From an uncultured Rhodopila sp. (lineage in GTDB: Bacteria; Pseudomonadota; Alphaproteobacteria; Acetobacterales; Acetobacteraceae), in the NCBI GenBank assembly GCA_903851415.1, contig CAINOE010000037.1, positions 1-64,000 on the forward strand: a DNA stretch of 64,000 nucleotides. Reading direction: 5' to 3'. A program made the translations under genes and the position numbers. This document shows, piece after piece, positions 1 to 64,000 of the stretch. The notes beneath the pieces were generated by a model. That model saw nothing but the letters and a program-made list of their open reading frames with translations. It searched no databases and was not told where the DNA came from. Within the stretch, counting starts at the first letter, position 1. Every line of letters starts with the position of its first letter.

Positions 1-36
1 AGTCGTGGATGGCCGGGCCAAGCCCGGCCATGACAC
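1..36. repeat. REP-like palindrome (family copy 1)
   Basis: An imperfect palindrome of the form gtcgtggatggccggg / cccggccatgacac. The same core occurs near 1489, 1543, 5612, 7757, 17287, 17340, 40705 and 62431. Here it is read as coding sequence by the upstream-edge oxidoreductase gene, adding a Trp-Pro-Gly-Leu-Ala-Arg tail. Confidence 0.75.
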
Positions 37-1380
37 AGTGGGGGACCCCGGCGACGACACGGATCCGGATGTTGGCGCCCCCGCATAACGCGCCAAAGCA
101 GCCAGCCGTTCATCCACATGCGCCTGAATCGTCACGATTTCCTCCGCCGACAGATGCCGATACTTGCCAATCCCCGACAAATAATCCGTCACCGGCCGGG
201 GATGATCGACCGGGCGGGTGAAGCGGATGCCCTCCGCCGGCGTGAACTCCCACAGCGGGTGAAAATTCGTCTCCACCCCCAGCCGGGCGACCTCCGTCGT
301 CATCGCGGTCGGGAACCGCCAGCCGGACGGGCACGGCGCGTACACGTGCAGGTACGCGAATCCGGTCCGCGACACCTCGATCGCTTTCTCCAGTTTCGCA
401 TAATAGTCTTCAAGAAACGCAGTCGAAGCGGTGGCGACGAAGGCCGGATTGTGCATCATCATGACCAGCGGCAGGTTCTTCGCCTCCTCCTGCTTGCCGT
501 GCAGCGCCGGGCCGACGGGCGTGGTGGAGGTCCAGGACCCCAGCGGCGTGCTGCCCGAGGCCTGCATGCCGGTGTTCATGTAGCCTTCGTTATCGACGCA
601 GATGAACAGGATCGGATCGTTGCGCGACGCCGCGCCCGAGAGCGATTGGAACCCCGCATCCGCGGTGCCGCCATCGCCCGCCAGCGCCAGAGCGGTCACC
701 TGCCGCCCCTGCCGGCGGAACTGGCGTTGCATCCCCGCCAGCATCGAAGCCGTATTGGTCAGCAACGGATGGAATATCGGCACTTTCGCGCCGGTGCGGC
801 CGTTGTAGCCGACAGTGCCCATGCCGGGGATGCAGCCGGGCGGCGCCGCGACGACCACCTCGGGGCCGACTTTGCGCAAGGTATGGCGGATCAGCAGTTC
901 GGAATGGCACCCCTGGCAGGCGGCGAGGCCGGGCACGAACAGGTCCTCGCGCGCGCCATGGGTGTTGTAGAGGTCCGCGGCGGTGCGCCATTGCAGCGCC
1001 CCGGTCGGACAGGCCCGAGCGCAGGCGGGATCGCCGTCGCAGGTGTCGCATTTGGCGACGTGCCCGGATTCGGCCTCATAGGTGATGCCGCCATAACTGC
1101 AGCCGGCGGTACAGAGCAGACAGTTGACGCAAAGCTGCTCGTCCCACTCCACCACGCCGGTGACCGGGTTTTTCGCCAGCGCCCCGGCCGGACAGACCGT
1201 CGCGCATTCCGGCGAGCCGCACTGCCGGCACAGCGCCAGTTCCGCCGCCGGACCGTCCGCCAGACCCGGCAGGATGCGCAGCCTGGGCTGTGTTTTCGCT
1301 TCGGCGCAGACAGCCATGCAGTCGCCGCAGCCATCGCAGAGTTCGCCACGGAAGGAGATGGTGTTGAAGCTGTAGCCCAT
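1..1380 (-). CDS. padI: 2-oxoacid (phenylglyoxylate-type) oxidoreductase, beta subunit with ferredoxin domain (PadI-like), 3' end outside window
   Basis: TPP-binding catalytic subunit of a 2-oxoacid:acceptor oxidoreductase. The N-terminus carries four cysteine clusters (about residues 15-25, 51-63, 84-94 and 111-124) typical of a polyferredoxin electron-transfer domain. The remainder has the PorB-type TPP fold, with LALAGDGGTADAGFQ and the following VDNEGYMNTG. The start ATG (1378-1380) follows a GGAGAG ribosome site. The frame stays open to base 1, so the C-terminus is missing; its last visible 12 codons read through a palindromic repeat. It is the distal gene of the operon starting at 5381, separated from the FAD subunit by a 234-bp gap holding paired palindromes. 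Its place after the FAD subunit matches padI. A plain pyruvate or other 2-oxoacid substrate cannot be excluded. Confidence 0.8.
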   Translation of the reverse strand, partial: MGYSFNTISFRGELCDGCGDCMAVCAEAKTQPRLRILPGLADGPAAELALCRQCGSPECATVCPAGALAKNPVTGVVEWDEQLCVNCLLCTAGCSYGGITYEAESGHVAKCDTCDGDPACARACPTGALQWRTAADLYNTHGAREDLFVPGLAACQGCHSELLIRHTLRKVGPEVVVAAPPGCIPGMGTVGYNGRTGAKVPIFHPLLTNTASMLAGMQRQFRRQGRQVTALALAGDGGTADAGFQSLSGAASRNDPILFICVDNEGYMNTGMQASGSTPLGSWTSTTPVGPALHGKQEEAKNLPLVMMMHNPAFVATASTAFLEDYYAKLEKAIEVSRTGFAYLHVYAPCPSGWRFPTAMTTEVARLGVETNFHPLWEFTPAEGIRFTRPVDHPRPVTDYLSGIGKYRHLSAEEIVTIQAHVDERLAALARYAGAPTSGSVSSPGSPTVSWPGLARPSTT

Positions 1381-1488
1381 CGGCGCGCTCTCCCGTAATG
1401 CGTTTGTTCAGCGCCGGTGGCCGGGGGCTGCGCCCCGGGTGGCGCACCCGGTGCCGTCCCAGGTGTCCGCCCCCCATGTCGCCCCCGT

Positions 1489-1578
1489 GTCGTGGCCGGC
1501 CTTGTGCCGGCCATCCACGACTCGCGGTGCCGGTGGCGGCAAAGTCGTGGACGGCCTGGCCAAGCCCGGCCATGACAC
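1489..1578. repeat. Paired REP-like palindromes in the oxidoreductase operon
   Basis: Two copies of the palindromic core in head-to-head arrangement (1489-1523 and 1543-1578), separated by about 20 bases. Each is itself a hairpin (ggccgg...ccggcc), and together they can form a larger fold. They sit between the FAD subunit gene and the beta subunit gene, the only wide gap in the operon, so they may affect mRNA stability or partial termination (inference). Confidence 0.75.
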
Positions 1579-1614
1579 ATGGGAAATGCCGGTGCGGTTC
1601 ATGCGTATTCCTCC

Positions 1615-2877
1615 CTACCGCCACAGCCGCGACATCAGCATCCGGCCGGTCTCGCACGGCTGGTCGATGAACCGCCGCCTAACCGCGCCAAGATCGACCT
1701 GCCGCAGGATCAGCTCGCTCAGAATCCCCGCATCGACCGTCAGGTTCACCGCGGCGAGACCAAGCAGCCGATCGGCGTGAAACGCGATGCGCCAGTAGCT
1801 GCCTGCGGCGGGATCGCGCCGAATCACGATCTCCGCCCCGTCCGGCGGTTCGCCCGCAATGCCGTTGCCAACCGAGACCGCCGACTGGCCGAAGAAGCAA
1901 TACGTGTTCCTCGGCACGCTGCCGCGATACGGCGTCAGTGCCGCATCTCCCGCCATCGCCATCCCGGCGGTGCGGCCTTGCGCGACGGCCTCCGGCAGAA
2001 TCCCGGCGACGGCGGTGCCGGGACCCGGGAAGGCCGGCGCCTCCGCCACGTCGCCGGCCGCCCAGACCGCCTTAGCGCTGGTGCGCATCGTCGCATCGAC
2101 CAGGATGCCGCGGCCGGTGGCGATGCCGGACCCGGCCAGATAGCCGAACTCCGCTCGCACCCCGGTCGCCACCAGCAGCAAATCGGCTTCCAGTTCCGCG
2201 CCGTCGTCCAGAGTCAGCCGACAGCCCTCGCCGTCCGGCGCGACCGAAACCGCAGTGCGGCCGAAGCGGAACACGACGCCATGCGCGGTGAAACTGCGTT
2301 CGATCTGTCCGGCCGCCTCGGCATCGAAGTAGCTCGGCAGCACCTGATCGCGCGGCTCGATGACGGTTACCGCCACGCCGGCCGCGGAGAGGTTTTCCGC
2401 CGCGTGCATGCCGATCAGGCCGGCGCCGAGAACGACCGCGCGGCGGGCGGAGCCGATGGCCTCGCGCAGCGCCAGGCTGTCGTCCAGGGTGCGCAGCCGG
2501 TAGGAGCGCACCGAGTCGAGCCCGGCGATTGGCGGCACCGAGGGCGCTGCGCCGGTCGCCAGCAGCAGCTTGCCGTATTGCCAGCGCGTGCCGTCTTCCA
2601 GTTCGACGGTATTCGCCTCCGGCCGCACCGACGCCACCGTCGCCTCGCGCTGCAAACGCACGCGCTGTTCGGCGAAGAAGGCGTCCCTGCGCAGCGTCAC
2701 CTTGCCGGGGGCGGAGCGGCCCGAAACGACATACGGCAGCAGCGTCGGCGAATAAGGCAAATGCCGATCGCGGGTGAGGACGGTGAGTGAGGCGGCCGGG
2801 TCGTGCAGGCGGATGGCGGAGATCGCCTCCAGGGCCGCGTGCGAACTGCCGGCGATCAGGTAGTCGGTGGCGTTCAT
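1615..2877 (-). CDS. padH: FAD-dependent NAD(P)H oxidoreductase subunit (PadH-like)
   Basis: A 420-residue pyridine nucleotide-disulphide-reductase-fold flavoprotein. It has an N-terminal FAD-binding strand with the variant AGSSHAALEA, a second dinucleotide-binding motif VVLGAGLIGMHAAENL near residue 150, and the FAD motif AVWAAGDVAE near residue 280. The start at 2877 overlaps the stop of the alpha subunit by four bases (ATGA), which implies translational coupling. In phenylglyoxylate:NAD+ oxidoreductase this extra epsilon subunit passes electrons from the iron-sulphur subunits to NAD+. Its presence inside a POR-type operon is the main reason for preferring the Pad assignment over a ferredoxin-dependent pyruvate oxidoreductase. 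Nitrite-reductase-like and ferredoxin-reductase proteins share the fold, so sequence alone would not decide. Confidence 0.8.
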   Translation of the reverse strand: MNATDYLIAGSSHAALEAISAIRLHDPAASLTVLTRDRHLPYSPTLLPYVVSGRSAPGKVTLRRDAFFAEQRVRLQREATVASVRPEANTVELEDGTRWQYGKLLLATGAAPSVPPIAGLDSVRSYRLRTLDDSLALREAIGSARRAVVLGAGLIGMHAAENLSAAGVAVTVIEPRDQVLPSYFDAEAAGQIERSFTAHGVVFRFGRTAVSVAPDGEGCRLTLDDGAELEADLLLVATGVRAEFGYLAGSGIATGRGILVDATMRTSAKAVWAAGDVAEAPAFPGPGTAVAGILPEAVAQGRTAGMAMAGDAALTPYRGSVPRNTYCFFGQSAVSVGNGIAGEPPDGAEIVIRRDPAAGSYWRIAFHADRLLGLAAVNLTVDAGILSELILRQVDLGAVRRRFIDQPCETGRMLMSRLWR

Positions 2878-4109
2878 CGTCCCGCTCCTTCCTGTCGCGC
2901 GTTGAGCCAGACCGTCTCCGGCGTCACCGGGCTTGGTCCAGCCTCCAGCGCCCGCATTGTGCCATCGATGACCCGTTCGAAATGCTCCTCCGTCATATCG
3001 GCCCCCGCCAACCCGCCGATGAACGACAGGACCGGGATCGTCCGGCCGGCGCGATACAGCGCGCCAAGCACCTCCTGGCACACCGGCCCGCAATTCCAGC
3101 CGAACGACACCGAGCGATCGACCACGCCGAGTGCCCGCACCTTGGCCGCTGCGTGCACCAGCGCCTCGACCGGGAACGGCCGGAAGGTCTTGATGCGGAT
3201 GACGCCCGCGGCAATGCCTCGCTCGCGCGCCGCATCCACCGCGTCCTTGGCGGCGCCGCTCATGCTGCCGATGGTGACGATGGCGATGTCGGCGCCGCCC
3301 AGCCGGTATTCCTCCACCAGCGGCGCGTAGAAGCGGCCGAACGCATCCGCCCAGTCGGCGTGCACGTCCGCAATCACCTGCAGCGCGTTCCGCATGCCGC
3401 GGCACTGGCTTTGCCGGTAGGCGGCGAACACCGCCGCGCCCTGCGCGTCGGCGCCTCCGGTCAGCGGATCGACGGCCATCGGGCGGTCGGGATCGAGCGC
3501 GGTGTGCCAATTGACGTTCTTCGGCCCGAGGAAGGCGTCCACCGCCGGCTGCTCGGGAATCTCCACCCGGGTGACGCCGTAGGACAAATAATTGCCGTCG
3601 TGATTGACGTTGACCGGCAGCATCACGTCGGGGTGCTCGGCGATGCGGTAGGCCATGATGACAGTGTCCAGCACCTCCTGCGCCGACTCGCAGAACATGT
3701 GGATCCAGCCGGCGTCGCGCACCGTCATGACGTCCTGCTGGCCGCCCCAGACGCATTGCGGGCTGAGCATGTCGCGGTTCACCAGGGACGCGACCATCGG
3801 CAGCCGCAGCCCGGGCGTGCGGACATACGGCTCGAACATGAAGGCGAGGCCCGGGCCGCAGGTCGCGGTATAGGTGCGCGCGCCGGCCAGGCAGGCGCCT
3901 TGCAGCGCGGACAGCACGCTGTGCTCGCCTTCGAGGTTCATCAGCTCCGCGTCGAGCTCTCCCTCGGCGATGAACTTCGACAGGTATTCGACCAGCGAGG
4001 ACTGCGGGGTGATCGGGTAAACCGCGACCACGTCCGGCCGCGACAGTTTCACACCGATGGCGGCCGCCTCGTTGCCGTCGCAGACGGCAATGCGCGACAT
4101 ATTGTTCAT
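2874..4109 (-). CDS. padG: 2-oxoacid oxidoreductase alpha subunit (PadG/PorA-like)
   Basis: A 411-residue alpha subunit carrying the pyrimidine-binding half of the TPP site and the transketolase C-terminal domain. The recognisable stretch begins near residue 20 with AVYPITPQSS, followed by EGEHSVLSALQGACLAGART and TCGPGLAFM, the standard PorA signature. The start was set at MNNMSRIAVCDG (4109) because it overlaps the delta-subunit stop by four bases and matches the family N-terminus; the longer upstream frame is antisense-like noise. It would act in the cytoplasm with the gamma, delta and beta subunits to decarboxylate a 2-oxoacid oxidatively to its acyl-CoA. Confidence 0.88.
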   Translation of the reverse strand: MNNMSRIAVCDGNEAAAIGVKLSRPDVVAVYPITPQSSLVEYLSKFIAEGELDAELMNLEGEHSVLSALQGACLAGARTYTATCGPGLAFMFEPYVRTPGLRLPMVASLVNRDMLSPQCVWGGQQDVMTVRDAGWIHMFCESAQEVLDTVIMAYRIAEHPDVMLPVNVNHDGNYLSYGVTRVEIPEQPAVDAFLGPKNVNWHTALDPDRPMAVDPLTGGADAQGAAVFAAYRQSQCRGMRNALQVIADVHADWADAFGRFYAPLVEEYRLGGADIAIVTIGSMSGAAKDAVDAARERGIAAGVIRIKTFRPFPVEALVHAAAKVRALGVVDRSVSFGWNCGPVCQEVLGALYRAGRTIPVLSFIGGLAGADMTEEHFERVIDGTMRALEAGPSPVTPETVWLNARQEGAGR

Positions 4110-4390
4110 GCCGCCGTCTCCTCGACCATGCTGATCGCACGATGCGGACATTCCTGCGCGCAGATGCCGCAGCCCTTGCAGGCGGCGAGGTCGATGTCGA
4201 ACCAGGCGGCTTTCTCGACCACGCACTGCACCGGGCAATACAGCCAGCAGACCGCGCATTTGACGCAGCGGTCGCGCGCCACCACCGGGCGCATCGCGCG
4301 CCAGTCGCCCGCCAGCATCTTGCTCAGCACCGTCGCCACGGGGCTGAGATCGCCCGGCACGGCGGACATGTCGGGGCGCGGGCGGCTCAT
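4106..4390 (-). CDS. padF: 2-oxoacid oxidoreductase delta subunit, 2x[4Fe-4S] ferredoxin (PadF/PorD-like)
   Basis: A 94-residue ferredoxin-type subunit. It has two CxxCxxCxxxC clusters (Cys 42/45/48/52 and 71/74/77/81), the first starting RCVKCAVCWLYCP and the second CKGCGICAQECP. The start at 4390 overlaps the gamma stop by four bases, and its own stop overlaps the alpha start, so all three are translated in a coupled way. It carries electrons from the TPP site towards the FAD subunit. Confidence 0.88.
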   Translation of the reverse strand: MSRPRPDMSAVPGDLSPVATVLSKMLAGDWRAMRPVVARDRCVKCAVCWLYCPVQCVVEKAAWFDIDLAACKGCGICAQECPHRAISMVEETAA

Positions 4391-4953
4391 GCGACCGCCT
4401 CCGGCGCGAAGACTTCGGTTTCCGCGTAGCCGCGCTGCATGGCGCGGCGGTTCTGCGCCAGCCCGGCGTCGCGGAACTCGGCGCGTTCCAGCGCACCCAT
4501 CAGCGAGTCCAGCGACACCAGGCCGGTGGTGCGGGCGAATGCGCCGAGCATGATCGAGTTGGTTATCGGCTTGCCGAAAATCTCCAGCGCGATGCCGACG
4601 GCGTCGCACAGGCCGAGCGTTTCGACCGTCGCCGGGCGGGCAATGGCTTCGGGCCGCAAACTGCTGGCCTGCACCAGGGTGCCGCCGGATTTGAGGCCGG
4701 CAAAGATATCGACCATGCGCGGCAGGGTCGGGTCGATGCAGATCACGCAGTCCGGGCGGTAGATGTTGGTCAGGCCGCGGATTTCCCGGTCATCGGCGCG
4801 CAGGCAGGCGGAGACCGGGGCGCCGCGGCGCTCGAAGCCGAAGCTGGGGATGGCGACGACGTATTTGCCTTCATCGACGAAAGCCTGCGCCAGGATGGAG
4901 GAAGCAAGCACCGCCCCCTGCCCGCCCCGGCCGTGAATGCGGATTTCGAACAT
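4387..4953 (-). CDS. padE: 2-oxoacid oxidoreductase gamma subunit (PadE/PorG-like)
   Basis: A 188-residue gamma subunit with the family N-terminus MFEIRIHGRGGQGAVLAS and the later PSFGFERRGAPVSA motif. It structurally supports the TPP-containing heteromer. It lies 20 bp downstream of the thioesterase gene and overlaps the delta gene by four bases. Gamma-delta-alpha-FAD-beta is the gene order reported for padEFGHI of denitrifying aromatic degraders; I am matching order and subunit sizes from memory, not by alignment. Confidence 0.88.
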   Translation of the reverse strand: MFEIRIHGRGGQGAVLASSILAQAFVDEGKYVVAIPSFGFERRGAPVSACLRADDREIRGLTNIYRPDCVICIDPTLPRMVDIFAGLKSGGTLVQASSLRPEAIARPATVETLGLCDAVGIALEIFGKPITNSIMLGAFARTTGLVSLDSLMGALERAEFRDAGLAQNRRAMQRGYAETEVFAPEAVA

Positions 4954-4973
4954 CGGTGCGACCCTCCCCGGGC

Positions 4974-5381
4974 CTATCCGGCTGCTGCCTTTGCGGCCTT
5001 TGCCGAGGCGCGCTGCTTGGCCTTGGCGATATCGACGATGAAGCGGGTATGGTGGCCGGCGGCGATCTGCTCGGCCTCGTCATGCGCGATGACATCCAGA
5101 ACGACCCGCCGCCCCTCGACGCTGGCGACGGTGACGGTGATGGTGACCTGCATGCCGAGCGGCGTGGCGGCGGAGTGGTCGAAGTCGGCCCCGACGCCGA
5201 CGGAGTCCTCGCCGGGATCGCAGTGCTCCAGCAGCAGGTTGCGGCAGGTGAACTCGATGTCGCGCAGGACCTCGGGCGTGGCGTAGATCCGCAGATCCTC
5301 GCCCATGAAGTCGATGGTGCGGCGGCGATCGATGGTGATCGTTTCCGTGCGCGTGAGTCCGGGAAGCAGTGTCTGCTTCAT
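4974..5381 (-). CDS. Hot-dog fold acyl-CoA thioesterase (FlK-like family)
   Basis: A 135-residue protein resembling the fluoroacetyl-CoA thioesterase (FlK)-like family: RRTIDFMGEDLRIYATPEVLRDIE at the N-terminus, then VGVGADFDHSAATPLGM, and a C-terminal Lys/Ala-rich tail. FlK-like proteins hydrolyse acyl-CoA esters. The gene leads the POR-type operon, so a plausible role is to act on the acyl-CoA product or a toxic analogue, or to free CoA; this is inference from position. It is the first gene downstream of the FNR/FixK box at 5541-5554. Confidence 0.72.
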   Translation of the reverse strand: MKQTLLPGLTRTETITIDRRRTIDFMGEDLRIYATPEVLRDIEFTCRNLLLEHCDPGEDSVGVGADFDHSAATPLGMQVTITVTVASVEGRRVVLDVIAHDEAEQIAAGHHTRFIVDIAKAKQRASAKAAKAAAG

Positions 5382-5540
5382 CTTTGGGTCCCCTCCGGTC
5401 CGGTAGAGCGCCTTTGACGCATCTCCGGTATTTTTGGCCTTCGGATAGCGATGCTTATTCGCAGAAAGGCGTACCGCTTTACCGGTTTTACCGGCCTATG
5501 CATTCGTCCTCAGCTTCCCCACAGACGGCCCCCGGCCGCA

Positions 5541-5554
5541 TTGATCTGGATCAA
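5541..5554. promoter_or_regulatory. Perfect FNR/FixK box (TTGATCTGGATCAA)
   Basis: An exact match to the FNR/FixK/Anr consensus TTGAT-N4-ATCAA. The only start codon it can serve at reasonable distance is the thioesterase/oxidoreductase operon, 160 bp away on the minus strand; on the plus side it faces only the 3' end of the anti-sigma gene. Oxygen-limited induction of the oxygen-sensitive oxidoreductase is the natural reading. Confidence 0.7.
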
Positions 5555-5611
5555 TTTTCGGCACAAAGCCGATCGGCGCGGACCGGGCCTTTGGTGGTGG
5601 CGAACGGAGCA

Positions 5612-5650
5612 AAGTCATTGATGGCCGGACTGAATCCGGCCATGACACGG
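5612..5650. repeat. REP-like palindrome (family copy)
   Basis: Hairpin with arms atggccgga / tccggccat, followed by gacac. It lies in the 313-bp gap 5382-5694, which otherwise holds the FNR/FixK box and no gene. Confidence 0.65.
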
Positions 5651-5694
5651 GGAGGCACCCCTAACACTGGGGGGCACCCCTCAATCTTCCCGCG

Positions 5695-6483
5695 TTACCC
5701 CGCCCGCCACAGCCTGACGAAATCCTCCAGCTCTCCGGCGGCGAGGTCGGAGACCGCCCAAAGCGACATCCCGCCCTCAGTCCAATGGATGAAATTGTAG
5801 CCGCTGCGGCTGCCCGACGCCGGGCTGCGATCCGGGCGCCCTTCCTCCGGCCAGACATACAGGTCGATCAAATGCTGGCGCCGCTGGTAGATCAGCGCCG
5901 CGACCGGACGTTCGGCCAGGTAGTCCATGCGGCCGCCCGCCAGCGGAAACCCCTCCGCCTTGAAGTCCTTGACGGGCGGGGCAAAGTCGAGCCGCCCGTC
6001 GAACCACGGCTTCACGGTATGCTGATCGGTGGACACCACATCCATCAGATGCCCCGGCTGCAGCGCGCGGATGTGATCCGACACCACCGCCTCCGGGAGG
6101 CCGCCGCCCGGGGGCGCCAGAAGCAGCAGCGCCAGACACGCCGCCACTGCGGCCCCAGCGCCGAACGGCACGAGCGGCCCAAGACCGAACCGCGGCAGCC
6201 GTTGCCACCACGGCACCGGATTGTCGTTGGCCACGCGCGGAACCGGCATCGCCGCGGCGGCAATCCGGCTCAGCACCGCGGTCCGCAATGCGTCGGGCGC
6301 CTTGTGATACGGCACCTCCCGCCGGAGGCGGCCGGACGCGACGATCAGTTGCGTTTGCAGCGCGGCGCAAGACTCACAGTGGTCCAGATGCGCGGCCACC
6401 GCCGCCGCCTCGCGCGGCGACAGCTCCCCGTCCACATCGGCCTGCACCAGCAGACGCATCTCGGCGCAATTGTCGTCTTTCAT
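5695..6483 (-). CDS. Membrane anti-sigma factor with zinc-binding motif
   Basis: 262 residues. The N-terminal domain has the ZAS signature HxxxCxxC (His32, Cys36, Cys39: AHLDHCESC). A single hydrophobic span lies around residues 105-125 (AAVAACLALLLLA), followed by a periplasmic domain of about 135 residues rich in Trp and Tyr. It overlaps the ECF sigma gene by four bases (ATGA), the usual sigma/anti-sigma pairing. It should hold the sigma factor at the membrane until a redox or envelope signal is sensed. Confidence 0.85.
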   Translation of the reverse strand: MKDDNCAEMRLLVQADVDGELSPREAAAVAAHLDHCESCAALQTQLIVASGRLRREVPYHKAPDALRTAVLSRIAAAAMPVPRVANDNPVPWWQRLPRFGLGPLVPFGAGAAVAACLALLLLAPPGGGLPEAVVSDHIRALQPGHLMDVVSTDQHTVKPWFDGRLDFAPPVKDFKAEGFPLAGGRMDYLAERPVAALIYQRRQHLIDLYVWPEEGRPDRSPASGSRSGYNFIHWTEGGMSLWAVSDLAAGELEDFVRLWRAG

Positions 6484-7055
6484 CGTAAGTCTCCGCCGGC
6501 CTGCTGGCCGAACAAGGCCCGGCGCGCGCGCCAGAGGCGCGACATGACGGTGCCGATGGGCACGCCGGTGATTTCGGCGACCTGCTTGTAGGAAAGCTCC
6601 TCGAGCTCATGCAGCACGAGGCACTCCCTGAGTTCCGCCGGCAGGGCTGCCAGAGCGTCGTCGAGGCGGGCAAATCCCTCGCGCCGGCTCAACGCGGCTT
6701 CCGGGTCGTCGGCGGTATCGGCGATCTCGCCGTCCTCCGTCGCGCCGCTTTCGCTGAGGCTCGTCGTTGGTCCCTGCCGCCGCGCGGCCAACAGCGACCA
6801 GGCCGAGTTGCGCACGATCCGCAGCAGCCAGGCCCGCGCATCGCCGCCCTTGAACGAGGCGAAGTAGCTCAGCGCGCGCACCGCCGCATCCTGCACGGCA
6901 TCCTCGGCCAGCACGGGATCGCGCAGCAGCCAGCGGGCGAGGTTGTACGCCGCGTCCAGGTGGGGCAGAATGACCTGCTCCGCCGTTGCCGTGGCGGGCT
7001 GCGCGGGGGGATCCATGCGAGACCTCGAAGCGGGCGTTGGCGGCAGCCATTTCAT
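6480..7055 (-). CDS. ECF-type RNA polymerase sigma factor
   Basis: About 191 residues with sigma-70 region 2 (NLARWLLRDPVLAEDAVQDAAVRAL) and region 4 (LPAELRECLVLHELEELSYKQVAEITGVPIGTVMSRLWRAR). The start at 7055 overlaps the b561 stop by four bases; a second ATG at 7016 (MDPPAQP) fits the family N-terminus better but would break the coupling. It is co-transcribed with its anti-sigma factor, a cytochrome b561, a cupredoxin and a phosphoesterase, which suggests it controls a redox or metal-linked response and its own operon. Confidence 0.88.
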   Translation of the reverse strand: MKWLPPTPASRSRMDPPAQPATATAEQVILPHLDAAYNLARWLLRDPVLAEDAVQDAAVRALSYFASFKGGDARAWLLRIVRNSAWSLLAARRQGPTTSLSESGATEDGEIADTADDPEAALSRREGFARLDDALAALPAELRECLVLHELEELSYKQVAEITGVPIGTVMSRLWRARRALFGQQAGGDLR

Positions 7056-7690
7056 GGCATGCGGCGTCCGGGCGCCAGGGGCCGCACGCCCGGCAGCATG
7101 CCGGCGAGGACCGCGTCCTTGCGGACGAAATGATGATACAGCGCCGCCGCGGCGTGCAAGCCGATAAGCAGCAGCAGCGCCGCGGCGGTCCAGCCGTGCA
7201 GTTGCAGGATGTCATGCGCCAGCGGCTTGTTCACGGGTAGCCAGGACGGCAGCCCGAAGGTGCCGAACAGCACGACACGGTCGCCGTGGAGCTGGCTGGC
7301 GGCAAGGCCGAGCAGCGGTTGTATGCCAAGCAGTGCGTAGAGAAGGATCGCACTGACCCGGGCAGCGATGCGCTGGGCCGCCGGAAGCCCGGCCGGCAGC
7401 GGCGGGATGCGGCTGTACTGGCGGATCAAGAGCCGTATTGGCGTCATCAGCAGAATCGTCATGCCCAAAGAACGGTGAAGCATGACGAGCCGGGCAGCCT
7501 GGTCCCGGCTTCCCGCGCCGCCGATCATCCAGGCCGCCAGGCAGGCGCACAGCAACAGAACCAGAGTGGTCCAGTGTATCGCCTGCATGACCCGGGAATA
7601 GCCTGGTGCTTCGGCCGTGCGGCGTGCCGCGCCGCGGCCGATGGTGTCCGATAGCGAGGTGCCCGTGATCATGGGGAGTCTCCCTGTCAT
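7052..7690 (-). CDS. Cytochrome b561 family membrane protein
   Basis: 212 residues with four hydrophobic segments and the histidines expected for haem b ligation (QAIHW, MLHRSLGM, LQLHGW, GLHAAAALYHHF). This is the bacterial CybB-like family, which moves electrons from quinol to a periplasmic acceptor. The stop overlaps the sigma-factor start. The next gene upstream encodes a periplasmic cupredoxin, a plausible electron partner (inference). Confidence 0.85.
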   Translation of the reverse strand: MTGRLPMITGTSLSDTIGRGAARRTAEAPGYSRVMQAIHWTTLVLLLCACLAAWMIGGAGSRDQAARLVMLHRSLGMTILLMTPIRLLIRQYSRIPPLPAGLPAAQRIAARVSAILLYALLGIQPLLGLAASQLHGDRVVLFGTFGLPSWLPVNKPLAHDILQLHGWTAAALLLLIGLHAAAALYHHFVRKDAVLAGMLPGVRPLAPGRRMP

Positions 7691-7756
7691 GGTGAGGTGC
7701 CGGGTCAGCGGTAACGACCAGTCCGGGTGGCGCTTTGTTTCCCGGCTCCGTGTTTT

Positions 7757-7789
7757 GTGTCATGGCCGGGCCAAACCCGGCCGTGACAC
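7757..7789. repeat. REP-like palindrome (family copy)
   Basis: Core gtcatggccggg...cccggccgtgac in the 106-bp gap between the b561 and cupredoxin genes, inside an otherwise tight operon. Confidence 0.7.
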
Positions 7790-7796
7790 CGCGCGC

Positions 7797-8135
7797 CTAC
7801 CGCACCACCACTGTCCCCTGCATCCGCGGATGCAGCGAACAGAAGTAATGATACGTTCCCGGCGTATCGAACACATGGGAAAACATGTCGCCGGTATCCA
7901 GCGCCGCCGAACGGAACGCCATCTTCCCGGCCGCATCCGTAACGGTGTGCGGGATGTCGTCCCGGTTTGTCCAGGTCACCCTGGTGCCGGGCGAAACGAC
8001 CAACGCGCCCGGAGCGAACGAGAAATTGTCGATGTTCACGCCCGGCGGGTCGCCCGCCGCCGCAGACATCCCGGCACCCCCGAGAAGCGGGATTCCCAGC
8101 AGCGCGGCGACCGCCATCAATGTGCGAATTCGCAT
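7797..8135 (-). CDS. Periplasmic cupredoxin (amicyanin/pseudoazurin-like)
   Basis: 112 residues from MRIRTLMAVAAL, with a Sec signal peptide ending near AAAG. The type I copper ligands are visible as His in DIPHTV and the C-terminal cluster Cys-x-x-His-x-x-Met (FCSLHPRMQ). A longer in-frame start exists at 8183, but it lies inside the preceding gene and would mask the signal peptide. It is a soluble one-electron carrier, 16 bp downstream of the metallophosphoesterase and upstream of the b561 gene. Confidence 0.88.
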   Translation of the reverse strand: MRIRTLMAVAALLGIPLLGGAGMSAAAGDPPGVNIDNFSFAPGALVVSPGTRVTWTNRDDIPHTVTDAAGKMAFRSAALDTGDMFSHVFDTPGTYHYFCSLHPRMQGTVVVR

Positions 8136-8151
8136 GATCGAGCCTCCCTTG

Positions 8152-9096
8152 TTATGCGCCCAGCGGGGTATCGACAATCGCAAGCTGTGCGCTGCCGCGG
8201 ATCTGGCTGACCCTGGTCACCCCCAGCACCGACCGCAATCGATCCGGCGGAAAATCCTTGATCGGCCCCGGACCCGAAGCGGTCCCCGGCGCCGGCTGCG
8301 GAAACGCCGTGGAGCGCGCCGTATGGAACGCAACGTTGCCCTCGACCTTCTGCATCACCTGATGAATATGCCCGTTGAGCACGGTCACCGAGCCGAAACG
8401 CTTAAGATATGACAGCGCCCGGGCGCCGTCATCGGTGCCCCAGCCCCAGTCCTGATACACAGTCCACAATGGAATATGCGCAAACACGACGATTGGCTGG
8501 CTGGCCGAACGTCCGCTCAGGTCCTGCTTCAGCCAATCGAGCTGCTCCTCGCCCAGATTGCCGAGACCGCCGGACTTCAGATCCTGCACGTTGTTCAGGC
8601 CGACAAAATGCACGCCCTGCTGGTCGAAGCTGTAATGCCCGCGGGCGGCGCCCTTGGTGAACCGCTCAAAGAACGACTTGCCGTCGTCGTCGAGCACGTC
8701 GTGCTCGCCCGGCACGTAATGCGTATCGAGGCCGGCGCCGCGGACGATCTGTTCCGCGGTATCGAACTGCGCCGGGCGCGAAAGCTGGCTGACATCCCCG
8801 GTGTGGATCAGCAGCGACGCGCTTCCCTTGATCTCGCCAATGCGGTCCACCGCCTCCTTCAGCGTCGCCGCGGTGTCGGTGTTCGGGGCCTTGGCAAAAC
8901 CGATATGGCTGTCGCTGATCTGCACGAAGGTCAGGTCGCCGCCCGCCGGCGTGGCCGCCATGGCGCCGCCACCGATGAGGGCCGAGCGCGGCACGCCGCC
9001 GCTGACCGTCCACACCGCGCCGGTGCCGGCCCAGAGCATGCATTTGAGAAATCCCCGCCGATTATCGCCGGCGCCATCTTCGGTCTGTCGTGTCAT
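8152..9096 (-). CDS. Tat-exported metallophosphoesterase
   Basis: 314 residues. The N-terminus has a twin-arginine element (NRRGFLKCML) and a hydrophobic stretch. Calcineurin-like metal-site motifs follow: QISDSHIGF, HTGDVSQ, VPGEHDVLD (Glu where most relatives have Asn), FAHIPLW and NGHIHQ. The start ATG at 9096 has a strong AGGAG. As the first gene of the ECF operon it is probably in the sigma factor's regulon. The natural substrate is unknown. Confidence 0.83.
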   Translation of the reverse strand: MTRQTEDGAGDNRRGFLKCMLWAGTGAVWTVSGGVPRSALIGGGAMAATPAGGDLTFVQISDSHIGFAKAPNTDTAATLKEAVDRIGEIKGSASLLIHTGDVSQLSRPAQFDTAEQIVRGAGLDTHYVPGEHDVLDDDGKSFFERFTKGAARGHYSFDQQGVHFVGLNNVQDLKSGGLGNLGEEQLDWLKQDLSGRSASQPIVVFAHIPLWTVYQDWGWGTDDGARALSYLKRFGSVTVLNGHIHQVMQKVEGNVAFHTARSTAFPQPAPGTASGPGPIKDFPPDRLRSVLGVTRVSQIRGSAQLAIVDTPLGA

Positions 9097-9124
9097 CGCG
9101 ATCTCCTGTGACTGCTTGCATGGC

Positions 9125-9154
9125 AAAGACCGGAGCGCGGCGCGCTTTATTCCC
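9125..9154 (-). promoter_or_regulatory. Candidate ECF-type promoter of the phosphoesterase-sigma operon
   Basis: On the minus strand GGGAATAAA (9154-9146) is followed after a spacer near 17 bases by GTCTTT (9130-9125), giving a start site about 20 bases before the AGGAG and ATG at 9096. A GGAAT-type -35 is common for ECF sigma factors, so self-regulation is likely. The rest of the gap, 9155-9422, shows nothing else I can name. Confidence 0.4.
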
Positions 9155-9422
9155 GGCCGCCGCGAATTATTTTCGCCGTCCGCGGCGTTGCGCCGGCCAA
9201 TGCCGCCGTCTCCGGCAGGCCGGCAGCCGCCCGCCACGCCGGACCCTGCGACAACACCGGCAACGGCCCACAGGAGTCCGGCCTGGAGGGTGGCGGCGGT
9301 TAAATCGGGCCGTCCCCGAATCGGCGGGAAGGCCGGAGTCCCAACCGGCCTTGTTGTTGCCCGCCGGACCCTGCCCGCTGGGCAGGTTGTTTTCCTCCAG
9401 CATCAGCCGGATGCTCCGGCAC

Positions 9423-10589
9423 ATGTTCGGCTCCCCGTCCCGCATCCGCCTCGGCGCCGTCCTCGGCATCAACCAGACGCTCTCCTGGGGGATGACCTTC
9501 TACCTGCCCGCGGTCATCGCCGGACCGGTCGCGGCCGAACTGGATCAGCCGGAGGTGACCATCCTCGGCGCCTTCTCCTGGGCGCTGCTGGTCGCCGGCT
9601 TCTGCGCCCCGCGGGTCGGACGCTGGATCGATCGGCATGACGGACGCACCGCGCTGCTCGGCAGCATACCGGTCATCGCGGCTGGCCTGGCCGTGCTGGC
9701 CGCCGCGACCGGCCCGGCGGTCTGGTTCGCCGGCTGGACGATCATCGGCACCGGCATGGCGATGGGGCTGTACGATACCGCCTTCGCCACCGCTGCCGGC
9801 CGGCTCGGCAACGAGGCCGGTTCGGCGATCACCGGCATCACCTTGGTCGCGGGCTTCGCCAGCACGGTGTTCTGGACCCTCGGCGCCGCTTTGATCGGAT
9901 GGCTCGGCTGGCGCGGACTTCTGCTGGTGTATGCCGGGCTGATGCTGGCGGTGAACCTGCCGATGGTGTGGCTGCTGGTGCCCCCTGCCCCGCCCCGCGC
10001 GCGCCGCCAGGCTACCGCCACCGCGGTGTCACGCTCCGCCGCGGATAGGCGGGCGGTGCTGCTGCTCGGCGGCTTCTTCGGGCTGCGTTGGTTCATCACC
10101 TCGGCCATCGCCGTGCATGTGCTCCCGCTGTTCACCGGCCTCGGCCTGACCGGCGCCGAGGCCGTCGGCATCGCCGCGCTTATCGGCCCCGGCCAGGTCG
10201 CCGGCCGGATTCTGGAGTGGACCATCGGCCCGCGGATCAACCTGTTGCTGCGCGCCCGCCTCGCCGCACTGCTTTTTCCGCTGGGGGTGTTGCTGCTGTT
10301 GCACGGGGGCGTGGCCGCCGCGACCGGGTTCGCGGTGCTGTACGGCATGAGCAACGGCATCATGACGATCAACCGCGGCACGCTGCCGCTGGCGCTGTTC
10401 GGGCCGGAGGGCTACGCGGCGATGCTCGGCTGGCTGGCGGTGCCGGTGCTGCTGGGCCAGGCGCTGGCGCCGGCTGTCACGGCCCCGCTGGTTGCCGCGC
10501 TGCCGGCACTGGACGTGTTCCTGCTGTGCGGGGCGGGTGCCGCGGCGGCGGTGCTGTTCCTGCTGCCGCTGCGGCTGCCGTCCGGTTAG
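9423..10589 (+). CDS. MFS transporter, 12-TM
   Basis: About 388 residues from MFGSPSRIRLGAVLGINQT (an in-frame ATG at 9411 is also possible). Hydrophobic helices run throughout, with the A-loop element GRWIDRHDGRTALLGS between helices 2 and 3, as in major facilitator proteins, and a central basic loop near residues 185-205. The substrate is not predictable. It stands alone, convergent with the cupin gene. Confidence 0.8.
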   Translation: MFGSPSRIRLGAVLGINQTLSWGMTFYLPAVIAGPVAAELDQPEVTILGAFSWALLVAGFCAPRVGRWIDRHDGRTALLGSIPVIAAGLAVLAAATGPAVWFAGWTIIGTGMAMGLYDTAFATAAGRLGNEAGSAITGITLVAGFASTVFWTLGAALIGWLGWRGLLLVYAGLMLAVNLPMVWLLVPPAPPRARRQATATAVSRSAADRRAVLLLGGFFGLRWFITSAIAVHVLPLFTGLGLTGAEAVGIAALIGPGQVAGRILEWTIGPRINLLLRARLAALLFPLGVLLLLHGGVAAATGFAVLYGMSNGIMTINRGTLPLALFGPEGYAAMLGWLAVPVLLGQALAPAVTAPLVAALPALDVFLLCGAGAAAAVLFLLPLRLPSG

Positions 10590-10595
10590 GCAAGC

Positions 10596-11072
10596 TCATA
10601 TGGCTGCCTCGGCTTTCAGCGGCGGCCCGAGGAACTCGACATGCCACTGCTCTCCGAAACGATTAAGCGCCGCCTGATCCGGCTTGCCGTCGCGCATGAC
10701 CCCGCCGAGGCCCCGGAAGAATGCCGTCGCATCAAGCCCGGGAAGGATCTGGATGAACTGGCGGGCCGGCTTGCCGGTGATATTGACGAAGGTGTGGGCC
10801 GATCCTCCGGGGGCCGCGACGACATCACCCTGGTTGGCGATGAACCGGCTGCCGGCCACCTCAAACAGATAGCGGCCTTCCAGAACGTAGAAGACTTCCG
10901 TCTCGCGATGCCGGTGCAGTGGCGGTCCGAATCCCGGCGCGTTGATCGTTTCGATCGACGTCAACACACCGCCTGTCGTGTCCGGCGGGACGCGCACAAA
11001 CAACGTCAGGCCAATCGCCGGAATCCTGATCGGCCTTTCCAAATGCGTGGAATGAAGAAAGCTGAACGACAT
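10596..11072 (-). CDS. Cupin-domain protein
   Basis: 158 residues from MSFSFLHSTHLERP. Cupin motif 1 is visible as PLHRHRETEVFYVLEGRY (metal-binding His/His/Glu), and motif 2 as GDVVAAPGGSAHTFVN. Such small cupins are quercetinase- or isomerase-like, or bind ligands; the exact role is unknown. Same strand as pirin and rubredoxin, 70 bp downstream of pirin. Confidence 0.75.
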   Translation of the reverse strand: MSFSFLHSTHLERPIRIPAIGLTLFVRVPPDTTGGVLTSIETINAPGFGPPLHRHRETEVFYVLEGRYLFEVAGSRFIANQGDVVAAPGGSAHTFVNITGKPARQFIQILPGLDATAFFRGLGGVMRDGKPDQAALNRFGEQWHVEFLGPPLKAEAAI

Positions 11073-11142
11073 CTTCGGACTCCTTGCGGGGACAAAACTG
11101 CCCCGCTGATTTGCCCGTCGCCGCAACGCGTGCGCGGCGGGC

Positions 11143-11892
11143 TCACATGATCGTTTCGACTAACAAAACGTCGGTTTCGCCGCGCCCCGTTTCGTATACG
11201 ATCTCCTCCGCACCCCAGACGCCCGTGCTGTCCCGCCGCTTGAGCGTGGCGCCCTCGCAGTGCAGCGTGCCGTCGATGACGAACGCATAGACACCATGCG
11301 CGGCCGAGCGCGGCCGGTAGCGGAACGCACCCGGCGCATCGGCCGCCAGCCGCGAAACCCGGGCGTCCTGCGATATCGTTACTGCGCCGGCTTCGCCGCC
11401 GATGAGCGGGGTGATCCGGTTCATCCCGGCGGCGGCATCGAAGTGGCCACGCGTGTAGGATGGCGGCAGGTAAAGCCGGTCCGGCAGCAGCCAGAGATAG
11501 ATGGCGCGCATCGGCTCCGCATAGCGGTTGAGTTCTTCATGCAGTCCGCCGGAACCGGCGGAGAATGCATAGTAATCGCCCGGGACCAGGTCCTCGAGCC
11601 CGCCCAGCGTGTTGATGTGCGTAAGCCTGCCCTCCAGCACGAAGGCGCAGATGATGAAGTTATGGTGCGGATGCATGTTGTAGCTGCATCCCGGGCGGTG
11701 GAAGGCTTCGTCGCCGAACACCCTGATGCGGCCGAACCCCGGCCGGCCGTCCTGGTAGTCGCCGAAGTTGAAGCTTGAGAAGCGTGTAATGAAGGCGTCG
11801 GGATGCCCGCCGACATACGACGCCGTGGCGCCCGTGGACAGGATCTTGGTGTAGCCGCGCTCATCGGCGCGCAGCACGAACGCGTTGCGCAT
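11143..11892 (-). CDS. Pirin family protein
   Basis: 249 residues with pirin-type bicupin features: HRPGCSYNMHPHHNFIICAFVLEG (metal-binding histidines of cupin 1) and a second cupin half containing AHGVYAFVIDGTLHCEG. Pirins are iron proteins, some with quercetin dioxygenase activity. The start follows the rubredoxin gene by 27 bp, so the two are almost certainly co-transcribed. Confidence 0.8.
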   Translation of the reverse strand: MRNAFVLRADERGYTKILSTGATASYVGGHPDAFITRFSSFNFGDYQDGRPGFGRIRVFGDEAFHRPGCSYNMHPHHNFIICAFVLEGRLTHINTLGGLEDLVPGDYYAFSAGSGGLHEELNRYAEPMRAIYLWLLPDRLYLPPSYTRGHFDAAAGMNRITPLIGGEAGAVTISQDARVSRLAADAPGAFRYRPRSAAHGVYAFVIDGTLHCEGATLKRRDSTGVWGAEEIVYETGRGETDVLLVETIM

Positions 11893-11919
11893 GGTGGTCT
11901 CCTGTGTCGGTTGGGTGGA

Positions 11920-12138
11920 TCAGGCTGCGGCGCGCGGGGCGGGCTGCCCCTCGGCGTAGGGGATTTCGACCATTTCAAAGCGGGCTTTCGGCGTGCCGCA
12001 GTCGGGGCAAACCCAGTCCTCCGCAATGTCCCGCCAGCGTGTGCCGGGTGGAATCCCGTGCTCCGGCAGGCCAAGGGCTTCATCGTAGGAGAAGCCGCAT
12101 CCGAGGCAGATCCAGCGTTTCAGGTCATCGTCGGTCAT
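11920..12138 (-). CDS. Rubredoxin
   Basis: 72 residues from [15 protein letters not shown]. The four iron ligands are in two CxxC pairs (CLGC and CPDC) separated by the usual 30-odd residues including GIPPGTRW. It is a one-electron carrier. First gene of a rubredoxin-pirin-cupin row, divergent from a GntR regulator. Confidence 0.9.
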
Positions 12139-12180
12139 CGCAACCTCCAGGTCGGTGATGGGCCAGGGCTTCAAATCGTG

Positions 12181-12218
12181 AAGCGTCACGCTTTACAGTA
12201 GCGCGTTACTACGACGCG
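12181..12218. promoter_or_regulatory. Inverted repeats in the rubredoxin/GntR divergent region
   Basis: AAGCGTCACGCTT (12181-12193) is a perfect 5-3-5 palindrome, and CGCGT-N7-ACGCG (12202-12218) a second. Both lie between the divergent rubredoxin and GntR starts, a sensible place for the regulator's operator. The assignment is inference. Confidence 0.35.
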
Positions 12219-12282
12219 TGACACGGCACGTCAAGCGGCTTATGCTCGCCCCCGACAACGTGATCCCCGGAAGGAGACAACC

Positions 12283-12975
12283 TTGGACGCCTCACCGACC
12301 GCCGAGTCGGTCACCAGCCTGCGCGATAAGGTGCTGCGGCGCGTGCGAGCCGACATCGTCTCCGGCAACGCCGGCCCCGGCACCATGTATTCCGTCCCGG
12401 CCCTGGCCGAGGAGATCGGCATCTCGACCACGCCCGTCCGCGAGGCGCTGCTGGAGTTAAGCCATCACGGGCTGATCACCCCGGTACGCAACCGGGGCTT
12501 TCGGGTTGAGGCGACCACCCTGGAAGACCTCAGGAACGGGTTCGCCCTGCGCGAGCTGTTGGAGCGGTTCGCCATGGTGAGTCTCGCGGAAAAACGGCTG
12601 ACCGACACCGAGCCGTTGCGCAAGCTGGCCGACGAGATCGCGGCGGCCGTGAAGCGGATGGACAGCCCCGGCTATCTTGAGAGCGACCGCGCCTTCCACC
12701 TGGAAATGCTCGCGCGCCTCAACAATCCCATGCTGACCAAGATGATCATGGACCTGCGCGACGGGATGCGCCTCTATGGCATGGACTCGGCTGCCGGGCG
12801 GGAACGCCAGGCCGCATCGGTCAACGAACACTACCAGCTCATCGACATGGCGTCCGCCGGCCAGACCGACGCAGTCGCAAAACTGATCACGCAGCACATC
12901 CGAAGCTGGGAGCCTGTCTTTATGGCGGGCCTGTCTGAACGGCTGCAAAGAAACCCGCAGGGCAGGAGGCGCTGA
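12283..12975 (+). CDS. GntR family transcriptional regulator (FadR/FCD type)
   Basis: 230 residues. The N-terminal winged helix (residues about 15-80) has PALAEEIGISTTPVREALLELSHHGLITPVRNRGFRV. The C-terminal all-helical FCD domain has the metal/ligand-site pattern D..FH (ESDRAFHLEML) and later histidines (NEHYQLID, ITQHI). Probably controls the divergent rubredoxin-pirin-cupin genes or the downstream amidase; the effector is unknown. Confidence 0.85.
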   Translation: MDASPTAESVTSLRDKVLRRVRADIVSGNAGPGTMYSVPALAEEIGISTTPVREALLELSHHGLITPVRNRGFRVEATTLEDLRNGFALRELLERFAMVSLAEKRLTDTEPLRKLADEIAAAVKRMDSPGYLESDRAFHLEMLARLNNPMLTKMIMDLRDGMRLYGMDSAAGRERQAASVNEHYQLIDMASAGQTDAVAKLITQHIRSWEPVFMAGLSERLQRNPQGRRR

Positions 12976-13203
12976 CATGTCCGTTACGGGATCGAATCCG
13001 GCCGCATCTCCCGGCGCTCCGAACCGTCGCCAGCGGCGGTCGGGCAGTCCTTGCGCCGGACCGCGAAGAAAAAATTGCCGCACAGGCTGGCGCAAGAAGG
13101 CGCGAGCGCTACGAAATGAATTGACCTGAACCCTTGTGGCGACTGACTCATCGGCTTTACACTTGCCGTTGCGTTGCAGCCACCACACAGCAGGGAGGGC
13201 CGT

Positions 13204-14592
13204 GTGCCGGACATCAACTTCCTGAGTGCCGCCGATATCGCCGAACAGTATCGACGCCGCACGCTCTCGCCGGTGGACGTGCTTGCGGCCACCCTCGCCC
13301 GGGCCGAGGCCATCCAGCCGAAGCTGAACGCGTTTTGCCTGTTCGACCCCGAACCGGCGCGGGCGGCGGCGCAGGCCAGCGAGCAGCGATGGGCCGCCGG
13401 GACGCCGCTCTCGCCGCTCGACGGCGTCCCGATCGCGATCAAGGACAACCAGGCCGTCGCCGGACAGCCGGGCGCGTCCGGCAGCCTGGCGCTCGATCTG
13501 TTTCCGGCGGCTTCGGATGCGCCGCACGTGGCGCGGCTGCGGGAGGCAGGCGCTGTGTTCTATGCCCGCACCACGATGCCGGACCTCGCCTGGAAGGCCG
13601 TCACCGACAGCCCGCGCACCGGCGTGACGCGCAATCCGTGGAGCCCGGCACTGACCCCGGGCGGCTCCTCCGGCGGCTCCGCCGTTGCGGTGGCGGCGGG
13701 CTGCTCGCCAATAGCCACCGGCAGCGACGGTGGCGGCTCGATCCGCATCCCGGCTGCGTTCACCGGCATCTACGGCATCAAGCCGACGACCGGACGGGTC
13801 CCCGGCATCAGCGAGGCGCCCGACATCAGCGCCACCGGTCCGATGGCCCGCACCGTCGCGGACGCGGCGCTGGCGCTCTCCGTCATGTGCCGGCCGGATC
13901 GCAGCGATCCGATCGCCTCCGCGCTGACCATTCCGGACTTCGTCGCGGCCATCCCGCACGGGGTGAAGGGGTTGCGGGTCGCGGTGTCGGCGACGTGCGG
14001 TTTCGCCCGCACGGCACCCGAGCGCCTCGCTCCGCTCGCCGCCGCTTCCCGCGCCTTGCAGGAGGCGGGGGCGACGGTCGAGGAAACGGACCCGCCGGCA
14101 TGGAACATCCGAAGCGCCTACCTGACGGTGGTGGAAGCGGCGTTCGGCGGGGCCGTGGCGGGGTTGCCGGGTGCGAGGCTGGCGCTGCTCGATCCCGGCC
14201 TGATCGAGACGGCGCGGCGCGGCATGATGAGCTCCGCCGCGGCGACCCGGGCGGCTGAGATCGACCGGATCCGGCTGATGCGCGTGTTCATCGCATTCCT
14301 GAACGAATACGATCTGCTGCTGACGCCGTGCGTGCCAATCGCGCCATTCCAGGCGGGCGCGAATGTCAACACACCGGATGCGGAGGCGTATCCGGAATGG
14401 TACGACTGGACGCCCTACACCTGGGTGTTCAATGCCACGAAGCTGCCTGCCGCCTCCTGCCCGTGCGGCCTGGATGCCGCCGGGTTGCCGCAGGCGGTGC
14501 AGCTTGTCGCGGCGCATTTCCGGGAGGATCTGATCCTGCGGGCGAGTGCGGTGCTGGAGGCGGCGATGCCCTACCCGCGTCCCCCGGAATAG
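13204..14592 (+). CDS. Amidase signature family hydrolase
   Basis: 462 residues from a GTG at 13204, chosen because GGGAGG lies just upstream; the frame is open to an earlier TTG at 13174. The Ser-cisSer-Lys triad is visible: Lys in DGVPIAIKDN, the glycine/serine-rich TPGGSSGGSAVAVAAG, and the nucleophile region GSDGGGSIRIPA. The family ranges from aryl-acylamidases to GatA-like enzymes; with no gatBC nearby, GatA is unlikely. The 200 bp before it (12976-13203) shows no other gene. Confidence 0.85.
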   Translation: MPDINFLSAADIAEQYRRRTLSPVDVLAATLARAEAIQPKLNAFCLFDPEPARAAAQASEQRWAAGTPLSPLDGVPIAIKDNQAVAGQPGASGSLALDLFPAASDAPHVARLREAGAVFYARTTMPDLAWKAVTDSPRTGVTRNPWSPALTPGGSSGGSAVAVAAGCSPIATGSDGGGSIRIPAAFTGIYGIKPTTGRVPGISEAPDISATGPMARTVADAALALSVMCRPDRSDPIASALTIPDFVAAIPHGVKGLRVAVSATCGFARTAPERLAPLAAASRALQEAGATVEETDPPAWNIRSAYLTVVEAAFGGAVAGLPGARLALLDPGLIETARRGMMSSAAATRAAEIDRIRLMRVFIAFLNEYDLLLTPCVPIAPFQAGANVNTPDAEAYPEWYDWTPYTWVFNATKLPAASCPCGLDAAGLPQAVQLVAAHFREDLILRASAVLEAAMPYPRPPE

Positions 14593-14595
14593 CCG

Positions 14596-15642
14596 TCACT
14601 GCGGGTTGAGCGGCTGGATCCTCGGGCCTTGTTTGCGCAGCGCGGCGAGCGTGCGCCTGACCCTGGCAGCCTCCGGCACCGTCAGCGGGGTCTGGAGCAA
14701 GGTCTGATATGTGGTGCAGGCGTGCTGCTGCGCCGCCTCCCACAGGAACAGCGCATCCTCGAACGGATCGATCGCGAGCCGGCCGCGGTGCTGGGCGAAC
14801 GGCATCGCCAGCGACCCGGAGAGTTCGATCGCACTGCCCGCGGCGGCATCTCCAAGCTGGCGATATGTCGTGCCCACCGCCTGTTCGGCATAGCCGATGA
14901 TGGTTTTAATGTCGTTGGGGCAGGCCACCAGAGGCGGATAATAGGTCTCGACGGTGCCGAGGCTGGCCCAGGCGTTCGGCACCACGTCCAGGCTGTTGAA
15001 GAACCGGAACGCCGTGCCGTGGCCGGAAGGACCGGTGAACAGCGCATTGTAGTAGGCGGCGAACGCTGCGTTTCCCGGCGACGGCGCGGCGATGGTGTAG
15101 ACTGAAACGGTTGACGGACCGCCCACCCACCGCGCCACGCACGGCGCGATGGCCGAGGCGAGGCAACCGCCCAGGCTGTGCCCGGTCACCAATATCGGCC
15201 GTCCCGCTGGCGCGGCGGTCAGGAATGCCTGCAGGCTTTGCGTGTCATCCTGCATGCCCAGAAGCTGCCTGAGGCCGATGGCGGTGCCGCGGGCGATCTG
15301 AACTGACGTGTCCACGCCGGGGACGAATTCGTCGTAGGGCACCAGGACGAGGGTGGCGAGATCCTCGATCCAGTTCAACCAAAAGGAGAAATCGCTGCCA
15401 CGGATGCTGACCGCCAGCCGGCCGGTTTCGGCGTCCCGCGCGGCATACATCATATTGCTGCGATCGGCGTTCAGGGCCGGACCCCAGGCGACCCGCCAGG
15501 ATTTGTAGCCCGCTTCCTCCAGACCGGCGTTGATCTCATCGATCATCTGCTCGCGGCTGGCAATACGGTTTTCCTCGACATAGGCGAGGGTGCTGAGCGT
15601 CATCGCCAGCTCGGCCGTTGCGTGATCGTAGTTTGTTGGCAT
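14596..15642 (-). CDS. Lipase class 3 family protein
   Basis: 348 residues from MPTNYDHATAELAMTLSTL. The alpha/beta-hydrolase nucleophile elbow is GHSLGG near residue 157 (ILVTGHSLGGCLAS), preceded by LAVSIRGSDF, which matches fungal-type class 3 lipases. No signal peptide is obvious. Convergent with the amidase, with three bases between the stop codons. Confidence 0.78.
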   Translation of the reverse strand: MPTNYDHATAELAMTLSTLAYVEENRIASREQMIDEINAGLEEAGYKSWRVAWGPALNADRSNMMYAARDAETGRLAVSIRGSDFSFWLNWIEDLATLVLVPYDEFVPGVDTSVQIARGTAIGLRQLLGMQDDTQSLQAFLTAAPAGRPILVTGHSLGGCLASAIAPCVARWVGGPSTVSVYTIAAPSPGNAAFAAYYNALFTGPSGHGTAFRFFNSLDVVPNAWASLGTVETYYPPLVACPNDIKTIIGYAEQAVGTTYRQLGDAAAGSAIELSGSLAMPFAQHRGRLAIDPFEDALFLWEAAQQHACTTYQTLLQTPLTVPEAARVRRTLAALRKQGPRIQPLNPQ

Positions 15643-15841
15643 TGTCCCGCTCCCTTTTTTGCGCGGCGTGCTGACCGCGTCAGGGTGGCTTTTCCCGGTG
15701 GCGCATTGAGGATGGGGCAACCTTGCGGGGCTTGCAACGGTCATCCACGTTGCGGGCGCGGCTGATGCCATTATTTGAACGGATTGTACAGGCTCCGGCA
15801 GCGTGCCTTTGGGGACAGGGCGTTGGACTTCATCCTGCCGG

Positions 15842-16217
15842 TTTTATAACACAGGGTAAGAACGAGGGCCACAGAGGCCACGGAGATACGGTGCGCCAGA
15901 GGCGGCGAGGCATCCCGTCATGACGATCCGTTTGAGACAGGAACCCTGTCTGCACAGCGTTTTCGTCGTCCGCCACTATCGCGCCACCAATACCAGCCCG
16001 CCATGACATTCACCCTCCGGACGGCTCAAGCCCGTCATGCCGGCGCATGCCGGTATCCACGCCTTTTGCTTGCACAAACAAAGGCGTGGATGGTGGCCCT
16101 CCGGCCACCATGACGATGAGGGGCCGGTGCCGGAGGGTCAGCGTCAACGCGGGCTGCTATAATAGTACTCGCTTTCTCTGTGTCCTCTGTGGCTCTCGTT
16201 ACTTGCTCTGTGTTAAA
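15842..16217. mobile_element. Inverted-repeat element without intact gene
   Basis: Two arms of about 45 bp in inverted orientation: 15842-15888 (ataacacagg...ccacagagg) and 16171-16217 (its near reverse complement, ctctgtgtcctctgtgg...tgtgttaaaa). The arms share most positions. The interior (15890-16170) has no convincing ORF but holds palindromes at 16030-16115 of the 'gtcatgccgg...ccggcatgac' type. It accounts for most of the 646-bp gap 15643-16288. The arm sequence differs from, but is organised like, those at 22996 and 27742. Confidence 0.5.
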
Positions 16218-16288
16218 ATTCGATGGATCGGGCCCCGAAGCCCGATCCTGCAAGGCACGGTCTCCGTCTTGCGGCCGCCGCCCGCGCG

Positions 16289-17200
16289 TTACCGCTTGAT
16301 CAGCGTCCCCGGCCCGGCTTCGGTGAACAGCTCCAGCAGACATGCATGCGGCACCCGGCCATCCAGAATGACCGCGGCCTTGACGCCCTGGCGCACCGCC
16401 TCGACGCAGTTCTCCACCTTCGGGATCATCCCGCCGGTGATGGTGCCGTCGGCGATCCGCTCCCCGACCTCCGCCACCGTCAGCGACTCGATCAGCTTCT
16501 TGTCCTTGTCGAGCACGCCCGTCACGTCGGTCAGCATCAGCAGCCGGGTCGCGTTCAGCGCCCCGGCGACCGCGGCGGCCACCGTGTCGGCGTTGATGTT
16601 GTAGGTCTCGCCGTCCGGCCCGACGCCCACCGGCGCGATCACCGGCACCAGCCCGCCGCCGGTGAGGGCGTGCACCACGCGCACGTCCACCGCCGTCGGC
16701 TCGCCGACGAAGCCGAGGTCCAGCACCTCCTCGATATGGCTGCCCGGGTCCTTCTTGGTGCGGCCGAGCTTGCGGGCACGGATCATCGCGCCGTCCTTTC
16801 CGCAAATGCCGACAGCCAGCGCGCCGGCCTTGGTGATCAGCCCGGCGACGTATTTGTTGACGGTGCCGGCCAGCACCATCTCGACGACCTCGACCATCGC
16901 CGCGTCGGTCACCCGCAGGCCATCGACGAAGGTCGACTGGATCGCCAGCCGCTTGAGCATGGCGTTGATCTGCGGGCCGCCGCCATGCACCACGACGGGG
17001 TTGATGCCGACCTGCTTGAGCAGCGCGATGTCGTTGCCGAATTGTTGGGCGAGGTGCTCCTCGCCCATCGCGTGGCCACCGTATTTCACCACGACCGTCG
17101 CGCCGGCATAGCGGCGCAGGAACGGCAGGGCGTGCGCCAGGACTTCGGCCTGCCGGGTCGCCGCTTCGATATCGATCGGGTCGGGGGAGAACTCGCTCAT
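16289..17200 (-). CDS. argB: Acetylglutamate kinase
   Basis: 303 residues. It phosphorylates N-acetylglutamate in arginine synthesis. Visible motifs: [11 protein letters not shown] (ATP site lysine), [10 protein letters not shown] (substrate loop), and the C-terminal [15 protein letters not shown] and [10 protein letters not shown]. The start at [14 protein letters not shown] (17200) was preferred over the 17284 extension, which reads through unrelated sequence. Stands alone with no other arg gene in the window. Confidence 0.95.
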
Positions 17201-17286
17201 GCCGCGCGTGTAGGGCGGTGGGAGAGCGCGGGTCAAGTGAAGGCTGGAAAACGCGGCGCGAAGGGGGGCGCATACTGCCCGCATTC

Positions 17287-17368
17287 GTCATGGCCCGGCT
17301 CGTTGTCCGGGCCACCTGTCGCGGCACGCGCTGGCAAAGGTGGCCCGGACTAGCCGGGCCGTGACGGT
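17287..17368. repeat. Paired REP-like palindromes
   Basis: gtcatggcccgg...ccgggccacc (17287-17316) and ggtggcccgg...ccgggccgtgacgg (17339-17368) face each other, forming both small and one large potential hairpin between the argB start and the PhzF gene's end. Confidence 0.7.
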
Positions 17369-17386
17369 ATTTGGAGAAAACCCCGT

Positions 17387-18295
17387 TCAGACTTCCAGCG
17401 TGCCCCGCCCGACCGGCACGCAGGTTCCCGACACTGTCGCCATGACCGGCCCCTCGCCGGTCTTGCTGGCGGAAGCAACGATCTGGCTCGGGCGGCCCAT
17501 CTCGACGCCCTGCTCGATCTCGTAGTGCAGATCGACGTTGTCTCCGGGCGCCAGCGAGGTCAGCAGGGCCGCCAGGGCCGCCGCGCCGCTGCCGGTGGCG
17601 GGATCTTCCGGCACACCGGCGAGCGGCGCAAACATCCGGGCACGCAACTGGATCAGGCTCTCACCGCGCCGCGCATACAGCAGCACGTTGAAGCGGCCGG
17701 ACAGCGACGGGAACCGCGGCACGGCATCCTCGAAGGCCGCGGCAACCGGACGTGCGCGCGACAGCGCCTCCACCGACGCCACCTCGGCGATCACGAACGG
17801 GGTCCCCACTGAAGCCACAACCGGCGCATGGGTCTCGTCGGTAACATCCGTCTCGGCCAGCCCGGTGCAGGCGGCGACAATCTCCGGCGGCACGGCGACG
17901 TCGAGCGACAGAGACCGCGGCGCCGAAATCCGCGCGCCGGAGATCGCGCCGGCGAGATCGCGCAGGATGTGGACCCTCACCAGGCCGGCGAGTTCCTCGA
18001 ACACGTAGTGCTCCGGCGGGTCGCCGGCGATGCGGGCGAGCACGTAGCCGGTGCCGACATTCGGGTGTCCGGCGAACGGCATCTCTGTCTTCGGCGTGAA
18101 GATGCGCACCCGGGCATGGTGGCGCGGATCCGCCGGCGGCAGCACGAAGGTGGTTTCCGAGAGGTTGAACTCGGCGGCGATGTCCTGCATCTGCGCGTCG
18201 GTCAGTCCAACGGCATCAGGGAACACCGCGAGCGGGTTGCCGCCGAAGCGTTGCGCGGTGAAGACGTTGACCGTGACGAAATCATAGGCGGGCAT
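17387..18295 (-). CDS. PhzF family isomerase/epimerase-like protein
   Basis: 302 residues of the diaminopimelate-epimerase-like fold. N-terminus YDFVTVNVFTAQRFGGNPLAVFPD; catalytic Glu in NLSETTFVLPP; second-half motif VPEDPATGSGAAALAALL. Most PhzF relatives outside phenazine clusters are of unknown substrate, and no phenazine gene is near. Confidence 0.85.
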   Translation of the reverse strand: MPAYDFVTVNVFTAQRFGGNPLAVFPDAVGLTDAQMQDIAAEFNLSETTFVLPPADPRHHARVRIFTPKTEMPFAGHPNVGTGYVLARIAGDPPEHYVFEELAGLVRVHILRDLAGAISGARISAPRSLSLDVAVPPEIVAACTGLAETDVTDETHAPVVASVGTPFVIAEVASVEALSRARPVAAAFEDAVPRFPSLSGRFNVLLYARRGESLIQLRARMFAPLAGVPEDPATGSGAAALAALLTSLAPGDNVDLHYEIEQGVEMGRPSQIVASASKTGEGPVMATVSGTCVPVGRGTLEV

Positions 18296-18420
18296 GGGCG
18301 GCCTCCTCCGTCCTGACGTAGCATGAGGCGGGTCGGTGCGGTAGGGCAGACGGAAAATACCGCGGCACCATCGGCAGCGACCTCAATACGCAGCAAGCCG
18401 GGCGAGCCGCCGGGGTCGAA

Positions 18421-18849
18421 TCACCCGTGAAGGTCTTCCCGCATCGCCTCGTCGAACGTCCAGGGACAGTCGATCGGGAACGTGCTCTCCGGCAATCCGG
18501 TTTCCACGCCGGCCGTGAGGCGGGCGCGGCTGTAGGCCTTCGCCATCGCTTCGGGCAGCATCGGCTTCAGGCTGGGATTGTCGGCCAGGTGATCCGCCAG
18601 TTCAGCCCGCGTATTTGTAACCGAGACTTCCCATGACCGGCCGCGCCGCTCCGGCTGGAACCGCCATTTCAGCAGGTGCAAAAGCAAGACGTTCAGCCTG
18701 GTGACCAACTCGCGCTTCTCGCTGCGGCCCATGCTCTCGATTTCCTCGGCAATGTTCGCAGTGTCGGCATCGGATAGTCTGCCGGCGCGCAGCAAAGCCG
18801 CTTGTTGGTTCGCCCATGCATAGAAGTCGGTGTCATAAAGAGCGCTCAC
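18421..18849 (-). CDS. DUF29 family protein (copy 1)
   Basis: 142 residues with the DUF29 pattern: LYDTDFYAWANQQAALLRAG near the start, NIAEEIESMGRSEKREL in the middle, then LLLHLLKWRFQPERRGRSW. Function is unknown; the family is common in multi-copy in cyanobacteria and some alphaproteobacteria. A second copy at 22345-22770 sits on the far side of lspA-ileS. Confidence 0.85.
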   Translation of the reverse strand: MSALYDTDFYAWANQQAALLRAGRLSDADTANIAEEIESMGRSEKRELVTRLNVLLLHLLKWRFQPERRGRSWEVSVTNTRAELADHLADNPSLKPMLPEAMAKAYSRARLTAGVETGLPESTFPIDCPWTFDEAMREDLHG

Positions 18850-18909
18850 TATGTGATCCCTCCTTTACATGGAAGTCTACCCGGGCAGCACCAGCGGCGC
18901 CACCAACCC

Positions 18910-19416
18910 TTACGCCGACTTCTCTTGCCGCCGCCGCGAAAATTGCGAGTCGATGATCAGCGCCGCCACCCCGCACACGATCGCCGCATCCGCGACATTG
19001 AACACGTACCAGGACAGATCGCCCCACGGCGTTCCCAGATGCGCGTGGATAAAATCGACCACGGAGCCGTAGCGCACCCGGTCAATGACGTTGCCGATGG
19101 CCCCGCCCGCAATGGCGCCGATCGCGGTGGCGACAACGGCGCTTTCAGCCCGGCGCAGCCAGACGCCGAGCGCGGCGACGACGGACAGCGATACCGCTGC
19201 GAGAACGACATGGCCCCAGGAGCCGAGGCCGTTCAGCAAGCCGAAGGTCACGCCCGCGTTCCTGACCCAGGTCAGATTCAGCACCGGCAGCAAGACGATC
19301 TGCTGCCGCTCCGGCAGGTCGAGCACGTGCATCACCCACCATTTGCTCCCCTGGTCCGCCGCCAGGACGATCAGCCCGGCGATCACTCCCAGCGGAATGT
19401 AGGTCCGCCGCGTCAT
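18910..19416 (-). CDS. lspA: Lipoprotein signal peptidase
   Basis: 168 residues with four hydrophobic helices. The two catalytic Asp motifs are present: GNVIDRV (with preceding GAIAGGAIG) and FNVADAAI. It cleaves signal peptides of prolipoproteins in the inner membrane. The start overlaps the ileS stop by four bases, giving the common ileS-lspA operon. Confidence 0.95.
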   Translation of the reverse strand: MTRRTYIPLGVIAGLIVLAADQGSKWWVMHVLDLPERQQIVLLPVLNLTWVRNAGVTFGLLNGLGSWGHVVLAAVSLSVVAALGVWLRRAESAVVATAIGAIAGGAIGNVIDRVRYGSVVDFIHAHLGTPWGDLSWYVFNVADAAIVCGVAALIIDSQFSRRRQEKSA

Positions 19417-22223
19417 GCCGCCGGCTTGCACACCAGGCCCGACTCCACCGCGTCCGCGCAGCGCAGGCACAGCGCGGGGTGGGACGCGTTGGTTCCCACT
19501 TCCGTCAGGACCTTCCAGCAGCGGGCGCATTTGGCGCCGGAGGCGGGCGTGACCTTCGACGGGGTCTCGTCCGTGGCCGGCACGATCTGTACGGAGGAGA
19601 CGATCGCGATCTCGGTCCATGCGGCTTCATCCAGTAAGTTTGCGTGGTCCGCGCTCAGCGGCAACTCCACGGCAGCCTGAAGGGAAGACCCGATCTCGTT
19701 GGTCTTGCGTAAGTCTTCGATCGGGACGGTGATGCGGCGGCGGATCGACCGGATGGTCTCCCACTTCGCCGCCAGGGCGTCGTCGTGCCATTCGGCCGGC
19801 AGCGCCGGGAACAGTTCCAGGTGCACGCTGGCGTCCTCGCCGAAGCGCGCACCCCAGGCTTCCTCCGCGGTAAAGCACAGCACCGGGGCGAGCCAGGTGC
19901 ACAGGCAGCGGTGCAGATGGTCCAGCACGGTGCGCGCGGCGCGGCGGCGCAGGCTGTCGGGACGGTCGCAGTACAGCGCGTCCTTGCGGATGTCGAAGTA
20001 GAACGCCGACAAATCCACCGAGCAGAAATTGTGCAGGTCCGGATACACGCCGGTCCAGTCGTAGCTTTCCACCGCGGCGCGGATCTTCGCATCGATCTCG
20101 GTCAACCGGTGCAGCACCCAGCGTTCCAGTTCCGGCATCTCCTCGAACGATACGCGCTCGGTTTCGGCGAAGCCGTCAAGGCTGCCGAGCACCCAGCGCA
20201 GCGTGTTGCGCAGCCGGCGATACAACTCCGCCTGCTGCTTGAGGATTTCCGGCCCGATGCGCAGGTCTTCCGTCGTGTCGGAGGACATCACCCACAGACG
20301 CAGGATATCGACGCCAAACTTCGCGGCGACCTCGTCCGGCGCGGTGGTGTTGCCCAACGATTTGGACATTTTCCGGCCCTTCTCGTCATTGACGAAGCCA
20401 TGCGTCAGCACGGCCTTGAAGGGGGCAACGCCGCGGGTGCCGACAGCCTCCAGCAAGGACGAGTGGAACCAGCCACGATGCTGGTCGGAGCCCTCCAGAT
20501 ACAAGTCGGCCGGCCAGGGCAGGCCGCGCTTTTCCAGGACAAAGGCGTGGGTGCAGCCGGACTCGAACCAGACATCGACGATGTCCATCACCTGCTCGTA
20601 GTCGTCCGGGTTGTAGTCGTTGCCGAGGAAGCGCGACGGCGGCGACGAATACCAGGCGTCGGCGCCCTCGGTTTCGAACGCCTCGACGATGCGCGCCACC
20701 ACCGCCGGGTCGCGCAGCGGCTGGCCCGACTTCTTCTCGACGAACACCGTGATGGGCACGCCCCAGGCGCGCTGGCGGCTGATGCACCAGTCCGGCCGCG
20801 CCGCGACCATCGATCCGATGCGGTTGCGCCCCTGGTCCGGCACGAACTGCGTCGCGGCGATGGCGGCGAGCGCCTTGCCGCGGATGTCGTGCGGCCCGTC
20901 CAGCGGAATGAACCATTGCGGCGTGGCGCGGAAGATCAGCGGCGCCTTGGACCGCCAGGAATGCGGATACGAATGCACGATTTTGCTGCGCGCCAGCAGC
21001 GATCCCGCCTCGGTCAGCGCCGCGCACACCGGGTCCGCAGCCTTGTAGACATGCACGCCGGCGAACAGCGGCACCCAGGGGTTGAACGTGCCGTCGTCGG
21101 CGACGGTCTCCGGGATGTCCAGCCCGTGGGCGCGGCCGAGCACGAAATCGTCCTCGCCATGGCCCGGGGCGATATGGACGAAGCCGGTGCCGGCCTCGGT
21201 GGTGACAAAGTCGCCGAGCAGCAGCGGCGTATCCTGCTCATACCCCTGGCCGCGCAGCGGATGCGCCAGGATCGTGCCGGCAATATCGGCGCCCTTGACC
21301 GAGGCCAGCACGGTATGCGCGGTGATGCCGGTGTCCTTCAGCACCGCCGGCAGCAGCGCTTCGGCGATGACGATCTTCTCGCCGGTCCGTGCCAGCGAGC
21401 CTTCCTCGGTGTCATCGACGCGGACAACCAGGTAGTCGAACTCCGCACCGGCGGCGACGGCACGGTTGCCCGGCATGGTCCAGGGGGTGGTCGTCCAGAT
21501 GACGATCGCCGCACCTTCCAGGGCCGGCACGGACGGCTTGGTCACCGGGAAGCGGACCCAGATCGTCGTGCTGGTGTGGTCGTAGTACTCGATCTCCGCC
21601 TCGGCGAGCGCGGTCTTTTCCACGACGGACCACATCACCGGGCGCAGGCCGCGATACAGCGCGCCGTTCAGCAGAAACTTGCAGATCTCCGCCGCGATGG
21701 CGGCCTCGGAGGGACGATCCATGGTGGCGTAGCGGTCGCGCCAGGCGCCTTCAACGCCGAGGCGGCGGAATTCGGCCTTCTGCACCCCCATCCAGTGAGT
21801 CGCGTAGGCGCGGCACTCGGCGCGGAAATCCAGAATCGGTACCGCGTCCTTGTCCTGCTTCTTCGCCCGGTACTCCTCCTCGACCTTCCACTCGATGGGC
21901 AGGCCGTGGCAGTCCCAGCCGGGGATGTAGTTGGCGTCGTAGCCCGCCATCTGCCGCGTGCGGTTGATGACGTCCTTGAGGATCTTGTTCAGCGCCGTGC
22001 CGATATGCAGATGGCCGTTCGCGTAGGGCGGCCCGTCATGCAGGATGAACAGCGGACGGCCGGCGGAGGCGGCGCGCAGCTTGCTCCAGAGGTCGATGGA
22101 GTCCCACTTCGCCAGGATCTGCGGCTCCTTTTTCGGGAGGTCGCCGCGCATGGGGAAGCTGGTCTGCGGCAGGAACACCGTATCGCGGTAGTCGCGCTGT
22201 TGGTCGGTTGCGGCGTCGTTCAT
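19413..22223 (-). CDS. ileS: Isoleucyl-tRNA synthetase
   Basis: 936 residues from MNDAATDQQRDYRDTVFLP. Class I synthetase with the HIGH-type motif NGHLHIGTA, KMSKS (GRKMSKSLGN), editing-domain WTTTPWTMPGN, and a C-terminal zinc finger (KCARCWKV...LCLRCADAV). The upstream frame to 22508 is not family sequence and lacks a better start. Long open frames on the opposite strand here are codon-bias shadows. Confidence 0.96.
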   Translation of the reverse strand: MNDAATDQQRDYRDTVFLPQTSFPMRGDLPKKEPQILAKWDSIDLWSKLRAASAGRPLFILHDGPPYANGHLHIGTALNKILKDVINRTRQMAGYDANYIPGWDCHGLPIEWKVEEEYRAKKQDKDAVPILDFRAECRAYATHWMGVQKAEFRRLGVEGAWRDRYATMDRPSEAAIAAEICKFLLNGALYRGLRPVMWSVVEKTALAEAEIEYYDHTSTTIWVRFPVTKPSVPALEGAAIVIWTTTPWTMPGNRAVAAGAEFDYLVVRVDDTEEGSLARTGEKIVIAEALLPAVLKDTGITAHTVLASVKGADIAGTILAHPLRGQGYEQDTPLLLGDFVTTEAGTGFVHIAPGHGEDDFVLGRAHGLDIPETVADDGTFNPWVPLFAGVHVYKAADPVCAALTEAGSLLARSKIVHSYPHSWRSKAPLIFRATPQWFIPLDGPHDIRGKALAAIAATQFVPDQGRNRIGSMVAARPDWCISRQRAWGVPITVFVEKKSGQPLRDPAVVARIVEAFETEGADAWYSSPPSRFLGNDYNPDDYEQVMDIVDVWFESGCTHAFVLEKRGLPWPADLYLEGSDQHRGWFHSSLLEAVGTRGVAPFKAVLTHGFVNDEKGRKMSKSLGNTTAPDEVAAKFGVDILRLWVMSSDTTEDLRIGPEILKQQAELYRRLRNTLRWVLGSLDGFAETERVSFEEMPELERWVLHRLTEIDAKIRAAVESYDWTGVYPDLHNFCSVDLSAFYFDIRKDALYCDRPDSLRRRAARTVLDHLHRCLCTWLAPVLCFTAEEAWGARFGEDASVHLELFPALPAEWHDDALAAKWETIRSIRRRITVPIEDLRKTNEIGSSLQAAVELPLSADHANLLDEAAWTEIAIVSSVQIVPATDETPSKVTPASGAKCARCWKVLTEVGTNASHPALCLRCADAVESGLVCKPAA

Positions 22224-22344
22224 TGAAAAATCCGTCGGCAATGATGCGGCCAGCCGGGGCTGTCCGAGGGTGCGGAAGGGCCAGCCTATACACGGATGCG
22301 CACGCCGCGACCATGAAGAACGCGGAAAGGTGAGCGGCGGGGCG

Positions 22345-22770
22345 TCAGTCCGCGAGCAGCTCGTCGAGGGTGACGGGGCAGTCCTGCGGCACGGGCAGCG
22401 GCGGCTGGCCGTCGTTCGTGTCGGGCATTCGGCGCAACGCCCGCCGGTAGATGCGGGCGAGGTCGATCCGCTGGCGCATGGACGGCGCAAACCGGTCCGC
22501 GGCGTCATCGCGGAACCCGCGGACCTCGGCGAGCCAATGCGGCACGTCGCGACACTGCGGCCAGGCCCGGGCCTTCAGCATGTGGAGCAGCGCCTGAAGC
22601 AGCAGCGATTCCACCGCATGAAGCTGCTCGGCACCCACGCTTTCGATTTCCTCGATGATGTTCGGCCAGTCGGGGGTTTCGTTCACTGGCTCCCCGGCGG
22701 CGACGCGGCGCAGCAGGTCACGCTGCTGCTCCGACCACAGCAGGATATCCGCCTCATAGAGATCGGCCAT
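22345..22770 (-). CDS. DUF29 family protein (copy 2)
   Basis: 141 residues: LYEADILLWSEQQRDLLRR, then NIIEEIESVGAEQLHAVESLLLQALLHMLKARAWP. This is the same family as 18421-18849 but clearly diverged, so not a recent duplicate. Located upstream of ileS on the same strand. Function unknown. Confidence 0.82.
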   Translation of the reverse strand: MADLYEADILLWSEQQRDLLRRVAAGEPVNETPDWPNIIEEIESVGAEQLHAVESLLLQALLHMLKARAWPQCRDVPHWLAEVRGFRDDAADRFAPSMRQRIDLARIYRRALRRMPDTNDGQPPLPVPQDCPVTLDELLAD

Positions 22771-22995
22771 GGTCCGTTCCTTGCCGCTTGCGAGATGAAT
22801 GTGAGGACGGGCGGGGGAGAGGTCAAGGTTCGCGGCGTCCGGCCGGGACGGCGATCACGGCAGTTCATCTTGCGGTGCCAGTCAGGCCGGGCATGACTGG
22901 CGGTGCCTGATGGAGGGCGGCGAATCACCTGGCGCTGATGCGCGGCAGAGGGGACTCCGCCTGCCCGCCGGTTTCCTGGTTTGGATACCACAATG

Positions 22996-23459
22996 AAACG
23001 CAGATGAACCCGGATGAACGCAGATAAAGGGGATGGATGTTGCAACGTCAGAGGCCACGGGCGATGCGCCTGATCTCGACGCGCGGGTTGCCGAAGTTCA
23101 TTAGCAGGCAAAGCGCGAATCCTGTTGCCTTCAGATAGTTCAGGCACTGAGCACCATGCATCGAGTCCAGCGCCTTCGTGGCCTTCAGTTCGACGAGCAC
23201 CGAGTCCTCCACCAGCAGATCCGCCGTGTAGACGCCGACGATGACGCCGTCATACCATACCTGCATATTGTACTGTTGACGGACCGAGAGGCCGATCTTG
23301 CGAAGTTCATGAGCAAGAGCATTTTCGTATACTTTTTCGAGGAACCCTACACCGAGCGTGTTCGAAACGACGAAAGCCCGGCCGATAATAACCTCGGAAA
23401 GGTCGCCGCAGGGTCTCTTATCAGCGTTCATCTGCGTTCATCCGCGTTCATCTGCGTTT
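22996..23459. mobile_element. GxxExxY element bounded by 30-bp terminal inverted repeats
   Basis: Left arm 22996-23025 and right arm 23430-23459 are reverse complements at 29 of 30 positions, built of 10-bp steps of the type ACGCAGATGA / ACGCGGATGA. The only gene inside is the GxxExxY ORF, whose ATG (23431-23429) overlaps the inner edge of the right arm. No clear target duplication is visible. The gap 22771-22995 before it holds nothing I recognise. Confidence 0.65.
23048..23431 (-). CDS. GxxExxY protein
   Basis: 127 residues. The family name motif appears as GVGFLEKVYENAL, followed by RQQYNMQVWYDGVIVGVYTADLLVEDSVLVELKA, a stretch resembling a PD-(D/E)xK nuclease-like core (D...E-x-K: ADLLVEDSVLVELKA). 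The C-terminus has LNYLKATGFALCLLMNFG. Biochemical role is unknown. It begins within the inverted repeat, so the element supplies its translation start. Confidence 0.85.
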   Translation of the reverse strand: MNADKRPCGDLSEVIIGRAFVVSNTLGVGFLEKVYENALAHELRKIGLSVRQQYNMQVWYDGVIVGVYTADLLVEDSVLVELKATKALDSMHGAQCLNYLKATGFALCLLMNFGNPRVEIRRIARGL

Positions 23460-23594
23460 AAATTCCGTCGCCTGACACCATCCCGGACGGCGCCTGCTTG
23501 CCCCGTTCTATCCCCGGACTGATTTACACCGGCCCGGCACTAACAACAAGCAAAACAGCCACTTCGACAGCGATGGGATATGACATAGTTCGTC

Positions 23595-24224
23595 CTAAAA
23601 CCCCCGCACCCCCAAACCCCGCATGAACTGGTCCCGTATCCGTGCCGGGTCCCGCTCCGTCGTATCCACCGGCTTGCCGCCATCGATCCGGCAGCCGATC
23701 AACCAGGGTCCGTCCTCGGTCAGCGCGCGGCCGGCGAGTTCCGCGAAGGCATCCTCATCCGCCGCCCAGGCGCTCTGCCGCAGCCCGGAAGCCCGGGCGA
23801 TCCCGACAATATCCGCCCCCTGCCCCGCCGCCGTCGCCTGCCCGCCGGTGATCTGGTAGGCGCCATTGTCCATGATCACGATGCACAGGTTCCTCACCCC
23901 CCGCCCCGCCACCGTCGCCAGCGAGCCGAGCTGCATCAGCATCGACCCGTCGCCCTCCAGCGCGAACACCCGCCTTCCCGGCTGCGCCAGCGCCACCCCC
24001 AGCGCGATCGGCACCGCCAACCCCATGCTGCCGAGCATGTAGAAATTCGGCCCCCGCCGCCCGCCGCCCGGCAGCGCCGAGGCCGCCCACAGGTCGAAAT
24101 TCGTGTAGCCGATGCCGCCGACGACAGCCTCATCGTCCCGCAGCAAGCCGATCAGCCGGCGGGTCAGGTCGAAGCGGTTCATCACCCTGGCCTGGTCCCG
24201 GGCGACCGGGTGGTTCGACAACAT
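23595..24224 (-). CDS. TPP-dependent decarboxylase, beta (ComE/phosphonopyruvate-decarboxylase-like) subunit
   Basis: 209 residues holding the pyrophosphate-binding half of a TPP enzyme: ALEGDGSMLMQLGSLATVAGRG...VIMDNGAY (the GDG...N motif) and GSMGLAVPIALGVALA. Sulfopyruvate and phosphonopyruvate decarboxylases have this layout, the first as two separate chains. The start at 24224 has GGAGG nine bases upstream and follows the alpha stop by 13 bp. No coenzyme M or phosphonate gene is nearby, so the 2-oxoacid substrate is open. Confidence 0.75.
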   Translation of the reverse strand: MLSNHPVARDQARVMNRFDLTRRLIGLLRDDEAVVGGIGYTNFDLWAASALPGGGRRGPNFYMLGSMGLAVPIALGVALAQPGRRVFALEGDGSMLMQLGSLATVAGRGVRNLCIVIMDNGAYQITGGQATAAGQGADIVGIARASGLRQSAWAADEDAFAELAGRALTEDGPWLIGCRIDGGKPVDTTERDPARIRDQFMRGLGVRGF

Positions 24225-24237
24225 GCCCGATGCCTCC

Positions 24238-24750
24238 CTATTTCACGAAGACTTTGCCGCCGGTCAGCAGCGGCGACAGGATGAAGCACACCGGTGCCAT
24301 CGTCGCGTAGGCCTGGACCAAGGACCGATCGAGGATGAACTCCGCCTCGTCCAGCCGCGTCATTGTGTGGTGCTCGATCGCCAGCGCATCCAGCACCGGA
24401 CGCATCGTCCGCGCCACCAGCGCCTGGCCGATATTGAACTCTCCCAAGGTGCCGCGTTCCGAGACCAGCATCGCCACAGGAATCTGGAACGGCACCGCCA
24501 GGGAGGCGAGCACATTCGGCAAGGTCGCGAAGCCGGAGGTCTGCATCAGCACGATCCCCCGCAGGCCGCCCATCCAGGCGCCGGCGACAATGCCCAGCGC
24601 CTCTTCCTCCCGCGTGCAGGCGAGGGCGGTGAAGAACGCATCGGCTTCGACGCCCTCGATCAGCGGGCGCAGCACGTTGTCCGGGACATAGGTGACCAGG
24701 CTGACGTTATGGCGCTTCAGCACGTCCCGCACGATCTCATGCCAGGCCAT
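24238..24750 (-). CDS. TPP-dependent decarboxylase, alpha (ComD-like) subunit
   Basis: 170 residues from MAWHEIVRDVLKRHNVSLVTYVPDN, the pyrimidine-binding half with the catalytic Glu in CTREEEALGIVAGAWMGG. Pairs with the beta subunit 13 bp downstream. Divergent from tcuA with an 83-bp shared upstream region. The arrangement hints that the decarboxylase works on a product or precursor of the tcuAB pathway (inference). Confidence 0.75.
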   Translation of the reverse strand: MAWHEIVRDVLKRHNVSLVTYVPDNVLRPLIEGVEADAFFTALACTREEEALGIVAGAWMGGLRGIVLMQTSGFATLPNVLASLAVPFQIPVAMLVSERGTLGEFNIGQALVARTMRPVLDALAIEHHTMTRLDEAEFILDRSLVQAYATMAPVCFILSPLLTGGKVFVK

Positions 24751-24833
24751 AGGACCCCTCATTCCCCGTCGCACGGCTTGCAGCATGCGGCAAGCGTTCG
24801 TAGGTAGGAAGCTGGCGAGGAGACCCCCGGGGC

Positions 24834-26234
24834 ATGCCCCATCCGCGGAAAACATACGACGTGCTGGTCGCGGGCGGCGGCAATGCGGCCTTGTGCGCGG
24901 CGATCACGGCTCGCCAGGCCGGCGCGTCGGTGCTGCTGGTGGAGAGCGCCCCGAAGGCGTTCCGGGGAGGCAACAGCCGCCACACCCGCAACCTGCGCGC
25001 CATGCACGATCAGCCGAACGCCGTGCTGACGGACGCCTACACCGAGGACGAATACTGGGACGATCTGCTGCGCGTGACCGGCGGCAGTACGGATGAAACA
25101 CTCGCCCGGATGACGATCCGTGCGTCGGCCGGGGTTTTCGGCTGGATGCAGCGGGCCGGGGTGCGGTTCCAGCCGTCGCTGACCGGGACGCTGAACCTGG
25201 GGCGAACCAACGCCTTCTTCCTGGGCGGCGGCAAGGCGCTGGTGAACGCCTATTACCTGACCGCCGATCGGCTGGGGGTGGATATCCTTTACGATTCAGA
25301 AGTGATCTCGTTGAATATCGACGACGGGTCGGTGCGGTCGATCGATATCACCTTCCGCGGCTTCCCGGAAACCGTGCTGGCGCGCTGCGTGGTGGCGGCG
25401 TCCGGCGGGTTCCAGGCGAACCTCGACTGGATGCGCGAATACTGGGGCGATGCGGTGGACAACTTCGTTATTCGCGGCACGCCGTATAACCGCGGGCGGG
25501 TGCTGAAGAATTTGCTTGGCCAGGGAGTCGCCGCCATCGGCGATCCGACGCAGTGCCACGCGGTGGCGCTGGACGCGCGCGCGCCGAAATTCGACGGCGG
25601 AATCACCACCCGTCTGGACAGCGTGCCCTATAGTGTCGTGGTCAACCGTGCTGGAAATCGTTTCTACGACGAAGGCGAGGACGTCTGGCCGAAGCGCTAC
25701 GCCATCTGGGGCCGCCTGATCGCACAGCAGCCGGGGCAGATCGCTTATTCGATCTGCGACGCCCGCGCGTTCCCGCTGTTCATGCCGTCCGTGTTCCCGG
25801 CGATCAAGGCGGACACGCTGGAGGAGCTGGCGGTGAAGCTGAAGCTGGAGCCGGAAAAGATCCGCGCCACCATCGGCGGCTTCAACGCGGCGGTGAAGCC
25901 GGGCCAGGTGTTCGACAATTTGAAGCTGGACGGCAACCGCACGCTCGGACTGGCGCCGGACAAGACCAACTGGGCACGCGCCGTGGACAAGCCGCCATTC
26001 TACGGCTACCCGCTGCGCCCCGGCATCACCTTCACCTATCTGGGAGTTCGCGTGAACGACAAGGCGCAGGTGCTGATGGAGAACGGACGACCCGCCGGGA
26101 ATCTATTCGCCGCGGGAGAGATCATGGCCGGCAACATTCTGGGCAAAGGCTACCTCGCCGGATTCGGCATGACCATCGGCACAGTGTTCGGCCGCATCGC
26201 CGGGCAGGAGGCCGCGCGCCGTGCGAGAAACTGA
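24834..26234 (+). CDS. tcuA: FAD-dependent tricarballylate dehydrogenase-like protein
   Basis: 466 residues of the fumarate-reductase/succinate-dehydrogenase flavoprotein family: YDVLVAGGGNAALCAAITARQAGASVLLVE at the N-terminus, GGNSRHTRN, and the C-terminal GNLFAAGEIMAGNILGKGYLAGFGMTIG that is typical of TcuA. GAGGAG precedes the ATG. It would oxidise tricarballylate to cis-aconitate, passing electrons to TcuB. No TcuC transporter or TcuR regulator is adjacent. Confidence 0.85.
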   Translation: MPHPRKTYDVLVAGGGNAALCAAITARQAGASVLLVESAPKAFRGGNSRHTRNLRAMHDQPNAVLTDAYTEDEYWDDLLRVTGGSTDETLARMTIRASAGVFGWMQRAGVRFQPSLTGTLNLGRTNAFFLGGGKALVNAYYLTADRLGVDILYDSEVISLNIDDGSVRSIDITFRGFPETVLARCVVAASGGFQANLDWMREYWGDAVDNFVIRGTPYNRGRVLKNLLGQGVAAIGDPTQCHAVALDARAPKFDGGITTRLDSVPYSVVVNRAGNRFYDEGEDVWPKRYAIWGRLIAQQPGQIAYSICDARAFPLFMPSVFPAIKADTLEELAVKLKLEPEKIRATIGGFNAAVKPGQVFDNLKLDGNRTLGLAPDKTNWARAVDKPPFYGYPLRPGITFTYLGVRVNDKAQVLMENGRPAGNLFAAGEIMAGNILGKGYLAGFGMTIGTVFGRIAGQEAARRARN

Positions 26235-27309
26235 GGCGGTCGCACGGGCGCGGCGGGACATCGAAATCTGCAACGCCTGCCGCTATTGCGAGGGCTTCTG
26301 CGCCGTCTTTCCGGCGATCGAACTGCGCCGCGAATTCTCCGCCGGGGACGTCGGCTACCTGGCCAACCTCTGCCACAACTGCCGCGGCTGTTACTACGCC
26401 TGTCAATACGCGCCGCCGCATGAGTGGGGCGTCAACGTGCCCGCGGCACTGGCCGAGGTGCGGGCGGAGAGCTACGCGGAATATGCCTGGCCTCGGCCGC
26501 TGGCGGCGGCTTTCGCGCGCAACGGCACGCTGCTGTCGCTGGCCGCGGCATTGGGGATCGCGATGATGCTGGTTTGCAGCATCCCGGCCGACCGGTTGTT
26601 TGCCGCGCGGGGGACGTTCTACGATATTATTCCGCTGTGGGCGATGCAGGCGGTAGGCGTCGCGACGTTCGGGTTTGCGTTGCTGGCGCTGGCGATGGGG
26701 GCGCGCGCGTTCTGGCGCGACGCGGGGGCGCGCGGGCGCATCGGGCCGGTGGCGGTGGGGATGGCGCTGTGGGACGTGCTGACCTTGAAGAACCTGGGCG
26801 GCGGCGGCAACGGCTGCAACGATAATTCCGAGGCGTTCTCGATGCGGCGGCGCTGGCTGCACCATGCGATGTTCTACGGGTTCCTGCTGTGTTTCGCGGC
26901 GACAACGACGGGGTTCGTGTATCACGCGTTGCTGGACTGGCCGGCGCCGTATCCGCTGCTAAGCGCGCCGGTGCTGCTGGGGACGGGTGGCGGGCTGATG
27001 ATGATCGCGGGCTGCACCGGGCTGCTGGCGATGAAGTTCGTGGATGATCCGGTGCCAAACGTGCGGCGTTTGCTCGGCGGGGAGGTGGCGCTGCTGATGC
27101 TGCTGGCGTTGATCGGCGTGACCGGACTGGTGCTGCTGGCGGTGCGCGCGACCGGGGCGATGGGGCTGGCTTTGGCGGTTCATCTCGGGTTCATTCTGGC
27201 GTTCTTCGTGGTGCTGCCTTATTCGAAGATGGTGCATGGGGTTTACCGTCCGGCGGCCTTGTTGCGGCGGGCGATGGAACGGAAGATGAAACCGCTGGGT
27301 GGGGAGTGA
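26221..27309 (+). CDS. tcuB: Tricarballylate utilization protein B-like iron-sulphur/haem membrane protein
   Basis: 362 residues from a GTG at 26221 that overlaps tcuA by 14 bases. Two cysteine clusters lie at the N-terminus (ICNACRYCEGFC and CHNCRGCYYACQY), followed by six or so membrane helices with histidines (RRWLHHAMFYGF, LAVHLGF). This is the TcuB/CitB design, which re-oxidises the flavin of TcuA and feeds electrons to the respiratory chain. Confidence 0.87.
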   Translation: MRETEAVARARRDIEICNACRYCEGFCAVFPAIELRREFSAGDVGYLANLCHNCRGCYYACQYAPPHEWGVNVPAALAEVRAESYAEYAWPRPLAAAFARNGTLLSLAAALGIAMMLVCSIPADRLFAARGTFYDIIPLWAMQAVGVATFGFALLALAMGARAFWRDAGARGRIGPVAVGMALWDVLTLKNLGGGGNGCNDNSEAFSMRRRWLHHAMFYGFLLCFAATTTGFVYHALLDWPAPYPLLSAPVLLGTGGGLMMIAGCTGLLAMKFVDDPVPNVRRLLGGEVALLMLLALIGVTGLVLLAVRATGAMGLALAVHLGFILAFFVVLPYSKMVHGVYRPAALLRRAMERKMKPLGGE

Positions 27310-27741
27310 GTGCGGGGTGGTCGATCGCGCGTGTTCGGGGCGGCTATCTTTGGTCTGTTCTTGTAGACAGTGTAACGCTATGCCCGGCCGGCCGTGCGGG
27401 TTGAGACAAAAGCAAGTTGTTACACAGATTTCCACGGATTAAGGGCACGGATTACACTGAATGCGGTTTTGCCTTGGGCGGGACCGCACCGGCCGGCTGC
27501 TCGGGGCGCTTCATGCACGGGAAATCAGGGTCAGCCGGCGTTGGTGGTTGGGGCGCCGATTTGCTCGTAGAAGGCGCGCGCTTGGGGGTCGGTGGCGACA
27601 CCGCTGCAGCCGGCGACTGACAAGGCAAAGCCCGGCTGCGACAATGAAGTGTGCATGGTTCGCCATTCGTCACAACCCAGAGTGTTTAACTAATCAGCAG
27701 CGTCCGGCCATATCCATGAGATGCAGATAGAACCAATATTG
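27310..27741. other. Intergenic remnant region
   Basis: No intact gene. At 27418-27460 there is a stretch (ttacacagatttccacgg...cacggattacac) of the 10-bp-step repeat style seen at 22996 and 15842, with no matching partner. On the minus strand at about 27540-27625, roughly 27 codons read ...VATDPQARAFYEQIGAPT, resembling the C-terminal end of a GNAT acetyltransferase, without an upstream domain. Confidence 0.35.
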
Positions 27742-27878
27742 AAACACAAATGAACACGAATGAACACAAATAATGAACACAAATAAAGAAAAATGGATGC
27801 CGGACCAGCAGGAGAACTTCATTCCGATGTAAATACCTCAAAGTTCTTATTTGTGTGCATTCGTGTTCATTTGTGTTT
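27742..27878. mobile_element. MITE-like element with 30-bp terminal inverted repeats
   Basis: Arms 27742-27771 and 27849-27878 are reverse complements at 29 of 30 positions and have the same frame as the arms at 22996/23430, with six purine positions switched from G to A (ACACAAATGA steps instead of ACGCAGATGA). The 77-bp interior has no ORF. It looks like a non-autonomous relative of the GxxExxY element. Confidence 0.6.
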
Positions 27879-28044
27879 CCATAACCTTCGCTTCACCAAA
27901 TCCAGAAAGAAGCCGATTGGCACGAACCGCCTGCCGCATGCTCGGTCCCGGAAACAGGGAACAAACGAAACGGCACATTATTTGACCGTCCGGCGCCGAT
28001 CCCGGCAATAGCCCAATAGGCAGAACCCCCGCGAGATCCCAACC

Positions 28045-29859
28045 TCACCCCGCCTCCAACGCCTCCCGCATCATTTCCAGCTCCAGCCACTGCTCCTCCG
28101 CCTTCGCCAATTCCCCCTGCAAAGCCTCCAGCGCCTTGCTCGCCTCGGCAAACTTCGCCGGCTGCCGCGCATACAAATCCCCATCCGACAGCACCCGGTT
28201 CAGCCGCCCGATCTCCTTCTCCATGTCGGCGATCCGCCCCGGCAGAGTTTCCAGCGCGTGCTTGTCCTTGAAGCTCATTTTCCGGCTCGGCTGCCGCGCC
28301 GCCGTCTCGACATCCCGCGTCCCCCGCGCCCGAGGCGCAACAGCCTCCGCCGCCGGCCTGGCAGAAGCACCCCGCTGCGCCAGCATATCGGAATACCCGC
28401 CGGCATACTCGATCCAGCGCCCATCCCCCTCCGTCGCGATCACCGAGGTCACCACGCGATCGAGAAAATCGCGGTCATGGCTGACCAGCAGCACCGTGCC
28501 GGAATACTCGGCCAGCCGCTCCTGCAGCAGTTCCAGCGTCTCCAGATCCAAATCGTTCGTCGGCTCATCCAGCACCATCAGGTTCGACGGCGTGGCGAAG
28601 GCCCGAGCCAGGGTCAGCCGCCCGCGCTCCCCGCCCGACAGCACGCCCACCGGGGCGTTCGCCTGCTCCGGCCCGAACAGGAAATCCTTCATGTAGCCGA
28701 CAACGTGCCGGTTGACCCCGTTCACCGTCACCGTATCGCCCGCCCCGCCGGTCAGCGTCTGACAGAGCGTCTGAGCGGGGTCCAAAGTCTCCCGCCGCTG
28801 ATCCAGTTCCACCTCGAACAGATTGGTCCCCAGCTTCACCTCGCCGCTATCCGGCGCCTGCTTGCCGGTCAGCAGGTTAAGCAGCGTGGTCTTGCCCGCG
28901 CCGTTGCGGCCCACGATGCCGACGCGGTCGCCGCGGATGATGCGCGTGGAGAAATCCCGCACCACGACCCGCTCGCCATACGCCTTCGTCACCCCCTCCG
29001 CCACCGCGACCAGCCGCCCGGACAAATCCGCCTCGGCCGCGTTCAGCGTCACCTTGCCGACGGCGGCGCGCTGCTCCTTGCGCTTCTTGCGCAGCGCATG
29101 CAGGTCGCCGAGCCGCTTCTGGTTGCGCTTGCGCCGCGCGGTGACGCCGTAGCGCAGCCAATCCTCCTCCATGACGATCTTGCGGCCCAGCTTGTGGCGG
29201 TCCGTCTCCTCCTGCTCCAGCACCTGGTCGCGCCACGCCTCGAACTGGGCGAACCCCTGATCCAACACCCGGGTGACGCCGCGATCCAGCCAGACGGTGG
29301 AGCGCGACAGCCGCTCCAGCAGACGCCGATCGTGGGAGATCACGACAATGCCGGAGCGCAAATTCGCGAGCTCCTGCTCCAGCCACTCGATCCCCGGCAG
29401 ATCCAAATGGTTTGTCGGCTCATCGAGCAGCAGGATGTCGGGTTCCGGCGCCAGCACCCGGGCCAGCGCGGTGCGCCGCGCCTCGCCGCCGGACAGCCGC
29501 GAGGGATCCTCGTGGCCGGTCAGCCCGAGCTGTTCCAGCAGATAGGTGGCGCGATAATGGTCCGCCGCGGCGGCATCGGGCAGCCCGGCCTCGACATACT
29601 CCAGGGTCGTGGCGAAGCCGGCGAAGTCGGGTTCCTGCGGCAGGTACCGGACTGTGGCGCCGGGCTGGGCGAAGCGGCGGCCGGCATCCGGCTGGATCAG
29701 CCCGGCGGCGATACGCAGCAGGGTGGACTTGCCCGAGCCATTGCGGCCGACGAGGCAGACGCGGTCTCCGGCCGAGACGGCAATGCCGGCGCCCGCCAGC
29801 AGCGGGGCGGTGCCGAAGGTGAGGGCGATGTCCTGGAGGGTGAGCAAAGGTGGGGGCAT
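28045..29859 (-). CDS. uup: ABC-F family ATPase, Uup-type
   Basis: 604 residues with two ABC ATPase domains. Walker A motifs GRNGSGKST (near residue 40) and GRNGAGKTT (near residue 317); signatures LSGGEARRTALA and LSGGERGRLTLA; Walker B LLLDEPTNHLD and MVLDEPTNDLD. The C-terminal 80 residues are a coiled-coil-rich domain (KHALETLPGRIADMEKEIGRLN) as in Uup. No membrane segments. Acts on ribosomes or branched DNA structures. Confidence 0.92.
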   Translation of the reverse strand: MPPPLLTLQDIALTFGTAPLLAGAGIAVSAGDRVCLVGRNGSGKSTLLRIAAGLIQPDAGRRFAQPGATVRYLPQEPDFAGFATTLEYVEAGLPDAAAADHYRATYLLEQLGLTGHEDPSRLSGGEARRTALARVLAPEPDILLLDEPTNHLDLPGIEWLEQELANLRSGIVVISHDRRLLERLSRSTVWLDRGVTRVLDQGFAQFEAWRDQVLEQEETDRHKLGRKIVMEEDWLRYGVTARRKRNQKRLGDLHALRKKRKEQRAAVGKVTLNAAEADLSGRLVAVAEGVTKAYGERVVVRDFSTRIIRGDRVGIVGRNGAGKTTLLNLLTGKQAPDSGEVKLGTNLFEVELDQRRETLDPAQTLCQTLTGGAGDTVTVNGVNRHVVGYMKDFLFGPEQANAPVGVLSGGERGRLTLARAFATPSNLMVLDEPTNDLDLETLELLQERLAEYSGTVLLVSHDRDFLDRVVTSVIATEGDGRWIEYAGGYSDMLAQRGASARPAAEAVAPRARGTRDVETAARQPSRKMSFKDKHALETLPGRIADMEKEIGRLNRVLSDGDLYARQPAKFAEASKALEALQGELAKAEEQWLELEMMREALEAG

Positions 29860-30205
29860 GGCAAGGGTCTACACCAGAACGCTGCGGACGGTGAAACCGC
29901 CAGGGCGATCTTGAGCATCGGTTAACCATCGGCCGATACAATGCGGGCCGGCGGCGGGCGTCCTGCTCCGGCGTATCGTCCGGAGAACTGGTCTGATTGC
30001 CGACAGCCGTCTTGCCCGCCGATGAGCATGTTCGGGGTTTCGGCCCTGGCCCGGGAACACATCCTGAATGGCGACAGGAGCGGCGGCGGCCATCGATTCG
30101 GCGCAAATCACAGCAAAAGCGAATTCCCGCAATCCCGGCCGGATGACGATATTATCCGCCCGATCGAGGCAGTGGCCAACGATCCCGCCGCCACCGGCAT
30201 GCAAG

Positions 30206-30457
30206 GCCGGCGGGGACGCATTACATGTCGAACGTGCCGAGGTTGACCGGTTCCTGGACGCGGGAGAGTACGGGCTTGCCCTCGACACGCTCTCCTGGAT
30301 TCTTGTCGAGGAAGCAAAGCCCATCTCCTCCGACACGCTCCGCGAAATCGAGAGCCTTGCGGACGCGATGGATCTCGCCGGAGATCCGTTCCTGGACGCT
30401 GTGCGCAACGCCAGGAAACGGCAGACCGCCTCATGGGATCAGGCATTGCGGTCATGA
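30206..30457 (+). pseudogene. MafI-like immunity protein fragment
   Basis: The frame ending at 30457 reads VDRFLDAGEYGLALDTLSWILVEEAKPISSDTLREI and then a helical stretch with LAGDPF. This resembles the small helical MafI-type immunity proteins of contact-dependent or polymorphic toxin systems, from memory. The upstream part of the frame (from 30068) is low-complexity and does not fit, so the 5' end is probably lost or the start lies at an unusual codon. It sits in the 986-bp gap 29860-30845; the rest of the gap shows only short doubtful ORFs. Confidence 0.35.
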
Positions 30458-30845
30458 CGACGTCGCCCCGCACAACGCGGCCAGCCGCCATATCGGCGTC
30501 GATTTCGGCAAGGACTTCAGGCAAGTTGCGTTGCGCGGCTCCGACAGGGTGCGGTTTGCCGTTGATAAGAAGTCGGTAGCCATTGCATCGGGCGTTCAAG
30601 CGCCGGATCGCGGGACGCCGGAGACAGTGTCTCGGGCTTCGGGATCAATGGGATAATGTCCCCGGCACGGCGCGAAGCCTTTCGCGGCACGCGTGGCACC
30701 CCGCACCTTCCCGCTGTTGTCATCCCGCCGTCACGCCGCCAAACAGGGCCCGGCAAGCTGTTCACGATCTCGTCGGGCGGCCGTTTGCGGGTGCGCCGCG
30801 CAGCCTGCATGACCAATTCGATGTCAGGTGCAACAGGAGTTCCAC

Positions 30846-32018
30846 ATGGGCACAGCATTGCAAGACCTCGCCGCCGCCGGCGTCGCGGTATGGCTCGACG
30901 ACCTGAGCCGCACCCGGATCCACTCCGGCAGCCTGGCGCACTCGGTGGAGGCCGGGGAGATCGTCGGCATCACCACCAACCCGACGATCTTCGCCAAGGC
31001 CATCGGCAGCGGCTCGGGCTATGACGACCAGGTGCGCGACCTCGCCGTGCGCGGCACCGCCATCGGCGAGACCGTGCGCCTGCTGACCGCCTGGGACGTG
31101 CGCGCCGCCTGCGATATCCTGCGGCCGGTGTTCGAGAAATCCGGCGGGCGCGACGGGCGCGTGTCGATCGAAGTGGACCCCCGCATCGCCGGGGACACCG
31201 CCCGCACCGCCGCGGAGGCGCGCGGCCTGTGGTGGCTGGTGGACCGTCCCAACCTGTTCATAAAAATTCCCGCCACGCTGGCCGGCCTGCCGGCAATCAC
31301 CGAATCCCTGGCGGCCGGCATCAGCGTCAACGTCACGCTGATCTTCTCGGTGGAGCGCTACAAGGCGGTGCTGGAGGCGTTCCTGACCGGCCTCGAACAG
31401 CGCCTCGCGGCGGGCGGCAGCCTGCACCGCATCGAAAGCGTCGCCTCGTTCTTCGTCAGCCGCGTCGATACCGAGGTTGACCGCCGCCTCGGGGACCGCG
31501 CGCCGCATCTGCGCGGCCAGGCGGCGGTGGCGAACAGCCGGCTGGCGTATGAGGTCTATGAGCACATGCTCGGGACTCCGCGCTGGCAGGCGCTGGCGGC
31601 GGCCGGCGCGATGCCGCAGCGGCTGCTGTGGGCCTCGACCGGGGTGAAGGACAAGTCGTTCCCGGACACGAAATACGTCGTCGACCTGGTCGCCAAGGAC
31701 ACGGTCAACACGATGCCGGAGGCGACTTTGCGGGCGGTGGCGGATCACGGCGTCCTGCGCGGCGACACGATCCGCAACGGCTACGCGGCGGCGCGCCAGG
31801 TGATCGAGGAACTCCGCGGCGCCGGGGTGGATATCGACGACGTCGCCGAGGTGCTGGAAAAGCAGGGCGTCGAGTCGTTCGAAAAAAGCTGGGAGGAACT
31901 GATCGCCTCGGTCACCGGACAGATCGAGAAGGCCGGGGCTTCGGTGACGCCGGCCGGCGCGGTCAAGCCGGCGGGCGGCGGCTCACCCGCCGCGGCGGCG
32001 CCCGATCATTCGGCCTGA
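30846..32018 (+). CDS. tal: Transaldolase (single-domain, long type)
   Basis: 390 residues; start 30846 after CAGGAG. Motifs: [13 protein letters not shown] at the N-terminus, the Schiff-base lysine in [30 protein letters not shown], and [12 protein letters not shown]. The length and DTVNTMPE match the actinobacterial/cyanobacterial-type transaldolase of the pentose phosphate pathway. The last 30 residues are an Ala/Pro/Gly tail. No gnd, zwf or tkt gene is adjacent in the window. Confidence 0.93.
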
Positions 32019-32171
32019 GGAAAGCCCGGGCAGCGCCGATTGGCGGCGTGCGCCCGGATAAGGTTCGGCCGCAGTCGCCGGCCAACCCGGCCGCGAAAAC
32101 CACGGCGCGGTTGGCGCATCGGCCTGCCGGACAGCGGGCGACAGTCCGGGGCGGCGGCGATCACGTTTTCA

Positions 32172-32253
32172 AACCCGGATGAACGCGGCTAAACACAATA
32201 CCTCCACAGGCGACTGTTCAGTTGGCAGCTCAAGCGCCGCGTTCATCCGTGCC
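32172..32253. repeat. Degenerate inverted-repeat element
   Basis: AACCCGGATGAACGCGGC (32173-32190) and, in reverse complement, GGCACGGATGAACGCGGC (32234-32252) form an 82-bp unit with arms resembling the inner two thirds of the 22996/23430 repeats. It lies in the 320-bp gap 32019-32338, with no gene. Confidence 0.4.
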
Positions 32254-32338
32254 AGAAATAGTCTTCCAAACCAACCTGTATCCGGAACGATCCCGGAACG
32301 GCGAGTCCGCTGCGAGAGAGCGTGCCGCCAGCAGCGCC

Positions 32339-32920
32339 TCAAATCCCTCCGCTCCCATCGCCACGCCAGTTGGTGACGAAATCGCCTGCCTGCGGACGCG
32401 GAAACGAGGATGATCCGCCAACATTGGTACCTATATAGATAAAGCCAATTATTTCGTCATCCGCGGCCAGCCCCAGCGCAACCTTCACCTCCGGATCATA
32501 CGCCGGCGCTCCCGTCTTCCACACCGCGCCATAGCCCATGGCCGGTGCGGCCAAGACGATCGTCTGCGCCGCGGCGGCAGCCGACGCAATCTGCTCGATC
32601 TCCGGAATCTTGTGCCCCCGACGCAGCCTTGCCGCCACCACCACGATCACCGGCGCCCGCAATGCCTTGGCCCGCTCCTTCTCCAGGATCGCTTCCGAAG
32701 CCGAGGGCTCGCGCCGCAGCAGCGAATCCGCCATCACCTGCCCGAACAAGCCGCGCTGCTCCGTGCCGACGACGACAAAGTGCCAGGGCCGCAGCCGCCC
32801 GTGATCCGGCGCGCGCACGGCGGCGTCGAACATCGTCCGCAACTCCGCCGCCGAGGGACCCGGCGCCTCCAGCTTCAAGGCGGACTCGCGGCTCAGCAAC
32901 AGTTCCAACGCATCCATCAT
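32339..32920 (-). CDS. NAD(P)H nitroreductase, YdjA-like
   Basis: 193 residues from MMDALELLLSRESALKLEAPGPS. FMN-binding nitroreductase fold: RESALKL for the phosphate-binding Arg/Ser, VRAPDHGRLRPWHFVVV, and the C-terminal GLAADDEIIGFIYIGT. The APDHGRLRPW stretch is characteristic of the short YdjA branch. Divergent from the MFS gene. Confidence 0.85.
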   Translation of the reverse strand: MMDALELLLSRESALKLEAPGPSAAELRTMFDAAVRAPDHGRLRPWHFVVVGTEQRGLFGQVMADSLLRREPSASEAILEKERAKALRAPVIVVVAARLRRGHKIPEIEQIASAAAAAQTIVLAAPAMGYGAVWKTGAPAYDPEVKVALGLAADDEIIGFIYIGTNVGGSSSFPRPQAGDFVTNWRGDGSGGI

Positions 32921-33067
32921 GGCTCTCCCGATGCCAGCAGACGTAGGCACCATGCGGCGTTTCGCCAGTCGCCGCGGCGGCGGCGCGTTGCACGGCGCTC
33001 CGACTTCTGGAAGGGTGGCCCTGTCCGCGGCTTGCGGACACCCGGCGCAGCCCCCATTGGAAGCAAG

Positions 33068-34315
33068 ATGCCATCAGGCCAGCCCCTCAAGAGCCGGACC
33101 GTCAGCCGCGTCATGTGGTTCTTCGCCATCGTCTACGCGGTGGAAGGCATCGGCCAGGCGAAATCCGGCATCATCTGGCAGCCGCTGACCTACTTCCTGA
33201 AGCAGACGCAGGGCTGGGACGCGGTGAAGATCAGCGTCTCGCTGGCCGTGTTCGACCTGCCCTGGGTGATCAAGCCGCTCTGGGGCGCGATCTCCGACTT
33301 CGTCCCGCTGTTCGGCTTCCGCCGCCGCCCCTATCTGGTGCTGGCGAACCTCGCCGCCGTGCTGGCGTTCGCCCGGGTGGCGACGCTGAGCACGCCCGCG
33401 TCGCTGATCCCGGCGATCACGATCACCTCGGTCGCGATGGCGGTGTCCAGCACGCTGTGCGGCGCGCTGCTGGTGGAGACCGGCCAGAAGCATGACGCCA
33501 GCCCCAGCCTCGTGAACCAGCAATGGCTGTTTTACAACATCGCGCAGATGGCGGCCGTGCTGCTGGCCGGCTACCTGATCGAGATCCTGCCGCCCGCCGG
33601 CGCCCTGCACGCCGCCGCCTGGATCGCCGCCGCCGCCCCGCTGTCGGTCGTGGCGAGCGTCTGGCTGATCCATGAGGACCGCGCCCGCATCGACCTGCCC
33701 GCGTTGCGCGCCCGCCTCGCCGCCCTGGTGTCGGCGTTCCGCAGCCGCAACCTGTGGCTGGTCGCGGGTTTCCTGTTCCTGTATTATTTCTCCCCCGGCT
33801 TCGGCACCCCGCTCTACTTCGAGATGACCGATCGGCTCGGGTTTTCCCAGGGCTTCATCGGCGTGCTGTCGTCGGTCAGCGCGGGCGGCTGGATCCTCGG
33901 CGGCGTCCTGCACAAGTGGCGCCTGCACAGGCTGAGCCCGCCGGCGCTGCTGCGCCTGAGCATTGCCGGAGGCGTGGCTACAACGCTCTCGTACCTGCTG
34001 CTGGACGGCTACGCCTCCGCGGTGGCGATCTGGCTGCTCAGCGGGGTGGCCGGCATGATCGCCATGATCGCTACGCTGTCGCTGGCGGCGGAGTCATGCC
34101 CGGAAGGCGCCGAGGGGTTTGCCTTCGCCGGCCTGATGTCGATCATCAATTTCGCGGCCCCGCTGTCGGACACCACCGGCTCGGTGCTCTACGAGCATCT
34201 GTTCCACCGAGAGCTCGCCCCGCTGATCGTCCTCTCGGCGGCTGCGACGGCACTGGTGCTTGTGCTGGTTCCCTTGATGGCGTTTCGCCCGCCGAGGCTG
34301 CAGGCCGCGGTCTGA
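33068..34315 (+). CDS. MFS/BT1-like transporter
   Basis: 415 residues from MPSGQPLKSRTVSRVMWFFAIVYAVEGIGQ. About 12 hydrophobic helices, with DLPWVIKPLWGAISDFVPLFGFRRRPYLVL near residues 65-95, a pattern found in folate-biopterin (BT1) type carriers and related MFS proteins. Substrate unknown. The frame extends upstream to 32612, but that part overlaps the divergent nitroreductase. Confidence 0.8.
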   Translation: MPSGQPLKSRTVSRVMWFFAIVYAVEGIGQAKSGIIWQPLTYFLKQTQGWDAVKISVSLAVFDLPWVIKPLWGAISDFVPLFGFRRRPYLVLANLAAVLAFARVATLSTPASLIPAITITSVAMAVSSTLCGALLVETGQKHDASPSLVNQQWLFYNIAQMAAVLLAGYLIEILPPAGALHAAAWIAAAAPLSVVASVWLIHEDRARIDLPALRARLAALVSAFRSRNLWLVAGFLFLYYFSPGFGTPLYFEMTDRLGFSQGFIGVLSSVSAGGWILGGVLHKWRLHRLSPPALLRLSIAGGVATTLSYLLLDGYASAVAIWLLSGVAGMIAMIATLSLAAESCPEGAEGFAFAGLMSIINFAAPLSDTTGSVLYEHLFHRELAPLIVLSAAATALVLVLVPLMAFRPPRLQAAV

Positions 34316-34800
34316 CGCCGCCGGTCCCGGGTCCGAGCCGGGTGCGCTGACCGCCGTTTTTATGTCGCAATAGTGCTCATTCCGCCCTGGCGGCGACGCG
34401 CAGACAAAAATTGATGACACGCTTGTTACCGCGGCTCCCGCCAGCGTTTGAGTAATGTTGCAACGGCGCGCAAGCCGTGACCGGATTCGCTGCCGCCGGT
34501 CCGCCGAATGTCGCAACGAGACCCGGGAGGCCGCGCGGCCCGGCATCCGTAACTGGTTCGGATTGAACCGATTGGTTAAATAATATCACCTTAAGTAAAA
34601 AATGACTACAAATGGGTTTTTTATCGTTCTTTATTACATTGCGCAACTCTTGAAACACGTCGATGCATCCTCAGTCCTTTCCTCTCCCGGCACCGCGTGA
34701 CGAAAAATCGCCGCTCTGCTCACGGGAACGTGATTCAGTTGTTGCAATCGCTTCACTGCCCGCGCTAAGAAAAGATGGTCGAACTCGAAAGGGCCTGCCA
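34316..34800. other. AT-rich leader/promoter region of the repeat-motif peptide
   Basis: No gene. A weak hairpin (cccgggtccgagccggg, 34326-34342) followed by TTTTT at about 34357 could end the transporter transcript. A distinctly AT-rich tract runs from 34560 to 34640, with a perfect palindrome AACCGATTGGTT (34564-34575). A possible promoter for the downstream peptide is TTGCAA (34742-34747), a 17-bp spacer and CTAAGA (34765-34770), about 30 bp before the ATG. Confidence 0.4.
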
Positions 34801-35022
34801 ATGACCACTTCCGTTTCCTCCACCAACGCTTCGCTGCACTCCGCCGCCGCCGCCGGCAACTCGCCGCCGCGTCCGGTTTCCCCCGCCGTGGCCGACACCG
34901 GCCGCATTCGTTTCGGCTCCGGATGCCGGCTGCCGCGTCCCGCCGCACCTGCCGGCGTCGCCGATTCGGGGCGCATCCGGTTCGGCTCCGGCTGCCGCAT
35001 TCCGGCGCCGAGGTCTCGCTGA
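34801..35022 (+). CDS. 73-residue peptide with duplicated GRIRFGSGCR motif (candidate RiPP precursor)
   Basis: The ATG at 34801 follows GAAAGGG. Residues 1-30 are Ser/Ala/Pro-rich and leader-like (MTTSVSSTNASLHSAAAAG). Then come two copies of a 23-residue period: ADTGRIRFGSGCRLP (residues 31-45) and ADSGRIRFGSGCRIP (54-68). Cys42 and Cys65 are the only cysteines. The codons of the two copies differ (ggccgcattcgtttc versus gggcgcatccggttc), so the repeated peptide sequence is held by selection rather than by fresh duplication. No signal peptide or membrane span. The gene stops 80 bp before the DUF6065-like gene on the same strand. I recognise no named family; a modified-peptide precursor is inference from design. 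Confidence 0.7.
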   Translation: MTTSVSSTNASLHSAAAAGNSPPRPVSPAVADTGRIRFGSGCRLPRPAAPAGVADSGRIRFGSGCRIPAPRSR

Positions 35023-35102
35023 CTGCTCGCCGCCCGAGCCTCTACGCTTGCGGCTTCTTGCCTGAAGCTCAGCGGCAATAGTCGACCTGGAGTAAAGCAA
35101 CC

Positions 35103-35903
35103 ATGACGCACACCGGCGCCGTGCTGGAAATCAACCGCCTGATCGAACGCGCCCGTCCACCTCAGCGGGCGGATCGATCCGCAGCCGGCACGCTTCCGAC
35201 CCGGGCATATCGTTACTGCGAAGCAGCAACAAGCGCGACGGGGTTCGGCTGGTGGGTATTTCCGCCGATGGACCTGCAGTTGCTCTGGGACGGCACCGAT
35301 ATCTATTGGTACTACGACGGCGCCGAGGACTGGATGCTGCTGGCGCCGGCAGCCCAGTTCCCGGATTTTTCGAACGCATTCGACGCAGCCGCGCCGGACT
35401 ACCTGCGCGGCTGCGCTCCGCCCTTTCTGACCGTCATGCCGGAACCCGGCCTCGTGCAGATGTGGACCGGGCTGATGGTCCGCACCGCCGAAGACTGGAG
35501 CGCGCTGGTGCGTGCTCCGGCAAACCTGCCGCTGCCCGGCGGATATTCCATCTACGACGGGCTGGTGGAAACCGACCGCTGGTTCGGCCCGCTGATCACC
35601 AACTTCCGCCTGACCCAGATGAACCGGGCGGTGCATTTCAACAGCGACTTCCCGATCATCCAGGTGCAGCCGATACCGCGGATCGCCTACGCCGAGCAGA
35701 CGCTCAACGCGACCTCCTTCACGCCGAACATGGCCGCGATGAACGAACAGGAATGGCGCGCGTACGAAAAAACCATCGCCATCCCCAGTGAAGATCCCGA
35801 CCGGCCGTTCGGCGCCTACGCCGTTGCCGTGCGCAAGCGCCGCCTCAGCGGCTGCCCCGCCCACACCGCGAGCGCGGATGCGCGCCTGATGGAGACATCA
35901 TAG
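35103..35903 (+). CDS. DUF6065-like protein of unknown function
   Basis: 266 residues; start ATG preceded by TGGAGTAAAGC. The core runs from about residue 35 to 200: YRYCEAATSATGFGWWVFPPMDLQ, LLWDGTDIYWYYDGAEDWMLL, LTVMPEPGLVQMWTGLMVRTAEDW, PLPGGYSIYDGLVETDRWFGP, MNRAVHFNSDFPIIQVQPIPR. The assignment to DUF6065 is from memory. It is rich in Trp, Tyr and acidic residues, with no membrane span and no CxxxCxxC radical-SAM site. Its position directly behind the repeat-motif peptide suggests it acts on, binds or is delivered by that peptide. The last 25 residues are basic and poorly conserved in appearance. Confidence 0.6.
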   Translation: MTHTGAVLEINRLIERARPPQRADRSAAGTLPTRAYRYCEAATSATGFGWWVFPPMDLQLLWDGTDIYWYYDGAEDWMLLAPAAQFPDFSNAFDAAAPDYLRGCAPPFLTVMPEPGLVQMWTGLMVRTAEDWSALVRAPANLPLPGGYSIYDGLVETDRWFGPLITNFRLTQMNRAVHFNSDFPIIQVQPIPRIAYAEQTLNATSFTPNMAAMNEQEWRAYEKTIAIPSEDPDRPFGAYAVAVRKRRLSGCPAHTASADARLMETS

Positions 35904-35912
35904 CGCCCGGGC

Positions 35913-38555
35913 TCAACTGACGCCGGCAAGCCTCAGTCCCTCAATGAAGCAGTCAAGGTCCGCCGGCAGCAGCAGCGGGGAGCGGCTCCGCGCTTCCCGC
36001 AACGAAAAATTCGGCTCCAGCTTCAGCAGTTCCTTCAGCATCGCCGCCGCCTCCCGGCCGGCGCGCAGATGACCCAAAGCAGACAGCAGCGCCTTGTAGG
36101 TTGACGAAAAGCCGGGATGCGCCTCACGCGCATGCCGGCCGTGCCGGGCGGCAATCTCGTATTGACCCGTCAGCAGGAACGGCAGCGTCAGCGCCATCTC
36201 ATAAAAGAACCCGTGCGGATCGTACGGGGACAGATGCTGCGCGTGCTCGATGCGGCGGATCGCCTCGGCGTGCTGCCCGAGATAGGCGTGGGCCAGGCCG
36301 GAGTAGCACCAGGCCAGCGCCAGGTTGGGGTTCAGCTCGATCGCCCGGTTGTGCAACCACAGCGCCGCCTGCGAATCCTTGTGCAGGAACGCTCTGACGT
36401 GGCCCGCGACGGTGAACGCGCGGGCGTCTTCCGGATCGATCAAAAGCGCCTCCTGCGCCAGTTGATCCGCGCGCTGGATGGCTCTCGCCGGATCGGCTTC
36501 CCAGCCCTGACCGACGGAATGATGATACCAGTGCGCCAGCCACGAGCGGCAGGCGGCTCTGCCGGGATCCAGTTCGAGCGACCGCTCCAGCAGCCGCCCG
36601 GCCTCCTGGAAACCGGACTGTTCGAGGCAGTAGACCGCCGGTATCGCGCGCAGCAGCAGATCGTAGGCGGTCGGATCGACCTGCGGCCTGGATGCAGCCT
36701 CCCGCCCTTCCCAGACCAGCGCTTCCGGCACGACCTGGGCGGCGGTTTCCGCGGCGATCTGGTCCTGCAGGTTCAGCACGTCCGGCATGCTGCCGCCGAA
36801 ACGCCGCCGCCAGGTGATTTCACCGGAGCCGCGCATGTTGATCAGGCGCACCAGAACGCCGATCTCGCCGTCCTTGCGGCGCAGGCTGCCGTCAAGCAGA
36901 AAGTCGAGGTCAAGCAGCCGCCACCGTTCGGTCTTCCCCGGAGACTCTCCGGCCAGAGCTGCGATCGAAGCGGGCGTGACGCAGGCGATGCCGCGAAACC
37001 GCGCGAATGCCTTGGTGATTTCATCGGAAAGCCCGAGCGAGAAGGCGCGTTCGCTGGACGATCGGGTGGTTTTGAAGGGCATGACCCCGATGCGGATCGT
37101 GTTGCCGGCCGGGACCGCCGCCTCGAATCGCGGCGCCGGGGCCGATCGGCTTGCGGCGGAACTGTCCCGGGCGGACGCCGGACCCGCCTCCTCCGCCGGC
37201 ACGAACTCGGTGTCGCGAACATCCGCCAGCAACCGTTCCGTTTCCACCGAAAACGAGCCGCTCTTGAGCATCCCGCCCACGACCCGCACAAGATCCGCCG
37301 CCCGGTAGGGCTTTTTGAGGAACTCGCAGACCCCGTCGGCGGCCTGTCCTGATCGGACAGCCTCATCGGCGGCGCCCGAGGTCACCAGCGCGCGCAGATC
37401 CGGCAACATCTGGCGGGCGCTGCGGGCCAGGTCCGCGCCGCGCACGCCGCCCGGAAGCACCGCTTCGGTCAGCAGGACATGGATGCGTTCGTCGGAAACG
37501 AGATACGCCAACGCTCCGGCAGCGTCCGCCGCCGGCAGGCAACGGTAGCCGGACTGCGTCAGGATCTCGCAAATCGTGGTCCGCAGATCCTGGTTCGGTT
37601 CAACGATCAGGACGCTCTGATTGTTGCCGGCGGGGCCAAGCGCCCCCGCCCGCGCCACCGGCTCGGCCCGGGTCCCTGAGGCACGCGGCAGGAACAGCGA
37701 AACCGTCGTTCCGGTGCCGGCGATGCTGCGCAGCTCGACCCAGCCGCCCGATTGACCGGCGAAACCGTGTACCTGGGCCAGCCCCAGTCCGCTGCCCTTG
37801 CCGATCGGCTTGGTGGTGAAGAACGGCTCGAAGACTTTGTCCTGCAACTCCGGCGGAATGCCCACGCCGGTGTCCTTGACGTCGATCCGGACGGTGTCGC
37901 CGACATGCTGCGGCGCAGCGCGGCCCCGCTGCGCCTTGGCCGGCTGGTTATGACACGAAATTTGCACGCTGCCGCCCCCTGGCATGGCATCCCGCGCGTT
38001 CAGCACCAGGTTCAGTACAGCCGATTCCAGTTGCCTCGGGTCAACCCGGCAGGTCCACAGGTCCGGCTCGGACAGCAACAGCACCCGCACGGTTTCGCCG
38101 GCCGCCTGACCCAACAACTCGTGCATTGCCGAGATCACCTCATAGACGGAGGTGGTCTCCGGCCGCAGCATCTGGTTGCGGGAGAACGCCAGCAACTGGC
38201 CGGCCAGCCGTCCGCCGCGTTCCGCCGCACGCTCTATCATTTCCGCCCGGCGGACGCTCTCGGCATCGCCGCGGGTTTCGGCACCGATCCTGAGGGCCGT
38301 GGCGTTGCCCAGGACGACGGTCAGCAGGTTGTTGAAATCATGCGCAACCCCGCCGGTGAGCCGGCCCAGCGACTCCATTTTCTGCGCCTGATCGCGGGAC
38401 AGGTCGGGCTGTCCGGCATCGCCAACCAGCGTCCCATTCAGCGAAATGGCCGGTTTGCCGAACCCGTTCGGCGGTCCGCCCCGCGTATCCCTGACCAGCC
38501 GGACCGCATCGCGGACAGGTCGCCAAAGCCCGGCGATCCAGTGGCCGTCACGCAT
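35913..38555 (-). CDS. Hybrid histidine kinase with pseudo-receiver, TolB-like and TPR domains
   Basis: About 880 residues from ATG 38555 (the frame is open to a TTG at 38597). Order: HisKA with LGRLTGGVAHDFNNLLTVVLGN (near residue 70), HATPase with NLVLNARDAMP, KDTGVGIP and GKGSGLGLAQVHG, a receiver-like domain (about 310-425), then a TolB/adenylate-cyclase-associated segment (TIRIGVMPFKTTRSSSERAFSLGLSDEI) and six or so TPR-like repeats to the C-terminus. In the receiver the acceptor Asp is Glu (HVLLTEAVLPGG, codon at 37466-37464) and the acidic pair reads VEPNQD, while the lysine is kept (FLKKPY). No sensor or membrane domain. It lies 106 bp downstream of an XRE regulator on the same strand and is convergent with the DUF6065-like gene. 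Confidence 0.85.
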   Translation of the reverse strand: MRDGHWIAGLWRPVRDAVRLVRDTRGGPPNGFGKPAISLNGTLVGDAGQPDLSRDQAQKMESLGRLTGGVAHDFNNLLTVVLGNATALRIGAETRGDAESVRRAEMIERAAERGGRLAGQLLAFSRNQMLRPETTSVYEVISAMHELLGQAAGETVRVLLLSEPDLWTCRVDPRQLESAVLNLVLNARDAMPGGGSVQISCHNQPAKAQRGRAAPQHVGDTVRIDVKDTGVGIPPELQDKVFEPFFTTKPIGKGSGLGLAQVHGFAGQSGGWVELRSIAGTGTTVSLFLPRASGTRAEPVARAGALGPAGNNQSVLIVEPNQDLRTTICEILTQSGYRCLPAADAAGALAYLVSDERIHVLLTEAVLPGGVRGADLARSARQMLPDLRALVTSGAADEAVRSGQAADGVCEFLKKPYRAADLVRVVGGMLKSGSFSVETERLLADVRDTEFVPAEEAGPASARDSSAASRSAPAPRFEAAVPAGNTIRIGVMPFKTTRSSSERAFSLGLSDEITKAFARFRGIACVTPASIAALAGESPGKTERWRLLDLDFLLDGSLRRKDGEIGVLVRLINMRGSGEITWRRRFGGSMPDVLNLQDQIAAETAAQVVPEALVWEGREAASRPQVDPTAYDLLLRAIPAVYCLEQSGFQEAGRLLERSLELDPGRAACRSWLAHWYHHSVGQGWEADPARAIQRADQLAQEALLIDPEDARAFTVAGHVRAFLHKDSQAALWLHNRAIELNPNLALAWCYSGLAHAYLGQHAEAIRRIEHAQHLSPYDPHGFFYEMALTLPFLLTGQYEIAARHGRHAREAHPGFSSTYKALLSALGHLRAGREAAAMLKELLKLEPNFSLREARSRSPLLLPADLDCFIEGLRLAGVS

Positions 38556-38660
38556 GTTCAAGAATCCGTGTTGCTTGCCACGGCTTCGTATAGCCAAGCC
38601 AGGCGCCGAAGCAAAGCTTCATGCACGAACTCGATCCCCGGCCGATCGGCCATGGAGGTC

Positions 38661-39551
38661 CTAGGCCACAGGCGAGGCCACGTTCATCATCTGGCGCAGC
38701 CGGGCGGCTGCCGCCGGACCCTTGATCGCCTCCCGCCAGCCGGCTTCGGCCACCCGCTGATGCGCGGCAATGGCTTCATCGGCACCGGTAATCATGGCCA
38801 CACCGGTCTGCGCGCCGGGATGCGTGTCGGTCCGGAACGGATTGATCGCCAGGCTGACCCGGTCGCGGGCCCTGAGGATCTTGAAGGACGAACTGGGAGG
38901 CGATCCGGCCATCAGGCCGAACTGCAATCCCATCGGTTCGGCTTCCATCAAGGAGGCGATGTTTTCCACCTCCGCCAGCGCCACGTCGCGGCAAATGCGG
39001 CGGACCCGGTCGGATACGTGCATGCCGGTGACGATGCCGACGTCGACCAGGCGCTGCACCGCCGGCAAGGAGATCATCGCGATGATCGTCGGCCGCCGCA
39101 TCGCATACATCCGTTTGCGGGCCGCCAGGATGCCCATCACCTGCTCGGCCATGCTGCGCATCGCCATCCGCTCCGACCCGCCCTGATCGGCGGTTTCATC
39201 GAAGGCCTCGGCGAGGGCCGAGTCGTAGGCATCCGAGGTCGTGAGGTAGCACAGCGGCCCGGCCAATTGCAGAATCTGATCCGCCGTTTCCTCGATCTGC
39301 CGGATGCGCTCGAAATAGCCGATGGGCCGATTGTAGTACTCGACACCGATGCCAAGCAACGACAGGGGGGATATCTTCAGCAGTTCCGCCAGCCGCTTGA
39401 TGGTGTCGAGCTTGATCACCTCGCCTTTTTCATAACGGTAGAGGGCGGCGCGGGAGACGCCGAGGCGGGCGGCGATCTCCTCGGCGCGCAGTCCGGATTC
39501 AAGGCGATAGGCCCTGAGCTGCTGGCCGATCTCGGTAAAACGCATCGACAT
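38661..39551 (-). CDS. XRE family transcriptional regulator
   Basis: 296 residues. N-terminal HTH_3: QQLRAYRLESGLRAEEIAARLGVSRAALYRYEKGEVI (residues about 8-48). The C-terminal 230 residues form an unassigned, mostly helical domain with RPTIIAMISLPAVQRLVDVGIVTGMHVSDRVRRICRDVALAEVENIAS. Probably co-transcribed with the kinase fusion. The 203-bp upstream gap (39552-39754) is AT-richer and holds no gene. Confidence 0.8.
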   Translation of the reverse strand: MSMRFTEIGQQLRAYRLESGLRAEEIAARLGVSRAALYRYEKGEVIKLDTIKRLAELLKISPLSLLGIGVEYYNRPIGYFERIRQIEETADQILQLAGPLCYLTTSDAYDSALAEAFDETADQGGSERMAMRSMAEQVMGILAARKRMYAMRRPTIIAMISLPAVQRLVDVGIVTGMHVSDRVRRICRDVALAEVENIASLMEAEPMGLQFGLMAGSPPSSSFKILRARDRVSLAINPFRTDTHPGAQTGVAMITGADEAIAAHQRVAEAGWREAIKGPAAAARLRQMMNVASPVA

Positions 39552-39754
39552 GGTTACCGGCCCTTACGCAACTTAAGCGCGTCTTTGATTATTGGTTGCC
39601 ATTTAGACGATGGTGACGCTCCTCGCGATTCGCGTCAATAGCGGGCGCGGCTGAAAACGTCTCAGAATCGTCCAAGAGCTACAGTTTATGGGCAGGTGAC
39701 GTTAAAATGCAACCCCTTTTCATACCCTGCGACTCATTTCGCATGATAGCAGCG

Positions 39755-40645
39755 TTATTGTTTTATGTCACGAATAGAATGCGCCGCGAGACCCTCCGTG
39801 GCTAAGATCAACGCGGAATGATCCAACTCCGCCCCGCCATGGGCGATGCAGGAGGAAAGCAATTGCTGCGCGATCGCGGTGTTGGGCAGCGACAGGCTCA
39901 ACGCCTTGGCCGAGGACAGCGCCAGGTTCAGATCCTTCTCATGCAGCCTGATCTTGAACCCGGGGTTGAAAGTGCCGTTAATCATTCGCTCGGCGTGCAC
40001 CTCCAGGATGCGGGACGATGCAAATCCGCCCATCAGCGCCGCCCGCACCCTGGCCGGATCGGCCCCGGCCTTGGAGGCGAACACCAGCGCCTCCGACACC
40101 GCCTGGATATTCAGCGCGACGATGATCTGGTTGGCGACCTTGCAGACCTGGCCGGCGCCATTCTCCGATCCGACATGGGTGATGTTCTTGCCAAGCACAT
40201 CGAACAGCGGCCTGGCGCGCGCGAAGGCGGCGTCCGGGCCGCCCACCATGATCGTCAGGCTGCCCTGCTTCGCGCCCACCTCGCCGCCGGAGACCGGAGC
40301 GTCGAGATAGTCGCAGCCTTTCTCGTTGATCTTGCGGGCGTACTCCTTGGTCTCGATCGGGCTGATCGAGGACATGTCGATCACCAGGCTGCCCTTTTGC
40401 AGCCCCTCGGCCGCGCCATCCTCGCCGAACAGCACGGCGCCTACATCGGGGGTGTCGGGGACCATAAGGATCAGAAACTCCGATCCGGCGGCGACCGCCT
40501 TCGGAGTCGCGGCGACCCTGGCCGCGGCGCGGATGTCCTCCGGAAGGCTGGCGCGGTCCGGCACGATCAGGTCGTGGCCGGCGTTCTTCAGGTTCAGCGC
40601 CATCGGCCGTCCCATGATGCCGAGGCCAATAAATCCGATCTTCAT
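39755..40645 (-). CDS. glxR: 2-hydroxy-3-oxopropionate (tartronate semialdehyde) reductase
   Basis: 296 residues of the beta-hydroxyacid dehydrogenase family. NAD(P) motif GFIGLGIMGRPMALNL, substrate-binding DAPVSGGEVGAKQGSLTIMVGG, and the catalytic lysine in GQVCKVANQ. Paired with hydroxypyruvate isomerase upstream, so the pair probably handles glyoxylate-derived C3 units on the way to glycerate. Other 3-hydroxyacid substrates are possible by sequence alone. Confidence 0.88.
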   Translation of the reverse strand: MKIGFIGLGIMGRPMALNLKNAGHDLIVPDRASLPEDIRAAARVAATPKAVAAGSEFLILMVPDTPDVGAVLFGEDGAAEGLQKGSLVIDMSSISPIETKEYARKINEKGCDYLDAPVSGGEVGAKQGSLTIMVGGPDAAFARARPLFDVLGKNITHVGSENGAGQVCKVANQIIVALNIQAVSEALVFASKAGADPARVRAALMGGFASSRILEVHAERMINGTFNPGFKIRLHEKDLNLALSSAKALSLSLPNTAIAQQLLSSCIAHGGAELDHSALILATEGLAAHSIRDIKQ

Positions 40646-40704
40646 GTCGTTGGCTCCTTAGAGTGGGTGGTGTGGTGGATGGGGTGGCCGCTTCTCTCCC
40701 CCGT

Positions 40705-40732
40705 AATGGCCCGGACAAGCCGGGCCGTGACG
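40705..40732. repeat. REP-like palindrome (family copy)
   Basis: taatggcccgg-acaag-ccgggccgtga hairpin between hyi and glxR. Confidence 0.7.
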
Positions 40733-40738
40733 GGCAGA

Positions 40739-41518
40739 TCAAACCCGGAACGCCTCCCGCCATCCCAGGCCCTCGACCGTCTCGCCGCGCGGGCGGTATT
40801 CGCATCCGACCCAGCCCTGATACCCGAGTTCATCGATCCGGCGGAAAACGAACGGCCAGCCGATCTCGCCCGTTCCGGGTTCGTTCCGCGCCGGGACGTC
40901 GGCGATCTGCATGTGCGCGATCAACGGCATGAACTGCTCCATGCGCCGGGTGATGTCGCCCTCGGTCACCTGAACATGATAAATGTCGAACTGCAGCCCG
41001 AGGCGATCACGCCCGATCGCCTCGATGATGGCCGCGCCCTGCGCCTGCGTTTTGAGGAAATACCCCGGCATGTCCCGATGGTTGATCGGCTCGATCAGCA
41101 GCCGCACGCCGGCGGGATGCGCCTGCTCCACCGCCCAGGCAAGATTCGCCGCATAGACCGCGGTGGCCGTCGTGATCGGCACGTCTGCGGGCGTTATTCC
41201 CGCCATGCAGTGAACCTGCCGGCAGTCCAGCGCGGCGGCGTAATCCAGCGCCTTCTTCACCGATTCGCGGAACTCCGCCTGGCGGCCCGGGATGCTGGCG
41301 ATGCCTCGCTCGCCTTTCGACCAGTCCCCGGGCGGCATGTTGAACAGGACCTGCGAAAGCCCCTCCCGGTTCAGCCGCGATCGCAGGTCCGTCGCCGGGA
41401 AATCATAGGGAAACAGGAACTCGACGCCTTCGAACCCCGCCTGCCGGGCCGCCGCGAATCGCTCCAGGAACGGCAGTTCGTTGAACATCATCGACAAATT
41501 GGCGGCGAACCTCGGCAT
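40739..41518 (-). CDS. hyi: Hydroxypyruvate isomerase
   Basis: 259 residues from MPRFAANLSMMFNELPFLERFAAARQAGFEGVEFLFPY, the characteristic Hyi N-terminus. TIM-barrel isomerase with metal-site glutamates in LLIEPINHRDMPGYF and YQGWVGCEYRP. Interconverts hydroxypyruvate and tartronate semialdehyde. Co-directional with glxR, 93 bp apart with a palindrome between. The gap 41519-41713 has no gene. Confidence 0.92.
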   Translation of the reverse strand: MPRFAANLSMMFNELPFLERFAAARQAGFEGVEFLFPYDFPATDLRSRLNREGLSQVLFNMPPGDWSKGERGIASIPGRQAEFRESVKKALDYAAALDCRQVHCMAGITPADVPITTATAVYAANLAWAVEQAHPAGVRLLIEPINHRDMPGYFLKTQAQGAAIIEAIGRDRLGLQFDIYHVQVTEGDITRRMEQFMPLIAHMQIADVPARNEPGTGEIGWPFVFRRIDELGYQGWVGCEYRPRGETVEGLGWREAFRV

Positions 41519-41713
41519 GATCGACCTCCTGTGTTTCCCCGGGACTGACTGGCGGGTGCCAGGGCATCCCCTTGCCTGCCCGTCCGAAACACGCAACGAC
41601 TGTTTTGCGCCGTTCTCCGGCATGGGTATTGACCAGGGCGGACGCTACAATCGGGCGCGCGGCTTGGCTAGCGGCCCAACCCGCGGAGGCCGCCCGACCG
41701 CGGAAGGAGATCA

Positions 41714-42769
41714 ATGATCATCGAACGGATTCTGATGGGCCTGCTGCTGGGCGGGGTGGCGGTCGGCTGCATCCTGGTGCTGTACCCGTTCATCTCCGCC
41801 CTGCTTTGGGCGGGCATCCTGGTCTATACGACATGGCCGGTGTTCGAGATGCTCCGCCAGCGGCTGCACCTGCACCGGGTCGGGGCGGCTCTGGTGATGG
41901 TGGGCCTGACCGCCGTCATTCTCGTGCTGCCCATTGGCCTCGCTGCGCCCGGCAGCGCCGACGATGTGACGAATTTGCGCCATATCGTGATGGACGGGTT
42001 GCGGGCCGGCCTGCCGGACGCGCCGCCATGGGTGTTCGACATCCCGCTGGTGGGTCCGACCGTCGGCGACCTGTGGGACCGCTGGGCCGCCGACATCAGC
42101 GTGATGCTCGACGCGCTGCATCCCTATTTCGGCATTGTCCTGGAGAACGGGCTCAGTCTTCTGCTCGGCATCGCCAACGGCGTCGTCATGTTCCTGCTGG
42201 CGCTGTTCATCGCCTTCTTCTTTTATGTCTATGGCGAGCCGATTGCCGATCGGCTGCGGCTGATCCTGCACCGCATTGCCGGGGTGCAGGCCGAGCGGCT
42301 GATCGCCGTGACCGGTGCGACGGTTCGCGGCGTGGTGTACGGGATCCTCGGCACCGCAATCGTCCAGGGCCTGCTCACCGCGTTCGGCCTGTGGATTTCG
42401 GGCGTGCCACGGCCGGTTCTGCTGGCCGGCATCGCCGGTTTTCTGTCGGTGCTGCCGATCGGCGCCCCGGTGGTCTGGATCCCCGCGGCGATCTGGCTGA
42501 TGAGCAGCGGCCATATGGGCTGGGGCATTTTCCTGGCGGTCTACGGGGTCGGGGCGATTTCCGGCTCCGACAGCCTGATCCGGCCGTGGTTCATCGCCCG
42601 CGGCGCGCAACTGCCGTTCCTGCTGACGATCCTGGGCGTCCTGGGCGGCGCGCTGGCGTTCGGATTGCTGGGCATCTTCCTTGGGCCGGTGCTGCTGGGG
42701 ATTGGCTTTACCCTGGTCAACGAATGGGCACGCGGAGCAGATCCGAGGACGGCGGCGCCGGATCATTGA
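41714..42769 (+). CDS. AI-2E family transporter (PerM-like)
   Basis: 351 residues with about eight hydrophobic helices. Typical segments: ALLWAGILVYTTWPVFEMLRQRL near the start and the C-terminal PIGAPVVWIPAAIWLMSSGHMGWGIFLAVYGVGAISGSDSLIRPWFI. The substrate is unknown; members include TqsA and Na+/H+ antiporters. Confidence 0.88.
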   Translation: MIIERILMGLLLGGVAVGCILVLYPFISALLWAGILVYTTWPVFEMLRQRLHLHRVGAALVMVGLTAVILVLPIGLAAPGSADDVTNLRHIVMDGLRAGLPDAPPWVFDIPLVGPTVGDLWDRWAADISVMLDALHPYFGIVLENGLSLLLGIANGVVMFLLALFIAFFFYVYGEPIADRLRLILHRIAGVQAERLIAVTGATVRGVVYGILGTAIVQGLLTAFGLWISGVPRPVLLAGIAGFLSVLPIGAPVVWIPAAIWLMSSGHMGWGIFLAVYGVGAISGSDSLIRPWFIARGAQLPFLLTILGVLGGALAFGLLGIFLGPVLLGIGFTLVNEWARGADPRTAAPDH

Positions 42770-43048
42770 ACGCGGTGCCGGTCCGGCTCCCGGCAAAGCA
42801 GCGAAACCGCGCAATCCCAAAACGCTGGCCTCAGGGTGAATAAAGCAGTTCAGTACATTTACTGAGGACCGGGCGGTCCGGCCATTCACCGAACGGCAGG
42901 AGTCAGCCGCCGCGTTCTCCGGTTATGCGCCGGGAATTCGCCAGCGCGACTCCACTGACAAAATAAGATTTCATTGTTGGAGAGAGCAAAAACATGCCGC
43001 AATGATAGGAATGTGATACAATGACACAAAGTATCGGAAGGCAATGCG

Positions 43049-44314
43049 GTGACAAACGCACTCGATAGCTCGCCTCCGTCATGGACCGGCGCGACGGACA
43101 TAAAGCCGCATGTACTTGTGGTTGACGATGAACCCGTCATCCGCGAGGAAATCGCCGAGTTCCTACAGTTGCAAGGCATTCGGACGGAGGCGGTTTCCAA
43201 CGGCGAAGCCGCGCTGGAGCATCTGGACGCCGATCCGTCAATCGACGTCATGCTGAGCGACATCCGGATGCCCGGCATGGATGGGCTGACTCTTGCGAAA
43301 AAGGCCATCGACCGGCGCGGCGAACAGCATGCGATCGAGGTCGTCATGCTGACCGGCCACGCCACGGTCAACGACGCGGCGGCCTCGGCCCGCCTGCGGG
43401 CGATAGACTTCATGGTCAAGCCGCTCAGTTTCACGACCCTGAAGGCGACGCTTCTGCACGCCCATGAGTCCGCCCGCAGCCGCCGCGAAAAATGGCTGCA
43501 AAGCCGCGCCCTCGAAGCGGTTTACGGCGATACCGTCAAGCAGGTCGGCGACCTTCAGTCGCTCGTGAGCGAGCTGCGGGAAGCCCTGACGGAACCGCGC
43601 CATGCCGATGACGGCGGGCGCAGCGCCTTCCTGGCGGTGGTCAATCATGAACTCAGGACGCCACTGGTCCCGATCATCGGCCTCGCGGAGCTGATCGAGG
43701 ACGAATCGGAGTCGATCGATCCCAAGGAGCTCAGGAGCCTGGCGCATGAAATCCGCCTGGGCGGAGAACGGCTTGAACGCGCGATGTCGCGCATTACCAC
43801 CCTGGCGGACCTGATCGCCGGACGCGCCACCGCGCACCACGCGGCCTGCCGTCCGAACCGCGTCGTTCACACGATGCAGCGGCTGTTCGCCGCGCCGCTG
43901 GCCGAGCGCGGACAGACGTTGGACACCATGGTCGAAACCGGGCGGACGGTCGCGACCGATAGCGCGAGGCTTCAGCAGGTGCTTGAGGAACTGCTCGACA
44001 ATGCCAGCCGCTTCGCGCCGCGCGGCGCGGCGATCACGCTGTCCGTCAAGGATGACGGCGACGGAGTAACGTTCCGGGTCGCCGACACCGGTCCGGGGAT
44101 GAGCCCCGCTGAAGTCGAGTTGGCGGGCCGGGTATTCCAGCAGATCGACATGTCCACAACGCGCCGCGTCGACGGTCTGGGGATCGGCCTGCCGATAGCG
44201 ATGCGGGTCGCGGCCTTGATCGGCGCGACGTTGACCATCGCCAGCGAACCCGGCCGGGGCACCACGGTCAGCCTGCACGTGCCGGCGTATAGCGGGCCGG
44301 CCAAACCGCCGTGA
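43049..44314 (+). CDS. Receiver-histidine kinase (REC-HisKA-HATPase)
   Basis: 421 residues from GTG 43049 (GGAAGG seven bases upstream). Receiver at residues 20-135 with the acidic pair VDDEP, acceptor Asp71 (MLSDIRMPGMDG) and Lys124. HisKA at about 190-255 with His200 in VVNHELRTP. HATPase with EELLDNASRFAP, RVADTGPGM and GLGIGLPIAMRVA. All catalytic motifs look intact. No membrane span, so it is cytoplasmic and driven by phosphorylation of its receiver. The stop overlaps the next gene's GTG, so the two are coupled. The 279-bp leader (42770-43048) has a short inverted repeat (GATAC/GTATC, 43015-43035) and no gene. Confidence 0.88.
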   Translation: MTNALDSSPPSWTGATDIKPHVLVVDDEPVIREEIAEFLQLQGIRTEAVSNGEAALEHLDADPSIDVMLSDIRMPGMDGLTLAKKAIDRRGEQHAIEVVMLTGHATVNDAAASARLRAIDFMVKPLSFTTLKATLLHAHESARSRREKWLQSRALEAVYGDTVKQVGDLQSLVSELREALTEPRHADDGGRSAFLAVVNHELRTPLVPIIGLAELIEDESESIDPKELRSLAHEIRLGGERLERAMSRITTLADLIAGRATAHHAACRPNRVVHTMQRLFAAPLAERGQTLDTMVETGRTVATDSARLQQVLEELLDNASRFAPRGAAITLSVKDDGDGVTFRVADTGPGMSPAEVELAGRVFQQIDMSTTRRVDGLGIGLPIAMRVAALIGATLTIASEPGRGTTVSLHVPAYSGPAKPP

Positions 44315-46806
44315 CTCCGGGGCGGTTTCTCCGCGCCGGCGGCGGCGGTCTGTCCGTCATCGTCACGATCCTGGTGCTGGTGACCGGGGCGGACTGGATG
44401 ACCGGGGCGGCTGCCGAACATTACATCGCCGCGGCCAAAGACCGGGAAATCAACCGCGCCGCCGGGGAAGCCCGCGAATCGGTGCTGGCGCTGCGCGAAA
44501 CCGTGTCCCGCACGCTCGATCAGATCGATGTGCTGCACGGTCTCGCCGCCCTGGTCGTCCAGGCCAGGCACAGCGGAAACCAGGCGATGGAACGGGACAC
44601 CCTGGCGGAGTTGGCCCGTCTGCGCGACAGGATGGGCGCCCATGTGCGCCAGGTCGCCGCAATCGCTCCCTCGGGCTACATTGACTGGACCAATTTAGGC
44701 ACACTCAGCGAGCCGGTTTTTGTCGGCGACCGCGAGCATTTTCAGGCGATTGCCAACGGGTCGGCCCGGACGTTCATTTCGGCTCCCCTGATGGGCCGGA
44801 CTTCCCACGTACGCAACATCGACTTCGCGAGGGGCGTCTACGACGAGAACGGCGCGCTGTTGGCCGTCACCGTTGTTTCGGTGGAGCCGGCGGCGTTTTC
44901 CGGCCTTGCCCCGACCGTCGGCGTCTCCGGTAGCGATACGATCACGATTCAACGGCGCGACGGCATGATCCTGGCGCGCAACGCCGCCGGCGAAGGGACC
45001 ATCCCGGCCGACAAGACGAATATAAAAGTCTTCCTGAGCACCCCGAGCGGTTCCATGGCGTGGCGGAGCGCCATCGACGGGCTGCTGCGCAGCGTCGCGT
45101 GGCAACGCCTGGACGACCGCGGGCTGATCGTCACCGTCGGTTTGGACCTTCGGGCCCGGCTGGATCGCCTCAAGCCCGTGGCGGAGCGAACCCGCGACCA
45201 GACGGGGCTGATCATGCTGCTCATCGGCGTTGCCGGCGCCGGCACGTTGGGTGTCTGGCATTGGCGCCGCCGCGTCGCGGCCGATGCGGCCCGGATGGCC
45301 ATCATTCGGGAAAGCGAGAGCCTGTTCCGCCAAATGGCCGAAAGCCTGCCCGACGTGATCCGCCTGCTCGATCGGCGTGGCGTGGTTTTGTACGTCAATC
45401 CGGCCGTCAGGGAACTTCTCGGCGTGGAGCCGGACGCGCTGATCGGCCACCACACGACAAAATTCACCCATCCGGACGACATGGCCGACTCGACCTGGAT
45501 GCGCTTGTTGCGGGAGCCGGGTAAGCGGACCGGGCGCAGCGAGATCCGCCTGGTTCGCCCCGACGGCCGGGTCGTCCGGGTGCAATCGACGATCCATGTC
45601 ATCGGCGATGACAGCACGCCGGACGGCTCCCCCTGGGTCATCGTTTCGTCGCGCGACGTGACACGCCAGCGAGAGGCCGAGGCGGCCCTGCGCTCCATCA
45701 AGGAAGAATTGGATACCGTCCTGAACGCCGTTTCCGGCGCCCTGTTCCGCTACCTGCTCGGCGAGGACGGTGAGCCGCAAATCGTCTATGTCTCGGACAG
45801 CATCGAAGCGATCACCGGATTTACCCCCGCCGAATGCATGATGCCGAACTGGCTCAGCACGCGGCGGGATCCCGCGTTCGAAACGCCGGCGCGGAACCAT
45901 TATCAGCGGCTGCGCAGCCTGCGGAGTTCCACCGTCGAATACCGCCTGCGGCATAAGAACGGGGAATGGCTCTGGTATGAAGTGTTTGCCCGGGCCGTAT
46001 GCCATGATGGACCGCTGACGGTGGTTGGCTGCATCCGCGACATCACGCGCCAGCGGGAACGCGACCAACAGACGGCGCACAGCGCGAAGATGGCGGTCCT
46101 GGGGGAGATGACGACGGGCTTCGCGGAGGAGTTGTCCCACCCGCTCGCAGCAATCAGCCTGGCGGCGCGAAACGCCCTCGGGACGCTTGATCCCGGCCAA
46201 CCGGACTATCGCTTTCTCAGGCTGAAGCTGGAGCGGATTGTCCAGCAGGCGGACCGGGCGGCTTCGGTGGTCGATCATATGAGGATTTTCGGCCGCAAGA
46301 CGCGGGGTTCGCCGGTGCCCGTTTCGATCGCCGCGGCGATCGACGGCGCCCGGGGGATCGTCGATACAAGGCTGCCGGGATCCGGCATCCAGCTGCTGAT
46401 CGATACCGCCCCGGAGCTGCCGCCGATCGGCGGATATCTGCTTCCGCTCGAGCAGGTGCTGACCAACCTTATCGGCAATGCGATCGACGCGATCGAGTTG
46501 CAGACGCCGCGTCTGCCGGACGACCGGAGGCGGATCGAGATCTCGGCCCGCGCCGATGGAAGGTCGGTTGTCATCAGTGTCGCGGATCATGCCGGCGGCA
46601 TCGCCGAAGCGGTGCTGCCGCGCCTGTTCGAACCGTTCTTCACCACCAAACCGGCCGGATCGGGAACCGGCCTCGGGCTATCGATCAGCTACGGCATTCT
46701 TGCCGATATGGGCGGGACCATCACCGCGCGCAACGCCGGCGATGGCGCGGTGTTCGAGATCCGGCTCCCGGTTGCGAACGCGGCCGAGGGGGTGCTGGCA
46801 GCGTGA
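44311..46806 (+). CDS. Membrane PAS sensor kinase lacking the phospho-acceptor His
   Basis: 831 residues from a GTG overlapping the previous stop. A membrane helix near 12-30, an extracytoplasmic double-Cache-like region (about 35-285), a second helix (LIMLLIGVAGAGTLGVWHW), two PAS domains (about 335-585), then HisKA and HATPase. In the HisKA motif the usual A-H-E-L-N-Q-P reads A-E-E-L-S-H-P: Glu606 replaces the acceptor His, with a His four residues on. The ATP-binding domain is complete: NLIGNAIDAIE, VADHAGGI (Asp759), LFEPFFTTKPAGSGTGLGLSISYGI. So it can probably bind ATP but not autophosphorylate in the standard way. Tandem paralogue of the next gene. Confidence 0.88.
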   Translation: MTPGRFLRAGGGGLSVIVTILVLVTGADWMTGAAAEHYIAAAKDREINRAAGEARESVLALRETVSRTLDQIDVLHGLAALVVQARHSGNQAMERDTLAELARLRDRMGAHVRQVAAIAPSGYIDWTNLGTLSEPVFVGDREHFQAIANGSARTFISAPLMGRTSHVRNIDFARGVYDENGALLAVTVVSVEPAAFSGLAPTVGVSGSDTITIQRRDGMILARNAAGEGTIPADKTNIKVFLSTPSGSMAWRSAIDGLLRSVAWQRLDDRGLIVTVGLDLRARLDRLKPVAERTRDQTGLIMLLIGVAGAGTLGVWHWRRRVAADAARMAIIRESESLFRQMAESLPDVIRLLDRRGVVLYVNPAVRELLGVEPDALIGHHTTKFTHPDDMADSTWMRLLREPGKRTGRSEIRLVRPDGRVVRVQSTIHVIGDDSTPDGSPWVIVSSRDVTRQREAEAALRSIKEELDTVLNAVSGALFRYLLGEDGEPQIVYVSDSIEAITGFTPAECMMPNWLSTRRDPAFETPARNHYQRLRSLRSSTVEYRLRHKNGEWLWYEVFARAVCHDGPLTVVGCIRDITRQRERDQQTAHSAKMAVLGEMTTGFAEELSHPLAAISLAARNALGTLDPGQPDYRFLRLKLERIVQQADRAASVVDHMRIFGRKTRGSPVPVSIAAAIDGARGIVDTRLPGSGIQLLIDTAPELPPIGGYLLPLEQVLTNLIGNAIDAIELQTPRLPDDRRRIEISARADGRSVVISVADHAGGIAEAVLPRLFEPFFTTKPAGSGTGLGLSISYGILADMGGTITARNAGDGAVFEIRLPVANAAEGVLAA

Positions 46807-46882
46807 TCCGTCCGGCGCCCCCGCGACATGACCCCGCGACGGCTTGTCCGCATGGCTACCAGGATAGAGGCGGTATTTTTCC

Positions 46883-49384
46883 GTGGCGACGCTGAAGACC
46901 GTCCGCGCAGCAAAACGCGGCAGCCTGACATTGATCCTGTGGCTCGCGGTCACGATCGCCGCGGAGGCAGGGGTTTGGGCGATCCGCGATCATCTGATCG
47001 CCTCGGCGCAACAGAGCGAGATCGAGACTGTCCGCGTCGAGGCCCGAGCCAAGGCGCTTGATCTTCGGGAGACATTGTCCCGCACGCTCGACCAGATCGG
47101 CGCGTTGCACAGCCTGGCCAGCCTGGTGACGAAAGCGCGGCAAACCGGCAATGCGGACATGGAAACAGCGGCGCGCGCCGAGTTGGGGGCCCGGCGGGGA
47201 CTGATGGCCAGCAACGTTACGGCGGTCTACGGCGTCACGCCCGCGCTTTATCTGGACTGGTCAACTGCCAATCCGGGCCGGCTGCCAATCTATGTCGGCG
47301 ACCGTCCGTACCTCCGTATGATCACCGGCGGGACCGCAACCGAAGTAATTGGCGATCCGGCGCTTGGACTGGCCTCCCACCGGCTCGTCATTGCCTTCGC
47401 GAAAGGCGTCTATAACCCCGGCGGCGCATTGTCGGGCGTGACGGTCGTGGCGGTTGATGCCGAGGCACTGCATGGACTTGCCGCCACGATGGGCGTGACC
47501 GGGCGCGACACCCTGACGGTCTTCCGCCGCGACGGCCTTGTCGTTGCACGCAGCGACGGCGGATTTGTCGGCCAGACGATTTCTCCGGATAACACCCTGC
47601 TGCGCGCCGTCCTGGATTTCCGGCAAAGCCTGACCCGGGTGATCAGCCCGATTGACGGGGTCGAACGAATCGACGCGTCGGAGCGGCTGGGCGACTCCGG
47701 CTTGTCGCTGGCGGTTGGCCTCGATCTGCAGGCCCGGCTGGGCCGCCTGACGCCGGAACTCGACCAAATCCGCCAGGATGCGCGGGACATCATGCTGCTG
47801 ATCGGCTTGTTGGGCGGGGGCACCATCCTCGTTTGGCACTGGCGCCGGCGCGCCGCGGTCGCCGCGGCCGGCATGGCGGTCATTCGAAAAAGCGAAGCGC
47901 TGTTTCGCCGGCTGGCCGAGGACATGCCTGACCTGATCCGCCTGCTCGACCGCAGCGGCGTCGTCCTCTATGCCAGTCCCGCCACCCGCGATTTGCTCGG
48001 TGTGGAGCCGGAGACGCTGGTCGGAAGGCTGACCGGGCGGTTCGTTCATCCCGACGACGCAGGAGCGACGGGGCAGCAGATATTGCGGCGGAATCCAAAC
48101 CTGCGGCAAGCGTCCAGCGAAGTCCGGCTGGTGCGGAAGGATGGGCGGGTCATCCAGGTTCAGACGACCCTGGGACGCATCCCTGCCGCCGATCGGCCTG
48201 ACGATGTCCCCGCTATCGTCAGCTCCACGCGCGATGTGACCAACGAACGGGAAGCGGAGGTGGCGCTTCGCCGCGCCACCGAAGAACTTGACGCAGCGCT
48301 GCACGCCGTATCCGGCGCCCTGTTCCGGTCCAACACGGATAACGAGGGGAATGGCCGGATCGTTTTCGTCTCCAGCAGCGTGGAGGCCATCACGGGCTTT
48401 ACCGCCGCCGAGGTGATGGCCATGCCGAACTGGCTCGGGAGCCGGCGCGATCCGTCCGATGAGGAACCGGTTCTCGCGCATGCCGAGCGGCTGCGCACCG
48501 AGGGCCGTTCCAACGTGCATTATCGGATTCGCCACAAGAATGAGAACTGGATCTGGATCGAGATGTCCAGCCGATCGCTGGGTGAAGGACGCGGCGCCGT
48601 CGGCTATTTCCGCGATGTGACGCTGGAGCGGGAGCGGGAACTCCGGGCGGCGCGCCTGTCGCAACTGGCAACATTGGGCGAGTTGACGACCGGCATGGCA
48701 CACGAACTCAATCAGCCGCTGGCGGCGATCAGCATGGTCGCCCAGAACGCCATGGCGGTGCTGGACGCCAATGATACCAGCCAGGCCGCCCTGAGCAGGA
48801 AGCTGCAGCGGATCGTCAAACAGGTCGAACGGGCGGCCTCCATCATCGAGCACATGCGGGTGTTCGGCCGCCGGGAGACCGGACTGCCGGCGAGCGTGCC
48901 GGTGGCAGCGGCTATCAATGGGGCGAAGGCAATTGCGAAGGCCGGCCTGCATCGGGCGGGCGTCAGACTGTTTATCCGGGTCCCGCCGGGGCTGCCGCAG
49001 GTCACCGGACAGCTTGTTCCATTGCAGCAGGTTCTGATCAACATGATCGGCAATGCCGTCAGTTCGATCGAGGGGCACGCGCCGCGGCTTGCCGAGGCGC
49101 GGCGGCGCATCGACCTCGAGGCCAGCCTGGACGGGATCGTGGTCGTCATCCGTGTCGCGCATCATGCCGGAGGGATCGACGAAAGCGTCATCCCGCATGT
49201 GTTCGAGCGGTCACCGTCAGCACGGCCGGCTGGCCCGAAAACCGGACCTGGCCTGTCGATCAGCCATGAGATCATCACCGCCATGGGCGGGGTCATGACC
49301 GCCCGGAACGAAGGCGACGGCGCAGTGTTCGAAATCCGGCTGCCCCGGGCGACCGCGGGCGAACCCGGCGCGACGCCGGCGTGA
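46883..49384 (+). CDS. Membrane PAS sensor kinase with intact His but degenerate ATP lid
   Basis: 833 residues from GTG 46883, 76 bp after its paralogue. Same layout: membrane helix, Cache-like periplasmic region, helix (IMLLIGLLGGGTILVWHW), two PAS domains, HisKA, HATPase. The acceptor is intact (GMAHELNQPLAAI, His607). In the ATP domain the N-box is kept (NMIGNAVSSIE), but the G1 Asp is His760 (RVAHHAGGI; GAT to CAT) and the F/G2 region reads FERSPSARPAGPKTGPGLSIS instead of FEPFFTTKPAGSGTGLGLSIS. ATP binding is therefore doubtful. The pattern is the mirror image of the previous gene. Confidence 0.88.
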   Translation: MATLKTVRAAKRGSLTLILWLAVTIAAEAGVWAIRDHLIASAQQSEIETVRVEARAKALDLRETLSRTLDQIGALHSLASLVTKARQTGNADMETAARAELGARRGLMASNVTAVYGVTPALYLDWSTANPGRLPIYVGDRPYLRMITGGTATEVIGDPALGLASHRLVIAFAKGVYNPGGALSGVTVVAVDAEALHGLAATMGVTGRDTLTVFRRDGLVVARSDGGFVGQTISPDNTLLRAVLDFRQSLTRVISPIDGVERIDASERLGDSGLSLAVGLDLQARLGRLTPELDQIRQDARDIMLLIGLLGGGTILVWHWRRRAAVAAAGMAVIRKSEALFRRLAEDMPDLIRLLDRSGVVLYASPATRDLLGVEPETLVGRLTGRFVHPDDAGATGQQILRRNPNLRQASSEVRLVRKDGRVIQVQTTLGRIPAADRPDDVPAIVSSTRDVTNEREAEVALRRATEELDAALHAVSGALFRSNTDNEGNGRIVFVSSSVEAITGFTAAEVMAMPNWLGSRRDPSDEEPVLAHAERLRTEGRSNVHYRIRHKNENWIWIEMSSRSLGEGRGAVGYFRDVTLERERELRAARLSQLATLGELTTGMAHELNQPLAAISMVAQNAMAVLDANDTSQAALSRKLQRIVKQVERAASIIEHMRVFGRRETGLPASVPVAAAINGAKAIAKAGLHRAGVRLFIRVPPGLPQVTGQLVPLQQVLINMIGNAVSSIEGHAPRLAEARRRIDLEASLDGIVVVIRVAHHAGGIDESVIPHVFERSPSARPAGPKTGPGLSISHEIITAMGGVMTARNEGDGAVFEIRLPRATAGEPGATPA

Positions 49385-49396
49385 CCCCGGCCGGCG

Positions 49397-50122
49397 TCAT
49401 TTCGCGTCGTGGAAGATTACCCCGAGCGTATACCTGCGGCCTGACCGCACTCGGCTGACGCCATGCCGCATCGTCACCCGCGAGCCGCCGCGCGGCCCGG
49501 GCACGGGACGCTGGTTGACGGCGAAGATGACGCCGTCGCCCTGAAACAGCGGCACGACTTCGGCCCGGGTCTGCATCCGCGGCCGCTGTTCGGTCAGCAG
49601 GAACTCGCCGCCCTGGAAGTCGTCCCCCGGACGGCTGAGCAGGAACGCGGCCTGGAGCGGGAAGCACAGCGCGCCGTAAAGGTCCTGGTGCAACCGGTTG
49701 TAGTCATCCGGGCCGTAGCGCAGCAGCAGCGGCGTCGGGCGGGTCTGTCCGGCCGCATGGCACTGGTCAAGATAGGCGGCGTGGCTCAGGGGGAACGCGG
49801 ATTCGCGGCCGAGCGCGGACTGCCAGCGGTTGGCGATCGGCGCGAGCCGGGCGTAGAGCGCGGTCCGCAGGGTTTCGATCAGCCCGGGCAGGGGGTAGGC
49901 GTAATAGCGGTATTCGCCGGCGCCGTATCCGTGGCGCGCCATGATCACCCGGTTGCGGAATGTCGCGTCGCTGTCGAAGCCGGCGCTGAGGGTTGCGCAT
50001 TCGGTTGCGGCCAGCAGGTTCCCGATGACGGCGTAGCCATGCGCCTCCAAATCGGCTTCGATACGAGTCCAGTCAGGTTCGGAGATGCGGGCCGCGGCGG
50101 GGTACGGGGCGAGGTCGTTCAT
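49397..50122 (-). CDS. 2OG-Fe(II) oxygenase family protein
   Basis: 241 residues from MNDLAPYPAAARISEPDW. A double-stranded beta-helix core with the metal motif HxD (YNRLHQDLYGALCFPLQ) and distal His and Arg (TMRHGVSRVRSGRRYTLGVIFHDAK). The N-terminal region (AHGYAVIGNLLAATECATL) is typical of prolyl-hydroxylase-like members. Substrate unknown. Convergent with the second PAS kinase, with 12 bp between the stop codons. Confidence 0.83.
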   Translation of the reverse strand: MNDLAPYPAAARISEPDWTRIEADLEAHGYAVIGNLLAATECATLSAGFDSDATFRNRVIMARHGYGAGEYRYYAYPLPGLIETLRTALYARLAPIANRWQSALGRESAFPLSHAAYLDQCHAAGQTRPTPLLLRYGPDDYNRLHQDLYGALCFPLQAAFLLSRPGDDFQGGEFLLTEQRPRMQTRAEVVPLFQGDGVIFAVNQRPVPGPRGGSRVTMRHGVSRVRSGRRYTLGVIFHDAK

Positions 50123-50316
50123 GGCAAATCTCCAGGCGTGACGCGCTGTCGGCCGCGTGGCATGGCACATCGCGGGTTGGCGCGCACTCCGGGTGTTGCG
50201 GTGAGTCCGGTCGGCTGGAGTCTGTCGGCTTTCCGACACGCCATCGGCAAGCCGGAAGGAGTAGCCCCGGATTGCGCCGGAATCGTTCTGGCGCGGCGTT
50301 TGCTTGGCGCTCCGCC

Positions 50317-50805
50317 ATGAACGATGTATTGGCAGATTCGGACGTCATCAACTTCGGTGGCGTTCCGCCGCAGACTAACGCCCTGCTGCAGCAGGGCGTC
50401 GTCGCCTACCGCACCGACCGGACCGGGGCCGACGGGCTGTTCCGCCAGGCGCTGGCGGCGGCGCCGGAGCAGCTTCCGGTGTATTTCTGTCTCTATAAGA
50501 TCCATACCTACCTGGGGAATCTCGGCCAGGCTCAGGACATTGCCGAGGCGGGCCTGGCCGAAGCCGCCCGCCAGGCCGGATGGTCCCCCGACTGGCAAGT
50601 CTGGACACGTTCGGCAGCCGAGCCGCAAGGGGCGGCCCGTTTCGCCTTGTATACCTTGAAGGCGCTCGCCTTCATCCACCTCCGTCAGGATCGTCCCGAT
50701 GAGGCGCGACGCAAACTCGATGCGCTGAAGCACCTGGATCCTGCGGGCCTCGTCGGCTGGCCGGTGGTCGCCGCGCTGGCCGAGGGAAGCGGCGAAACGC
50801 CATGA
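50317..50805 (+). CDS. Small TPR-like protein
   Basis: 162 residues from MNDVLADSDVINFGGVPPQTNALL. The middle shows TPR-type helices: ALLQQGVVAYRTDRTGADGLFRQALAAAPEQLPVYFCLYKIHTYLGNLGQAQDIAEAGLAEA, then RFALYTLKALAFIHLRQDRPDEARRKLDAL. Cytoplasmic. Its stop overlaps the ATG of the AAA ATPase gene (ATGA), so the two are translated together and probably work together, for example as adaptor and motor. Confidence 0.72.
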   Translation: MNDVLADSDVINFGGVPPQTNALLQQGVVAYRTDRTGADGLFRQALAAAPEQLPVYFCLYKIHTYLGNLGQAQDIAEAGLAEAARQAGWSPDWQVWTRSAAEPQGAARFALYTLKALAFIHLRQDRPDEARRKLDALKHLDPAGLVGWPVVAALAEGSGETP

Positions 50806-52493
50806 ACGTGCTGATCGAGCGCCGCTTCATCGAGGCCATGATCGCCGCGTTTCCGGATCTGGCCTTTCTTCAGGACCAGTTGAAATTCGGCGACAAGGTC
50901 GAGGTCGGGTTTCGCCAGCTTTCCGGCGCTCAGTTCTCCCTGCTGGAATCGCTGTACCGGCAGGCCGGGCCGGAGATGCAGGCGCGCGCGGCACAGATGG
51001 CGACGTTGCGGCACGCGCTGAACGACAACGGCTTTCGTTTCGGCCCGAACGACCTGGAACAGTTGCTGCCGGCCATGGTCCGCTACCTGCTGACCGATGC
51101 CATCCGCGGCTGGGTGTTCACCGCCGGCGTATCGAGCAGGCCGCTGCCCTATGTCGTGACGAAATTCGACTTCACGCCGGCTTCCAACGAGGAAACCGGC
51201 AAGCTGTTCATCGAGCTGAAGGCCAACGCCAAGGGGGTGATTACCACCAGCACCGTCCGCATCTCCGCCAGCGACATCGAGGGTCGCACGGTGGGGGAAA
51301 TCTTCGCGCTGAAGGGGTTCCTGAAGGAAACCCCCGACCTGATCGCGGCCTATGACCGGACGATCGGGAATTACTTCGACTGGCGGGCGCGATACGGCGC
51401 GCAGTTCTCCGCGCATGGCACCGGTTTCTACACTGAAGACCCGAATTCATCGCATCGCGATATGGACTGGTCGCGCAAGGACGTTATTGTCCTGTCCAGC
51501 TCCGGCGGTGCGGCGCGGCTGGTCAATGACGAAAGCATCCTGATCTCGCGGGCACTGACGCTGGACGTGCCGGGCGAAATCCTCGCGACCTATCTGCGCA
51601 AGGCCGGCAAGAGCAACGCGTTCGATGCGGAGAAGGAGGTCAAGGCGCTGGATGCCGGGTTGCCGGCCGATCTGTTCAGGCAACTGCCGATTCATGCGTA
51701 TATTTTGATGTTCCATTTGGATCTGCACCATTATCTCTGGGTGCATGCCGACGATATGGAACCATACCGGTACCAGCCGGCTCTGAAGCAGAAGCTGATC
51801 CTGCCGCCGGAACAAACGGACCTGATCGACATCCTGACGGCCGAGATGGATGTGCTGATGGACGACATCGTCGCCGGCAAGTCGGGCGGCACCACGGTGC
51901 TGTGCGCGGGACCCGCCGGTGTCGGCAAGACGCTGACCGCGGAGGTTTACTCTGAAATCATCCAGCGCCCGCTGTACCGGGTGCATTCCGGGCAACTCGG
52001 CCTGAATGTCGGGGCGATGGAAAAGGCGCTGAAGGACACGCTGACCCGCGCCCAGCGCTGGGGTGCGGTGATGCTGATCGACGAGGCGGACGTCTACATC
52101 AAGCGGCGCGACGACGACATGACCATGAACGCCGTGGTGGGCGTGTTCCTGCGGGTGCTGGAATACTTCAACGGATTGTTGTTCCTGACGACCAACAGGG
52201 TGGACGATATCGACGAGGCGATCATTTCGCGGTGCATTGCGTTGATCAAATACCATCCGCCCGACCGGGAGGCGCGCCGCCGGATCTGGCAGGTGATGGT
52301 CGAGCAGTTCAACCTGCCTGTCGATGATACGTTGATTGCGGAGCTGGTGGACCTGTTCCCGGCGGCCACCGGCCGCGACATCAAGGGGCTGACGAAGCTG
52401 GTGGCGAAGTTCTGCCACCAGAAGCGTCAGGACCCCTCGATCGACGCGTTCAGGCGATGTTCGATCTTCCGCGGAATGGACCTCAGCCGGTAA
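50802..52493 (+). CDS. AAA-family ATPase with long uncharacterised N-terminal region
   Basis: 563 residues. The ATPase module is at about 335-555: Walker A GPAGVGKT (370-377), Walker B VMLIDEAD (423-430), sensor LLFLTTNRVDDIDEAIISRC with the likely Arg finger, then a helical lid. The module resembles the eukaryote-like AAA group in which the Walker B is followed by a short basic insert (VYIKRRDDD). The first 330 residues (LRQAG..., WVFTAGVSSRPLPYVVTKFDF, DVIVLSSSGGAARLVNDESILISRAL, HAYILMFHLDLHHYLWVHADD) match nothing I recognise. Tail-to-tail overlap of 11 bp with the next gene. Confidence 0.8.
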   Translation: MNVLIERRFIEAMIAAFPDLAFLQDQLKFGDKVEVGFRQLSGAQFSLLESLYRQAGPEMQARAAQMATLRHALNDNGFRFGPNDLEQLLPAMVRYLLTDAIRGWVFTAGVSSRPLPYVVTKFDFTPASNEETGKLFIELKANAKGVITTSTVRISASDIEGRTVGEIFALKGFLKETPDLIAAYDRTIGNYFDWRARYGAQFSAHGTGFYTEDPNSSHRDMDWSRKDVIVLSSSGGAARLVNDESILISRALTLDVPGEILATYLRKAGKSNAFDAEKEVKALDAGLPADLFRQLPIHAYILMFHLDLHHYLWVHADDMEPYRYQPALKQKLILPPEQTDLIDILTAEMDVLMDDIVAGKSGGTTVLCAGPAGVGKTLTAEVYSEIIQRPLYRVHSGQLGLNVGAMEKALKDTLTRAQRWGAVMLIDEADVYIKRRDDDMTMNAVVGVFLRVLEYFNGLLFLTTNRVDDIDEAIISRCIALIKYHPPDREARRRIWQVMVEQFNLPVDDTLIAELVDLFPAATGRDIKGLTKLVAKFCHQKRQDPSIDAFRRCSIFRGMDLSR

Positions 52494-54138
52494 CCTCCAG
52501 CACGATCGATCCGTTACGTGTCCGGCCATACTCGTCCGTCGCGCGCACCGCCACCCGATGCGTCCCCGGTTCCAGGGTCGCCGGCAGCTTCGTCTGCCAG
52601 ATATGCGAGGACTTCCCCGCCTCGACCCAGAACTTCTTCGAAGCGCGATGGCGCTCGTAGACTTCCACGACGAACGGGTCCGACCGTTCCACCTTCGTCA
52701 GCTTCTGCCACGGGCTGCCGGCGACGGAAACCTCCACCTTCGACCGCGGCCCCCCATCGAACACATTCACCACCAAACGCGAAGACCCCAGCCGATCGGC
52801 TGCGATCGGACCGGTGAGCAGCGCCCCCTCGGGATATTCGCCGAAGACTTCCTTGTCCGAACCGTGCACCTGGCTGTCCAGCATCAGCCGCATCTGCCCG
52901 CGCGCCGGGTCATGCGCCGGCACCAGAGTCGTGGTGTATCCCGCGCCATCGACCGACAGCACATGAAAGCCGTTCGGCGAGCCATCCGACTGCAGCGCCA
53001 TCGGGATGCCGCGCGCGTCGAACGGGCCGGACCACCAGCTTCCCGACACCGCGGCGAGGATGTGGTGATGATGCGTGCCCGCGGCGTAGCCATCGGCGGC
53101 GCTGAAATACCAGTGCTCGTTGGTGTGGGTGTGGCCGCAGAAGCTGACCGTGTTCGGATGCGTGCCGATGGCCTCCAGGAACGCCTTCGCATCGGCCGTG
53201 TTGTTGGCATCGTCCGAAGCCGCCAGCGTCTTCAGCGGAATATGGAAGCTGATCACCACCAGGCTGTCGCGCGGCACGTTGGCCAGCACGTTGCGAACGA
53301 AACCAAGCTGCCGCTCCCCGAAATATCCCCGGTATTTGCCGAAGCCGTTCGGCTTGGACGGGTCGGTGCCGAGGTAATCGACGTTGTCCAGCAGGATGAA
53401 CGTCGCCGCGCCGTACTGGAACGCCAGCCAGCGGGCGCCGAACACCCGCTTGAAGGTTTCGGCGGCGTGAGTATTGTCCGGCGCCTCCAGGTTCATGTCG
53501 TGATTGCCGCGGACGTTGAACCAGGGCAGCCCGATGCTGCCGACGATACGGTTGTAACGAGGATAGAACGACAGGTCGTCGAACATGATGTCGCCATGGG
53601 TGATGCCGAACGCCGCCTGCGAGCCGTCCACCACGGACACCACGTCGTCGCGGATATAGCCCACCTCGTTGAGGCTTTCCGGCTGGGGGTCGGTGAAAAG
53701 GACGGCGTCGAAGCGGGTGGCCTCGGTCTGCCGGCGCAGCGGGAAGTCGATGCTGGGGGGCAACGGTCCCGTCGGCGCCACGCCCTCGAAACGGAAACCC
53801 AGGTCCGGAGAGCCGCCGGGCGCATGGATATAGGCGAAATGGGGCAGGTTGGTCGCCGCATCGACCGGCAGCGCCCAGCCGGCGGGCTTGATCACGAAGA
53901 CCGAGTCGCCGTCGCGCACCGGCAGCGACCAGCGTCCGTCGGCATCCGTCTTCACCACGTCCAGCCCGTTGGACACCATCACGCCGGGCACGCCCTTGCG
54001 CGGGTTGCTGTCGGCATCGAAAACCGTGCCGCGAGCGTCCGTCTGCGCCACGGCAGGACGCAGCGGGGACGCCGCAATCGCCATGGCCGCCGCTCCGGCC
54101 AGAACGTCACGGCGTGTCGGCATGAAAATGTCGTGCAT
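52483..54138 (-). CDS. Tat-exported calcineurin-like phosphoesterase, three-domain
   Basis: 551 residues from MHDIFMPTRRDVLAGAAAMAIAA, a twin-arginine signal. An N-terminal beta-sandwich (GTVFDADSNPRKGVPGVMVSNG, a carboxypeptidase-regulatory-like fold) is followed by the metallophosphoesterase core (VLFTDPQPES, THGDIMFDDLSFYPRYNRIVG, WFNVRGNHDMN, ISFHIPLK, CGHTHTNEHW) and a C-terminal immunoglobulin-like domain. The first metal motif reads DPQ rather than DxH, as in this subfamily. Predicted periplasmic; substrate unknown. Confidence 0.85.
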   Translation of the reverse strand: MHDIFMPTRRDVLAGAAAMAIAASPLRPAVAQTDARGTVFDADSNPRKGVPGVMVSNGLDVVKTDADGRWSLPVRDGDSVFVIKPAGWALPVDAATNLPHFAYIHAPGGSPDLGFRFEGVAPTGPLPPSIDFPLRRQTEATRFDAVLFTDPQPESLNEVGYIRDDVVSVVDGSQAAFGITHGDIMFDDLSFYPRYNRIVGSIGLPWFNVRGNHDMNLEAPDNTHAAETFKRVFGARWLAFQYGAATFILLDNVDYLGTDPSKPNGFGKYRGYFGERQLGFVRNVLANVPRDSLVVISFHIPLKTLAASDDANNTADAKAFLEAIGTHPNTVSFCGHTHTNEHWYFSAADGYAAGTHHHHILAAVSGSWWSGPFDARGIPMALQSDGSPNGFHVLSVDGAGYTTTLVPAHDPARGQMRLMLDSQVHGSDKEVFGEYPEGALLTGPIAADRLGSSRLVVNVFDGGPRSKVEVSVAGSPWQKLTKVERSDPFVVEVYERHRASKKFWVEAGKSSHIWQTKLPATLEPGTHRVAVRATDEYGRTRNGSIVLEVTG

Positions 54139-54284
54139 GCGGCAGGCTCCTGCTGTGGTGTGTGTGTAAGAAGGCCATAGTCGAGACATATGACGCATGG
54201 ATGACAGCCGGATGTTAGTGGTGTGATCCGGACCGGAACGGTTCGGTTTCCGCCGGCGCCGCCTGGCCATTCGGCGCGCTCTGC

Positions 54285-54425
54285 ATGGGACCCGTGCGGC
54301 GCGGCATCAGGATCGCCCGCGCCACCCACCTGATACGTCCGGAGGAAAACCGCTACGCTCTCCACCGGGAGACCGAGACCTTCCTGAAGGCACGCGACGC
54401 CGCGCCGCCGACGCTGGAGGACTGA
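54285..54425 (+). CDS. Doubtful 46-residue ORF
   Basis: Reads MGPVRRGIRIARATHLIRPEE and ends FLKARDAAPPTLED. Could be the tail of a lost gene. No family recognised. It lies in the 426-bp stretch between two phosphoesterase/kinase genes that otherwise holds only the next small ORF. Confidence 0.25.
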   Translation: MGPVRRGIRIARATHLIRPEENRYALHRETETFLKARDAAPPTLED

Positions 54426-54427
54426 AG

Positions 54428-54568
54428 ATGTTCGCCGCCATTGTCGAGATCAACATGCGTCCCGGGCACACGGCGGGGTGGCACCGTGAGGCGGGGATTA
54501 TCCCGGACTACGGGATGTTCGCCCGCACCGGGGCCCCGCAATACTTTCGGCCGCCGCCGCGGCCATGA
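54428..54568 (+). CDS. Small ORF coupled to the kinase gene (possible truncated monooxygenase-like protein)
   Basis: 46 residues beginning MFAAIVEINMRPGHTAGWH, reminiscent of the first strand of antibiotic-biosynthesis-monooxygenase-type domains, then GIIPDYGMFARTGAPQYF. Its TGA overlaps the ATG of the next gene (ATGA), which supports translation. It may be a truncated gene kept as a leader. Confidence 0.35.
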   Translation: MFAAIVEINMRPGHTAGWHREAGIIPDYGMFARTGAPQYFRPPPRP

Positions 54569-56043
54569 CAATCCCGCAGCTTCAGGCGGATACCGTCCGT
54601 TTCCTGACCGCCCTGTCCGGGGCCGAACCGAAGGAGACCCACATCTCCGCCGTCTTCATCGGCAGGGACACCGTCTGGAAGCTGAAGAAAGCCGTCCGCC
54701 TGCCGTTCCTCGACTACTCGACGGTCGAGGCGCGGCGTCATTTTCTGCTGCGGGAACTGGAGATCAACCGGCCCGCCGCGCCCGGCATCTACCGCGACGT
54801 CGTCGCCGTGGTCGTCCGTTCCGACGGGTCGTTCGCCCTCGGGGACGGCCCGGCGGCCGACTGGGTGCTGCGCATGGCGCCGGTGCCGGAGGGAGATTTT
54901 CTCGACGTCATCGCCGGGCGGGGCGGCCTTACCCCGGCGCTGCTGGATGCGCTCGGCGATTGCGTGGCAGGCTACCACGCCAGATTGCCGCCAATCCCGG
55001 GGTGGAACAGCGCTGCCGCCCTGCTGGGCATCACACGCGGGAACGGCCAGTCGGCATTGGCGGCCGGTCTGCCGGCACAGCGCGCCGAAGCCTGGCGGCA
55101 GCGCATGACCGCGACGATCGAGGCCCGGCGGGCGTGGCTGACGGCGCGGGCGGCGGCGGGGTTCGTGCGCCGCTGCCATGGCGATCTGCATCTCGGCAAC
55201 CTCTGCCTGTGGGAGGGTGTGCCCGTCGCGTTCGATGCGCTGGAATTCGACGAGGCGATGGCGACGATCGATGTCGCCTACGACCTCGGCTTCCTGCTGA
55301 TGGACCTTGATCGGCGTGTCGGCCGGGCGGCGGCGAACCGGGTGATGAACCGCTATGCCGCCCGCACCGGGGATGCGCAGGCGACGGGCGGCCTGCCGAT
55401 GTTCCTGTCGCAGCGGGCGATGATCCGCGCCCATGTGCTGGCCGCGACCGGCGAGCGCGACAAGGCGGATGCCTATTTGCAGGCGGCGGAGGCGTATCTG
55501 CTGCCGCGGCCTCCGTTGGTGCTGGCCATCGGCGGTCTGCAGGGCACCGGCAAATCCACCGTGGCGCGGCGTATCGCTCCGGACCTGGGTCCCGCACCCG
55601 GCGGTTTGGTGCTGCGCAGCGATGAGTTGCGCAAGCGCCTGCATGGCGTGGCACCGGAGACCCGGCTGCCGCAGGAGGCCTATTCCGAGGCGGCGAATGC
55701 GGCGGTGAACCGCGCGCTGATCGAACTGGCCCGCTCGGCAGCCGCGGGCGGTCATTCGGTTATCGTGGATTCGACGTTCCTCAATGTGCAGATGCGCCGC
55801 GATCTGGAAACCGCCGCGCGGGATGCCTCGGTCCAGTTCGCCGGAATCTGGCTGCACGCCCCTCTGCCGGTGCTGGAGCAGCGCATCGGCGGACGGCAGG
55901 GCGACGCATCGGATGCAACGGTCGCGGTGCTGCGGCGCTCGGCGGCGAACGACCCGGGCGCGGGAGGTTGGAGTCCGGTCGATGCGCGCGATGTCAATGC
56001 GGCCGTGGCGGCGGTTCGGCAGGCCGTTGCACTTGCGGAGTGA
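54565..56043 (+). CDS. Aminoglycoside phosphotransferase-like / P-loop kinase fusion
   Basis: 492 residues in two halves. Residues 1-310 form an APH-fold kinase with RRCHGDLHLGNLCLW (catalytic HGDxHxxN) and VAFDALEFDEAMATIDVAYDLGFLLMDLD. Residues 320-492 are a zeta-toxin/gluconate-kinase-like P-loop domain with GGLQGTGKSTVARRIA and a Lid Asp/Arg region. This bifunctional APH-AAA design is widespread and uncharacterised; despite the name it is not evidence of drug resistance. Confidence 0.82.
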   Translation: MTIPQLQADTVRFLTALSGAEPKETHISAVFIGRDTVWKLKKAVRLPFLDYSTVEARRHFLLRELEINRPAAPGIYRDVVAVVVRSDGSFALGDGPAADWVLRMAPVPEGDFLDVIAGRGGLTPALLDALGDCVAGYHARLPPIPGWNSAAALLGITRGNGQSALAAGLPAQRAEAWRQRMTATIEARRAWLTARAAAGFVRRCHGDLHLGNLCLWEGVPVAFDALEFDEAMATIDVAYDLGFLLMDLDRRVGRAAANRVMNRYAARTGDAQATGGLPMFLSQRAMIRAHVLAATGERDKADAYLQAAEAYLLPRPPLVLAIGGLQGTGKSTVARRIAPDLGPAPGGLVLRSDELRKRLHGVAPETRLPQEAYSEAANAAVNRALIELARSAAAGGHSVIVDSTFLNVQMRRDLETAARDASVQFAGIWLHAPLPVLEQRIGGRQGDASDATVAVLRRSAANDPGAGGWSPVDARDVNAAVAAVRQAVALAE

Positions 56044-56109
56044 TAGCATGTGTCCGGCTGCATGACGGGTCCGGGGGGGCCGGGCAAACGGTTCGATGTG
56101 GTTCGGTTT

Positions 56110-56155
56110 TCGCTTTATGCGCAGAGGACGCGGAGATTCAGGAGATCGCAGAGAG
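56110..56155. repeat. Single arm of a 10-bp-step repeat
   Basis: gcgcagaggacgcggagatt followed by caggagatcgcagagag resembles the 15842/16171 arms (ccacagagg...gagat) with A-to-G changes. No inverted partner is seen before 56314. The rest of the gap 56044-56313 holds no gene. Confidence 0.35.
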
Positions 56156-56313
56156 GGATTTTCGAGCCTCCGCGCAGGCTGTTAAGCACACCGGAGGCAA
56201 TACTTCATTCCGGTCCAGAATGATAACCTTTATCCCGAAATACACCCTGGCGCCAAAAAGCGGAGGTTCCGCCGCCGATGCCGGTGCCAGTGCACACCCC
56301 CTCCAGCCCGCCG

Positions 56314-57645
56314 CTATCCGCCCGCCATCGTCAGCCCGTCGATCCGCACCGTCGGCGAATCCGTCCCGCGCCGGAACCGCAGATCGGACGCCGCCACCAT
56401 GTTGGCGAACATTTCCACCAAATTCCCAGCCACCGTCACCTCCGCCACCGGCTCGGCCAGAGCACCGTCGCGGATCATGAAGCCGGCCGCGCCGCGGCTG
56501 TAATCGCCGGTGACGCCGTTCACGCCCATGCCGATCATCTCGGTGATGTAGAGACCTTCCCTGATATCGGCCATCAGCTCGGCCGGCGTCAGCGCCCCGG
56601 GGGCCAGATACAGATTGGTCGTCGATGGTGACGGCGGCCCGCTGGTGCCGCGCGCCGCGTGCCCCGTCGACACCATCCCGAGCTGCCGGGCCGATCGGCT
56701 GTCGAGCAGCCAGGTCGTCAGCACGCCATCCTCGATCAGGGCGCACGCCCGTGTCGGCGTGCCCTCCCCGTCGAACAGCCGCGACCGCAGCCCGCGCACC
56801 CGCCGCGGATCGTCGTGGATATTGATGCCGGGGGCGAACACGCGCTGATGCAGCTTCTCCTTCAGGAAGCTGGTGCCGCGCGCGACGCTGGAGCCGTTGA
56901 TCGCGCCGGCGAGATGGCTGAGCAATCCGCCGGCGACGCGCGGATCAAATACCACCGGCAGCTTCGCCGTGTTCGGCCGCGCCGGATTGAGCCGCGCGAT
57001 CGCCCGCTCCCCCGCGCTGCGGCCGATGCTGACCGGATCGTCCAGGTCGGACATATAGACCGTGCTGTGATAGTCGTAGTCCCGCTGCATCTCCGTCCCC
57101 GTCCCGGCCAACGCGGTGGCGGAGATCGAATGGCTGGTGCCGGCGCGATGTCCGGCGAACCCCGCGGAGGTCACCAGGACGACTTCGTTGCGGCCATAGC
57201 CGGCATCGGCGCCCTCGGAGTTGGTCACGCCGTGCACGGAAAACGCCGCCTCCTCGGCCGCCGCGGCGCGCGCAGCCAACTCATCCGGGGTCGGCTCCGC
57301 CGGATCGGCCATGTCGAGATCGAAATCCTCCGGCGGCGCCCAGGTCTCAGCGAGGCCGGTGAACGGGTCCTCCGGCACGACCTTGGCCATGGCAACCGCC
57401 CGCTCCACCAGGCCCGGGAAACCGGCCGGGTCGAGCGAGGTGGAGGACACGATGGCGGCGCGCCTGCCGACGAACACCCGCAGCCCGAGGTCCCGCCCCT
57501 CCGAGCGCTCCAGATGCTCGGTCTTGCCCTGCCGCGAAGACACCGACAGCGACGTGCCGTTGACCAGCACCGCATCCGCGGCATCGGCCCCGGCCGTCCG
57601 CGCCTGGCGGATCAGGTCGCCGAGAAGGGAAATGTAGTCGGTCAT
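56314..57645 (-). CDS. pmbA: TldD/PmbA family metalloprotease-like protein (TldE/PmbA)
   Basis: 443 residues: GTSLSVSSRQGKTEHLERSEGRDLGLRVFVGRRAAIVSS in the N-terminal domain; PVVFDPRVAGGLLSHLAGAINGSSVARGTSFL and MIGMGVNGVTGDYSRGAAGFMIRDG near the C-terminus, both characteristic of PmbA. TldD and PmbA form a complex that trims peptides such as microcins and antitoxins; the tldD partner is not in the window. The metal-site HExxxH belongs to TldD and is absent here, as expected. Confidence 0.93.
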   Translation of the reverse strand: MTDYISLLGDLIRQARTAGADAADAVLVNGTSLSVSSRQGKTEHLERSEGRDLGLRVFVGRRAAIVSSTSLDPAGFPGLVERAVAMAKVVPEDPFTGLAETWAPPEDFDLDMADPAEPTPDELAARAAAAEEAAFSVHGVTNSEGADAGYGRNEVVLVTSAGFAGHRAGTSHSISATALAGTGTEMQRDYDYHSTVYMSDLDDPVSIGRSAGERAIARLNPARPNTAKLPVVFDPRVAGGLLSHLAGAINGSSVARGTSFLKEKLHQRVFAPGINIHDDPRRVRGLRSRLFDGEGTPTRACALIEDGVLTTWLLDSRSARQLGMVSTGHAARGTSGPPSPSTTNLYLAPGALTPAELMADIREGLYITEMIGMGVNGVTGDYSRGAAGFMIRDGALAEPVAEVTVAGNLVEMFANMVAASDLRFRRGTDSPTVRIDGLTMAGG

Positions 57646-57740
57646 CAGGCGCGTCCTTCGCTACGGGTCGTTAATCATAGAGGTCTTGGTTGCGATTCCA
57701 TAGATGGGATGTGCGCGGCGGATTGCAGCCGCCGTCTTGC

Positions 57741-57769
57741 TTGACAAGCGACTGGCCCGCTTCATCATT
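57741..57769 (+). promoter_or_regulatory. Candidate sigma-70 promoter for the 2-hydroxyacid oxidase
   Basis: TTGACA (57741-57746), a 17-bp spacer and ATCATT (57764-57769), with GGGGA about ten bases before the ATG at 57792. The -35 is perfect; the -10 is weak. Confidence 0.35.
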
Positions 57770-57791
57770 CGCCGATAACGGGGAATGAACG

Positions 57792-58976
57792 ATGGCGGCG
57801 CTCGACACCTGCTACAACGTCTTCGATCTGCGCGAGGCCGCAAGACGGCGCCTGCCCAAAGCGGTGTTCGAGTTCGTAGACCGCTCGACCGAGGACGAGC
57901 TGGCGCTGCGCAACAACCGCGCGGCGTTCGAAAAGATCAAGCTGATGCACCGGGCTTTGGTCGATGTCTCCGGACGGACGACGAAGACCACGCTGTTCGG
58001 CAGGGAGATCGCCCTGCCGATGGCGATCGCGCCCACCGGCGCGGCCGGATTGTGCTGGCACGAAGGCGAGCTGGAACTGGCCAGGGCCGCGGCGCGCGCC
58101 AAAATCCCGTTCACCCTGGCGACCGGGGCGATGACCTCGATGGAAAAGATCGCCCGCGAGGCGAATTTCCGCCTGTGGTTCCAGCTCTATGTCTGGAAAC
58201 AGCGCGAGTTGTCCTACCAGTTGATCGATCGCGCGAAGAACAACGGATTCGAGGCGCTGATCGTCACCACCGACACCATCGTGCCGCCCAACCGGGAGTA
58301 CAACGCCAGAAACGGCTTCTCGCTGCCGTTCCACCCCACGTGGCGCTTCACCGCGGACATCATGCGGCACCCGACATGGTTCGCCACTGTGCTGCTGAAA
58401 TATTTCCGCACCATCGGCATGCCGCGGATGGAGAACTACCCCGATCCATACCGCCGGCCGATCACGACGGACCCGGGCACCCGGGAGGTGATGCGGCAGG
58501 ATTCGCTCAATTGGGACGATATCCGCATCTTCCGCGACAAATGGCCGGGCATCCTGATGCTGAAGGGGATCAACCGCGCGGACGACGCGCTGAAGGCCGT
58601 CGGCTACGGCGTTGACGGCCTGATCGTCTCCAACCATGGCGGCCGCAACATGGACAGTGCGGCGGCGACCATCGACATGCTGCCGGACATCGCCGAGGCG
58701 GTGGGCAACAAGGCGACGGTGCTGCTGGATTCCGGCGTGCGGCGCGGCTCGGACATCGTCAAGGCGGTGGCGCTGGGGGCGAAATGCGTGCTGACCGGCC
58801 GGGCGACGCTGTACGGGACCGCCGCCGGCGGGGAGGCCGGAGCGTCGAAGGCCGTGGACATCATCCGGACCGAGATGGACAAGACGATGGCCTATACCGG
58901 TTGCAATCGTGTGGATGAGATTTCGACCGACATCTTCTTCGCCAGCCGCGACAGCAACAGGCTGATGGCCGTCTAG
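57792..58976 (+). CDS. FMN-dependent 2-hydroxyacid oxidase/dehydrogenase (LldD/mandelate dehydrogenase family)
   Basis: 394 residues of the TIM-barrel family. FMN and active-site motifs: IAPTGAAGLCWHEGE, FQLYVWKQRE, ALIVTTDTIVPPNREYNARN, LKGINRADDA, and the catalytic SNHGGRNMDSA followed by DSGVRRGSDIVKAVALGA. Oxidises an L-2-hydroxyacid to the 2-oxoacid with electrons to quinone or oxygen. Lactate, mandelate or glycolate are possible. If mandelate, the product would be phenylglyoxylate, the substrate proposed for the 1-5381 operon, but nothing here decides that. Confidence 0.85.
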   Translation: MAALDTCYNVFDLREAARRRLPKAVFEFVDRSTEDELALRNNRAAFEKIKLMHRALVDVSGRTTKTTLFGREIALPMAIAPTGAAGLCWHEGELELARAAARAKIPFTLATGAMTSMEKIAREANFRLWFQLYVWKQRELSYQLIDRAKNNGFEALIVTTDTIVPPNREYNARNGFSLPFHPTWRFTADIMRHPTWFATVLLKYFRTIGMPRMENYPDPYRRPITTDPGTREVMRQDSLNWDDIRIFRDKWPGILMLKGINRADDALKAVGYGVDGLIVSNHGGRNMDSAAATIDMLPDIAEAVGNKATVLLDSGVRRGSDIVKAVALGAKCVLTGRATLYGTAAGGEAGASKAVDIIRTEMDKTMAYTGCNRVDEISTDIFFASRDSNRLMAV

Positions 58977-58992
58977 CCGCATTCTGAATTTG

Positions 58993-59006
58993 TTGATCCG
59001 GATCAA
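58993..59006. promoter_or_regulatory. Perfect FNR/FixK box (TTGATCCGGATCAA)
   Basis: Exact TTGAT-N4-ATCAA, centred about 65 bp before the ATG at 59065. A class II FNR promoter would start near 59041, giving a leader of about 25 bases. The upstream oxidase gene ends at 58976, so the site serves the downstream DUF6455-like gene. Confidence 0.75.
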
Positions 59007-59064
59007 GGTTTTTCCGTTGCCGTCCTGGCATCAACCGGCTGATTTCATTTCGGAAGATATTTTG

Positions 59065-59475
59065 ATGCCGGCATGCGGTAAGTTCAATCTTTTCGTGCGT
59101 GTGTTCGAATGGGTCAAGGCCCGGGTTTCGCCCGACTCCGGGCTTGCCGCCCTGTCCTATGAGGACCTCCAGTTCCTGGCTTCGGACATTGGCGTCAGCG
59201 TAGCCGATCTGCGGGCCATCGGGCCGATGATCACGGATCATGACGAGCAGCTTAAGAAAGTGATGCTGGCGCGGGGCCTTGACCCGGATGCGGTCCGCCG
59301 CGCGTTCGGCGGGGTGATGCGCGATATGGAGGTGACCTGCGCCCATTGCCGCGCCGCCGGTGTTTGCCAACGCGCCCTCAGGGACAGCACGGCGGCGGCG
59401 CATTGCCATGATTTCTGCCCCAACGCCGGCGTGATAGATGAGCTGCTCGAGGTCAACGCTTCGGCCCGCCACTGA
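59065..59475 (+). CDS. DUF6455-like cysteine-rich protein, FNR/FixK-controlled
   Basis: 136 residues from MPACGKFNLFVRVFEWVKAR (the frame is open to 58990, but that would place the FNR/FixK box inside the gene). The C-terminal half has the cysteine pattern MEVTCAHCRAAGVCQRAL...AAHCHDFCPNAGVIDELL, characteristic of DUF6455 as I recall it. Five cysteines and two histidines suggest metal or cluster binding. The role is unknown; control by the anaerobic box suggests a function under low oxygen. Followed immediately by insertion-sequence debris. Confidence 0.7.
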   Translation: MPACGKFNLFVRVFEWVKARVSPDSGLAALSYEDLQFLASDIGVSVADLRAIGPMITDHDEQLKKVMLARGLDPDAVRRAFGGVMRDMEVTCAHCRAAGVCQRALRDSTAAAHCHDFCPNAGVIDELLEVNASARH

Positions 59476-60064
59476 GTCCGCCTCGACCCCCTGCCCACAG
59501 GAGGTCCAGACCTCGATGCCGATGGCGGCCGGATCCCGGCCGGCCTGCTCGGAAGCGGGTCTGCGACGCCTTCAGCACCGATGGCGCCCCGTCGCGGTCC
59601 TGAACCGAATTTTCCTGCACCTGCATCTCCAGGCACCGGCCATCGGTATCCACCATGGCGTGCCGCTTGCGGCCTTTGATCTTCGTGCCGGCGTCGCAGC
59701 CGCGCGGACCGCCCGCCTCGGTGGTCTTGACGCTCTGCGTGTCAATGACCGCGCCGCTCGGGCTGGCGTCACGGCCGGCTCTTTCGCGATCACGCATAAC
59801 CAGATGATGATGCAGGCTTTTCCAGGTTCGGTCGTCACGGAAGCGCATGAACCAGCGGCAGGTCGTCTGGTGCGGCGGGAAGTGCTCGGGCAGCATGCGC
59901 CAGGGGACGCCGCCGCGCAGGACGAAGAAGATGGCGTTCATCAGTTCGCGCATGTCCCACGCCCGCTTCCGGCCGGTTTCGGCTGGCGGAGGCAGCAGCG
60001 GAACGAGTGTCTCCCATTCGGCATCGGTCAGATCGCTGGGATAGCGCAGGTCGTCGCGGTCGTG
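59453..60064 (-). pseudogene. Truncated IS5-family transposase
   Basis: The minus-strand frame reads DLRYPSDLTDAEWETLVPLL (about 60060), then MRELMNAIFFVLRGGVPWRMLPEHFPPHQTT and GAVIDTQSVKTTEAGGPRG, the N-terminal and first catalytic Asp regions of an IS5-type DDE transposase. Homology stops around 59565 after QDRDGAPSVLKASQTRF; the remaining frame to 59453 is unrelated, so the second Asp and Glu are gone. No ATG is visible before the DUF4096-like start. Inactive remnant. Confidence 0.75.
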
Positions 60065-60101
60065 CTCAGCTCGGGTTTCGGGGGTCAGCGGCGCCCCCTC
60101 A

Positions 60102-60336
60102 ACTGACGCTGTTCGACACCCGCGACATGGCCGGCATCACCTCGCCGGAGTTTCCCGGCGAGCGGCTGGTGGTCTGCCGCAATCCCGATCTCGCCGCCGA
60201 GCGCGCCCGCAAGCGCGAAGATCTGCTGGCCGCGACGGAGAAGGATCTCGCCGTCATCAAGGCCAGGGGCGGCCAAATTTATGCACCACAAAAGCCGTTT
60301 GCTTTCAACATTCCGGTTTTGGTGCAAAATTCTTGA
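60102..60336 (+). pseudogene. IS1634-type transposase fragment
   Basis: The frame reads LTLFDTRDMAGITSPEFPGERL and RNPDLAAERARKREDLLAATEKDLAVIKA, a stretch from the middle of IS1634/IS4-type transposases. It then changes to unrelated sequence and stops at 60336. It begins exactly where the IS5 remnant ends, so the IS5 copy probably inserted into it before both decayed. Confidence 0.65.
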
Positions 60337-61020
60337 ATTGTACATTGCCGCCGATGATTGCGAGCGCCTACATTCAGGTGAACGCTCCGGGTCCTGCCCA
60401 CCGGAGCGCCGCTGCGCTCAGTTCATCAAGAGCGCTGGTGAGATCGACAAGAGCTGCCTTACGCTCTAAGCGTTCCCCCCATTTCTGAAAGAGATCCCGC
60501 CTAAACTCAGCAACGAAAACCGTAACAACGTTCAAAATGTCTGGCATGCCGAGCCACATCTGCGCACGCCGGTCGCCGCGCTGATCATGGAACTATATCG
60601 ACCGGACAATATCGTCTCGATATCGAGTTCCTACCTTGAAACCGTGCGCCTTGGCCCATGGCATCAACACATCATCTACGGCAACATATGGATCGCGGAC
60701 ATTCATCGTCGGCTTGTTCTCCTTCGGCAGCGCATCTGTTCCATATTTTATACTGTTCTATGGAAATCTGCACTTGACATTAACAGTCGCGGCTTTCCAT
60801 GACGGCGCAGGCCGCACGGCAATGCTGCGTGCGGCGGTCTGCAGTCATAACCCCGTTTATGACAAGCGGCGCAGCCCCTTAGGTGGCCAACTGTTGATGC
60901 ACCCAAGTCTCCGGCTTCTTCGCACCGCGGCAAGACAGACCACGCCGATAGACCGCTGGCTTTGGCCGAGCGACGCCTGACGGTTGACCCATTACGCAAG
61001 GACCCTCCCAAGCCAAACCC
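60337..61020. other. Low-GC remnant region
   Basis: Noticeably lower GC between 60280 and 60860 than the surroundings. Short frames exist (minus 60374-60559, reading MPDILNVVTVFVAEFRRDLF; plus 60587-60802), but none is recognisable and neither has a good ribosome site. Probably scar of a lost mobile region. Confidence 0.4.
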
Positions 61021-62373
61021 TCATCCCGCCGCCAAACTCCGCCGCAGCCGCGTAATCGCCCCCGGCAACCCGCGCACCCGCAGCACCCGCCCCGTCTCGT
61101 CATACCCCTCCGACAACACCCTCGCGCTTTCATATACCTCGCCGATCAGCCCCTGTTTCGCATAGGGCAGCACCAGCACATCCTCCACCATCGCCGCCTC
61201 GAAAAACGCGATGATGCTGTCCCGCAGCGCGCTCACATCCTCCGGCGCGTGCGCGGACAGCAGGATCGCATCCGGGTGCTTTGCCATTAATAAAGCGCGT
61301 CCGGCCGCGTCCACCCGGTCCATCTTGTTCAGCAGCAAACGCGACGGCACCGCATCCGCGCCGATCTCGCGCAGCACGCTGCGGGACACCTCCAACTGTG
61401 CCTCATAGGTCGGGTCCGACGCATCGACCACGAACAGCAGCAGCGACGCCTCCAGCGCCTCCGCCAACGTCGAACGAAACGAGGCGACCAGATCATGCGG
61501 CAGTTGCCTGATGAACCCGACGGTGTCGGAGATCAGCACGCGCGGCCGTGTCTCCGGCTGCAAAATACGCACGGTCGTGTCCAGCGTGGCGAACAGCTTG
61601 TCCTCCACCAGCACCTGGCTGCCGGTCAGCGCCCGCATCAGCGACGACTTGCCCGCATTGGTGTAGCCGACAAGCGCCACCCGCAACTGGTCGCGCCGCG
61701 CCGAACGGCGGTTGTCGGAGTCGCGCTGCACCGCATCCAACTGCTCGCGAAGCTCGGCCAGACGATCGCGGATCTTGCGGCGATCGAGTGCGAGGGTGCT
61801 CTCACCCGCACCCGGCCCCTGCTGCCGCCCGCCGCCGCCCGAGGACTCGCGCAGCCGCGGCGCCACATATTTCAGCCGCGCCATCTCCACCTGCAGCTTC
61901 GCCTCGCGGGTGTTGGCGTGGCGGTGGAAGATCTCGACGATGACGCCGGTGCGGTCCAGCACCTGCGCGCCGGTGGCGTGTTCAAGGTTGCGGATCTGGC
62001 TGGGCGACAGCTCATGATCGACGATGACGAACCCGGGCTTGCGCGCTCCGTCCGGTTCGGCGTCGGCCGCGACCGCCGTCTCGCCGGCACCCTCGAACCG
62101 TTGCCGCGCCTTTGACTTCACGGCCGGCGCCATCGAGCCAACCACGCCGGGGCCGCCTGTAAGACCGGCCAGTTCCGCCAGCTTGCCGCTGCCCAGCAGC
62201 GACCCGGCGCCGGTGCCCTCGCGCTTTTGCGACACGGTGCCGGCAACCTCATAGCCCAGCGTCTTCACCAGGCGCCCCAGCTCCTCAAGGCTTGCTGCGT
62301 GGGCGGCGTCATCGACGTCCGGCGTCTGGATGCCGACGAGGACGGCAAGCGGGATCGGGGGTTTGGTTTCCAT
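61021..62373 (-). CDS. hflX: GTPase HflX
   Basis: 450 residues from METKPPIPLAVLVGIQTPDV. N-terminal HflX domain with the glycine-rich segment near residue 180 (RESSGGGGRQQGPGAGE) preceding the coiled coil; GTPase motifs GYTNAGKSSL (G1), DTVGFIRQLPHDLVASF (G3) and NKMD (G4). Ribosome-splitting GTPase of the heat or stress response. In many proteobacteria hflX follows hfq; hfq is not adjacent here. Confidence 0.95.
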   Translation of the reverse strand: METKPPIPLAVLVGIQTPDVDDAAHAASLEELGRLVKTLGYEVAGTVSQKREGTGAGSLLGSGKLAELAGLTGGPGVVGSMAPAVKSKARQRFEGAGETAVAADAEPDGARKPGFVIVDHELSPSQIRNLEHATGAQVLDRTGVIVEIFHRHANTREAKLQVEMARLKYVAPRLRESSGGGGRQQGPGAGESTLALDRRKIRDRLAELREQLDAVQRDSDNRRSARRDQLRVALVGYTNAGKSSLMRALTGSQVLVEDKLFATLDTTVRILQPETRPRVLISDTVGFIRQLPHDLVASFRSTLAEALEASLLLFVVDASDPTYEAQLEVSRSVLREIGADAVPSRLLLNKMDRVDAAGRALLMAKHPDAILLSAHAPEDVSALRDSIIAFFEAAMVEDVLVLPYAKQGLIGEVYESARVLSEGYDETGRVLRVRGLPGAITRLRRSLAAG

Positions 62374-62430
62374 CGGCGACGGAGTAGCACGGTTCGGGCG
62401 GAACCGCAGAAATCGCACCCCGCCTCCCGC

Positions 62431-62455
62431 GTCATGGCCCGGCTGTCATGACGGG
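62431..62455. repeat. Truncated REP-like palindrome
   Basis: gtcatggcccggctgtcatgacggg keeps one arm of the family motif and a short second arm, between the SRPBCC gene and hflX. Confidence 0.45.
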
Positions 62456-62474
62456 AGGGCCGCGGCGCTGTGCC

Positions 62475-62930
62475 TTACCTCTCCGCCTCCGCCAGCGCGG
62501 CAAGCTGCTCCGCCACCGCCGCCCAACCCGATTCAAAACCCATCGCCTTGTGCTGGTCATAGGCTTCCCGGGTCCAGTGCCGAGCGCTGCCGGTAAAGCG
62601 GGTCTTTCCGCCCTCATCGGTGAATTCCATCGTCCCGACCATGAACGGACCCCGCGGGTGCCAGCCAGCCGTCAACGCGTCGGTGAAGACGAAGCGCCTG
62701 CCGGGCGTCACCTCAAGCAACACGCCCTCGAACGGCATCTCCTCGCCGTTCGGCCCGTGCATCACCATCGCGGAGCGTCCGCCCGCGCGCCAATCCTGCT
62801 CGACGATCTTCACCGTCCACGGCCCGGGGCACCACCATTCCTCCATCCGTTCGGTGGCGATTGTCCAGACCGCCTCGACCGGAGCATCGATCAGGCGCGT
62901 GACGGAGAGTTCCAGGTTTTCGCTGGTCAT
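62475..62930 (-). CDS. SRPBCC/AHSA1-like domain protein
   Basis: 151 residues from MTSENLELSVTRLIDAPVEAVWTIATERMEEWWCPGPWTV, typical of the Activator-of-Hsp90 homologue (AHSA1/CalC) START-like family; ends HWTREAYDQHKAMGFESGWAAVAEQLAAL. Ligand unknown. Precedes hflX; 20 bp after the GST gene on the same strand. Confidence 0.87.
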   Translation of the reverse strand: MTSENLELSVTRLIDAPVEAVWTIATERMEEWWCPGPWTVKIVEQDWRAGGRSAMVMHGPNGEEMPFEGVLLEVTPGRRFVFTDALTAGWHPRGPFMVGTMEFTDEGGKTRFTGSARHWTREAYDQHKAMGFESGWAAVAEQLAALAEAER

Positions 62931-62950
62931 GACGAATCTCCTTCTTGGCA

Positions 62951-63610
62951 TCAATCCCGATCGGGCGCGCCGAGCGGGAAGAAACCCCGATACGGACGCG
63001 CCTCATCGATACAGCGAGCAAACGACGGCCGCGCCAGCAGCCGTGCGCGATACGCCTTCACCACCGCGCGGTCCTCACCGACCGGATGCACCCAGTCGGC
63101 GCAGAACAGCGAAGGCGCGGCGGCCGCGTCAGCCAGGGTGAACGCATCGCCCGCTGCCCAAGGGCGTCCCGCCAGCGCCTGATCGAGCCACGCATAGATC
63201 GTATCGAGTGCGCCGCGCGCCTTCGCAACGCCGTACGGATCGCGTGCCTCCTCCGGCCGGAGCGCATCGGCCACGATAGCCTGCATTGGGGTCATCACGT
63301 AATTGTCGAACACGCGATCGAGCATCCGCACCGGCACGGCGGCCGTCGCATCGGCCGGGATCAGCGCCACCGGTCCGGGATGGAACGCGGCGAGATGCTC
63401 GATGATCGCACCGGTTTCGAACACCGTCGTGCCGCCATCCACGAGCAACGGGAATTTGCCCATCGGCCAGCGCCGGGCCAGTTCCGCGCCGTTCTCCGGA
63501 TGGTCGGGCCCGAGCATGCGGAAGTCGAACGGCGTTTCGTTCTCATACAGCGCGATCAGCGCCTTCATCGTGTAGGACGAGAACGGATGGCCAAACAGTT
63601 GCAGGCTCAT
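62951..63610 (-). CDS. Glutathione S-transferase
   Basis: 219 residues from MSLQLFGHPFSSYTMKALIALYENETPFDF. Thioredoxin-fold N-terminal domain with the Ser-rich active site HPFSSYTMK and the cis-Pro region GKFPLLVDGGTTVFETGAIIEHL, then an all-helical C-terminal domain with FTLADAAAAPSL. The start overlaps the PhnB-like stop by four bases. Confidence 0.9.
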   Translation of the reverse strand: MSLQLFGHPFSSYTMKALIALYENETPFDFRMLGPDHPENGAELARRWPMGKFPLLVDGGTTVFETGAIIEHLAAFHPGPVALIPADATAAVPVRMLDRVFDNYVMTPMQAIVADALRPEEARDPYGVAKARGALDTIYAWLDQALAGRPWAAGDAFTLADAAAAPSLFCADWVHPVGEDRAVVKAYRARLLARPSFARCIDEARPYRGFFPLGAPDRD

Positions 63611-64000
63611 GATACCGTCCCCCCGGCGCGCGCCTGCTCGATCGCGGCGATGTCGATCTTTTTCATCCCCATCATCGCCTCCATCACCCGCTTCGCCGCG
63701 GCCTCGTCGGGATCGGCCATGGCAGCCATCAGGGCACGGGGAACGATCTGCCAGGACAGGCCGAACCTGTCCTTGCACCAGCTGCACTGCGACTCCGTGC
63801 CGCCGTTCCGGACGATCGCGTTCCAGTAACGGTCAGTCTCCTCCTGGCTATCGGTATAGACCTGGAAGCTGACCGACTCGTTGAACCTGAAATTCGGGCC
63901 GCCGTTGAGGCCGAGAAACGGCATGCCGAGCACGGTGAACTCGACGGTGAGTTCGTTGCCCTGCTTGCCGCCCGGGTAATCCGACGGCGCCGCATGCCGA
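63607..64000 (-). CDS. PhnB-like VOC superfamily protein, 5' end outside window
   Basis: About 130 C-terminal residues are visible: VEFTVLGMPFLGLNGGPNFRFNESVSFQVYTDSQEETDRYWNA, then SQCSWCKDRFGLSWQIVP, which is the 3-demethylubiquinone methyltransferase-like/PhnB VOC family. The frame remains open at base 64000, so the start lies to the right. Coupled to the GST gene by an ATGA overlap; the VOC-GST-SRPBCC trio is a common detoxification-type set. Confidence 0.87.
   Translation of the reverse strand, partial: RHAAPSDYPGGKQGNELTVEFTVLGMPFLGLNGGPNFRFNESVSFQVYTDSQEETDRYWNAIVRNGGTESQCSWCKDRFGLSWQIVPRALMAAMADPDEAAAKRVMEAMMGMKKIDIAAIEQARAGGTVS

Follow-up and report, generated by a model that had tools for sequence, protein, structure and literature searches.

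A tandem-unit peptide paired with a divergent DUF6065 protein in Acetobacteraceae: a candidate leaderless multi-core peptide system linked to a TPR regulator

A short gene for a peptide made of tandem units and the adjacent gene for a divergent DUF6065 protein form a conserved unit, and this family of gene pairs, frequent in Acetobacteraceae, is rare among the other Alphaproteobacteria. The pair was examined in a 64,000-nucleotide stretch of DNA from an uncultured Rhodopila sp., which is called the window below. The reading that we prefer, and that we rate a little short of an even chance, is that the peptide is a leaderless multi-core RiPP-like precursor, recognized and probably processed by the DUF6065 protein, with the pair under control of a TPR regulator. 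The pairing, the repeat architecture, the selection on the repeats, the correlated divergence of the two partners and the linkage to a regulator are present in the data; that DUF6065 is an enzyme modifying the peptide is what we infer.

The precursor gene is a 73-aa ORF (34801–35022, forward strand) with two 15-residue units on the same strand, DTGRIRFGSGCRLPR at 34894–34938 and DSGRIRFGSGCRIPA at 34963–35007, the period being 69 bp or 23 residues. The DUF6065 gene (35103–35903, forward strand, 266 aa), encoding a candidate enzyme or receptor for the peptide, follows on the same strand after 80 bp, and the coordinates thus bear out the layout described in the initial annotation, namely two copies on a 23-residue period with the DUF6065 gene 80 bp downstream. 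The closest relative, in which the frame is open for only 77 codons, supports 34801 as the start. Neither a signal peptide nor a conserved leader was seen by eye in the 73-aa peptide, and it has no match in Pfam, NCBIfam or PHROGs. The upstream neighbour is an MFS transporter gene of the BT1 family (32612–34315, forward strand, by Pfam), a possible exporter, and the downstream neighbour encodes a protein with HisKA, HATPase, receiver and TPR parts by Pfam (35913–38597, reverse strand), the TPR half of which is homologous to BTAD/wHTH-TPR regulators at other DUF6065 loci. The genome (7.09 Mb in 215 contigs) has two DUF6065 genes, on contigs C37 and C65.

The codons of the repeats indicate purifying selection. 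It had been claimed at the outset that the two copies use different codons for the same residues and that the peptide is under selection, and both points stood. Within the GRIRFGSGCR stretch the two copies differ by synonymous changes only, and over the 16 codons compared between them (ADTGRIRFGSGCRLP plus the next codon) there are 6 synonymous and 3 non-synonymous differences. Codon conservation among close relatives, the lack of which was to have told against the peptide, was also found: in the comparison with the relative whose partner is 93% identical, 1 of the 30 repeat codons has a non-synonymous change and 10 have synonymous changes only, versus 19 and 8 of the other 43 peptide codons. 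For the closest relative the dN and dS values are 0.016 and 0.64 in the repeats and 0.36 and 0.68 in the other peptide codons (dN/dS of 0.025 versus 0.52), and 0.038 and 0.38 in the DUF6065 gene. Against a 77% relative, non-synonymous changes occur at 6 of 30 repeat codons, four of which are Ser and Cys replaced by Ala in both copies. Could the peptide be a chance ORF over GC-rich repeats? The genome is GC-rich with many spurious ORFs, and a 397-aa antisense ORF runs across both genes, but the codon evidence refutes this explanation, and the position and strand bias of the peptide in the profile searches described below count against it as well; its probability is negligible. The antisense ORF itself (34671–35864, reverse strand), which overlaps both genes, is taken as a GC-rich artefact.

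A homologue of the window DUF6065 protein is present in 45 of 98 genomes, its own included: all 32 other genomes of the genus, 11 of 25 other genomes of the family and 1 of 40 genomes of the class. Another set of 385 genomes drawn from the class contains five that match at E 1e-20 or better, the window's own among them. Among the best 80 of 256 places the closest relatives are uncultured Rhodopila, the top partner being 93% identical, and Rhodopila globiformis, Acidisphaera, Elioraea, Roseomonas acroporae and many metagenome bins are also found there. DUF6065 genes of the window type occur further on 18 IMG/VR contigs and on two Rhizobium plasmids.

How regularly does the peptide accompany the DUF6065 gene? 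After repeats of one partner sequence were removed, 184 loci were reduced to 139, and for 110 of these the upstream sequence extends to 600 bp or more. The upstream regions served to build a 15-position profile of the unit, which was run at E 0.01 over the 10,850 stop-to-stop frames located up to 1.5 kb from the 139 genes. It matched upstream on the same strand at 101 of the 139 loci (84 of the 110 with the longer upstream sequence and 17 of the other 29), and when each half of the loci was searched with a profile from the other half, at 98 of 139 (82 of 110 and 16 of 29). Neither run gave a peptide match on the opposite strand within 1.5 kb of the 139 genes. Three matches lay elsewhere in both runs (L145, L160 and L071), and on reading those at L145 and L160 are artefacts of start choice and of an N-gap. 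At L071 a single-unit peptide (SRRIILGGGCRLPK) is located downstream of the DUF6065 gene, not upstream. A repeat or variant unit is visible by eye in 17 of the 26 profile misses among the 110 (L041, L066, L070, L077, L079, L080, L084–L088, L125, L145, L179 and L215–L217), and no upstream peptide was found by profile and eye in 9 of the 110 loci (L071, L123, L146, L176, L181, L182, L184, L185 and L187). The Elioraea loci L181, L184 and L185 have a DUF6065 gene of the subfamily, no upstream peptide was seen there, and regulator cluster c1 is absent from the fetched flanks; peptide loss or a different substrate is possible in these cases.

Of 24 canonical DUF6065 genes, those scoring above 200 bits with the Pfam model, none has the motif G[KR][VI]x[LFI]G upstream on the coding strand, which rules out a general link between DUF6065 and a peptide and assigns the link to one divergent subfamily. 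The expectation of the initial annotation that DUF6065 homologues have such a peptide beside them therefore holds for that subfamily, with the 17 loci recognized by eye added to the 84 of 110, and fails for canonical members. The canonical search covered 27 loci, and one of its three weak or partial matches (L112) has a lone motif-like string at −672. Neighbours of canonical DUF6065 genes vary by locus (14 loci, DUF6065 recognized in 13), and most clusters occur in no more than five loci. LON-substrate-like and thioredoxin-like genes, so named by eye, are near DUF6065 in 5 of the 14 (L226–L239). A composite unit query matched 17 of 21 searched genomes with the DUF6065 subfamily and 0 of 9 genomes of the same family without it. 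The distances of peptides and of DUF6065 proteins are correlated (r 0.62, n = 96), with 0 of 2000 permutations as high, a correlation that could stem from shared ancestry alone.

The half common to the units is D-x-G-[KR]-[VI]-x-[LF]-G, with a variable core after it. The pattern by which units were extracted from 96 precursors demands Gly at position 8 and allows a limited choice at positions 3, 4, 5 and 7, which by itself accounts for part of the conservation there; position 1, which is free in the pattern, is Asp in 95% of the distinct units. Gly at position 8 is not universal, as seen from the Rhizobium plasmid peptide (annotated as a hypothetical protein), whose three units end in VHIANKSP[MA]F. 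The cores (positions 9–15) differ by precursor and include GSGCRLP in the window, GGGFRLP, GAGYRLP, GGAARLP, GGFAPTL, GGMSPAL and GNMSPAF, with NMSPAFK also found elsewhere in the family. The cysteine motif, which had been put forward as the defining feature, does not survive this comparison: Cys is not conserved in the family but lineage-specific, occupying a variable core position where other residues also occur, and cysteine as the active feature is ruled out. The family thus has short ribosomal precursors with a conserved recognition part and a variable core, as RiPP precursors do. Copies counted per precursor range from 1 (39 of 96) up to 19, a range beyond that of the initial annotation, and these counts are minima because the pattern skips divergent copies. 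Arrays of short period have units of 7 residues (TIGGGYR; L084 and L085) or 11 residues (KVKLGMMAPAF; G617). Long unit arrays seem to break assemblies, with contig ends in G005, G007, G010, G012, G022, G025 and G026, so that copy numbers are underestimated and some peptides are separated from their DUF6065 gene. Orphan arrays on contigs without DUF6065 were considered and set aside, since all seven fetched contigs have the array at the contig end and are probably assembly breaks.

Within one precursor the core is usually the same in all copies despite differing codons. Core positions 9–11 differ in 2% of copy pairs within multi-copy precursors versus 44–79% between precursors, and at positions 2, 4, 6, 13 and 15, 19–41% of copy pairs differ within precursors. 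Among 42 precursors with 2–5 copies, 25 have a mean of at least three synonymous differences between copies, and residues 8–12 are identical in all 25 of these. Five of the 42 differ within residues 8–12 (L124, L134, L169, L171 and L196), L124 being a mis-registered unit in a long frame. DNA homogenization alone would not spare the synonymous and flanking differences, and core identity therefore looks selected, though recently duplicated units kept by purifying selection would give a similar picture.

In the mechanism that we favour, the precursor would be a string of short units, each with its own recognition half and an adjacent variable core, so that no separate leader would be needed. The DUF6065 protein, with its predicted dUTPase-type fold, would bind the recognition half and modify or process each unit; one precursor would give several copies of one putative product, the identity of which would be set by the core. 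The TPR regulator would control expression and may sense the product, as a BTAD/wHTH-TPR protein in most lineages and as a histidine kinase-receiver-TPR protein here. A different view, which we think rather unlikely although it deserves weight, is that the peptide stays unmodified and is a ligand or inhibitor of DUF6065, the latter acting as a dUTPase-like regulator and copy number tuning avidity. Trimeric dUTPases are known as protein-binding regulators, several of the structural matches listed for the partner being complexed with, or studied for, the repressor Stl as far as their descriptions go, and units with a fixed recognition half that diverge together with the partner would suit a ligand. 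However, periods of 7 or 11 residues would be too tight for one globular partner of ~29 kDa per unit, and a binding motif need not precede a hypervariable core that is kept identical across copies; for these two reasons processing is favoured over permanent multivalent binding.

The partner had been described as DUF6065-like, and Pfam agrees: PF19541 matches with 42.2 bits (34.5 in a second search) against a cut-off of 26.6, over residues 116–212 only, which makes the window protein a member of a divergent subfamily. A dUTPase-like fold with altered motifs is predicted for it, which the initial annotation had not suggested. The AlphaFold2 model (69-sequence alignment, pLDDT 91.9, pTM 0.85) gave 92 Foldseek matches to the PDB at E ≤0.001, and among the 50 listed all are dUTPases; the best listed, 3ecy, has E 2.7e-5, probability 1.00, TM 0.75 by target and 0.37 by query, and 13% identity. 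The predicted monomer thus has the fold of trimeric dUTPases (PF00692). Searched by sequence, the PDB gave a best match of E 0.46. An hhalign comparison with 18 dUTPases of relatives had a probability of 0.4% and E 0.16, which is not significant, and dUTPase homology by sequence profile was not accepted; the alignment was in the expected register and covered motifs II–IV only, with GLVETD opposite motif III (GTIDxDYRG) and PIIQ opposite motif IV (RIAQ), in the usual I–V numbering. Unlike trimeric dUTPases, the subfamily has, by reading of the alignments, no counterpart of motif I (AGMDL) and of the C-terminal glycine-rich motif V among the five catalytic motifs, and RPRSG is replaced by RAPAN. 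A separate ordinary dUTPase is encoded in the window genome (G000:C211). The canonical DUF6065 proteins share the GxVETD stretch.

When 98 subfamily proteins were compared with 24 canonical ones, 18 residues were conserved in both, including C39, N141, E156, D158 and N167, and 45 in the subfamily alone, including R137, R169, Q119 and W121; no histidine is among the conserved residues. An extra stretch of the subfamily (about residues 66–107) has conserved W69, F93, A97 and P98 without canonical counterpart. Prediction of the complex, which had been proposed as a check, gave a negative result: in a single AlphaFold run the peptide, tethered ahead of DUF6065 in one chain, was disordered, with a pLDDT of about 40, a result weakened by having only four fused rows and no control. 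Several observations stand against the processing reading. No catalytic residue or cofactor site is established in DUF6065, which has no conserved histidine, and to this are added the failed docking, no exporter or protease across the family, the insignificant dUTPase profile, the 9 of 110 loci without peptide and the core differences in 5 of 42 precursors.

A TPR protein cluster, likewise new relative to the initial annotation, is present in 53 of 84 loci with usable flanks, in 52 of them within 5 kb. In all 53 it is on the opposite strand, either divergent upstream or convergent downstream; in G617, from another family, the regulator is directly upstream on the same strand. Four non-kinase regulators were tested and have a Trans_reg_C and/or BTAD match ahead of the TPR part, a layout of wHTH and/or BTAD plus TPR repeats like that of BTAD/SARP-type regulators and RRNPP receptors. 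Unlike BTAD/SARP regulators, the window protein and those of three to four close relatives have a histidine kinase in place of the DNA-binding half (4 of the 53 loci: L118, L119, L120 and L122), the window protein having a receiver as well. The kinase-TPR protein matches 56 places in the window genome, most via the kinase, and its TPR half has, apart from itself on C37, a strong match on C65 and weaker ones on C137 and C9. The two DUF6065 genes also map to C37 and C65. A BTAD-TPR query at E 1e-70 or better gave 47 matches in 24 of 35 genomes. For 29 of these matches a DUF6065 gene is no more than 6 kb away, and of the remaining 18 at least five start in the first 500 bp of a contig. The regulator was found in 23 of 26 genomes with DUF6065 and in 1 of 9 without. 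In several genomes (e.g., G005, G010, G012, G018 and G022) there are two or three DUF6065 loci, each accompanied by its own copy of the regulator, which argues for a functional link beyond synteny, although not every DUF6065 gene has one.

A TPR regulator linked to a peptide gene is also what is seen in RRNPP systems, and it suggests a signalling role; the comparison with RRNPP receptors is one of domain layout, and peptide sensing by the linked regulator is putative. Yeast alpha-factor is a multi-copy peptide pheromone. The repeats might likewise be a multi-copy peptide pheromone, with DUF6065 as maturation factor and the TPR regulator as receptor, in analogy to RRNPP. The regulator's proximity in 52 of 84 loci and for 29 of 47 matches in the 35 genomes, the strong TPR-half homologue on C65 and the pherotype-like pattern of cores, the same within and different between precursors, would fit such an arrangement. 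Yet no signal sequence was seen, no exporter or importer is consistently present, and G097, G602 and G691 (3 of 26 searched genomes with DUF6065) have the pair without the regulator, so that we regard it as improbable.

Of the known systems that were compared, none has all its features present here, and the system is taken as new on that ground. Multi-core RiPP precursors exist, for example microviridin precursors with several cores (PMC5934393); like these, the present family has several cores per precursor and an adjacent candidate processing gene, and unlike them it has no separate leader in view and a modification of the core that is a candidate only. The partner also differs from those of RiPP systems in having no Pfam match to ATP-grasp, radical SAM, YcaO, lanthionine synthetase or DUF692. 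In open-access literature we found no paper that names DUF6065, most subscription papers and all preprints lying outside that search. If the product is a modified peptide, it would represent a new class of RiPP; an orphan Pfam family would gain a function, with a dUTPase fold acting on peptides, and the cores of a new family of genetically encoded peptides could be deduced straight from genome sequence (96 precursors have readable units). A wider picture is one that we entertain only tentatively and think doubtful as a whole: leaderless tandem-core products or signals, a dUTPase fold turned from nucleotide chemistry to a peptide-modifying or -excising enzyme, and lineage-specific cores read by a dedicated TPR regulator, together a Gram-negative counterpart of RRNPP pheromone systems.

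The remaining neighbours vary. Thirteen neighbours (24834–52493) were scanned with Pfam and none belongs to a known RiPP enzyme class, in agreement with the earlier remark that no radical SAM, YcaO, lanthionine synthetase or DUF692 gene is near. Among neighbour clusters of 84 loci there is no exporter or protease with family-wide linkage; of the 84 fetched loci, 4 have a member of the cluster of the window MFS gene (c32), and the annotation of one of the two Rhizobium plasmids shows a different MFS gene downstream of the pair. A small neighbour, c2 (29 of 84 loci), was rejected as a third part, as it is single-copy in 21 of 21 searched genomes of the genus and only 9 of the 21 copies are by a DUF6065 gene. 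A YeiH-like gene (c3, 25 of 84) and TldD (4 of 84) were taken as positional neighbours. TldD/PmbA processes microcin B17. Four closely related loci (L166, L190, L192 and L195) have a gene that is TldD-like by similarity and ends 1–2 kb upstream of DUF6065, and another such gene is beside a canonical DUF6065 gene (L230); in the window a PmbA/TldD-family peptidase gene (56314–57645, reverse strand, by Pfam) is ~20 kb from the pair.

The two-gene layout, and the terminase gene that 13 of 84 loci have ~2 kb downstream of the pair, could point to a module for toxin-antitoxin function or phage defence, the peptide being either the toxin or the antitoxin and its partner an effector with a dUTPase fold. 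This is very unlikely, since neither gene was matched in PADLOC at E 0.01, where two regulators gave weak TPR or receiver matches, and the DUF6065 protein has no match in 50,697 phage records; presence in all 32 other genomes of the genus and an attached regulator are also unlike a mobile module. Across PADLOC, NCBIfam and PHROGs the single match of the DUF6065 protein is a PHROG of unknown function, at E 0.004. In all, 14 of 84 loci have a terminase-like gene. It is located ~2 kb downstream of DUF6065 in L125, L126, L138, L140, L198–L200, L202, L203, L205, L207, L211 and L212 and at 9 kb in L169, and in 13 of the 14 loci the same two or three genes then follow. By eye these are portal- and capsid-like, Pfam confirming the terminase only (in L199, where this was tested). 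Such a neighbourhood may be prophage or gene-transfer-agent-like, and it may be the reason that IMG/VR has contigs with DUF6065.
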